A DNA stretch of 36,572 nt from Desulfobulbaceae bacterium (GTDB lineage Bacteria > Desulfobacterota > Desulfobulbia > Desulfobulbales > VMSU01). This document shows positions 1-36,572 of this stretch, piece after piece. The stretch lies in NCBI GenBank assembly GCA_015231515.1, contig JADGBM010000017.1, positions 1 through 36,572 of the forward strand. The letters are read 5' to 3'. A program made the translations under genes and the position numbers. Under the pieces are notes generated by a model. That model was not told the DNA's origin. It saw nothing but the letters and a program-made list of their open reading frames with translations, and did not search any database. Each line of letters starts with the position of its first letter. Position 1 is the stretch's first letter.

Positions 1-602
1 CAACTGCTCAAGATCAAGGTCTGCCACAGCCGCCCCATTCTACCGTTACCGTCAGCAAAGGGATGAATAAACTCAAACTCGTAATGAAAAACAGAAGAGG
101 CAATCAGGGGATGGTCGTCACTGTTCGCAATCCAGTTTAATAAATCCCGTATCAGTTGAGGGACCATTTCAGCGCTTGGGGCAACATGGATCACCTCACC
201 AGCCTTCTTGATACCGACACTGCCCCGACGAAAGAGACCAGACTTTGCCAATACGCCTTCCATCAGCATCCGGTGGGCTTTCAGCAGGTCTTCTTCGCTT
301 GTCATGTCAAAGTGGTTCAGACTCTCATAAGCCTTGATAGCCCCATGTACCTCAGCAATTTCACGGGCTGAGCCGAGCACTCTTTTACCATCAACAATAT
401 CACTGACCTGCTCCAGGCTTAACGTATTGCCCTCAATGGCCAATGTGCCGGTGATCGTTTTTACCAGGTTGCCTTTACGGAGTTTTGGTGAACCGGGGGC
501 AAGGCCTGCCGCATCAATATAACCAACTGCCTCGCTGATCTCGCTGACCAGCGACAGAATTTGTTTGGTTATGGTAAAGGGTGGTTGGTAATTTTCAGTC
601 AT
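1..602 (-). CDS. Fic family protein (adenylyltransferase type), C-terminus cut by window edge
   Basis: The first 200 residues are visible; the rest lies beyond base 1. Residues about 180-191 read HPFADGNGRMGR, the Fic catalytic motif HxFx(D/E)GNGRxxR. Fic proteins transfer AMP, or sometimes another phosphate-containing group, from a nucleotide to target-protein hydroxyls. Residues 53-58 (TLAIEG) fit the inhibitory-helix motif [S/T]xxxE[G/N]. With the motif N-terminal in the same chain this would be a class II, self-inhibited Fic protein, in which the Glu competes with the ATP gamma-phosphate. The ATG overlaps the stop of an upstream reading frame (ATGA), which suggests translational coupling. 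There is no clear Shine-Dalgarno at this start. The gene sits next to a tRNA gene in what looks like accessory DNA. The target is unknown, and a regulatory or toxin-like role cannot be separated from sequence. The family call is strong; the missing C-terminus may carry an extra winged-helix domain, as in many relatives. Confidence 0.9.
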   Translation of the reverse strand, partial: MTENYQPPFTITKQILSLVSEISEAVGYIDAAGLAPGSPKLRKGNLVKTITGTLAIEGNTLSLEQVSDIVDGKRVLGSAREIAEVHGAIKAYESLNHFDMTSEEDLLKAHRMLMEGVLAKSGLFRRGSVGIKKAGEVIHVAPSAEMVPQLIRDLLNWIANSDDHPLIASSVFHYEFEFIHPFADGNGRMGRLWQTLILSS

Positions 603-709
603 GCAGAGCGTTTACCGTGAGCTATTTCCTTTGACATGCGAGCTATATCCTCTACTGACTCAGCTGCATATTCGCAGGCATCTTTTATCTTGTCAAGGGT
701 TCCTTCTAG
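599..709 (-). pseudogene. Start-less 36-codon tail of a gene upstream of fic
   Basis: The minus strand between a TAG at 712-710 and the TGA at 601-599 reads as 36 sense codons. The product would be charged and helix-like, ending in EIAHGKRSA. The only ATG in frame is 12 codons from the end, with no good ribosome site. The TGA overlaps the ATG of the Fic gene by two bases, a spacing typical of co-translated partners, so this is probably the 3' end of a gene that was once the operon partner of fic. It is cut off next to the tRNA terminator, as if by integration or deletion. I do not recognise the family. It could instead be random open frame, since 36 codons is short. Confidence 0.4.
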
Positions 710-735
710 CTACCCCCGGATTGCAACGAATTTCA

Positions 736-858
736 CCGGACACCACCGGACAACAAAAAACCCGCAAAGCTTAAAGCCATGCGGGTTTTTGTATTGCACC
801 GGACGTTGCCGGATTATGTGCTGGTGGCGATGCAGAGACTTGAACTCCGGACACCACG
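736..858. repeat. 11-bp direct repeat flanking the tRNA 3' half (possible att remnant)
   Basis: CCGGACACCAC occurs at 736-746 and again at 848-858. The second copy lies inside the tRNA gene, at the anticodon-stem/T-arm side. On the tRNA strand the copies read GTGGTGTCCGG. Short direct repeats shared between a tRNA 3' half and flanking DNA are what tyrosine recombinases leave behind. There is no integrase in view, and 11 bp is short for an att core. GC-rich CCGG words recur here, so chance is possible. Confidence 0.3.
755..790 (-). terminator. Intrinsic terminator downstream of tRNA-Met
   Basis: The arms are AAAACCCGCA (757-766) and TGCGGGTTTT (780-789), with a 13-base loop. On the minus strand the hairpin is followed by a T-run (complement of the A-run at 755-760). 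It lies about 32 bases past the tRNA CCA end and would end that transcript. A/T runs on both sides mean it could also work from the other direction. Confidence 0.75.
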
Positions 859-898
859 GATATGAGCCGTGCGCTCTAACCAGCTGAGCTACATCGCC
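822..898 (-). tRNA. tRNA-Met (anticodon CAU), elongator type
   Basis: The minus strand gives a full 77-nt cloverleaf. The acceptor is GGCGATG paired with CATCGCC, and the D arm is of the GCTCAGCTGGTTAGAGC type. The anticodon stem is CACGG/CCGTG with loop CTCATAT, so the anticodon is CAT. The T arm carries GTTCAAGTC and the CCA end is encoded. The first pair is G-C, unlike initiator tRNA, and the CTCATATCCG loop region resembles elongator tRNA-Met of other deltaproteobacteria. A tRNA-Ile2 with lysidine-modified CAU is the alternative. A spurious protein reading frame covers the same bases. Confidence 0.93.
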
Positions 899-989
899 AT
901 AATTCACGAGGGAAGAGGACAACTCCTCCCTTCGAGAAGAAACCCATATAACACATTTGAAATATAAAAAAAAGACCTTCTAGAATTTT

Positions 990-1028
990 TAAAATAAAAA
1001 AAGGCAGGGCCACGGCTGACCCTGCCTT
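990..1028 (-). terminator. Intrinsic terminator of the candidate small RNA
   Basis: AAGGCAGGG (1001-1009) pairs perfectly with CCCTGCCTT (1020-1028) around a 10-base loop. On the minus strand it is followed by a seven-T run (complement of 994-1000; ten bases broken once, TTTTTTTATTTT). The octaheme gene upstream has its own terminator at 1281-1316, so this one must serve a separate transcript between the two. Confidence 0.85.
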
Positions 1029-1091
1029 ATCCAAGGAGGAGAGTTAAAAGAGTACAGAAATAAACATCAAAGCATTCTGTGCAATTTGATT
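993..1091 (-). ncRNA. Candidate sigma-54-dependent small RNA (about 95-100 nt)
   Basis: A near-perfect sigma-54 promoter (1101-1117) points into about 100 nt of non-coding sequence that ends in a strong intrinsic terminator. Only trivial reading frames lie between (9 and 7 codons, without ribosome sites). Just before the terminator the RNA would contain CUCUCCUCCUUGG (complement of 1031-1043), a long anti-Shine-Dalgarno stretch left unpaired by the terminator hairpin. Such C/U-rich tracts are typical of RNAs that block ribosome sites or titrate translational regulators. The promoter-terminator pairing is visible in the sequence. The RNA itself and its regulatory role are inference. Confidence 0.6.
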
Positions 1092-1100
1092 AACATGTAA

Positions 1101-1117
1101 AGCAATCGACGTGCCAA
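1101..1117 (-). promoter_or_regulatory. Sigma-54 promoter for the candidate small RNA
   Basis: On the minus strand TTGGCACGTCGATTGCT matches TGGCAC-N5-TTGC exactly, with GG and GC separated by 10 bases (GG at 1115-1114, GC at 1103-1102). The start would be near 1090. No protein gene begins downstream. Sigma-54 promoters need an AAA+ activator, and none is encoded in this window. Confidence 0.75.
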
Positions 1118-1280
1118 CAACAGGACGATCCAGTCAAACCCTTTAAAATCAAGCTGTTACACAACAAAAGCATTCTCCATCTTTATTTCGATGATGCACA
1201 GACACCCAACTTTGAGGGTATTTTTACCCAGCCAAGGTTATACTCACCCATTTCGAACTCAAAACGATATAACCAACTGT

Positions 1281-1316
1281 AAAAAAAAAGCCGCCACTTG
1301 CGTGACGGCTTTTTTC
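1281..1316 (-). terminator. Intrinsic terminator after the octaheme cytochrome gene
   Basis: AAGCCGCCAC (1288-1297) and GTGACGGCTT (1302-1311) form a 10-bp stem with one mismatch and a 4-base loop. The T-run on the minus strand comes from the A-run at 1281-1289. It lies 22 bases past the stop codon of the minus-strand gene. A T-run also follows on the plus strand. Confidence 0.85.
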
Positions 1317-1337
1317 ATCACACTTCAGTGAACATAT

Positions 1338-2672
1338 CTACTCTACTTTTTGATCGTAGCGCTCTTGATAATATTTTTTCATCGCCTCAACTTTTTGAGG
1401 ATCAAACCCTTCAATAAACCAGACGTGGCGCGGATCACTCTTTATATACTTCGTGAGTATCTCTTCATAGACTTCAGGCTTTCCAGCCTTCTCGCTGGCC
1501 TCTTTTGCCTCCGGCAGCAACTCTGTATAGAAATGCTTTGCCACTTCATAAATACCGTGCCACCAGGCATAGTCAGGACCAGACATTGCGGCGCCGTGGC
1601 GGGCTCTTCTTCCTTCATGGTGCCACAACTCCCAATAAATCCAGTCGATCTTATCATCAAAGTTACTCTTCGAAATGACACCTTTTTCCATGAGCAGACT
1701 GCGTATCTCTTGGGCTGGAACAGCAAATTTACTGTTATACAGATCCACAAACTGATCCAGCTGACTATAGAACCCCGAAACAAAGGCCGGACCATGGCAC
1801 GATTGGCATACATCAGTCATGTTGCCCAGTTTCTTTTGCCAGTTATCAGTTCGTTTGGACACTGGAGCCCGCAGATCCCACGCCAGTCTCTCACCCACGT
1901 CGTGGGTAACCGGGAGATTTGCCGTTGCGCCCATGTGGCAGGTTGTGCAGGTTGGGGCATCATAATAATCCTGACCAGGCACCCACTTCGGATTGTCCAT
2001 GTTCAGCTCGTCTTCGTAGGCACGATATAAAATTCCATGCTTCGACTCTTCGTATACCTCTTTTTGTGGGTGATCAGGGCCAAGATGACATTTACCGCAA
2101 ACTTCCGGCTTGCGGGCCTGTGCCTTACTGAATCGATGCCGGGTATGACAGGCAGAACATGTTCCCTTTGATCCATCAGGATTGACGCGACCAATACCGG
2201 TATTAGGCCAGGTGGCAGGATCCAAAGTTCCATCTGCGTTTGTCTTAACAATTGAACCATGGCACTGGCGACAACCAACTGCAACAGCCGGTTCACCACC
2301 AATTGTTTGGCCCAAAAGCCCATCCTGAGTATTTAATATATCGCCAGCCTTAGCATGATGGCTTGCCTCCTGCTCAGCTGTTTCCTTGGGATGGCATTTA
2401 CCACAATCTCGAGGAGAAACAATGGAAGCCACAAAAAAACCGTTATGATCCATTGCATCGGGCTCTCCCTTCTGGGCGCCATGGCATTCATAACAACCGA
2501 CGCCAGCATTCCAATGGCTGCTTGACTGCCATTGATCAACCAGGCCTGGCATCATCTCCGTATGGCAATCAAGACATTTCTGCGTTTCAGCAGAAACTTT
2601 GGCTTGGGCGTCCATTGCTATGCCACTGGACAATAAAGCCACACCTAAAAAAACTCTCCACGCAGTTCGCAT
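1338..2672 (-). CDS. Octaheme c-type cytochrome, hydroxylamine oxidoreductase (HAO) family
   Basis: A 444-residue exported cytochrome. The signal peptide MRTAWRVFLGVALLSSGIAM is cleaved near AQA, before KVSAETQ. Eight CXXCH motifs follow: CLDCH, CYECH, CGKCH, CRQCH, CSACH, CGKCH, CTTCH and CQSCH. The C-terminal third is heme-free and helical, with a YAWWHGIYEVAKHFY segment typical of the HAO fold. I chose the second ATG because GGGAGGAAG lies just before it; an ATG five codons earlier has no such site. In HAO a tyrosine cross-linked to heme 4 favours oxidation, and relatives lacking it reduce nitrite or hydroxylamine. I cannot tell which form this is without alignment. The gene is divergent from hcp, so a periplasmic role in nitrite, NO or hydroxylamine turnover is the best inference. 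Its promoter may use the TTGACC at 2797-2792, but the spacing is poor. Confidence 0.9.
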   Translation of the reverse strand: MRTAWRVFLGVALLSSGIAMDAQAKVSAETQKCLDCHTEMMPGLVDQWQSSSHWNAGVGCYECHGAQKGEPDAMDHNGFFVASIVSPRDCGKCHPKETAEQEASHHAKAGDILNTQDGLLGQTIGGEPAVAVGCRQCHGSIVKTNADGTLDPATWPNTGIGRVNPDGSKGTCSACHTRHRFSKAQARKPEVCGKCHLGPDHPQKEVYEESKHGILYRAYEDELNMDNPKWVPGQDYYDAPTCTTCHMGATANLPVTHDVGERLAWDLRAPVSKRTDNWQKKLGNMTDVCQSCHGPAFVSGFYSQLDQFVDLYNSKFAVPAQEIRSLLMEKGVISKSNFDDKIDWIYWELWHHEGRRARHGAAMSGPDYAWWHGIYEVAKHFYTELLPEAKEASEKAGKPEVYEEILTKYIKSDPRHVWFIEGFDPQKVEAMKKYYQERYDQKVE

Positions 2673-2835
2673 TGTTCTTCCTCCCATTTCTGTTTTTAAT
2701 TTGCTTTCCTACAACCTTTGACCATACAATTAATTTAGCCAGTTTCTTTAGCACAAAGAGAAATTCTATCACGATGTTCACCTGTTGGGTCAAGCACTTT
2801 ATTCAAGCAATTAAAAATTAAAAAATTTTTTCAGT

Positions 2836-2885
2836 CTTGACCTAAGTCAAGGATCAGGCTGGCCTTCCCGTGTATAGTTTAATTG
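2836..2885 (+). promoter_or_regulatory. HcpR-type operator and hcp promoter
   Basis: CTTGACCTAAGTCAAG (2836-2851) is a perfect inverted repeat. It fits TTGAC-N4-GTCAA, the site reported for the Crp/Fnr-family regulator HcpR upstream of hcp in Desulfovibrio-like bacteria. A -10 box TATAGT lies at 2873-2878, putting the start near 2885. The operator centre (2843.5) is then about 41.5 bases upstream, the class II activator position, and there is no good -35 box. HcpR senses NO through heme. The hcpR gene is not in this window. Confidence 0.75.
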
Positions 2886-2985
2886 AACCTGCCGGAAAAA
2901 CCGTCATAGGAGCGCGGCAAAAGACCCATAGTCGTGCTCACATAAATAATTTTTTAATTGCACCATAACCCCAAAGGAGAAAATC

Positions 2986-4614
2986 ATGAATTGTAATCAA
3001 TGTGAACAAACAGCAAAAGGAACGGCATGCACCACAATCGGTGTCTGCGGAAAGTCAAACTCAACAGCTGCCTTACAGGATCTGCTTATTTACGCATCCC
3101 AAGGTATAGGTATTTATGCCACAGCGGGAAGGAAGGCTGGTGTCATCGACGCGCAGGTTAATAAATTTACCTGCGAAGCTATTTTTTCGACCCTGACCAA
3201 TGTAGACTTTGACGACGCACGCCTCACAGCACTTATTACTACAGCCATTACGCTCCGGGATGCGCTTAAGGCTAAAGTTGCCGCGGCCGGTGGCGATGTT
3301 TCCAGCACTGACGATGCTGCAACCTTTACACTTCCCACAACCGAGGCGGACATGATCAGTAAAGGGGAATCTGCCAACCTGCCTTCAAATAAGATTGAGA
3401 ATGCGGATATCTTGTCACTCAAGGAAATTCTTCTTTATGGACTTAAAGGGCTAGCTGCGTACACTGATCATGCCAGAATTATGGGCCAAGAAGATGACAC
3501 CGTTTACGCCTTTATCCATGAAGGGCTTGCCTCGCTTTCACGAACAGATATCGACCTGAATGGCTGGGTTGGCCTTGTCCTGAAATGCGGCGAAGTTAAC
3601 TTACGGGCAATGGAGCTTCTCGATGCTGGTAATACCGGCACCTACGGTCACCCTGTACCTACCGAGATTCCACTGGGCGCCAAAAAAGGTAAAGCCATTC
3701 TGGTTTCAGGACACGACTTAAAAGATCTTAACAACATCCTCCTCCAGACCAAAGGCAAAGGCATCAACGTTTATACCCATGGTGAGATGCTGCCCACCCA
3801 CGCCTACCCTGAGCTGAAGAAGCACGATCATTTTTACGGCCATTATGGTACTGCCTGGCAGAATCAGGCTAAAGAGTTCGCAGAGTTTCCTGGCGCAATT
3901 GTTATGACCACAAACTGCATTCAGAAACCCAAAGACAGCTATGTAGATAACATCTTTACAACAGGCATGGTGGCATGGCCAGGAGTAAAGCATCTTGGCG
4001 ATAAAGATTTCTCTCCGGCAATCAACCGGGCCCTTTCAATGGCTGGATTTACTGAGGACACCGACAAAGGTACCGTCATGGCTGGTTTTGGGCGTAACAC
4101 CGTATTATCGGTTGCCGACAAAGTAATCGCCGGCGTTAAAAACAAAGATATCCGCCATTTCTTCCTGGTTGGTGGTTGCGATGGAGCAAAGCCTGGCCGA
4201 AACTACTACACCGAATTTGTTGAGCAGGTGCCTTCAGACTGCATGATTTTGACCCTGGCCTGTGGCAAGTTCCGTTTCTTTGACAAAAAACTTGGTGATA
4301 TCGGCGGCATTCCTCGCCTGCTCGACGTTGGGCAGTGTAATGACGCCTACTCGGCCATTCAAATTGCCTCTGCCTTAGCCGGCGCCTTTGATTGCGGCGT
4401 TAACGATCTGCCCCTTTCATTCGTTCTTTCATGGTACGAACAAAAGGCTGTAGTAATTCTGCTGACGCTTTTTTATCTCGGAATCAAAGATATCCGACTC
4501 GGACCCAGTCTTCCAGCTTTCGTTACTCCAAACGTCCTGAACGTACTGGTTGAGAACTTTAACATCATGCCTATCACCACCCCGGAAGCTGATTTAGCTG
4601 CCATGCTAGGTTAA
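2986..4614 (+). CDS. hcp: Hybrid cluster protein (hydroxylamine reductase / NO reductase)
   Basis: A 542-residue cytoplasmic Fe-S protein. The N-terminal cysteines C3-x2-C6-x8-C15-x5-C21 are the class I pattern of strict anaerobes and hold the cubane cluster. The hybrid cluster ligands are all in order: His about 243, Glu 267 (YTHGEMLP), Cys 311 (TTNCIQK), Cys 398 (GGCDGAKPGR), Cys 426 (LACGKFRF), Cys 451 (GQCNDAYS), Glu 485 and Lys 487 (WYEQKAV). Hcp reduces hydroxylamine in vitro and is thought to remove NO in vivo. The start has a good AAAGGAG site. It is the first gene of a three-gene run with a zinc-ribbon protein and a ferredoxin, under the HcpR-type promoter. Length and motifs are complete. 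Confidence 0.97.
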   Translation: MNCNQCEQTAKGTACTTIGVCGKSNSTAALQDLLIYASQGIGIYATAGRKAGVIDAQVNKFTCEAIFSTLTNVDFDDARLTALITTAITLRDALKAKVAAAGGDVSSTDDAATFTLPTTEADMISKGESANLPSNKIENADILSLKEILLYGLKGLAAYTDHARIMGQEDDTVYAFIHEGLASLSRTDIDLNGWVGLVLKCGEVNLRAMELLDAGNTGTYGHPVPTEIPLGAKKGKAILVSGHDLKDLNNILLQTKGKGINVYTHGEMLPTHAYPELKKHDHFYGHYGTAWQNQAKEFAEFPGAIVMTTNCIQKPKDSYVDNIFTTGMVAWPGVKHLGDKDFSPAINRALSMAGFTEDTDKGTVMAGFGRNTVLSVADKVIAGVKNKDIRHFFLVGGCDGAKPGRNYYTEFVEQVPSDCMILTLACGKFRFFDKKLGDIGGIPRLLDVGQCNDAYSAIQIASALAGAFDCGVNDLPLSFVLSWYEQKAVVILLTLFYLGIKDIRLGPSLPAFVTPNVLNVLVENFNIMPITTPEADLAAMLG

Positions 4615-4635
4615 TTTGTAACTCGGAGACATACT

Positions 4636-5319
4636 ATGCAATGCCCAGGTCAAGACAGTCGCTATTGGGACAATGAGGCAATTTTTGAGGCAAATTGTTC
4701 TAAATGCGGAACTATAGTCGAGTTCTTCAAGGATGATAATAAGCGAAAATGCAGGCAATGCGGGAATGAGATGCTCAATCCCAAGATTGACTTCGGCTGC
4801 GCATCTTATTGCCCCTATGCAGAGCAATGCCTGGGCAGTCTGCCTCCGGAGATGATCGCTAAAAAACAGGAGCTGCTTATCGATCGTGTTGCCATTGAGT
4901 CAAAAAAGATGCTGGCTCAAGATTTTGCCAAAATTTCTTTAATGACCAAGGCAGCCCGATTTGCGAATACAATTATCAAAACAGAAGACGCGGCAAACAA
5001 GGCGGTTGTGATGATTGCAACCTATTTTCTGCCTTTTGCGACGACTCTCACTGAGGCAGAAAGTAAGGCCACCGCAATTGAACAGATCCGTTCCAGGCTT
5101 ACCTCGCTAGGTGCCAACCCCGGAATTGTTGACGAAGTCTGTACAATTCTCAGCGATCCACTGAAGGTTGCCAGCGACGGTAACATTAACCACTGCATTG
5201 TTCACGATAGCCTTATTCTCTCGCATATTGCCAGCAACCCTGAGGGAACAAACCGGCCCGCTTTGCTGACGAAAAGTGCCCAGGAACAGGCAAAACAACT
5301 CACCCAAAACGCGCCATAA
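4636..5319 (+). CDS. Zinc-ribbon, HD-like (phosphohydrolase-annotated) protein of the hcp operon
   Basis: 227 residues, 21 bases after hcp, with a CGGAG site before the ATG. The first 70 residues are cysteine-rich: CSKCG and CRQCG make a zinc ribbon or rubredoxin-like knuckle. A second cluster, CASYCPYAEQC, looks able to bind Fe-S or zinc. The rest is helical and resembles the HD-type 'phosphohydrolase' proteins that accompany hcp in Desulfovibrio-like genomes. I see no complete His-Asp metal motif, only a VHDS near residue 190, so hydrolase activity is doubtful. Its place between hcp and the ferredoxin suggests a part in assembling or feeding electrons to Hcp. The function is unknown. Confidence 0.7.
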   Translation: MQCPGQDSRYWDNEAIFEANCSKCGTIVEFFKDDNKRKCRQCGNEMLNPKIDFGCASYCPYAEQCLGSLPPEMIAKKQELLIDRVAIESKKMLAQDFAKISLMTKAARFANTIIKTEDAANKAVVMIATYFLPFATTLTEAESKATAIEQIRSRLTSLGANPGIVDEVCTILSDPLKVASDGNINHCIVHDSLILSHIASNPEGTNRPALLTKSAQEQAKQLTQNAP

Positions 5320-5378
5320 GCCTAGACTTCGAAGTGAGTTCTAAGGCATTAAAGTTCATAAGTTATGAGGTCAAAAAA

Positions 5379-6128
5379 ATGAAAGTATTACGAAAGATAA
5401 TTGAAATCGATGAAGATCTTTGTACCGGATGCGGCCAGTGCATTGTAGACTGCGCTGAAAGTGCCCTTGAGATTATCAATGGCAAAGCAAAAATTGTTGC
5501 CGATAAATACTGTGATGGCTTGGGCGCCTGTATGGCGGGATGCCCAACCGGGGCCCTAACCATTGTTGAGCGCGAAGCGGATGACTTTGACGAAGAGGCT
5601 GTCGAAGAACTTATTCAGAGTAAAAAAGCGACTGAAGCACCGAAAACTTCTGCATGTGGATGCCCATCAGCCCAGATACAAAACTTTAAGCCCCTTGGCC
5701 AGACTCCTTGCCAGCAGGCGAACCAGCCAAAGGTGCAAGCAAACTCAGACTCGGCCCTCAGCCACTGGCCGGTTCAGATCCGTCTCGTACCACCCAGTGC
5801 ACCTTTTCTGCAAAATGCCGATTTGCTGATTGCCGCAGATTGCGCGCCAATCGCTTATGCTGGATTTCATCAGGATCTCCTGCAAGGACGCGTTGTGCTC
5901 ATGGGCTGCCCCAAATTTGACGACGGTGAGTCCTATGTGCAAAAATTTACGGAGATTTTTTCTCAGGTAGCAGTAAAATCAGCAACCGTTGCCATTATGG
6001 AAGTACCGTGCTGCCAGACAATGCGACACATTGTCCAAAAAGCACTAACCAATTCCGGGAAATCTATTGCTGTTGATGTTGTGACCATCAGCACACAGGG
6101 CAGCGTTATCAAACGGGAGAAGCTCTAA
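5379..6128 (+). CDS. Hcp-associated ferredoxin, 4Fe-4S
   Basis: 249 residues. Residues about 14-24 carry CTGCGQCIVDC, a classical 4Fe-4S motif. A second motif, CDGLGACMAGCPTGAL, has a longer first spacing. A conserved-looking cysteine patch, SACGCPSAQ, follows at about 90. The C-terminal half, with MGCPKFDDGE and EVPCCQTMR, resembles the ferredoxin proteins found beside hcp in anaerobes. The ATG at 5379 has GAGGT before it; an upstream in-frame GTG would add 15 unlikely residues. It probably gives electrons to Hcp, as Hcr does in Escherichia coli. No clear terminator follows, so the transcript may run on past 6128. Confidence 0.85.
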   Translation: MKVLRKIIEIDEDLCTGCGQCIVDCAESALEIINGKAKIVADKYCDGLGACMAGCPTGALTIVEREADDFDEEAVEELIQSKKATEAPKTSACGCPSAQIQNFKPLGQTPCQQANQPKVQANSDSALSHWPVQIRLVPPSAPFLQNADLLIAADCAPIAYAGFHQDLLQGRVVLMGCPKFDDGESYVQKFTEIFSQVAVKSATVAIMEVPCCQTMRHIVQKALTNSGKSIAVDVVTISTQGSVIKREKL

Positions 6129-6245
6129 GTTTGTGTGATTAGTGACCGTTAAGCATTTTCTCTTTGATCTCTCGATGTTTTCCGGTAGAATGAAGGTCAT
6201 CATTAGAATCAATCAGTACGGAGCCATTCAATAGAGGTTGAGAGT

Positions 6246-6323
6246 ATGCTAGCAGAACGAGTTGCCGAATGGACAAAACAGTGGGAAGAACAAGGGATTC
6301 AGAAAGGGATTCAGAAGGGTTAA
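6246..6323 (+). pseudogene. C-terminal remnant of a Rpn/PD-(D/E)XK nuclease-family transposase
   Basis: A 25-codon frame reads MLAERVAEWTKQW, then EEQGIQKGIQKG and stop. This resembles the C-terminal tail of recombination-promoting nuclease (Rpn, transposase_31) proteins, which typically end in an ERV.EW..QW..QG.Q.G tail. The frame stays open upstream only to a TAG about 14 codons earlier, and no nuclease core can be found. It is therefore a decayed fragment, part of an accessory patch between 6130 and 6500. The assignment rests on a short tail. Confidence 0.5.
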
Positions 6324-6497
6324 AGGTCAAGTCCGCTTGGCTTTAGCATAATTGTTGTGTTTCGCCAAGTACAACTCAACTACAACTACGCGCAGTGTCA
6401 CCCCCAACCGACGGTAATCCGTCGCATGCTATCACCGCCAAGCAACAAAACAGGCCAGGCAAAACCATAACTAATTGACATAAAAGGAAAATTGCTA
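6324..6497. other. Non-coding stretch with one small hairpin
   Basis: No gene is supported here. The only structure I see is CGACGG (6409-6414) with CCGTCG (6419-6424), a 6-bp stem with a 4-base loop. It lacks a T-run, so it is not a convincing terminator. Confidence 0.4.
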
Positions 6498-6515
6498 TTG
6501 GCACACCAATTGCTT
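6498..6515 (+). promoter_or_regulatory. Sigma-54 promoter before a small exported protein
   Basis: TTGGCACACCAATTGCTT fits TGGCAC-N5-TTGC perfectly, with GG at 6500-6501 and GC at 6512-6513 (10 bases between). Transcription would start near 6525, about 50 bases before the ATG at 6574. It could also carry on into the ribonuclease D gene. Confidence 0.7.
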
Positions 6516-6573
6516 TGTGTTAGATGCACCAAATCTTATAACTTCAAAAAAAACAGAGCAAATCAAAACCATC

Positions 6574-6780
6574 ATGACAAAATTAGCACTCATCCTCGCC
6601 CTACTAGTTACTCCATTACTTGCATTCATCAGCGAAGGTTTCACACCAGACAAAACAGGCTTCCCCTTTCTTGCTGAAGACGAGATAGTGTCGCTATCAC
6701 CTTCAATTACCCACAACAACAGCACCCTTTTAATGGGTACTCAAACCAAACATACCCTTCTAGAAACTCGCGCCCAATGA
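6574..6780 (+). CDS. Small hypothetical exported or membrane-anchored protein
   Basis: 68 residues. It begins MTKLALILALLVTPLLAFIS, a strongly hydrophobic signal or anchor, then a polar tail rich in Ser, Thr and Asn with no cysteines. Frame extensions upstream lack a better start. The ribosome site is weak (only AGAGCA nearby). The main support is the near-perfect sigma-54 promoter 50 bases upstream and the signal-like N-terminus. I do not recognise a family. It might be a small envelope or stress protein, or a chance frame. Confidence 0.4.
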   Translation: MTKLALILALLVTPLLAFISEGFTPDKTGFPFLAEDEIVSLSPSITHNNSTLLMGTQTKHTLLETRAQ

Positions 6781-6833
6781 GTTGATTCATATTGCCAGTT
6801 CATACTTTTTAACCTCCCCCACATAAGGATCGC

Positions 6834-7964
6834 ATGCCATATCCAATAATCAGCACTGCCAACGAGTTATCTAGCTTTGCCTCTGAGCTTGAACAAGAGC
6901 AAGTAATTGCCGTTGATCTGGAGGCTGATTCGATGCATAATTATCGCGAAAAAGTCTGTCTGCTCCAGTTTTCCACGCCAAGTCGCACCGTTCTAGTCGA
7001 CCCATTGGCAATAGCCGACATTTCCTGCCTGCAAAAGGTTCTTGCTAATCCGGCAATACGCAAGATATTCCATGCCGCCGATTATGATATACGTTCTTTA
7101 TATCGAGATTTCAAACTTGAGGTACGCGGACTCTTCGACACCATGATCTGCTGTCAATTCCTTGGCGAAGAAAAGGTTGGCCTTGCCGCAATATTAAGCA
7201 AATACTTCGATGTAACCCTAGATAAAAGGTATCAACGGGCAGATTGGTCGAAAAGGCCGCTGCCTCAACCAATGATCGCCTATGCAGCCTCAGACACACT
7301 CTATCTGCATAAACTTGCCGCGCTGCTGGCAGAACAGCTCCAGCAGAAAAATCGCCTGAACTGGGTAAGCGAAGAGTTTGAGATTCTTGAAAAAGTCAGG
7401 CACAGTGAGACCGAGGCCCCACTGTTTTTAAAAGCCAAGGGCGCCTGGACACTTCAAGGGTACCAGCTTGCCGCCCTTGAAGCTCTGTTGCAATGGCGCG
7501 ACAAGGAAGCCTGCCGCCTTAATCGGCCCTTATTTAAGGTCGTTGAGACCAATGTCCTGTTGACCCTGGCCAAAAACAGTCCAGCAACTCCGGCTGATTT
7601 AGACAAAATGGCACTTCCACCAAGCATTTTGAAAAAAAATGGTAATCAATGGCTGAAGATCATAAAGGAAAGCCAATCCCTGCCCAAGGATGACCTCCCT
7701 ACGTTCCCGACCCAAGAAAAAAGTATCGACGATTCGGCAACAAAAAGACGAATTAACACCTTAAAGAGATGGCGAACCGGCAAATCTCTGGCAGTTGGCA
7801 TAGATCCAGGGATTATGATCAACACCGCCCTTCTTGAAGAGATCGCCCGCGAACCTCCAGCCACTATTGATGACCTAGAAATTTTTGCTGCACTCAAAAA
7901 ATGGCAGCGCAGTGAGCTTGGCCCTGAGATTATTCAGATCCTGAATAGCGACTCCGACCTATAG
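6834..7964 (+). CDS. rnd: Ribonuclease D
   Basis: 376 residues, close to the usual RNase D length. The DEDDy exonuclease core is complete: Asp28 and Glu30 in VIAVDLEADS, the HAADYDIRSLYRDF motif, and YAASDTLYL supplying the Tyr and last Asp. A helical HRDC domain covers about residues 210-285, and a second HRDC-like helical region follows. The enzyme trims 3' ends of tRNA precursors and other stable RNAs with two metal ions. It stands alone, converging on a broken minus-strand gene. The ribosome site is poor (AAGGATCGC before ATG). Confidence 0.93.
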   Translation: MPYPIISTANELSSFASELEQEQVIAVDLEADSMHNYREKVCLLQFSTPSRTVLVDPLAIADISCLQKVLANPAIRKIFHAADYDIRSLYRDFKLEVRGLFDTMICCQFLGEEKVGLAAILSKYFDVTLDKRYQRADWSKRPLPQPMIAYAASDTLYLHKLAALLAEQLQQKNRLNWVSEEFEILEKVRHSETEAPLFLKAKGAWTLQGYQLAALEALLQWRDKEACRLNRPLFKVVETNVLLTLAKNSPATPADLDKMALPPSILKKNGNQWLKIIKESQSLPKDDLPTFPTQEKSIDDSATKRRINTLKRWRTGKSLAVGIDPGIMINTALLEEIAREPPATIDDLEIFAALKKWQRSELGPEIIQILNSDSDL

Positions 7965-7973
7965 GCCGGCAGA

Positions 7974-8379
7974 CTATTCATCATACATTTTCCTAACCCG
8001 AATCTCAGTATGCGTCTGGTCTTTGAGAAGATCAACCAGATCCTGCGGATCGGTTCCACGATAATGGTAGGGATATAAGACCGCTGGCTTAAAGGCGCGG
8101 ACAGCATCAGCCACCATTTCAGGATTCATCGTATACGGCAGGTTCATGAGTCACAAGAATGAGATCCGCCTTTGACAGCTTACCGTAATCTGCCATTTTA
8201 CTGACCGGATCCACGTGAATCACCTTCCCCTGGTACTCAAACATGAGGCTGGCATGTTTCAGGAACGTAATCGTCAACTCACCGCCATCAGTGGAAATCT
8301 TGTCTTTGAGATACTCAGCCGACGCGGCACCAACAAAAAAGAACTACAGAAGACAAAGGGCAATAAATAGCTTTTTCAT
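7974..8379 (-). pseudogene. Broken MBL-fold metal-dependent hydrolase with signal peptide
   Basis: An AAGGAG site precedes ATG at 8379 and a signal peptide MKKLFIALCLL, which is interrupted by TAG and then continues FFFVGAASA. The frame goes on with the start of a metallo-beta-lactamase fold (ITFLKHASLMFEYQGKVIHV, then DPVSKMADYG, ADLILVTH). It breaks exactly where the metal-binding HxHxDH should come. After a shift in frame the C-terminal end is present (MNPEMVADAVRAFKP, VLYPYHYRGTDPQDL, then VRKMYDE and stop). The gene has therefore lost its middle and gained a nonsense codon in the leader. Relatives are exported UPF0173-like hydrolases. A healthy, different MBL gene is at 15683-16312. Confidence 0.85.
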
Positions 8380-8481
8380 AATTTCTCCTTTTTGAAACCA
8401 TCATTTTTTTTCATGCTCTTCAGTAAGGGGAGACCTTTAACCTGCAAACATACAGGCAATGAGCCAACTACCTACTTGTAT

Positions 8482-9162
8482 TTATTGCAAAAGAGAGATT
8501 GCCTCTCGAGCCAGCGCACCAAGAGTTGTCTCTTCAAAACGACGGTCTTTATAGAGGGTTACCACGGAAGAGTCCCCCACAAACTTATGAAGAACAGGAA
8601 GCGATTGCTTATCATTAAGAAGACCTGTAGCATAGACAGCTCCGGCCTTAACACGAGTATCCGCAGACCCGAGATAGAGAGGTAGATACGAGAGAGAATT
8701 TTTTTCGACAAGCAACTGCGGGTAAACCTGAGCCAGACGGCCAAGACCCCACATGAGCCCCCGCTGAAGTTCCGGGAGTTCCAAGTAAAACCCTTCTTCC
8801 CGCATAAATGAGACAAGTATATGAGTATACTCCTGCGCAATCTTAGGATGCACGGCGCACACTTCGCCGATTACTTCAGGAATCCCCCAGCCTATCCCGC
8901 CAGACTCATCATTTAACATCCACATAAAACGGCGCATAACGACCCGGGCTGATTCAAAATCCGTCTCAGCCGTCGCCCCGACGACCTGGCCAATGGCAGT
9001 AACTGCATGCCACTTGACCACCTTATCGCAACTGCATAGTGATGACAAGAGCGGCTTTAAAACCCTGCCCTGCTCATAGGTACTGAGCTCAATCAGGGCT
9101 TTTTCAAGATCAGCCGCTCGCAGCAACTCTGTCACTTTTTCTTTAACAGCTCGTATACCCAT
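8482..9162 (-). CDS. HEAT-repeat protein, DVU0298-like
   Basis: 226 residues, all helical, with repeated HEAT-like pairs (KPLLSSLCSCDKVVKWHAVT, GGIGWGIPEVIGEV, LQRGLMWGLGRLAQ, RVKAGAVYATGLLND). The pattern resembles the DVU0298 family of sulfate reducers, which is widespread in Desulfobacterota and uncharacterised. HEAT scaffolds bind proteins, and no catalytic motif is visible. No signal peptide or strong ribosome site is seen at the chosen ATG. It stands alone between a pseudogene and the oxygen-defence operon. Confidence 0.75.
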   Translation of the reverse strand: MGIRAVKEKVTELLRAADLEKALIELSTYEQGRVLKPLLSSLCSCDKVVKWHAVTAIGQVVGATAETDFESARVVMRRFMWMLNDESGGIGWGIPEVIGEVCAVHPKIAQEYTHILVSFMREEGFYLELPELQRGLMWGLGRLAQVYPQLLVEKNSLSYLPLYLGSADTRVKAGAVYATGLLNDKQSLPVLHKFVGDSSVVTLYKDRRFEETTLGALAREAISLLQ

Positions 9163-9298
9163 AACTAAGCCAGATCCGCAGGTTCGTGTTAGTTTCTAGG
9201 TTTAGCCGAATATTTTATCCAAGGTCTATCCATGGCGTGTGTTAAAAAAACGTCGTTTAACTTTACACTTTTAATTTTTAACTATCGACGCAGCCGAC

Positions 9299-10492
9299 TT
9301 AACCCATCGCAACAACAGCTTGGCCGATCTTCGATCCTAACTCCTTACACTTGACAAAGTCTTCATCTTTCGGCACATTTTTGACCCGTAGACCTTCGTC
9401 AACCACTGAAATCTCCATCTCTTCCATTGCGGCATTCAGATGTTTCACAGCTTCTCCGCTCCAGCCAAATGAGCCAAAAGCAGCACCAATCTTACCCTTA
9501 GGTCGCAGCCCCTTGAGATACGTCAGGAAGTCTCCCATGCGTGGCAAGAAGCCGTTATTCAAGGTCGGCGAGCCAAAGACAAGCGCGCGAGAATCCAGCA
9601 CTTCTGTCATAATATCGCTCCGGTGGTTGACGGCCAAATCCAGCATTTTGACTGACACCCCCTCTCGGCCGATAGCACCACCGATGGCAACCGCCATTTT
9701 GGCTGTGCTTTTCCACATGGAGTCATAAATAACAAGGGCCTTCCGCTTCGTTTCCCGCCGACTCCACTTGTCGTAGGCAGCAAGAATATCAGCCGGATTA
9801 TTACGCCAAATCAAACCGTGATCCGGAGCAATCATGTCTATTTCAAGCCCTAACTCCCCAACTTTTTCCAGCAACTTCTGAACATTGGGGGAAAACAGAT
9901 GCAGGATATTGGCATAATACTTTGCGGCATGTGTCATCACCTCACCGATAGCCAGTTCATCAACATAACGCTCCGTCGAGGCAATATGCTGGCCAAAGGC
10001 ATCACTGGAAATCAGCAGCTTGTCTTCTGCAATATAGGAAAACATGCTGTCTGGCCAATGAAGCATTTTAGTTTCCAGGAAGGTCACAGTCTTCTTGCCC
10101 AAAGAAAGTGTGTCCCCGGACTTAACAACCTCAATAGGCCAATTGTTGGTATCAAAATGGGAGTGCAGTGCTTTTTCTCCCATAGGGGAACAAAATATTT
10201 TTTCAGGCTGCACCTCTTTAATGATATCCGGAAGGCAGCCTGAATGATCCATTTCAACGTGATTAACGATCAGATAATCAATTGACTTTGGATCAACCAA
10301 CTCCCTTACATGGTAAAGCAAATCTTCCTTGAACCCCGCCTTGACCGTATCAAAGAGGGCAACCTTCTCGTCCATAGCCAAAAAAGCGTTATAGGTCGTT
10401 CCTTTGTAGGTCGAGTAGCCGTGAAAATCACGTACATTCCAGTCCACCGCACCAACCCAATAAATATCCTTTTTAATCTCCACTTTGCCCAT
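9299..10492 (-). CDS. A-type flavodiiron protein (rubredoxin:oxygen / NO oxidoreductase)
   Basis: 397 residues from the ATG with AGGGGGTG before it. The N-terminal lactamase-like domain has the diiron ligands: HVEMDHSG (HxExDH), the His in MLHWPDSMF, the Asp in ISSDAFGQH, and the His in APDHGLIWR. The C-terminal flavodoxin domain starts at about 255 with ALVIYDSMWKSTAKMA, which binds FMN. There is no rubredoxin or flavin reductase extension, so it is class A and depends on an outside rubredoxin. These enzymes reduce oxygen to water or NO to N2O in anaerobes. It is the last gene of the perR-rbr-dfx-ftn run, separated from ftn by a hairpin. Confidence 0.95.
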   Translation of the reverse strand: MGKVEIKKDIYWVGAVDWNVRDFHGYSTYKGTTYNAFLAMDEKVALFDTVKAGFKEDLLYHVRELVDPKSIDYLIVNHVEMDHSGCLPDIIKEVQPEKIFCSPMGEKALHSHFDTNNWPIEVVKSGDTLSLGKKTVTFLETKMLHWPDSMFSYIAEDKLLISSDAFGQHIASTERYVDELAIGEVMTHAAKYYANILHLFSPNVQKLLEKVGELGLEIDMIAPDHGLIWRNNPADILAAYDKWSRRETKRKALVIYDSMWKSTAKMAVAIGGAIGREGVSVKMLDLAVNHRSDIMTEVLDSRALVFGSPTLNNGFLPRMGDFLTYLKGLRPKGKIGAAFGSFGWSGEAVKHLNAAMEEMEISVVDEGLRVKNVPKDEDFVKCKELGSKIGQAVVAMG

Positions 10493-10509
10493 TGCGACCA
10501 CCCCCTTAT

Positions 10510-10549
10510 AAAACAGCCGCCGTTAAGCCCACAGAGAGCTTAGCGGCGG
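10510..10549 (-). terminator. Hairpin between ferritin and flavodiiron genes (partial terminator)
   Basis: CCGCCGTTAAGC (10517-10528) pairs with GCTTAGCGGCGG (10538-10549), with one G-U pair and a 9-base loop. On the minus strand it is followed only by CTGTTTTAT, a weak T-run. It would lower, not stop, transcription into the flavodiiron gene, or stabilise the upstream mRNA end. Confidence 0.6.
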
Positions 10550-10589
10550 GATTTGTCAATTTTAACGATGTGTACCAGTCCTGGTATAA

Positions 10590-11096
10590 CTATTTAACCG
10601 GAAGAGTAAAAACCCGCTGACCAAGTTCCTGATCCAGGGTAAAAAGACTGCTGGCATCGCTGCCGATCATCTTCAGTTTATGAACGATGGCAGCAGCCGT
10701 GGACTCTTCCTCAACCTGTTCAGAAACAAACCACTGCAAAAATATATTGGTGGCATGATCCCGCTCGTCCAAGGCTAAATTCACGAGGTTGTTAATCAAA
10801 CCGGTGACCTTTCGTTCGTGAGACAATACATTTTCAAACACTGCCAATGCAGAATCCCATTCTGCTTGGGGCTTATCAATGGCCCCAAGGATCACACGCC
10901 CGCCACGTTCATGGACAAAATCGTACATCTTCATGCCATGGAACATCTCTTCCTGGGTTTGATTCTTCATCCAACTTGCCATTCCAGGGAGTCCAAGCCC
11001 TTCACAGGAGGCACTCATAGCCAGATACAGATACGCAGAGTATAGCTCAGCGTTGATCTGATCATTAATGGCCTTTTCAATATTTGCGCTCAACAT
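10590..11096 (-). CDS. ftn: Ferritin (bacterial, non-heme)
   Basis: 168 residues. The ferroxidase ligands are at the same positions as in Escherichia coli FtnA: Glu17, Glu50, His53, Glu94, Gln127 and Glu130. It oxidises and stores iron in a 24-mer shell in the cytoplasm, so it limits Fenton chemistry. The ATG follows the desulfoferrodoxin stop by only three bases, so the two are co-translated. The placement under PerR-type control fits iron and peroxide defence. Confidence 0.95.
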   Translation of the reverse strand: MLSANIEKAINDQINAELYSAYLYLAMSASCEGLGLPGMASWMKNQTQEEMFHGMKMYDFVHERGGRVILGAIDKPQAEWDSALAVFENVLSHERKVTGLINNLVNLALDERDHATNIFLQWFVSEQVEEESTAAAIVHKLKMIGSDASSLFTLDQELGQRVFTLPVK

Positions 11097-11099
11097 TGT

Positions 11100-11474
11100 T
11101 TAGGCCCTCCACAAACCATGAAGATTACAAAATTCCCGCGCGCTGACCGTATCGCTGTCTACAGCGAAGAATGCCTCCGGCTTTGCGCCAGGCTTCAGGG
11201 TCTGCCTATACACTTTGTTCCCGGCAATAAGTTCAATGAACTCAATATAATGACTCTCCTCCATCGGGTGAGCAACAGATCCAACCTTCACGCTATATCC
11301 GCCATCAACCTTTTCGATGACCGGAACATGTTTCTCCTGGGCGGCATCAACGCTGTTTTCTTTAAGCAGAGTCATCGGCTGACCGCAACAGACAAGCTGG
11401 CCGGCCCCACCGTGAAGAGTTTCTACAATGTTACCGCACAACTCACATTTATACACTTCCATCTCTTTAGCCAT
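11100..11474 (-). CDS. dfx: Desulfoferrodoxin (2Fe superoxide reductase)
   Basis: 124 residues. The N-terminal desulforedoxin domain has Cys10, Cys13, Cys29 and Cys30. The C-terminal catalytic domain has Glu47-Lys48-His49 (EKHVPV), the His pair in [13 protein letters not shown], and the Cys and His in EFCNLHGLW. All ligands of the class I, two-iron enzyme are present. It reduces superoxide to hydrogen peroxide using rubredoxin electrons, without making oxygen. AAGGAGAGAG lies before the ATG. It sits between rubrerythrin and ferritin. Confidence 0.97.
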
Positions 11475-11498
11475 TTGCTCTCTCCTTGTTTATATTTA

Positions 11499-12074
11499 TT
11501 ACCAATTTTCGCACAGCAACTCAAAGTAGGCCTGTGGATGAGCACAAGCCGGGCAAGAGGCCAGGGCTTCCTCACCCTCATGAACGTAGCCGCAGTTCAA
11601 ACATCTCCAAGCTACCGAACCATCCTTCTTAAAAACTTTACCATCATCAATATTGGCCGCTAAACCTTTATAGCGTTTTTCGTGTTGTTTTTCAGCCACC
11701 GCAATTGATTCAAAGATTGTAGCTATATTGGAAAGTCCTTCCTCCCGGGCAATTTTAGCAAACTCAGGATACATCGTCGTATATTCGTAATATTCCCCAG
11801 CTGCCGACTCCTTGAGGTTCTCAACAGTTGAACCAATCACGCCAGCGGGGAAGCTCGCAGTAATTTCCAGTTCCCCACCTTCCAAGAGCTTGAATAGACG
11901 CTTGGCATGCTCTTTTTCCTGGTTTGCCGTCTCTTCAAAAATCGCCGAGATCTGGGCAAAACCTTCATTCTTAGCAACCTTTGCAAAGTAGGTGTAACGA
12001 TTTCTCGCCTGTGATTCACCGGCAAAAGCCTTTAAAATATTTTTTTCAGTTTCTGTTCCCTTTACTTTAGACAT
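11499..12074 (-). CDS. rbr: Rubrerythrin (NADH- or rubredoxin-linked peroxidase)
   Basis: 191 residues from the ATG at 12074; a GTG three codons earlier overlaps the ribosome site GAGGTG and is less likely. The ferritin-like diiron domain has the paired helices with AGESQARNRY, EETANQEKEHAKR and AVAEKQHEKRY. The C-terminal rubredoxin centre is CLNCGYVHEG and CPACAHPQAYF. It reduces hydrogen peroxide to water. It is the second gene of the perR operon, and its product handles the peroxide made by desulfoferrodoxin. Confidence 0.96.
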   Translation of the reverse strand: MSKVKGTETEKNILKAFAGESQARNRYTYFAKVAKNEGFAQISAIFEETANQEKEHAKRLFKLLEGGELEITASFPAGVIGSTVENLKESAAGEYYEYTTMYPEFAKIAREEGLSNIATIFESIAVAEKQHEKRYKGLAANIDDGKVFKKDGSVAWRCLNCGYVHEGEEALASCPACAHPQAYFELLCENW

Positions 12075-12107
12075 ACTTTTCACCTCAAAAAGAAAATAAA
12101 TAATTAC

Positions 12108-12497
12108 CTATTGGCACTCTGGGCAAACACCTATAAACTCTAACCGGTGCTTTATCATTTGATAATCAGTATACGGCTCAATAGCGCTATCCAGATCAAC
12201 TCCGGGGTCAAAATCAACATCTTCAACCCGTCCGCAGTTTTTGCATCGTAGATGCGAATGAGTCATAACGTTGCCGTCAAAACGCTTTTTAGTACCACCA
12301 ACATCCAGCTTCTGAATAACCCCGGTTTCAGAAAGAATCTCCAGATTTCTGTAAACGGTACCCAGGCTAACATTTGGAACGCGCTTGCGCACCATCTCAT
12401 ACATGTCGTCCGCAGTTGGATGCGTTTTAACGGAGCAAAGCTCCTCAAGAATAACCTGGCGCTGTTTAGTCATCCGAAGCGATGTGTTTTCTAGCAT
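12108..12497 (-). CDS. perR: PerR-type Fur-family peroxide regulator
   Basis: 129 residues from the ATG preceded by AAAGGTGAG. The winged-helix domain holds HPTADDMYEMV and VSLGTVYRNLEIL. The metal-binding C-terminal half holds THSHLRCKNC and ends CPEC, so both structural zinc CxxC pairs are there. The gene leads the rbr-dfx-ftn-flavodiiron operon, as PerR does in Desulfovibrio-like anaerobes. PerR senses peroxide by iron-catalysed histidine oxidation. Fur or Zur specificity cannot be fully excluded, but context favours PerR. The operator over its own start site implies autoregulation. Confidence 0.88.
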   Translation of the reverse strand: MLENTSLRMTKQRQVILEELCSVKTHPTADDMYEMVRKRVPNVSLGTVYRNLEILSETGVIQKLDVGGTKKRFDGNVMTHSHLRCKNCGRVEDVDFDPGVDLDSAIEPYTDYQMIKHRLEFIGVCPECQ

Positions 12498-12603
12498 CTT
12501 CTCACCTTTCAAGTAATCTGTGACCTCACCTTGATACGGTTCAGTTCACAGTGCTCCGACTATCGGAAATCGTTGAGGGGCTATTAGGAAACAATTCTTA
12601 ATT

Positions 12604-12646
12604 AGTAATTATTACTGATTATAATACTCACTAAAAATGATTGCAA
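12604..12646 (-). promoter_or_regulatory. perR operon promoter with overlapping PerR/Fur-type operator
   Basis: On the minus strand a -35 TTGCAA (12646-12641) and -10 TATAAT (12623-12618) are 17 bases apart, placing the start near 12611. A 13-bp palindrome AGTAATTATTACT (12604-12616) is centred on that start. It shares the AAT-N-ATT core of the PerR box. A repressor there would block initiation. Confidence 0.75.
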
Positions 12647-12768
12647 GATAATAGTATGACACAATGACAGTGTTATGATTACTCGCAGGAGCGTAATTGG
12701 GAAACCAAAAACATAGAAACATCTCCTGTAGATGATAAAAAGTTATGCGTTAATGAAGAGTTGCTCTG

Positions 12769-14043
12769 CTATATCTCATCAAGCCCAAAGGCTTTACGAA
12801 TAAAGTCTAGTTTCATTTTTTGGCCCTGCCCTTCGACGTCATCCTTAAGAAAACGAATTGGGTTATGCATAATTTTATTTGATAATGATGCGGCCAACGC
12901 CTCAATTGATTTAACCTGTTTCGGGCTTAGTTCTTTAAGATTACTCAGTGTTTTTTGGAGCTCTGCTTCACGCAATTCATCTATTTTCTGCCGGAGTTCA
13001 ACAATAGTAGGGGTGAGCTCCATGCTCTCAAGCCACTTGCTAAACTTAAGGGTCTCCTCCTGAACAATCCTTTCAGCTCGGTCAGCTTCCTTGTTGCGCC
13101 CAGACTTATTGACCTCCACAACATCTTTTAAGTTGTCAATGTCGTACAGGTAGACGTTATCAAGATCATTAAGCTTAGGATCAAGATCCCGGGGTACAGC
13201 AATGTCGATCAGAAATAAGGGGCTGTTCATCCGCTGCCGCATGATAGGTTTAACGTCATCACACAATAGCACAAGATCCGTCGCCCCTGTGGAACTAATC
13301 AAAATATCGACACTTTCAAGTTCTGAAACCAGTTCCGTTAACGATACCGCCTTGCCATTAAACCGCTTAGCAAGCTTTACAGCATTTTCAAGTGTTCTAT
13401 TGGCAACAACAACTTCTGCAATTCCTTGGGCGATAAGATGCTCGGCGGCCAACTCGGCCATCTCGCCTGCGCCCACCAGCATAACTTTCTTGTTTTCCAG
13501 ACTGCCAAATATTTTTTTGGCCAATTGCACAGCGGCATAGCTAATGGAGACAGCACTGCCACCAATGTTGGTTTCTGTGCGAATACGCTTGGCCACCGAA
13601 AACGATTTATTGATAAATTTGTTAAGTATGGGCCCCAGGCTTTTCAGTTCTGTTGCGTCTCGGTAGGCGCTTTTCAGCTGACCAAGAATTTGGGGTTCAC
13701 CTACGATCATTGAGTCCAGACTACAGGCAACTCGAAACAGATGGGTTACTGCCTCAACACCCTGGTGGACATAACTATATTTTTGAGCCTCAACATCATC
13801 CAAACCGCTCGCTGCAAAAAGTAACTTACGTACTCCCACAGCCGTTTCTTCAGGGTTATCGCTGGCACAGATAACCTCAACACGGTTGCAGGTTCCAAGG
13901 AAACAGCATTCACGATTACCAGGCAGCTTTTTAATCGCGACCACTGGATTCTCACAGTTCCCAGAAAAGGCAAGTTTTTCACGCACTGCAACAGGCGCAA
14001 CCTTATGATTGACGCCAAAAACAAGTAGTTTATCAGCCTGCAT
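12769..14043 (-). CDS. hemA: Glutamyl-tRNA reductase
   Basis: 424 residues from the ATG with GGGAGG upstream; it overlaps the end of ccsA by 11 bases. The N-terminal catalytic domain has GVNHKVAPVAVREKLAF and FLGTCNRVEV with the active-site Cys. The NADPH domain has KVMLVGAGEMAELAAEHL, and a helical dimerisation domain closes the protein. It makes glutamate-1-semialdehyde from charged tRNA-Glu, the first step of tetrapyrrole synthesis. Its partner hemL is 11 kb away on the same strand. The operon order MBL, siroheme synthase, ccsA, hemA suggests a shared heme/siroheme supply unit. Confidence 0.96.
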   Translation of the reverse strand: MQADKLLVFGVNHKVAPVAVREKLAFSGNCENPVVAIKKLPGNRECCFLGTCNRVEVICASDNPEETAVGVRKLLFAASGLDDVEAQKYSYVHQGVEAVTHLFRVACSLDSMIVGEPQILGQLKSAYRDATELKSLGPILNKFINKSFSVAKRIRTETNIGGSAVSISYAAVQLAKKIFGSLENKKVMLVGAGEMAELAAEHLIAQGIAEVVVANRTLENAVKLAKRFNGKAVSLTELVSELESVDILISSTGATDLVLLCDDVKPIMRQRMNSPLFLIDIAVPRDLDPKLNDLDNVYLYDIDNLKDVVEVNKSGRNKEADRAERIVQEETLKFSKWLESMELTPTIVELRQKIDELREAELQKTLSNLKELSPKQVKSIEALAASLSNKIMHNPIRFLKDDVEGQGQKMKLDFIRKAFGLDEI

Positions 14044-14848
14044 AGGAATGTAAACCTCCCAACAGGTACGTAACACCCCACAGCGTAAAAAGGCAGGCAC
14101 CAAACCCTATCATGGACATAATAGCCGCCCTTCTCCGCCGCCAGCCCATGGTAAAGCGAAAGTGCAGCAAGGCCGCATAGATAAACCAGGTCACAAGTGA
14201 CCATGTCTCCTTGGGATCCCACTGCCAATAAGATCCCCAAGCCTGTTTTGCCCATATTGAGCCTGTGATAATACCCAGTGTAAGGAGCGGAAAGCCAATT
14301 GCCAAACAGTGGTGATTTAAATTGTCGAGCGCCTCAAGCGAAGGAAGCCGACTGTAAAAGAGTCCAAAACGCCTGGCCTTAATCTCCCGCTCCTGAAGCA
14401 GATACATCACCCCGCCGCAAAAGCCCAAGGCCAAAAAGGCATTGGCCAGGAGGGCAATGGAGGCATGAACCGGCAACCACTTACTTTGCAAAGCCGGTGG
14501 CAAGGGAATAGCCTGCTGGGAAGACATTGAGGCAATAACCATAAGCAGGGTAATACACACGCTCACAAAGGTGCCAAAATTTTTAACTCGATACCGCCAC
14601 CGGAAGATGAGAAAGCCCCAGGTCATTGCCCACGCGAAAAAGGAGACCGACTCGTGCATGCTGGTAATAGGTGTATGCCCCACCTCATAATACCGAGTGA
14701 TCAAGGTAATGGTATGAAAAATACCGCCCATCAAGAGAATCAATCTGGCGGTGGCTCGTATTTTTTTGTCTTGATTAGCAAAATAGAGAAGGTACATCAC
14801 CGCCGAGGCGATATAGGTAAGAAAAGTTATTTTAAATATTAAGGGCAT
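14033..14848 (-). CDS. Cytochrome c assembly protein CcsA/HemX family
   Basis: 271 residues with about eight membrane spans. The tryptophan-rich heme-handling motif WGSYWQWDPKETWSL lies at about 195-210, flanked by His residues. CcsA of System II brings heme to the outer face of the membrane for attachment to CXXCH motifs. The related HemX sits in hemA operons and affects HemA level. With hemA overlapping it, either role is possible. The window's large cytochromes make a heme-delivery role relevant. An AAAAAGGAG site precedes the ATG. Upstream 14849-15008 holds no gene. Confidence 0.88.
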   Translation of the reverse strand: MPLIFKITFLTYIASAVMYLLYFANQDKKIRATARLILLMGGIFHTITLITRYYEVGHTPITSMHESVSFFAWAMTWGFLIFRWRYRVKNFGTFVSVCITLLMVIASMSSQQAIPLPPALQSKWLPVHASIALLANAFLALGFCGGVMYLLQEREIKARRFGLFYSRLPSLEALDNLNHHCLAIGFPLLTLGIITGSIWAKQAWGSYWQWDPKETWSLVTWFIYAALLHFRFTMGWRRRRAAIMSMIGFGACLFTLWGVTYLLGGLHSYAG

Positions 14849-15008
14849 TTACCAGACTCCTTTTTAAGAACTGTTAATTCAAACAGCCATTAAGATCTTG
14901 CAGAAAAAACCATTAAGCGTAGCACCTTATTGCTGGATCAGCAAATAGGCCCACGTTTGAATCGTATACACCCTAAGGATACAAGAAACCTAATGGCATG
15001 ACAAGTAG

Positions 15009-15686
15009 TCAAGATTGCAATCGTTGCTGTATTGCTTCAACCGTATTCACTGTCAATTGCTTGCCAATACAATGATTTACAATATCAATAACTGCTCCAG
15101 AATTTCCTTCTTCAATATGCTTAAGGATGTCACTTCCCAGAATAGCATTAAACATACGTTCGTTTTCCTGCTGGGGCAAGTTAGTTTGTATCACTTCCGG
15201 CCTGACGATGCCCATAATATCATTAAGCACGGTATAGTTTTCGTCAAACTCCTGTTCCAGTTTTTTCCTCAGCATTTTGGCAAGAGCAGGGCTCTTACCC
15301 CCAGTTGAAACCGAGATCGAAAGGGAGCCCCGCTGAACTCTGGCAGGCAGAATAAAATTGCATTTCTCCGGAACATCGGCAACATTAAGCAATGTGTTCA
15401 ACTGCCGGGCATCATGGAACACTTCTTCCTGGGCACCCTGATCATTAGTGGCGGCAATGACCAGAAAAGCACCGACGATATCACCCTTGCTATATTTTTT
15501 TTCGTGCCAGATAATTTTGCCCTGAGCATGCAAGGCAGCAAGCTCTGCATGTAAAATCGGACTGACAACACTCACCGAGGCATTGCATTCTAAAAGCCCC
15601 CTGACCTTTCGCAGCGCAACTCGTCCCCCACCCACCACAACACACTCCCGACCTTTGATATCAAGATATGCCGGATAGAACATCAT
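15009..15686 (-). CDS. Precorrin-2 dehydrogenase / sirohydrochlorin ferrochelatase (siroheme synthase N-domain)
   Basis: 225 residues. The NAD-binding start is VVVGGGRVALRKVRGLLECN. FILPARVQRGSLSISVSTGG and SPALAKMLRKKLEQEF mark the Met8/CysG N-terminal fold. It oxidises precorrin-2 and inserts iron to give siroheme, the cofactor of sulfite and nitrite reductases. There is no methyltransferase domain, unlike enterobacterial CysG. The ATG overlaps the upstream stop (ATGA), so it is translationally coupled to the MBL gene. Confidence 0.92.
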   Translation of the reverse strand: MMFYPAYLDIKGRECVVVGGGRVALRKVRGLLECNASVSVVSPILHAELAALHAQGKIIWHEKKYSKGDIVGAFLVIAATNDQGAQEEVFHDARQLNTLLNVADVPEKCNFILPARVQRGSLSISVSTGGKSPALAKMLRKKLEQEFDENYTVLNDIMGIVRPEVIQTNLPQQENERMFNAILGSDILKHIEEGNSGAVIDIVNHCIGKQLTVNTVEAIQQRLQS

Positions 15687-16312
15687 GACAATATTTCCAC
15701 TCGTATTTTTCCTTCCAGGGCTTCGGCGAACAACCGGGCATCGTCTGCTGAGCCGACAATCGAATCATAATGCATTGGAATTGCTACCTGGGGCTTAATA
15801 TCCAAAGCGGCCTGCGCAGCTTCGGCAGCTGTCATCACATAGGTTCCGGAAACCGGGAGCAAGGCTATATCCGCGCGCATATCTTTCATTTCCGGAATAT
15901 AATCCGTATCCCCGGCATGATAAACCCTTACCCCTTCAACTGTAACGATAAAACCGAGCCAGCCATTCTTCTTTGGGTGAAACTTTTTATTGATATTGTA
16001 AGCGGGAACGACTTCAACCGAGAGGCCGGAAATTTCTATTTTGTCCCCAGGGGCAGCAACAGTAACAAGACCAGTCAGCTTTTCCGCCACCCGCGCATCC
16101 GTTACAATAACAGTCCGGCCCGTCACTATTTTCGCGAGATCTTCCGGGGAGAAATGGTCTCTATGTTCATGGGATATAAAGATGAGATCGGCAGGGGGGA
16201 AAATGTTACCCGCTAGCTGGAAAGGATCAAAGTAAATTGTTTTACCCTCAGCTGTGAGACAATACCCGTCATGCCCCAACCAGGTGAGCGACTGTAGAAT
16301 AGTTTCAACCAT
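15683..16312 (-). CDS. MBL-fold metal-dependent hydrolase (UPF0173-like)
   Basis: 209 residues from an ATG with GGAAG before it; an ATG four codons earlier is possible. FISHEHRDHFSPEDL carries HxHxDH, GVRVYHAGDTDYIPEM and VAIPMHYDSIVG give the later metal ligands. The fold is that of small cytoplasmic MBL hydrolases of unknown substrate. It is first in the run with siroheme synthase, ccsA and hemA, so a tetrapyrrole-linked job is possible but unproven. Confidence 0.85.
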   Translation of the reverse strand: MVETILQSLTWLGHDGYCLTAEGKTIYFDPFQLAGNIFPPADLIFISHEHRDHFSPEDLAKIVTGRTVIVTDARVAEKLTGLVTVAAPGDKIEISGLSVEVVPAYNINKKFHPKKNGWLGFIVTVEGVRVYHAGDTDYIPEMKDMRADIALLPVSGTYVMTAAEAAQAALDIKPQVAIPMHYDSIVGSADDARLFAEALEGKIRVEILS

Positions 16313-16501
16313 ATGCTCTTCCATTAATATTTTATCAAGGTAATCAAAACTTGCTTATCGTATCACGAAGTCTGTAAAGATAACAAAATTTAAAACAAAA
16401 ATAATTCAGCTCCCAGCCGAGCAGAAATTTATCAGATCCTGAGCAAGAACCTACAAAAAAATAGTTAAAGGCAAAACAAAAGCGCCCTGTACAAATCTAT
16501 T

Positions 16502-16530
16502 TTGCAAAAATTTTGCCTGCCGGCTACACT
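16502..16530 (+). promoter_or_regulatory. Sigma-70-type promoter for yjbQ
   Basis: TTGCAA (16502-16507) and TACACT (16525-16530) are 17 bases apart, and the start would be near 16537. The rest of the interval 16313-16592 shows no gene or clear operator. Confidence 0.5.
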
Positions 16531-16592
16531 CTGAGAGTAGCCCTAAAATATTGATTCAGTCATGCTCTGTCAGCAACCCAAAAGGAAAAGCT

Positions 16593-17027
16593 ATGCTCAC
16601 TGGAACTATAGCAGTAACAACTTCGGCAAAGATTGAACTCATTGACGTCACAACTCAAATCAACAAGGCAATTGCAAATTCGGGCTGCAAGGAAGGCATA
16701 TGCTACCTTTACAATCCACACACCACTTCTGCCATCACCATTAATGAGGGGGCCGACCCTGCCGTACAGGAGGACATGACTACAGCTCTCAAGAAACTTG
16801 TTCCTGCCAACATCAACTACAAGCACCTGGAAGGTAACTCGCCCGCCCATATCATGACAACTCTGGTTGGCAGCTCCGAGATTGTCTTTATCTCAAATGG
16901 GTCTGTCAATCTCGGAACCTGGCAACGTATTTTTTTCTGCGAGTTTGATGGCCCCAGAAGCAGAACCCTGAACTGGAGAATTATCGGGGCAAACCGGCCG
17001 CCTTACCAAAAAGACAGCTGCTACTGA
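16593..17027 (+). CDS. YjbQ/UPF0047 family protein
   Basis: 144 residues from the ATG preceded by AAAGGAAAA. Family signature stretches are NPHTTSAITINEGADPAVQE, YKHLEGNSPAHIMTTLVGSS and GTWQRIFFCEFDGPR. Members make a small trimer and some have weak thiamine-phosphate synthase activity; the true role is unclear. It converges on the PilZ gene, overlapping its end by 7 bases. Confidence 0.93.
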   Translation: MLTGTIAVTTSAKIELIDVTTQINKAIANSGCKEGICYLYNPHTTSAITINEGADPAVQEDMTTALKKLVPANINYKHLEGNSPAHIMTTLVGSSEIVFISNGSVNLGTWQRIFFCEFDGPRSRTLNWRIIGANRPPYQKDSCY

Positions 17028-17770
17028 AGCATTACACCCTTCCGAAGCTCTTCAAGTTCAAGCTGCCGAATACACTGCATCAGTTTCATCTCCTCATTCG
17101 GCCTGGGCTCAAAACTCACCCCCACACAGAATTTTTGCTGGTCTTTTTCCTCAAATGAGCGAACACAAACACCTTGAGAGATATGAAGCGCCTCCACCCC
17201 CTTTTGATCTGCACCTTCATCTCCAGGCAGAGGATGTAATTCAATCTCGATACCAGTGATGACCTCCTGATCCTTTATTTTTTCTGGCCCCTCTCCTTTG
17301 GCAAAACACATCATCAGTCCACCAGCACTGATATTAACCAAAACAACATCAGTAACCGGCCCAGAACTTCGCACAAAGGACACTCTGCTCGACGATGGCA
17401 CCTCAATTCGGAAATGAGCTCGTCTCTGCAACCGAAAAAGTTCTGTCGGAAATTTTGTTTTTACGGTATCTTTTCCAACTTTAACAATAGAGACCGTGAA
17501 ATGGTTCCAGACCTTCGCCTCATCTTTAAAGGCAACACGAACGTTTTTCAATTCTGGCCAATCCATCGGCTTATCAATTGTGAGAGTTTCAGCGTCAAAA
17601 GACACAAAAACGGTCATTCCGGACTGGTACCCTTTGGCCAGCAACACAAGCACTCGGCGCTTTTGCATGACAACTGACAACGTCCGCTTGATAATTTCAG
17701 GAGAGTTGGTTCTTTCGTAACCGTTTTCCTCAGTTGTCCAAACGCCGGGTGTTTTCGAGTTTTTTGCCAT
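17021..17770 (-). CDS. PilZ domain c-di-GMP receptor, YcgR-like
   Basis: 249 residues. The N-terminal half looks like the YcgR flagellar-brake domain. The PilZ domain starts near 127 with RLQRRAHFRIEVP, which carries the RxxxR c-di-GMP motif, and continues with VLVNISAGGLMM (the D/NxSxxG motif with Asn in place of Asp). It would bind c-di-GMP in the cytoplasm and change motility or envelope functions. The gene stands alone, divergent from a small gene upstream of ubiD. Confidence 0.88.
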   Translation of the reverse strand: MAKNSKTPGVWTTEENGYERTNSPEIIKRTLSVVMQKRRVLVLLAKGYQSGMTVFVSFDAETLTIDKPMDWPELKNVRVAFKDEAKVWNHFTVSIVKVGKDTVKTKFPTELFRLQRRAHFRIEVPSSSRVSFVRSSGPVTDVVLVNISAGGLMMCFAKGEGPEKIKDQEVITGIEIELHPLPGDEGADQKGVEALHISQGVCVRSFEEKDQQKFCVGVSFEPRPNEEMKLMQCIRQLELEELRKGVMLQ

Positions 17771-17870
17771 ACAGGTATATATTCCTTATCCAACAAGGTA
17801 AACAAAAGACCATTAACCGCAGGGCATACACTCCGGCTCCGAAACTATTTCTAAGGTAATAAACTTTCAA

Positions 17871-18158
17871 ATGACAGATACCAATCAGACAAATTCGGTC
17901 AGCAGCATCTGTTTTGGCCTGAACAGAGAGATCGACGAGGCCTCCCTTCGAGCCCTTTGCCAAAGATTCTGCCGGCAGAGCTTACTGACAACACTCATCC
18001 CCCGTCTTTCAGACCAGGAGTTAAACGATCTTGCTGATAGCATTTTTTCTGCAATGAGAAAGCATCTTTCCAAGGAAGAATACCATGCCCTGTTTCTTAA
18101 TGATTATAGAGAAAAAATCGATATAATACAAGGAGATAACCACGTTGAGCATAATTAA
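17871..18158 (+). CDS. Small conserved-looking protein coupled to the UbiD gene
   Basis: 95 residues, helical and acidic, with GLNREIDEASLRALCQRF and LSKEEYHALFLNDY segments. It resembles small cytoplasmic proteins of unknown function in other deltaproteobacteria. It overlaps the UbiD start by 14 bases, so its ribosomes end within the next initiation region. I see no catalytic motif. It may serve as a partner of the decarboxylase. Confidence 0.6.
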   Translation: MTDTNQTNSVSSICFGLNREIDEASLRALCQRFCRQSLLTTLIPRLSDQELNDLADSIFSAMRKHLSKEEYHALFLNDYREKIDIIQGDNHVEHN

Positions 18159-19917
18159 TGACCTATCAACATTCATCGATCTCTTAAAAAAAGAGTCTGA
18201 GCTGCATGTTATCGATATCGAAGTTGACCCATATCTGGAAATTGCCGAGATTCATAGACGGGTTATTGAAAGAAATGGGCCAGCCCTTCTATTTACCAAC
18301 GTAAAAGGCAGCACATTTCCTGTAGTAACCAATCTTTTTGGCTCTAACCAAAGACTTGAACTGGCCTTTGGTAAGCGTCCTCAAAATTTTGTAAAAGGCC
18401 TGGTGGAAACCGCCGAGAAACTCGGCCCGCCGACTCTGAGCCAACTCTGGTCAAAAAGGAATCTTTTCTGTCAAGCACTGAAAATCGGCACAAAGTCTAC
18501 CAACCATGCCCCGGTTTTAGAGCACCATTTCTCCAGACCACAACTGACCAAACTGCCAATGCTCACCTCTTGGGATACCGATGGCGGTGCCTTTGTGACC
18601 TTGCCACTGGTCTACACTGAACATCCAGAAGGTCACGGCCACAACCTTGGCATGTACCGGATTCAAAGATATGACGACTCAACAACTGGCATTCATTGGC
18701 AAATTCATAAGGGCGGCGGCTACCATTATTTTGAAGCGGAGAAAAAAAACATCTCTCTGCCTCTCACCCTTTTCATTGGCGGCCCTCCGGCCTTAATGAT
18801 GGCGGCTATCGCCCCGCTCCCGGAAAACATTCCGGAGCTTCTCCTGGCTTCATTGTTACTCGGGGAAAAACTTCCCCTCACCAAGAGTCCGACAGGGCAC
18901 CACCCGCTTGTGGCCACTGCAGAATTTGCAGCCCAGGGTTTTGTAGCCCCTCATACACGAAGGCCCGAAGGACCTTTTGGTGATCACTACGGCTACAACT
19001 CACTCACCCACGACTACCCTGTTTTTGAGGTAAAAGATCTTTACTGCCGCAAAAATGCTATCTACCCGGCAACTGTTGTTGGTCGGCCCCGCCAGGAAGA
19101 TTATTACATCGGTGATTTCCTGCAGGATCTATTGTCACCACTGTTTCCGCTGGTCATGAGTGGCGTTAAACAACTGAAAACTTTCGGCGACACTGGTTTT
19201 CACAGCCTGGCTGCGGCTCGGGTTACAAATCGTTACCCAAGAGAAGCTTTTGCCTCGGGCTTGCGTATTCTTGGGGAAGGACAGCTGTCCCTCACAAAAT
19301 TTCTTATCGTCACGGATGGTGAAATTGATGTTGAAGATTTTCCCAAATTATGGGTCCACGTCTTAGAAAGAATCAACTGGCGAACCGATCTTTTTGTCTT
19401 TGCAAATGTCTCCCAAGACACCCTTGACTATACCGGCCCTTCAGTAAACAAGGGCTCAAAAGCTTTAATGATGGGCCTGGGCAAAGAGGCAAAACGAACC
19501 CTACCCAAAAGCTTTCAGGCTGAACTTCCGAACTATCTGACCAGTCCCCATGTCTATCTGCCCGGCACCCTCGTGGTGCAAGGAAAGACGTATGCCGAGG
19601 AGAAAGAGTTGCCGCAAAGGATCGCCGCAGAACCTGCCTTAGCCGACTGGCCCGTTATCATCCTTGTTGATGACACCAAAAAGGCAACACACAGTCTTAA
19701 GGATTTTATGTGGAGTCTGTTTACCCGATTTGAGCCGGCCGGAGATATTTATGGCGCTCAATCAACTATCCAACGATTTCATGTAGGTCTTGAACCACCA
19801 ATTGTTTTTGATTGCAGGATGAAACCATGGTACCCACATATCCTTGAGGTGGATCCAGCCACCAAAAAACTGGTGGACAGCAAAATCGACAAGCTTCTAC
19901 CTCCATCCCTACGCTAA
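18145..19917 (+). CDS. UbiD-family decarboxylase
   Basis: 590 residues with a TTG start, preceded by AGGAG nine bases away. Family stretches include GMYRIQRYDDSTTGIHWQIH, GGPPALMMAAIAPLPENIPE and the catalytic-region HTRRPEGPFGDHYGYNS. UbiD enzymes use prenylated FMN made by UbiX and decarboxylate aromatic acids reversibly. No ubiX or menaquinone gene is adjacent, so I cannot choose between a futalosine-type menaquinone decarboxylase and another substrate. In an anaerobe a menaquinone role is plausible. Confidence 0.92.
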   Translation: MSIINDLSTFIDLLKKESELHVIDIEVDPYLEIAEIHRRVIERNGPALLFTNVKGSTFPVVTNLFGSNQRLELAFGKRPQNFVKGLVETAEKLGPPTLSQLWSKRNLFCQALKIGTKSTNHAPVLEHHFSRPQLTKLPMLTSWDTDGGAFVTLPLVYTEHPEGHGHNLGMYRIQRYDDSTTGIHWQIHKGGGYHYFEAEKKNISLPLTLFIGGPPALMMAAIAPLPENIPELLLASLLLGEKLPLTKSPTGHHPLVATAEFAAQGFVAPHTRRPEGPFGDHYGYNSLTHDYPVFEVKDLYCRKNAIYPATVVGRPRQEDYYIGDFLQDLLSPLFPLVMSGVKQLKTFGDTGFHSLAAARVTNRYPREAFASGLRILGEGQLSLTKFLIVTDGEIDVEDFPKLWVHVLERINWRTDLFVFANVSQDTLDYTGPSVNKGSKALMMGLGKEAKRTLPKSFQAELPNYLTSPHVYLPGTLVVQGKTYAEEKELPQRIAAEPALADWPVIILVDDTKKATHSLKDFMWSLFTRFEPAGDIYGAQSTIQRFHVGLEPPIVFDCRMKPWYPHILEVDPATKKLVDSKIDKLLPPSLR

Positions 19918-20089
19918 TTTGGTCAAAGAAAACATGTATGCACACATGAGTTCCAGGCCTGGCACAGTATATTTTTTATATTTTTTTCTCGTTGGGCCAA
20001 GAATTTGCACAATCAACACAACGAAGGCATATTTTTCCGCACAAATTGTGTTAAATTGGTAGGATGAACGAAAATAAATGGAGTACGTT

Positions 20090-20521
20090 ATGAAGATAGA
20101 TGGCATTAAGAATCAACGAATTGCAGATAAAAGCTCTGTTAAAAAAAGTAAGGCTGCTGGTGAAATCAATTTTTTTTCATTGCTGGAGGGCCAGCTTCAC
20201 CCACCTGAACCAACAGCTACCGTTCAGTCGACAAGTTTTACCGATGAACCAGCTGTGCCGGCCCAACTCCGCCTTGATGGGGTTTTCATCAGTGAAAACA
20301 CAATCGACCTTCTTGAATCCTTCGAAAACAGTCTTGAAAATCTTACTCTTACTGAGACCGACCTTACACCTATCATCGATGCCTTGGAACACGGCACCAC
20401 CTCGTTACTCGATATTAAAGAACAACTCCCCAAGGATGACCCTTTGGCCCTTCTCATTGACCAGGTAGCAACAATCAGTATTATTGAAACTGAAAAATTC
20501 CGACGCGGTGACTACAGCTAA
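20090..20521 (+). CDS. Hypothetical protein, possibly FliX-like
   Basis: 143 residues from an ATG with GGAG before it; the frame also has an ATG four codons earlier. The N-terminus is basic and Ser-rich, the C-terminal half helical (LTPIIDALEHGTTSLLDIKE, LALLIDQVATISIIETEKF) and ends RRGDYS. The C-terminal pattern recalls flagellar regulator FliX, but the likeness is weak and no flagellar genes are near. Its stop overlaps the start of the pseudouridine synthase gene (TAATG). A promoter may lie at 20005-20033 (TTGCAC, 17 bases, CATATT). Confidence 0.5.
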   Translation: MKIDGIKNQRIADKSSVKKSKAAGEINFFSLLEGQLHPPEPTATVQSTSFTDEPAVPAQLRLDGVFISENTIDLLESFENSLENLTLTETDLTPIIDALEHGTTSLLDIKEQLPKDDPLALLIDQVATISIIETEKFRRGDYS

Positions 20522-21231
20522 TGGAAGAGCGTTTACAAAAAATATTGGCTACAGCTGGCCTTTGCTCCCGACGCAAGGCCGAAGAATACATCCTTAAAGG
20601 CCGGGTTGCAGTTGATGGAAAAATAGTCACAGAAATGGGTCTCAAAATCGATCCTGTAAAACACACCATCACCGTTGACAATCAGCCATTAAAAAAATCT
20701 AAAAAGAAAATCTACCTACTACTGAATAAACCCGCTGGATATGTTACGACACTCAGCGACCCCCAAGGACGGCCAATTGTCACATCACTTATTAAAAATA
20801 TATCTGAAAGAGTTTTTCCGGTAGGGCGGCTGGATTTTGAAACAGAAGGGGCCTTGCTGCTCACCAACGATGGCGACCTAGCCCAGAAAATACTCCATCC
20901 GAAATTTGAAATTCGTAAAACCTATCTTGTTCTTGTGGCCGGAAGAGTTACCCGGGAAAAGATCGATTCCCTGGAAAAAGGAGTTATGCTGAACGGCAAA
21001 AAAACCTGGCCGGCCAAGATAGAAGTTATTGAAACTACAGCTAAATCATCAAAATTAAAAATAATTATTCACGAAGGCAGAAAACGCCAAGTCCGCCGAA
21101 TGTGCGCCGCAATTGGACATACCGTAACCTACCTGAAACGCATTGCCTACGGGCAATTGAACCTTGGCAACCTGCCCCTGGGCAAAACCCGTTTACTCAC
21201 CAAAGCTGACCTGCAAAAACTTTTTTCGTAA
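20521..21231 (+). CDS. rluB: Pseudouridine synthase, RluB/RsuA family
   Basis: 236 residues. An S4 RNA-binding domain (RLQKILATAGLCSRRKAEEY) is followed by the catalytic domain with PVGRLDFETEGALLLTNDG, where the Asp of GRLD is the nucleophile. GRKRQVRRMCAAIGH is the family end motif. It converts uridine to pseudouridine in rRNA; the 23S-type RluB is the best match, although RluE or RsuA specificity is possible. It is coupled to the gene before it by a one-base overlap. Confidence 0.9.
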   Translation: MEERLQKILATAGLCSRRKAEEYILKGRVAVDGKIVTEMGLKIDPVKHTITVDNQPLKKSKKKIYLLLNKPAGYVTTLSDPQGRPIVTSLIKNISERVFPVGRLDFETEGALLLTNDGDLAQKILHPKFEIRKTYLVLVAGRVTREKIDSLEKGVMLNGKKTWPAKIEVIETTAKSSKLKIIIHEGRKRQVRRMCAAIGHTVTYLKRIAYGQLNLGNLPLGKTRLLTKADLQKLFS

Positions 21232-21249
21232 AATTCTTTGTAAATTTTC

Positions 21250-21276
21250 TTTACAAAAAATAAAATGCTTTATAAC
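21250..21276 (+). promoter_or_regulatory. Promoter for the 6S-like RNA / HU gene
   Basis: TTTACA (21250-21255) and TATAAC (21271-21276) are 15 bases apart, or 16 if the -35 is read as CTTTAC. The start would be near 21282, where the paired region of the candidate RNA begins. Spacing is shorter than ideal. Confidence 0.45.
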
Positions 21277-21280
21277 ATCA

Positions 21281-21478
21281 AATAGTTAGTGGCTTACTCC
21301 TGGAAATATATCGTCAGAAAAACAGGAGTGGGATCTGTTTTGTTGGGGCAACAGTTACTAGTTGCTTGCACTGATCTGGTAATCAAGTTGCAATTGTATA
21401 CCGTTGGCAACAGAACAAACCTCACGCACCCCTTTTGGGTTTTCGAGAGCCTTAGACCGCATTGCTTAGCTAGTACAT
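21281..21478 (+). ncRNA. ssrS: Candidate 6S-like regulatory RNA
   Basis: About 195 non-coding bases fold by eye into a 6S-like rod. The closing stem pairs TAGTTA (about 21283) with TAGCTA near 21468, followed by GTGG/CCGC. A large asymmetric bubble has a small hairpin (ACCC-CTTTT-GGGT) on its 3' side. A long terminal arm pairs GTGGG/CTCAC, GTTTTGTT/AACAGAAC, CAAC/GTTG, AGTTGC/GCAATT and TGAT/ATCA. This is the layout by which 6S mimics an open promoter and binds RNA polymerase. No clear terminator follows, and it may be read through into the HU/IHF gene. The fold is hand-made and unverified. Confidence 0.45.
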
Positions 21479-21500
21479 GATTACTTTTACGGAGGCTGTG

Positions 21501-21776
21501 ATGAATAAGTCAGAGTTGATTGATGCCATCTCTCAGGAACTCAATCTGCCACTGCGTGAAGCAGGGTCAATTACCGATACCATCCTGAATACCATGGTTG
21601 ATGCTATGGCTAAAGGTGACGCTATTGAGATCCGCGGGTTTGGCAGTTTTGTAGTGAAAAATTACGAAACGTATTATGGTAGAAATCCGAAAACCGGCCA
21701 GAAGATTGAAGTCCCGCCCAAAAAGCTGCCTTTTTTCAAAGTGGGCAAAGAACTTAAAGAGCGAGTTAACACATAG
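21501..21776 (+). CDS. HU/IHF family DNA-binding protein
   Basis: 91 residues from the ATG with CGGAGG before it. The family core is EIRGFGSFVVKNYETYYGRN followed by PKTGQKIEVPPKKLPFFKVG; the arm RNPKTG is the DNA-bending beta ribbon. It shapes the nucleoid as a dimer, either homodimeric HU or one IHF chain (the sequence has IHF-beta-like features). It follows the 6S-like RNA by about 20 bases. Confidence 0.93.
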   Translation: MNKSELIDAISQELNLPLREAGSITDTILNTMVDAMAKGDAIEIRGFGSFVVKNYETYYGRNPKTGQKIEVPPKKLPFFKVGKELKERVNT

Positions 21777-21789
21777 CCTGAATCACCCT

Positions 21790-23124
21790 TCAGACAACTT
21801 CACCGACGAGATCATATGTGTGAGCCTCAGTAAATTTGATTTTCACAATATCACCTGCGGTACAGCTCCCATCATTAATATAGACACAACCATCGATATC
21901 AGGGGCCTGTAAACGCGTACGTCCTTCCATCAACAAATCGGTTTCCGAACTTAGTCCTTCTACAAGTACACTCTCAACTGTGCCAACAAACCCAGCATTA
22001 ATCTCCTGCGATATTTCAGCCTGAACTGCCATAAGACGAGCCATCCGTTCCTCTTTTTCGAAGTCAGAACAGTGATTAGGCAACTTTGCAGCGTCACAAC
22101 CGTCTTCATTAGAATACGGAAAAATCCCGACATGATTGAGCCTGTATAACCGCATAAACTTCTCAAGCATATCAACATCAGCAGGGGTTTCCCCCGGGAA
22201 ACCGACAATGAACGTCGTTCGAATCGCAGCTTTCGGCAAAATTGTCGCTATGCGGGCAAATAACTCTTCAATTTTATTATAGCCATACGGGCGGTTCATT
22301 AAACGCAGGATTGAATCACTGACATGCTGAAGCGGGATGTCAAAATATGGCAACAGGCGTGGGTTTGCAGCAACTAATTCCAGATGAGAATCCTTTATTC
22401 GATGGGGATACAAATATAAAGTGCGAATCCATGGGATCCCAGTTTCTCTAAGCAGCGCCTGCAACAGAGCCGGGAGATCAACCTTAGGCCCCCGCAAATC
22501 GATACCATATGCTGTAAGATCTTGACCTACGAGGGTAAGTTCCTTGACCCCCTGAGACTCCAGACGCTGTGCCTCAAGAATAATATCGTCAAGCTCTCGA
22601 CTGCGAAGTTTGCCTCGGATTGAGGGAATCATACAGTAGCTGCATCGATTCGAGCACCCTTCAGTTATCTTCAAATACGCTCTATGAGCTGGCGTAGAAA
22701 GGGTTCGTTCATTGGTACTGTTCATCAAAAATACAGGCTGCCCCAGCAACACCTCGGCAGAAACCCTTTGGCCTAACAGAACCTCCACCCGTGCAGCTAT
22801 ATCGATAAAGCCGTCGGTACCAATAAACAGATCAACTTCAGGCAGTTCGGCTTTCAAGCTATCACCATAACGCTGAACCAAACAGCCCGTTACGACTATC
22901 AGTTTTTCCGGATCATTTTTTTTAAACTCGATCAGTTGCAATATTTCATCTATCGCCTCTTCAACGGCAGACTGAATGAACCCACAGGTGTTAACCAGAA
23001 TAATAGTGGCCTCGGCCGGATCTTGACAAACGTTGAAGCCAGATTTCTGCAACGAACCAAGCATCAGTTCCGAATCCACAAGATTTTTTGGGCAACCCAG
23101 GCTGACCAGATAGAGCTTTTTCAT
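21790..23124 (-). CDS. rimO: Ribosomal protein S12 methylthiotransferase
   Basis: 444 residues. The N-terminal MTTase domain uses Cys in SLGCPKNLVDSE, VNTCGFI and VTGCLVQRY. The radical SAM domain has CSNRCSYCMIPSIRG, and a TRAM domain closes it. It holds two 4Fe-4S clusters and adds methylthio to an Asp of S12. The start overlaps the stop of the nucleoside phosphorylase (TAATG). Confidence 0.96.
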   Translation of the reverse strand: MKKLYLVSLGCPKNLVDSELMLGSLQKSGFNVCQDPAEATIILVNTCGFIQSAVEEAIDEILQLIEFKKNDPEKLIVVTGCLVQRYGDSLKAELPEVDLFIGTDGFIDIAARVEVLLGQRVSAEVLLGQPVFLMNSTNERTLSTPAHRAYLKITEGCSNRCSYCMIPSIRGKLRSRELDDIILEAQRLESQGVKELTLVGQDLTAYGIDLRGPKVDLPALLQALLRETGIPWIRTLYLYPHRIKDSHLELVAANPRLLPYFDIPLQHVSDSILRLMNRPYGYNKIEELFARIATILPKAAIRTTFIVGFPGETPADVDMLEKFMRLYRLNHVGIFPYSNEDGCDAAKLPNHCSDFEKEERMARLMAVQAEISQEINAGFVGTVESVLVEGLSSETDLLMEGRTRLQAPDIDGCVYINDGSCTAGDIVKIKFTEAHTYDLVGEVV

Positions 23125-23855
23125 TATAATTCACCACCAAGACAACATTCGAATATCAATTCACAGACCTGAGCGCATTTGCCCTTAAAGCCTTTGTCTG
23201 AAAAGCCCGATTGCCAACGATCACCGGTTAGCAGATCTGAGACAATCATTACCGCAGCAAGTTCAACCCTACGAAAGGCTGCGACCGATATCAGCGCCGA
23301 AAACTCCATGTCGACAGCCATACCTCCAAGACCACCATAACGCGCAATCTTCTCACGTGTTTCACGATATGGCGCATCGGTGGTCCATATCTTCCCCGAA
23401 GTCGGTTCAATATTTATCTTCTTAAGACAGCTTACCAGGCTTTCAGAGAGCTGTTGGGAAGAACACGGTTCATCGGCAAGGGGATAATGTTGAGAAGTCC
23501 CCTCCTCACTGAAAGCACTGACAGGCAAAAACAGATCGCCAACTGCAAGCCTCTTGCTGATCGCACCACAAGTACCAAACACTATAATCTTCCTGGCTCC
23601 CAAAACAATAAGTTTTTCAAGCGCCAGAACTGCCATCGGCGCACCAACAGCTGGCCCACAGATGTAAAAATCATCTCTGCCACCTGACACCCGCAACAAT
23701 TTAGAGTTGTACAAAAATAACTGTTTGGCCGAATATCTTTTGCTTAGCGTGACAAACCTGAGCACGTCAGCCGGATTTGGACATAAAACCACGGTCCCGG
23801 AAATTTCAGCCTCACCCTTTTCACGTCGCGGTGAAATGAGACATTCAGTATCCAT
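23124..23855 (-). CDS. Nucleoside phosphorylase (PNP/UDP family)
   Basis: 243 residues. Phosphorylase-type motifs are VFGTCGAISKRLAVGDLFLP (phosphate and base site) and GGMAVDMEFSALISVAAF, where the Met-Glu binds ribose. It cleaves nucleosides with phosphate, or adenosyl thio-compounds if it is MTAN-like. The exact substrate is not fixed. It precedes rimO with a one-base overlap. Confidence 0.85.
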   Translation of the reverse strand: MDTECLISPRREKGEAEISGTVVLCPNPADVLRFVTLSKRYSAKQLFLYNSKLLRVSGGRDDFYICGPAVGAPMAVLALEKLIVLGARKIIVFGTCGAISKRLAVGDLFLPVSAFSEEGTSQHYPLADEPCSSQQLSESLVSCLKKINIEPTSGKIWTTDAPYRETREKIARYGGLGGMAVDMEFSALISVAAFRRVELAAVMIVSDLLTGDRWQSGFSDKGFKGKCAQVCELIFECCLGGEL

Positions 23856-23925
23856 TTATAGAGTCATGCCTCGGTTAAATTTTCAGCTCACAAACTGTAA
23901 TTGCCTGCAAACAGACGACATACAA

Positions 23926-23961
23926 CGCAAAAAGGCTGCCAAGGATACCCTCGACAGCCTT
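23926..23961 (-). terminator. Terminator of the F0 operon
   Basis: AAGGCTG (23932-23938) pairs with CAGCCTT (23955-23961), with further pairs possible inside the 16-base loop. On the minus strand it is followed by TTTTT. It lies 26 bases past the atpE stop. Confidence 0.75.
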
Positions 23962-23986
23962 AAAACAGAACTATTACAGCAACTGA

Positions 23987-25101
<1,115 letters not shown>

Positions 25102-25107
25102 GGCGAT

Positions 25108-25515
25108 CTACACTGCCTCCTTCATAGAAAATGCATTTTTTTTCACAACATCGATTGCCGTAATCAAAATTCCCACGACAACTGTTGACAGACCCACAAG
25201 CAAGCCGATGACGTGCACCTGATAATTACGAACCAGCAGATACAGCACAACAGCAAGTACAAATAAACGTAAGTAATACTTAAGGAAGAAACGCACCTTC
25301 GCTAACTGCACCGGCCCCTGAAAAATTCTGGTTAAATCTCTTTTAAGCACCAGAAAACTCAGATTTGCAATCAGGCTTCCTATCAAAACCCCTTCTGCCA
25401 CCTTGGCAGAAAAAAACAACAAGGAGGATACTGAGAAAACAGCCAGCAACACCCAATTAAATAGCTGTACTCTTTTTATGGGAAAATCCATTTGTTGCAT
25501 CGGTTGCTGCTTCAC
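25108..25515 (-). CDS. atpI: ATP synthase subunit I (AtpI-like)
   Basis: 135 residues starting at a GTG whose G is the last base of the AtpZ stop (TAGTG). AAGGA is just upstream. A longer in-frame extension would overlap atpZ heavily and is rejected. Four membrane spans are visible (LFNWVLLAVFSVSSLLFF, VLIGSLIANLSFLVL, LRLFVLAVVLYLLV, VIGLLVGLSTVVVGILI). AtpI helps assemble the c ring and perhaps supplies Mg2+. It precedes atpB by six bases. Confidence 0.8.
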   Translation of the reverse strand: MKQQPMQQMDFPIKRVQLFNWVLLAVFSVSSLLFFSAKVAEGVLIGSLIANLSFLVLKRDLTRIFQGPVQLAKVRFFLKYYLRLFVLAVVLYLLVRNYQVHVIGLLVGLSTVVVGILITAIDVVKKNAFSMKEAV

Positions 25516-25745
25516 TATAGATCCTTCCGTCTGGACAGTTGGTAGAGATTCTTGAACCCGGCTGCGACCCCTAACAGGAGAAAAATCAGCATCAGCCAAG
25601 GTTTCGTCTTTCCAGCAAAAACCTTGGTATCAAGATAATAACCAAAACCGAAACCGATAAACACACAAGCGGCAAGCGTAATGCCGATAGTGGAGAAATC
25701 GGCCAGCAACCGCATGTACTCATTTCGTTTTTTCGGTTTTTCCAT
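25515..25745 (-). CDS. atpZ: AtpZ/AtpI family small membrane protein
   Basis: 76 residues with two membrane spans: IGITLAACVFIGFGFGYYLD, a family hallmark, and PWLMLIFLLLGVAAGFKNLY. It opens the F0 operon. AtpZ is linked with Mg2+/Ca2+ entry or F0 assembly. It overlaps atpI by one base. No clear promoter was found between 25746 and 25872. Confidence 0.88.
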   Translation of the reverse strand: MEKPKKRNEYMRLLADFSTIGITLAACVFIGFGFGYYLDTKVFAGKTKPWLMLIFLLLGVAAGFKNLYQLSRRKDL

Positions 25746-25872
25746 CTCGTACCTGCCAAAATGACCTTTCTGAGACCTTGCAAACCAGTACTACTACCTA
25801 GTAACCATCGGTCATCATTGGCATAATTAGAGTGTTAGGTATCATGCGACCAATTGAAAGTCAATTGCTTTT

Positions 25873-27165
25873 TCAGCTTTGGGCCAATTTTCTGAATGAT
25901 GATTCAGTTTTCTCTAATGCTGTCGCCAGATCTTGTGCCGAATGGGCTGCAGAGATAAATGCACCCTCAAACTGAGACGGCGCCAAATAGATACCTTGGG
26001 CCAGCATATCCCGGTAGAACTGACCAAAGCGTTTTGTGTCTGAGGTCATGGCACTGTCAAAATCTGTAACCGGACTCTCCGTGAAAAATGCCGTCATAAC
26101 AGAGCCGACCCGATTCAGGGTGGAAGGGATAGAGTATTTCTTCGCCAAGGCTTCCAACTCTAAGGCATAGCCGGCCGCCTTTTGATCAAGCTTCTCGTAA
26201 AAACCTGGCTTGGCAAGCTCTTTTAAGGTTGCTATACCCGCAGCCATTGCCAGAGGATTGCCGGAAAGAGTGCCTGCCTGGTAAACAGGGCCCTCGGGAG
26301 CAATCATATTCATGATCTCTTTCCGGCCGCCATAAGCACCGACAGGGAGACCGCCGCCAATAATCTTACCCATACAGGTTAAATCCGGCATAATATTGAA
26401 TTTTTCCTGAGCACCGCCAAGTCCTAGACGGAATCCAGTGATAACTTCGTCAAAGATTAGCAGAATATTATGCGCCTTGGTCAACTCGCGCACCTTTTCC
26501 AGAAATCCAGGTGCAGCAGGCACGACCCCCATGTTTGCGGCCACCGGCTCCATGATCAGACAGGCTATATTGTCAGCCTGTTCGGCAAGCGTTTTCTCCA
26601 GCATTTCAAAATTATTGTAGGGGATCGATATTGTATTTTTAACAATATCCTCTGGAACTCCGGGACTGCCTGGGATGCCAAGGGTGATCACACCAGAACC
26701 GGCCTTAACAAGAAAGCTATCGGCATGACCGTGGTAACATCCATCAAATTTAACAACTACATTCTTTTTCGTGTAGCCGCGCGCTAGTCGTATCGCGCTC
26801 ATAGTCGCTTCAGTTCCAGAACTGACAAATCGCACCCTTTCAACCGAAGGCATCGCGGCACAAACCAACTCGGCAAGCTCGACCTCCAAGGGGGTCGGCG
26901 CACCGAAACTAGTCCCATTCTTCATAGCTTCGGTGATACTGTGCACAACAACATCAGGAGTATGACCCAGAATCATCGGCCCCCAAGAACAAACAAAGTC
27001 AATATATTCATTGCCGTCGACATCGTAAACTTTTGAACCTTTTGCCCGCTCTATAAAGACAGGGTCGCAACCCACCGATTTACAGGCCCTCACAGGACTG
27101 CTGACCCCGCCAGGAATTGATTGTTGTGCTTTTGCAAAAAAGGCTCGTGATTTATCAGTTTTCAT
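25873..27165 (-). CDS. hemL: Glutamate-1-semialdehyde aminomutase
   Basis: 430 residues from the ATG with TTGGAG before it; a longer frame begins five codons earlier. The PLP site is CMGKIIGGGLPVGAYGG with the Lys. IPGGVSSPVRACKSVG, SSGTEATMSAIRLARG and FDEVITGFRLG are typical of the family. It makes 5-aminolevulinate from the product of HemA, which is encoded at 12769-14043. It stands alone. Confidence 0.97.
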   Translation of the reverse strand: MKTDKSRAFFAKAQQSIPGGVSSPVRACKSVGCDPVFIERAKGSKVYDVDGNEYIDFVCSWGPMILGHTPDVVVHSITEAMKNGTSFGAPTPLEVELAELVCAAMPSVERVRFVSSGTEATMSAIRLARGYTKKNVVVKFDGCYHGHADSFLVKAGSGVITLGIPGSPGVPEDIVKNTISIPYNNFEMLEKTLAEQADNIACLIMEPVAANMGVVPAAPGFLEKVRELTKAHNILLIFDEVITGFRLGLGGAQEKFNIMPDLTCMGKIIGGGLPVGAYGGRKEIMNMIAPEGPVYQAGTLSGNPLAMAAGIATLKELAKPGFYEKLDQKAAGYALELEALAKKYSIPSTLNRVGSVMTAFFTESPVTDFDSAMTSDTKRFGQFYRDMLAQGIYLAPSQFEGAFISAAHSAQDLATALEKTESSFRKLAQS

Positions 27166-27404
27166 AAGAACCGTCTCCAAGAGTTATGTTTTTTGGTTTA
27201 CTACAATTTTCATCAAAAAGTTTTTCTATTTCCCCCACGCATCAAGAAAAATCCTGGGTAACATAGCATGATGCCGTGCATTCGTCAAAGGCCTATTGCG
27301 GCACATCCTTTTTACTTTTCCGCCCGCTGACAATCATTGCCAGCCACCTCCCGTCAAAAGTGCTAACAAGCTACTGCATTAACAGCCAATCACCCTGAAT
27401 TCAC
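27166..27404. other. Divergent intergenic region, no gene seen
   Basis: Between hemL (minus) and the MamK-like gene (plus). No open frame of note, no hairpin terminator and no clear operator is visible in this part. The plus-strand promoter lies at its right end. Confidence 0.4.
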
Positions 27405-27434
27405 TTGACAATCTTCACCCCGCCATTGTATTAA
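27405..27434 (+). promoter_or_regulatory. Sigma-70-type promoter for the MamK-like gene
   Basis: A consensus -35 TTGACA (27405-27410) and a -10 TATTAA (27429-27434) lie 18 bases apart. The start would be near 27441, giving a leader of about 70 bases. Confidence 0.5.
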
Positions 27435-27510
27435 AATTGATGATGCGCTGATACTCGCACCTTCAATTGATTTAAAAAATCCTACTGGAACCAAACTACG
27501 GGGAAGCACA

Positions 27511-28560
27511 ATGCCAGAAGATCAAAGCACGAAAAGTAACCAGTTACTGCTCGGAATCGACTTCGGAACCTCACGAACCGCCGTAATGTCGAATCGCGGA
27601 TACAAAAAAATCACCCGATCCATTGTCGGTTACCCAAAGGATATCATCGGCATTAAGTTTCTCGGCAAGGCACAGGTTTTTGGCGATGAAGCCCTAAAGA
27701 ACCGTTCCGCTCTAACCCTGTATCATCCACTCGAAGATGGCGTAGTTCGTGAAGCCAGTGAGAAGGATTACAGTGCCGCCCTTGAGCTGCTCAAACACGT
27801 AATTACTGAAGCCAAGCAAGGTGAGGACATTCCGGTTTCAGGAATTATCGGCGTACCCTCTCGCGCCTCAATAATGAACAAGGAACTTCTTTTAAAAATT
27901 GCCCATGAAGTCATGACCACTGCCCTTGTTGTCTCTGAGCCTTTCATGGTGGCCTACCACATGAATAAGCTGAACAACTGCATTGTTGTCGACATAGGCG
28001 CTGGTACTGTCGACATATGTGGAGTCAAAGGTTCCATTCCCGGCCCCAAAGACCAGGTAACACTCTTAAAGGGTGGCGACTACATCGACGAACGCCTTGA
28101 GTCAGCTATTCAACAACGATATTTCGATGTTCAGATTACCCGCAACCTTGTTCGAACAATTAAAGAACAGCATGCCTTTGTCGGCGTTTCCCCCTCCGGA
28201 CCGATTAAAGCAACCCTACGCATCGATGGCAAACCTGCCGAATATGATATCACTGAAGAGATACGCAGCGTATGCGAGAGCATAGTGCCCGATATCGTCG
28301 AAAATATTATTACTGTAATGAAAAGTTACGACCCGGAAAATCAACAGGAAGCATTAAACAATATCTACCTTGCAGGCGGAGGCTCAAACATCAAGGGCCT
28401 TGCCTCGATGATTGCCGCTCGTTTGAAAGATTACGGCGAAGTGACGGTTCTCTGCGTTGACGACCCCGACTTCTCCGGCTGTGGTGGCGCCCTAAAACTT
28501 GCATTGGATCTCCCCCCGGAACATTGGGATAAAATTGGCTTTGCCGGCTCGATTGGCTGA
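27511..28560 (+). CDS. MamK-like actin ATPase (filament-forming)
   Basis: 349 residues, about the length of MamK (roughly 350). The actin fold is complete: phosphate-1 loop LLGIDFGTSRTAVMS, phosphate-2 loop VVDIGAGTVDICGVKG, and adenosine loop YLAGGGSNIKGL. Segments such as RSIVGYPKDIIG, VSEPFMVAYHMNKLNN and KGGDYIDERLESAI match magnetosome filament protein MamK more closely than MreB, from memory of the MamK sequence. MamK polymerises with ATP and positions magnetosomes. No other magnetosome gene is nearby. The next gene encodes a membrane-anchored coiled-coil protein, which may be its partner. GGGGAAG precedes the ATG. A ParM- or Alfa-type actin is less likely. Confidence 0.85.
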   Translation: MPEDQSTKSNQLLLGIDFGTSRTAVMSNRGYKKITRSIVGYPKDIIGIKFLGKAQVFGDEALKNRSALTLYHPLEDGVVREASEKDYSAALELLKHVITEAKQGEDIPVSGIIGVPSRASIMNKELLLKIAHEVMTTALVVSEPFMVAYHMNKLNNCIVVDIGAGTVDICGVKGSIPGPKDQVTLLKGGDYIDERLESAIQQRYFDVQITRNLVRTIKEQHAFVGVSPSGPIKATLRIDGKPAEYDITEEIRSVCESIVPDIVENIITVMKSYDPENQQEALNNIYLAGGGSNIKGLASMIAARLKDYGEVTVLCVDDPDFSGCGGALKLALDLPPEHWDKIGFAGSIG

Positions 28561-28632
28561 CGACGTCCGACCCACTTATTGAACTAAATTGTCCATGCTC
28601 AATCAATTATTATTGAGAACAAGCTTTTACCA

Positions 28633-29136
28633 ATGACAACCCTACTTTATATTTTACTTGGCATCTCGGTTGGCATTGGCTGTACACTGATTTTTTTACA
28701 GGAAAGATTCACCCGAGAGCGCCGCCGTATTTTGGCAACCAGTAAGGCAGAGCGGGAGAAAGCCACCAGGCAGCTTTTGGAGCTTGACGAAAAATGGGAG
28801 GCAGAGTGTGAGCAGTACCGGCAAGAGTTGGCCGCAGCGCAGACTGAAGCTGCAGGTGACAACGCCGCTGATTCCGAGCAGAGAATCCTAGAAAAAGAGT
28901 CCGAAATAGCCGCCCTAACGAGCGAAAACCAGCAGCTCCAGAAATCAAACGCGGCCCTGCAAGACCAACTCACCGAAGCGCAAAGCGAATCTGACTACCT
29001 CAAAGGGGAAATCAAGCGCCTGGAAAAAGAAAAAAGTCAGATCCCTGCCGACGACTTCATTGTCCTTTCCCCGTCTGGGGGGCATCTTTTACCGGGGTCA
29101 ATCGCCCGCGCCCTCATGAAAAGAACGAACGACTAA
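28633..29136 (+). CDS. Membrane-anchored coiled-coil protein, possible filament partner
   Basis: 167 residues. Residues 4-22 (LLYILLGISVGIGCTLIFL) form one membrane helix; the stretch from about 25 to 135 is a highly charged coiled coil (for example KEREKATR-like heptads, ENQQLQKSNAALQDQ). The C-terminal tail, DDFIVLSPSGGHLLPGS, is distinctive and non-coiled. It lies 72 bases after the MamK-like gene, on the same strand, with no terminator between. No strong ribosome site is seen. A role in tethering filaments to the membrane is inference. I do not recognise the family. Confidence 0.7.
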   Translation: MTTLLYILLGISVGIGCTLIFLQERFTRERRRILATSKAEREKATRQLLELDEKWEAECEQYRQELAAAQTEAAGDNAADSEQRILEKESEIAALTSENQQLQKSNAALQDQLTEAQSESDYLKGEIKRLEKEKSQIPADDFIVLSPSGGHLLPGSIARALMKRTND

Positions 29137-29182
29137 AACTTCACCCCCATCAAGACTCTTCTTCCGATACCGCAGCATCGAC

Positions 29183-30280
29183 CTATCGCCCTATAAACTC
29201 AATCTCCAGGTTTTTCAGAACCTCACCCAGGTTGGACTTGCTATGCTTAATGCCAATTTTATTGCGTATTTTATCGCGATGAAACTCGACACCACGCGTA
29301 GTAAGATTCAGCAGGTCAGCAATGCGCTTGGTACTTTTGCCCTGCTTGATCAGATTCGCTATATGAATCTCCTTGGGAGTCAGACGAAAGTACTTATAGG
29401 CAAGACCCTGCATAAAAGGGGCAACAATCTCACCAACATTTGATTCGATTATATTAGCGCAAACAAGGGCCTCTTCATTAAGGTTACACTCTTTAAGTTT
29501 TTCAATATAGGGATTGATCATCTCATTAACACTGAAGAGAATCTTATCCTGCACTTCCTTTTGGTCTCGTTCGTTTTTCTTGACCATTTGCTGCAGGGCA
29601 ATGGTTGTGCCCTCTAAATCATTGGCTTTGGTGGTCACCTCTTCTTGAGCTTTGATCAGGCGGCGCTCGGAATTTTGCAGCTTAACAATAGACTCTTCAA
29701 GTGCGGCATTTATCAAGCGCAGATCGGCAGTCTGCTCCTCCACTTTCTGACTCAGCTCCTTATTAATATGCAATATACGCTTTTCAGCGACCCACTTCGC
29801 TCCGAGTGCGGCACCAAACTGCTGGACCTCCTGGGTGTGAAATGGTTTTTGAATATAAAGAAGTTTATCAAGTGGCCGGACCCGTGCTGAGATTTCCTCC
29901 GGATCAATATCAGAATAGGCAGTAACAATAACTATATTAATAAGGGGGTCAAGACTTCTTATTTGCTCAGCGGCCCAAACGCCATCGGGACCAGGCGGCA
30001 TTCTAACATCAAGAAAGACCATGGCAAACGGCTGGTCATTGTTCAATGATTCTCGTACAGCCTGCAGCGCATCTTTGGCCTGCTGCCGACATGTTATGTG
30101 ATACGAAAACAAACTTGCCGGATTCGCCGCTGTCCCGTAAAGCTTCGCTTGCAAATCCTGTATCCGCATATCAGATTCACTCTCTTGAGAAAGACCAAAA
30201 ATACTCTTATAGGAATCAAGCACACCTTCTTCATCGTCAACAACCAGTATTCTAATCTCTTTTTGGGCCTCATTTTCCAT
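29183..30280 (-). CDS. Response regulator with LuxR-type DNA-binding domain
   Basis: 365 residues from the ATG with GGGAG about eight bases before it; ATGs two and six codons earlier are possible. The receiver domain has RILVVDDEEG and MVFLDVRMPPGPDG with the phospho-Asp. A long coiled coil (about 185-255) follows, then a LuxR helix-turn-helix (LTPKEIHIANLIKQGKSTKR, LNLTTRGVEFHRDKIRNK). There is no AAA+ module, so it does not activate sigma-54 promoters. It is divergent from the histidine kinase at 30547, a likely partner. Confidence 0.9.
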   Translation of the reverse strand: MENEAQKEIRILVVDDEEGVLDSYKSIFGLSQESESDMRIQDLQAKLYGTAANPASLFSYHITCRQQAKDALQAVRESLNNDQPFAMVFLDVRMPPGPDGVWAAEQIRSLDPLINIVIVTAYSDIDPEEISARVRPLDKLLYIQKPFHTQEVQQFGAALGAKWVAEKRILHINKELSQKVEEQTADLRLINAALEESIVKLQNSERRLIKAQEEVTTKANDLEGTTIALQQMVKKNERDQKEVQDKILFSVNEMINPYIEKLKECNLNEEALVCANIIESNVGEIVAPFMQGLAYKYFRLTPKEIHIANLIKQGKSTKRIADLLNLTTRGVEFHRDKIRNKIGIKHSKSNLGEVLKNLEIEFIGR

Positions 30281-30546
30281 TACCATACTCCCGGGCATCG
30301 CCTCAATCTAGCTGCAGCCTAATTACCTGCCAAACAAGTCATATCTCTATTATTCCAAGCACCGTGGTGAGTGTAATGATATTTTCATCAATCATCAAAT
30401 GATTTTTCGCATAAAATCTTACGGTGGTACACGCATTTGTTTTTTGCTACTATATAAAAGACCCAGCACATTGTATCTTCAGCAACAACTTTATTTTCAT
30501 TACTGCTGGCTCTTGTCGTCTATTTATCACCCCAGGAGAATAAACC

Positions 30547-32169
30547 TTGATACGAACCAAAGTCATACTTGTTTTTACCACCAGCCTTTTCCTGATAGCC
30601 GGCCTGCTTGGAATTCACATTTTTGAAACATCAAAAGAGGTCTACTTTCACAAAAGACTCGACAGTATGCATCATGAATATATTTTAGTCCTGAATATTA
30701 AACATGCCGTTAGCAGCCAACTGAAAGAGGCGACGACTGGTGTGGTCTTTGGTTTTTCACCCGAGCAGCTCAAACGATATGAGAAAACTAAAATCCTGGC
30801 AGACAGCTCAATTAAAGATCTCATGACCACCATTTCAATAGAACTCGACTATATTCTTTCTGACGAAAAGGAAAATGAAGAAGGCGAAAGCCGAAAGGCA
30901 CTAGAGCTGCGTGATAAGTACACAGAAATCGATACACAACTTGAAAAAATACAACATATTGCCGATCAAGGAACAAAGAGCAGGCACGCCCAGGAAGCTG
31001 TCCTGGCCAACGTTGACGGCCTATACCGCTCCTTTGCATCCCTCATTGACGAGTGGATAGAGCACGAGCAAGAAGAGTTGCAAAGTCTAGAAAACACCTT
31101 CCGGGCCATGACAAACAGAAACACCATAATCCTCGTTGTCGGGTCAATTATCACTCTCGTCTTTGCCATGACCATGTCCCTTTCAATCATCCTGCTCATC
31201 ATTGACCCCCGCATGAAAGAACTGATTAGCGGCACAGAACGGGTCTCCCAAGGCGACTTAAGCACCCCGATAGCTCTGGCGGGCAATGATGAGTTCACTG
31301 CACTCTCCAAGGCCTTTAATCAGATGATGCTGCGGCTCCAGAGTTCCCAGAAGCAACTGCTGGAACAATCATATTATTCAGGTATGGCAGAAATGGTTTC
31401 CGGCATTCTCCACAATATTAAGAACGCATTTTCACCATTTATTGTTGATACAGAAATAATCTACCACCATGTGAAAAGCATTAAGCTGTTCCAATTTATT
31501 CCAACCCTTAACGAGTTACGCGATGACACCATCGACTCAGCCCGTAAAAATGACCTGCTCGACCTAAGCGGCCTTCTCATCGAAAACTCCCAGGATGCCT
31601 TAAAAAAGATACGGGACAAGCTGGCAGTAATGCAAAATAGAGCTACCCTTATCGAACGAATTATTGAGGAGCAAAGCCAACTGGCTAACTCCCAAAGGCT
31701 CATTGAAGACGTCTCCCTGCAGGAACTCTTCCAGGACTCATTGTCACTTATCAAAACCAGCCTTCTGGAAGAAGTCTCTGTCACTGTTTCAGACAACGTA
31801 CAATTGATCGGTACTATCAAGACACAGAGAATTATCCTGCTCCAAGTGTGTAAAAATGTAATTCTTAATTCGATCGAGTCCATTTTACGCTACGGAAACA
31901 AAGTCGGCAAAGTCGAGATTAACGCTGAACTCTTCCATGACAGCAGTCAGGAGATGGTACACATAACTGTCTCTGACAATGGCGAGGGCATTAAGCATGA
32001 AAGCCTTCAAGAGATTTTCCAGCGAGGCATCTCCAGCAAATCAACACGCTCCGGCCTGGGTTTACACTGGTGCGCCAATAGTATCGCAGCCCTTCAAGGA
32101 CAGATCTATGCCGAAAGTAACGGCCCGGGCCAAGGCGCACAACTCCATATCCTCTTGAAGCGCAGCTGA
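30547..32169 (+). CDS. Membrane sensor histidine kinase with HAMP domain
   Basis: 540 residues with a TTG start, preceded by AGGAG nine bases away. Two membrane helices (about 8-25 and 196-220) flank a periplasmic or extracytoplasmic helical sensor region. A HAMP linker follows. The H-box is in GMAEMVSGILHNIKNAFSPF, where the His is phosphorylated. The N box is VCKNVILNSIES, with G1 DNGEGI and G2 RSGLGLHWCANS. It probably pairs with the divergent regulator. The signal is unknown. Its nearest downstream neighbour is the giant cytochrome. Confidence 0.92.
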   Translation: MIRTKVILVFTTSLFLIAGLLGIHIFETSKEVYFHKRLDSMHHEYILVLNIKHAVSSQLKEATTGVVFGFSPEQLKRYEKTKILADSSIKDLMTTISIELDYILSDEKENEEGESRKALELRDKYTEIDTQLEKIQHIADQGTKSRHAQEAVLANVDGLYRSFASLIDEWIEHEQEELQSLENTFRAMTNRNTIILVVGSIITLVFAMTMSLSIILLIIDPRMKELISGTERVSQGDLSTPIALAGNDEFTALSKAFNQMMLRLQSSQKQLLEQSYYSGMAEMVSGILHNIKNAFSPFIVDTEIIYHHVKSIKLFQFIPTLNELRDDTIDSARKNDLLDLSGLLIENSQDALKKIRDKLAVMQNRATLIERIIEEQSQLANSQRLIEDVSLQELFQDSLSLIKTSLLEEVSVTVSDNVQLIGTIKTQRIILLQVCKNVILNSIESILRYGNKVGKVEINAELFHDSSQEMVHITVSDNGEGIKHESLQEIFQRGISSKSTRSGLGLHWCANSIAALQGQIYAESNGPGQGAQLHILLKRS

Positions 32170-32524
32170 AAAGGCCCTCGGAGGCTGTCCGAAAAGTTTC
32201 GCCGCCGGGTGTGTTGTCTGCCGCCTTCTGCAATTGACCTGGCAAGAAAATTCCCCTGTAAATTTTCATTCATAGTGTAAAAGCCCCCACATCGCTCTTT
32301 TTCAGCAAATAATGAGTGTCACCTCGTTTTTTGCTCAGCTAACCAGCTGCAAACGATAAAACTCCATCCAAATCCTTATGTTTTTAAAAGGCAATTTATT
32401 TCCAGATATGCGCCACACGCCCGGTTATACAAAACGCAACAACACACCCTTCCATGCCATCCTGCACAACAAAAAGTTTAACCACTACTAGCAGTTCATG
32501 CGAGCCACCTGCAGCTAAACAGTC
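32170..32524. other. Intergenic region after the kinase, no gene seen
   Basis: About 355 bases with no supported gene and no terminator with a T-run. GAGGCTGTCCGAAAAGT near 32180 looks a little like an insertion-sequence end, but no partner repeat or transposase is present. Confidence 0.35.
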
Positions 32525-32542
32525 TAGGCACGCTTCTTGCTT
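32525..32542 (+). promoter_or_regulatory. Sigma-54 promoter of the giant cytochrome
   Basis: TAGGCACGCTTCTTGCTT fits the sigma-54 consensus: GG at 32527-32528 and GC at 32539-32540, 10 bases apart. The start would be near 32552, giving a leader of about 130 bases before the ATG at 32684. An AAA+ activator outside the window is needed. Confidence 0.7.
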
Positions 32543-32683
32543 ATAAGATGCCACGTACTAGCCAAAAATTTAGTAATTACAGCAAGTTAAACAATAAAAC
32601 AGTAGCTCACAGGTCTTTTACTTACGGGCGCTAAAATTGGCTACCCGTATTGAATTAAAAATCAAACTTCAAAAGAGAAAGTG

Positions 32684-35600
32684 ATGAAAAAGTCTATTGC
32701 CTTTGCCATAGTGTGTTTTTCGGTGCTCTTCGCCAGTAACGTTTACTCAAATGACGTTACCGACGCTCCCCACAACAACAGTTTCAACATTGAATGTCGC
32801 GACTGTCATCAATACTCTCTCTGGTGGAGCTATTCTCCGGCTAGAGGCACAGCTCAAGACTTCTTTGCCGGCCTCTCCGAAGAGATCTGCCTCCGCTGTC
32901 ATGATGGTAGCCCTACTCAGGTGCATAAAGGCACCATGGCACCCCATACTTCAGCTACTCTCTCCAACGGTTATGGAACGTGGAACACAAGCTGCGTTGA
33001 CTGCCACTCGCCACACTATCAGCAACAGCTCGAATGGCGCACCAATTCAACCGACAAGGCGAAACTCTACCTGGTTACGGGAACTATCTCAGCACCCTAT
33101 GATACCAACATAAACATTAGGCTCAACATTCCGGAGTCAGGCAAGACAACAATTACCTATGACACCCCATTCACATATAATGATATACGATGGTCTATTC
33201 CGTACGACAGCAATACGGATACAATCACCTGGGAGAACAAAAATAACGCTATTCCAGGCCGAGGTCTCATTTTTGTCCATGACACTGAAAATGCTGTCGA
33301 CAGCTATGTCATTGATTCAACCAATGCCAGCAACCAAATAGTCATAAATGGACTTCTGGATCTCACAAAAATCAACACCACAACTAAACCATCATCGAAC
33401 ACCTTTGGCCTGATTTACGGCCAGTTGATCAAACAAAACTTTATTTTGCAGGACGGTACAGAGGCTCCAGTTAAATTTTTTGATCCAGTCGGTGGCTTTG
33501 TTGAGGAAGATGCAACTGGATCCGGTCTTACAACTGGTATCTGTCAGGTTTGTCACACAAAAACCAGTAACCCGACGACACTTGCCCCACGTTTCCGCAA
33601 CGATGGTACTTTCCCTGCTGGTGGTCATAGTGCTTATGTTGCCGGCGACTGTTCCGACTGCCATATCCGAGAAACAGGCTTCACCCCCAGTGGCCTTGAC
33701 CACTCCACTTCCGGCAACTCAGCAGTCCTTGACACACCGTTATGCGTCAACTGTCACGCACACGCCGCCAACAATCCCATGGGTGTTCATGGCAGCGAAT
33801 GCATCAAATGTCATGAATTAGCCAGCCCTGAAGTCGGCAACTCTACCCTTAAAACCGCGTATGGCTCTGCAACTCGTATAAGCGCAGGTGACTGCGTTTG
33901 GTGTCATGAAGGATATTTTGATGGCCACGACAGAGGTTCTGTTGTGGGCGGAGTACTTGACCACTCCAGCAGCGTAGCTCTGAGCATCGACCAAAGCACA
34001 ACAATACTCAACTGTAGCGGTTGTCATCCGGCATCCACAACGCCATTCTCTTCGACTGGCGAAGTGCACTCTGTCAACGGTTGTGCCACATGCCACGATA
34101 CCGCGATTAATGGCGGATTAATTGCGCCTGCAGTTGCCGGCGGTGGTGAGTGCGCAATATGCCATGGCGCTTTCAACAGTCATGATCACGGGACGGATAC
34201 AGGAATTACCCATTGGCTCAGTTACGACCCTGCGCGTGACATTTCAGACAGCAATACCTGCGATTTCTGTCACCCCAGCCAGCTTGGCGATTGGAATGCC
34301 ATTCTTGAAACACACGTCAGCGGCGGTCAATGCGGTACCTGCCACAACTCAACTCGAACAAACGGCGCCTCTACCTCAGTTAACCCTGCCTATAACTCTG
34401 TTGCTAATGCCATTGCTCAGTCCGGCGCAACAAACTCAATTACTTTAAATTGTATTGACTGTCACTGGGATAGACAGCTTAACCATTTTGTTGACCACAG
34501 CACGTTTGTCACCGGTGGAACAACAAATTGTGTAACCAACTGTCATGACTCCTCGTTTACCGCTTCTCCAACTGACCCTAAACTCCATGATGATTGCACT
34601 ATCTGCCATACCGGCACCACAAAACCAGTAACACTCATCTCACTTGCTGTTGGTCACGCCACAACAGATATCGGTTTCGGAAACCCGAACATCTGCACCA
34701 CATGTCATTCCACACCAACGTTCTGGGACCACATCAAAGGCGGCGATCATCTTGGCCAAGTACGAGCTACTATTAATAACACCTGCGAAACATGCCATGT
34801 CAGCACTGGCGATTTGGTCATTGAACCAACCCTTCACAATGGTGGCTGCGGAATATGTCATGACTTAGGGCGAGGCGGCATATTAAGAGCAGGGTATACT
34901 GGCCGTGGCTCAGCTCTCACTGGAGCTGGAGACTGTGCGAGCTGCCACACTGACCATGCAGCAGACTTTTTCTTCCATGTTAAACCGAATCATAACACTA
35001 AAATTCTGCCTACGGCTAAATGCGTTGCCTGCCACAACGAAGCTGACATGGTAGATGGAGTCCATGCGACTAACAGCTGCCTTACCTGTCACACCGCCGT
35101 CACCGGTGTAATGCGAGGCGGAGCAAATGGCGACGCCAGTAACGGATCCGGGGATTGCGCCTTCTGCCATCCATCAAGAGATGCTAATTTCTTTACCGGA
35201 CATACTAACCCGGTTGACCACAACCTCGCCAACGTTTTGGCCACTCCAAACTGTGTTAGTACTGGTTGTCACACTGGAGCCAGACGCGCTGAAGACATAC
35301 ACATAACCAACAGCTGCGACACGTGCCACAACCCAGCCTCAGGCGCATTAAGATCAGGAATAAATGGCAACGCTACCGGCGGAGCCGGAACCTGTGCAAG
35401 CTGCCACGCCACCAGGGCGGCCAACTACAAAAGCCACAACACCCCCTCTCATGCCGCCCTTACCAGTTCACCTGAGTGTACAAGCTGTCACAGCACGGCG
35501 ATGATTACTGGCGTCCATAAAGGTACATGTACGAACTGCCATGTAGACTTGACTGGTGTTCTTGTCGGCAGTGCCGCCACCGGCGCAGGTAGTTGTACTT

Positions 35601-36572
35601 TCTGTCATTCCACCATCGACACAGTAATTCCTCACCAGGCAGATCATGATGCAATTGTCTTCGAAGCCTACGAGCAGCCTGTAACCAACTTGCCCCTATT
35701 ACCTGCATGTACCAACTGCCACGGCGCTGGGAATGTATCTATCACCACAGCCAACGAACATATTGGCTTTCTTACCAGAAATGCTACCATTATTGATTGT
35801 GATTCCTGCCATAAACCAGCATTTCAAACCATCATCAATGCCGGCAGAAGCAGCAACCCATCACCGCGCCCAATTGAATGCCGGGAATGCCATGGTGGTA
35901 GATTGGCCAACCCAGATCCACTGATTGTTGATCCACAAACAGAACATCCTTCTGATGTTATGCCGCATGATCCTGAGACCCCTCAAACCCTCGCAACAAC
36001 AACAACTTGTGTAACCTGCCACTATGAAACCGACTTGTCTATTGGTATCCATAAGCTCTGCGACACCTGCCATGATCAAACAACCTTTGCCCTGATTGGC
36101 ACTGCTGCTACAGCCGTTGGTGCTGGTGAGACTGCCCCATTTACCTGTGCAGAATGCCATACCAGTCATGTTGCCGATTTCTTTACAGGACACTCCTCCC
36201 CTGGCACTCACATGTTTAAGGGCTTTGTCACTACAACTACTGACAACACCTGTGAAGAGTGCCATACTGCAGCAAATACCATCGCAGACCAGAAGATGCA
36301 TAAAGGTCTCTGTGAAAGTTGCCATACGCTTGTTACCGGGGAGTTAAAGGGCAGTGCTGCCGGCAAATTCGACGGCGGTGACTGTACGATTTGTCACACA
36401 ACCTACGCCACCGACTTCTACAATCACATAACGCCTAATCATGAAGTAAGTGCCTTTGTCACGTATGATGCAACATGTCAGAACTGTCATCATACCGGTC
36501 ATGTTATGACCAGTCCATATACCCATAACTCCAATTTCACCACCAGAATTGGTTGTGAGCTGTGCCATGCAG
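32684..36572 (+). CDS. Giant secreted multiheme c-type cytochrome, C-terminus beyond window
   Basis: 1,296 residues are visible with no stop. The signal peptide is MKKSIAFAIVCFSVLFASN and ends near VYS. I count 38 CXXCH motifs, plus CVTNCH (CX3CH, residues 616-621) and CVSTGCH (CX4CH, 857-863), which may bind further hemes. Three motifs lie before residue 109. A heme-free, probably beta-rich stretch spans about 109-286, then motifs follow every 15-40 residues. From about residue 750 the pattern repeats in three-heme units of about 68-78 residues (GxGDCAxCH...CxxCH...CxTCH). Relatives serve long-range electron transfer outside the cell in Geobacter and Desulfobacterota. It lies behind a sigma-54 promoter; RBS AAAGAGAAA is weak. 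Confidence 0.93.
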   Translation, partial: MKKSIAFAIVCFSVLFASNVYSNDVTDAPHNNSFNIECRDCHQYSLWWSYSPARGTAQDFFAGLSEEICLRCHDGSPTQVHKGTMAPHTSATLSNGYGTWNTSCVDCHSPHYQQQLEWRTNSTDKAKLYLVTGTISAPYDTNINIRLNIPESGKTTITYDTPFTYNDIRWSIPYDSNTDTITWENKNNAIPGRGLIFVHDTENAVDSYVIDSTNASNQIVINGLLDLTKINTTTKPSSNTFGLIYGQLIKQNFILQDGTEAPVKFFDPVGGFVEEDATGSGLTTGICQVCHTKTSNPTTLAPRFRNDGTFPAGGHSAYVAGDCSDCHIRETGFTPSGLDHSTSGNSAVLDTPLCVNCHAHAANNPMGVHGSECIKCHELASPEVGNSTLKTAYGSATRISAGDCVWCHEGYFDGHDRGSVVGGVLDHSSSVALSIDQSTTILNCSGCHPASTTPFSSTGEVHSVNGCATCHDTAINGGLIAPAVAGGGECAICHGAFNSHDHGTDTGITHWLSYDPARDISDSNTCDFCHPSQLGDWNAILETHVSGGQCGTCHNSTRTNGASTSVNPAYNSVANAIAQSGATNSITLNCIDCHWDRQLNHFVDHSTFVTGGTTNCVTNCHDSSFTASPTDPKLHDDCTICHTGTTKPVTLISLAVGHATTDIGFGNPNICTTCHSTPTFWDHIKGGDHLGQVRATINNTCETCHVSTGDLVIEPTLHNGGCGICHDLGRGGILRAGYTGRGSALTGAGDCASCHTDHAADFFFHVKPNHNTKILPTAKCVACHNEADMVDGVHATNSCLTCHTAVTGVMRGGANGDASNGSGDCAFCHPSRDANFFTGHTNPVDHNLANVLATPNCVSTGCHTGARRAEDIHITNSCDTCHNPASGALRSGINGNATGGAGTCASCHATRAANYKSHNTPSHAALTSSPECTSCHSTAMITGVHKGTCTNCHVDLTGVLVGSAATGAGSCTFCHSTIDTVIPHQADHDAIVFEAYEQPVTNLPLLPACTNCHGAGNVSITTANEHIGFLTRNATIIDCDSCHKPAFQTIINAGRSSNPSPRPIECRECHGGRLANPDPLIVDPQTEHPSDVMPHDPETPQTLATTTTCVTCHYETDLSIGIHKLCDTCHDQTTFALIGTAATAVGAGETAPFTCAECHTSHVADFFTGHSSPGTHMFKGFVTTTTDNTCEECHTAANTIADQKMHKGLCESCHTLVTGELKGSAAGKFDGGDCTICHTTYATDFYNHITPNHEVSAFVTYDATCQNCHHTGHVMTSPYTHNSNFTTRIGCELCHA

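Follow-up and report, generated by a model that had tools for sequence, protein, structure and literature searches.

A giant multihaem c-type cytochrome gene at a contig edge in a Desulfobulbaceae genome, and a related frame with about 256 CXXCH motifs

The window analysed here is a 36,572-nucleotide stretch of DNA from a Desulfobulbaceae bacterium, comprising the first 36572 of the 39413 bases in contig C17; the draft genome to which this contig belongs measures 3.4 Mb and is 95% complete. The window ends inside the 5' part of a gene for a giant multihaem c-type cytochrome (32684..36571, + strand), which runs past a scaffold gap and off the contig. The product is probably a secreted, bis-histidine multihaem electron carrier whose single chain acts in extracellular electron transfer as a wire of haems or as a store of charge. 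That multihaem c-type cytochromes take part in extracellular electron transfer is known; what is new is the size.

Within the window, the open frame (32684-36571) encodes 1296 residues with 38 CXXCH motifs, confirming the count given in the original prediction, whereas shuffled versions of these residues (2000 in all) held 0.34 motifs on average and at most 3. No CXXC in the frame lacked the following histidine, and the variants outside this pattern were a CX3CH at residue 616 and a CX4CH at residue 857. The large number of motifs (38 in the window, at least 66 on the contig), together with a signal peptide, identifies the product as a multihaem c-type cytochrome, in which each motif would carry a putative covalent haem; cytochrome c assembly proteins are encoded in the same genome. 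A further 50 histidines lie outside the 38 motifs of the window part and are available as second axial ligands, as would be expected for bis-histidine ligation. Pfam Cytochrome_C7 matched 13 stretches of the protein (134 bits against a cut-off of 24.8), and weak similarity to MtrC/MtrF domain II/IV (PF22113) was seen in five stretches.

The N-terminus reads as a Sec-type signal peptide (residues 1-22, MKKSIAFAIVCFSVLFASNVYS; 32684..32749, + strand), a layout common to all complete relatives, and the export proposed in the original prediction was thus borne out. It is followed by a trihaem cluster (residues 27-111; 32762..33016, + strand) whose DAPH...CXXCH motifs at residues 38, 69 and 104 and additional histidines at residues 30, 88 and 111 form invariant columns in alignments of 12 and of 44 relatives. 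Residues 131-262 (33074..33469, + strand) make up a haem-free beta domain with the signature FGLIYGQLI..VKFFDP, delimited from the alignments and an AlphaFold2 model; the model, in which pLDDT was about 66-94 for residues 131-250 except for values of 50-57 at residues 171-190, predicts a small beta-barrel. The remainder (residues 287-1296; 33542..36571, + strand) is a haem array of 35 CXXCH motifs, spaced on average about 29 residues apart, also marked out by Pfam matches, and contains a module (residues 322-655; 33647..34648, + strand) of which a relative from another genome, G002, has about 12 tandem copies. A domain search of the window protein found no NHL domain, leaving the suggested beta-propeller without support.

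Searches by structure yielded little. Foldseek returned no significant match to the N-terminal model (best E 0.055), and VIA-align returned only unrelated small beta-barrels at Z of at most 6.2, which was uninformative. Comparison of the window protein with all PDB chains by phmmer gave no match at E <= 0.001. An N-terminal profile weakly matched 6r2q_A (E 1.7e-4), listed as cystathionine beta-synthase and presumably the MtrCAB complex; this match was not used, nor was the structure model of the repeat module, which was poor (mean pLDDT 47).

A scaffold gap of 149 N begins immediately after the window (C17:36573-36721). Beyond it, the same frame was found to continue without a stop to the contig end at 39413, giving a contig-level gene with no fewer than 66 CXXCH motifs and at least 2243 amino acids, of which 50 are X, as expected from the earlier claim that more haems lie past the edge. 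The part after the gap aligned at 60% identity with a continuous gene of G002 over residues 1-884 of 897, with 28 of 28 CXXCH motifs kept, and the part before the gap matched the same gene further upstream at 48% identity, with 33 of 38 CXXCH motifs and 39 of 50 other histidines kept. Across the gap, blastp aligned residues 7-2230 of the window protein with residues 5-2027 of the G002 protein at 39% identity over 2325 columns, which take in the undetermined (X) residues of the gap. As this match is colinear and to a single continuous gene, both sides of the gap belong to one gene, with a gap of about the right size, and a stop or frameshift just beyond the window, the outcome that would have undone the original prediction, is strongly argued against.

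The contig tail did not overlap with any other contig of its genome, and searches of the rest of that genome for a tandem array or C-terminus like those of G002 found neither, although one of them lacked a positive control. The window's own protein, whose full size we infer, may therefore be far shorter than its relative. At 66 or more haems it is among the largest multihaem cytochromes, but no record as it stands. The original prediction had held that few described cytochromes carry as many motifs as the window part; 38 is not exceptional in itself, given published maxima that include 45, 86 and 113 haems, but the gene carries at least 66 motifs and its colinear relative about 256.

That relative comes from the same family as the window genome and a different genus. 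On contig C173 of G002, a gap-free 25.4-kb frame encodes 8474 amino acids with 252 CXXCH motifs, sharing its signal peptide and N-terminal domain with the window gene and remaining open at the contig end. Contig C27 overlaps this end by exactly 141 nt and supplies a stop; since such an overlap is typical of neighbour contigs in the assembly graph, the join is plausible, and it would give a protein of 8941 amino acids with 256 CXXCH motifs and a mass of 931 kDa without haem. The pairing with C27 is likely but not certain, similar ends being present also on C206 and C149; the 252 motifs lie inside one contig and are independent of it. At residues about 2095-5956 the protein consists of about 12 tandem modules of ~325 amino acids with 10-12 CXXCH motifs each, and at the level of sequence the haem chain of this relative grew by tandem modules. 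Invariant histidines outside the motifs are about as numerous in these modules as the haem motifs themselves, which is what bis-histidine ligation needs.

A second copy in G002 is split between C73 (58 CXXCH) and C176 (173 CXXCH). When joined in order, the two parts were colinear with the first copy for about 7375 residues, about 69% of which were identical; the shared stretch holds 239 CXXCH motifs, of which all 231 that aligned were conserved and the other eight fell in gaps. As two separately assembled copies share the order of the array, an assembly artefact is unlikely. The end of C43 and the start of C206 in G002 also lie inside similar short CXXCH repeats and may be one further large cytochrome, and phage-like genes (endolysin-, holin- and tail-like by eye) were noted upstream of the 252-motif gene at C173 6582-10923.

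Further evidence of constraint was seen in a truncated paralogue on contig C89 of the window genome itself, which is 71% identical to the window protein (dN 0.21, dS saturated at about 3.9) and keeps 22 of 23 CXXCH motifs and 31 of 32 other histidines. By these sequence measures, the window gene is under purifying selection; the selection figures are limited to this close paralogue because dS between the window gene and G002 is saturated.

The N-terminal trihaem cluster and haem-free beta domain together define an unnamed family (DAPHN..CXXCH..YSLWW / FGLIYGQLI / VKFFDP), and the window protein possesses both, as the two alignments (12 and 44 sequences) show. Among named genomes, 43 family loci were recovered, mainly from MAGs named Desulfobulbaceae, Desulfobacterales and Deltaproteobacteria with a few Nitrospirae, suggesting that the hosts are Desulfobulbales-like. 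One member lies on QZJK01000006.1, from a MAG named Candidatus Parcubacteria, a contig that is probably misbinned. The number of CXXCH motifs per member ranges from about 5 to 256. Of 258 genomes of the order, the window genome and G002 alone had matches to the giant-specific part, and a query with the array against 395 genomes of the phylum gave nothing further, with the window genome among its matches and G002 not. The C-terminal tails of family members are of Calx-beta, Ig-like or parallel-beta-helix-like type, and giant-type relatives bear Ig/cadherin-like and Calx-beta domains, which suggests a surface position. Elsewhere in the window genome (G000), two tandem family members (at least 26 and 23 CXXCH) were located at C90 1-6709, one of them ending in a bacterial surface Ig-like domain, and a further multihaem cytochrome cluster (24, 7, 7, 5 and 13 CXXCH), one of whose products belongs to the family, was located at C10 7863-19189.

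Directly upstream of the giant gene lies a histidine kinase with HAMP and HATPase domains (30547..32169, + strand), with a divergent response regulator carrying a LuxR/GerE DNA-binding domain (29183..30298, - strand) as its partner. As homologues of the pair (35% and 47% identical) lie beside a giant-type cytochrome gene on C149 of G002, at its 3' end, the two are candidate regulators. An MreB/actin-like protein (PF06723, 78 bits; 27511-28560, + strand) and a small predicted coiled-coil protein (28633-29136, + strand) are encoded further upstream.

A route of export was suggested by the C89 paralogue, which adjoins a type II secretion operon. This operon (C89 3848-12382, - strand) lies upstream of the paralogue on the same strand, with a small opposite-strand gene between them, and encodes GspF, pseudopilins, GspK, a GspL-like protein, GspM, a weak GspC and a GspD secretin. 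In Shewanella, type II secretion has been implicated in the surface delivery of MtrC and OmcA (PMC1974784). The giant cytochrome is probably exported to the surface by such a system. No outer-membrane beta-barrel or porin-cytochrome partner was encoded among ten scanned neighbours, the downstream side being off the contig.

Genes for HemA, a CcsB-like c-type cytochrome assembly protein and a protein with a siroheme synthase N-terminal domain form one row in the window (12769-15686, - strand). The original prediction had regarded the haem and siroheme genes as fitting the demand of the giant cytochrome; they lie 17-20 kb away and look like a housekeeping hemA cluster, and were rejected as support. 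A separate eight-CXXCH cytochrome, weakly similar to a hydrazine dehydrogenase/HAO model, adjoins a hydroxylamine reductase (hybrid-cluster protein) in the window (1338-2687, - strand, and 2986-4614, + strand), and a flavorubredoxin-like protein is encoded 5 kb on (9299-10501, - strand); this group looks like one for the handling of nitrogen oxides.

Taken as an electron carrier, the protein would be exported by the Sec pathway and would bind haem covalently, one per CXXCH every 28-34 residues, each with a histidine as second axial ligand, so as to form a long row of closely spaced redox centres on a single polypeptide. Following export to the surface by type II secretion, electrons reaching the periplasm could hop along this chain, which would pass them to minerals, partner cells or other surface cytochromes or take them up from these, and which could also store charge. 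Haem loading, bis-histidine ligation, the outer-surface location, the direction of electron flow and an extended, wire-like shape are all inferred. As the module model was poor, the shape rests on haem density and on the solved precedents GSU1996 and OmcS. The earlier suggestion of a periplasmic or extracellular conduit fits the sequence and now leans towards the extracellular side, given the surface domains of relatives and the type II secretion operon beside the paralogue; the conduit itself still stands as a proposal.

The strongest competing possibility, though a tentative one, is that the protein acts as an electron capacitor, periplasmic or surface-bound, that holds charge and does not pass current over distance. 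The very high haem count per chain would agree with this, as would the many similar modules, which suit storage as well as transfer, and the 12-haem GSU1996 of Geobacter, likewise a row of haems on a single chain, has been discussed as a capacitor (PMC10138318). Storage, however, needs no surface domains, yet the giant-type relatives have Ig/cadherin-like and Calx-beta domains, and storage and conduction are not exclusive. It is rather unlikely that the protein is a haem-bearing surface adhesin, made mainly for contact with minerals or partner cells and handing electrons over locally through haem clusters on its stalk. The Calx-beta, Ig-like and parallel-beta-helix-like tails and the wide variation in CXXCH number across the family are in keeping with such a role, but the haem array of the giants runs nearly unbroken for thousands of residues, and its motifs are the best conserved part. 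A catalytic multihaem reductase fed by a giant array is improbable: MtrC-type proteins reduce minerals directly and the similarity to MtrC/MtrF domain II/IV recalls them, but no recognisable catalytic domain was found and the surplus of conserved histidines suggests six-coordinate haems. Finally, an assembly artefact or decaying gene, in which the gap joins two genes or the array of the relative is misassembled, might be suspected from draft MAGs, a 149-N gap and a contig that ends inside the gene, but is mostly refuted already by the end-to-end colinearity across the gap, the purifying selection and the two separately assembled G002 paralogues, and we consider it very improbable.

With a secreted electron carrier as the preferred reading, the dimensions of the chain can be considered. 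OmcS rises by 48 Å per six haems (PMC6584659). By simple arithmetic at this 8 Å per haem, 66 haems would extend to about 53 nm and 256 to about 205 nm. That the window protein and the G002 giant are orthologues, and that covalent single-molecule wires of about 250 haems are made, is possible but doubtful; were it true, a ~250-haem chain could span about 0.2 micrometre when extended and could serve in place of polymerised cytochrome filaments. The cytochrome wires known so far either are assembled from small subunits as polymers or consist of one chain with no more than 113 haems, and a whole molecular wire may be made as one protein by the bacteria of the window genome and G002. If so, the haem loading of such a chain, its export across two membranes and the replacement of a filament by a covalent wire would become open to testing, and an uncultured Desulfobulbales-like family would probably contribute to extracellular electron transfer in sediments, at vents and in groundwater.

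In comparison with known systems, the closest in scale are archaeal. A 2020 paper gave 113 as the highest recorded haem number, in an MHC/S-layer protein of 'Ca. Methanoperedens manganireducens' (PMC7082337), and a 2022 survey of ANME archaea described an 86-haem protein of ANME-2c (PMC9012536). No cytochrome with more than 113 haems was found in a search of open-access papers. The archaeal proteins are likewise giant single-chain multihaem cytochromes thought to export electrons; they are, however, fused to S-layer domains, whereas the present family is bacterial, with its own N-terminal domain, ~325-amino-acid modules and up to 256 CXXCH motifs, and no S-layer domain was found in the window part or in the 3' parts of the G002 giants. 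The Geobacter 'nanowire' proteins GSU1996 and GSU2210 (12 and 27 haems) resemble it in having c7-like units fused in one chain with haems in a row, but carry 5-20 times fewer haems and are described as periplasmic; TIGR04257 (nanowire_3heme) was not among the NCBIfam matches of the window protein at E <= 1. Shared with the decahaem MtrC and OmcA of Shewanella are the MtrC/MtrF II/IV matches, the alternation of a beta domain with haem domains and probable type II secretion export, but the window gene is many times larger, and the protein scored far below the cut-off of the OmcA/MtrC family (TIGR03507; 18.6 against 209.3 bits) and below that of the DmsE decahaem family (TIGR03508; 61 against 192.2 bits). 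The OmcS, OmcE and OmcZ filaments likewise present a long chain of closely spaced haems and a possible conductor, but are polymerised from many small subunits, whereas here the repeat is covalent. By description, SEEP-SRB1 and other Desulfobacterota syntrophs also have unusually large multihaem cytochromes linked to extracellular electron transfer (PMC5539420). The largest member of the present family, with about 256 motifs in one open frame, would exceed the recorded maximum more than twofold; that record would belong to the G002 relative, and possibly, by colinearity, to the window gene.
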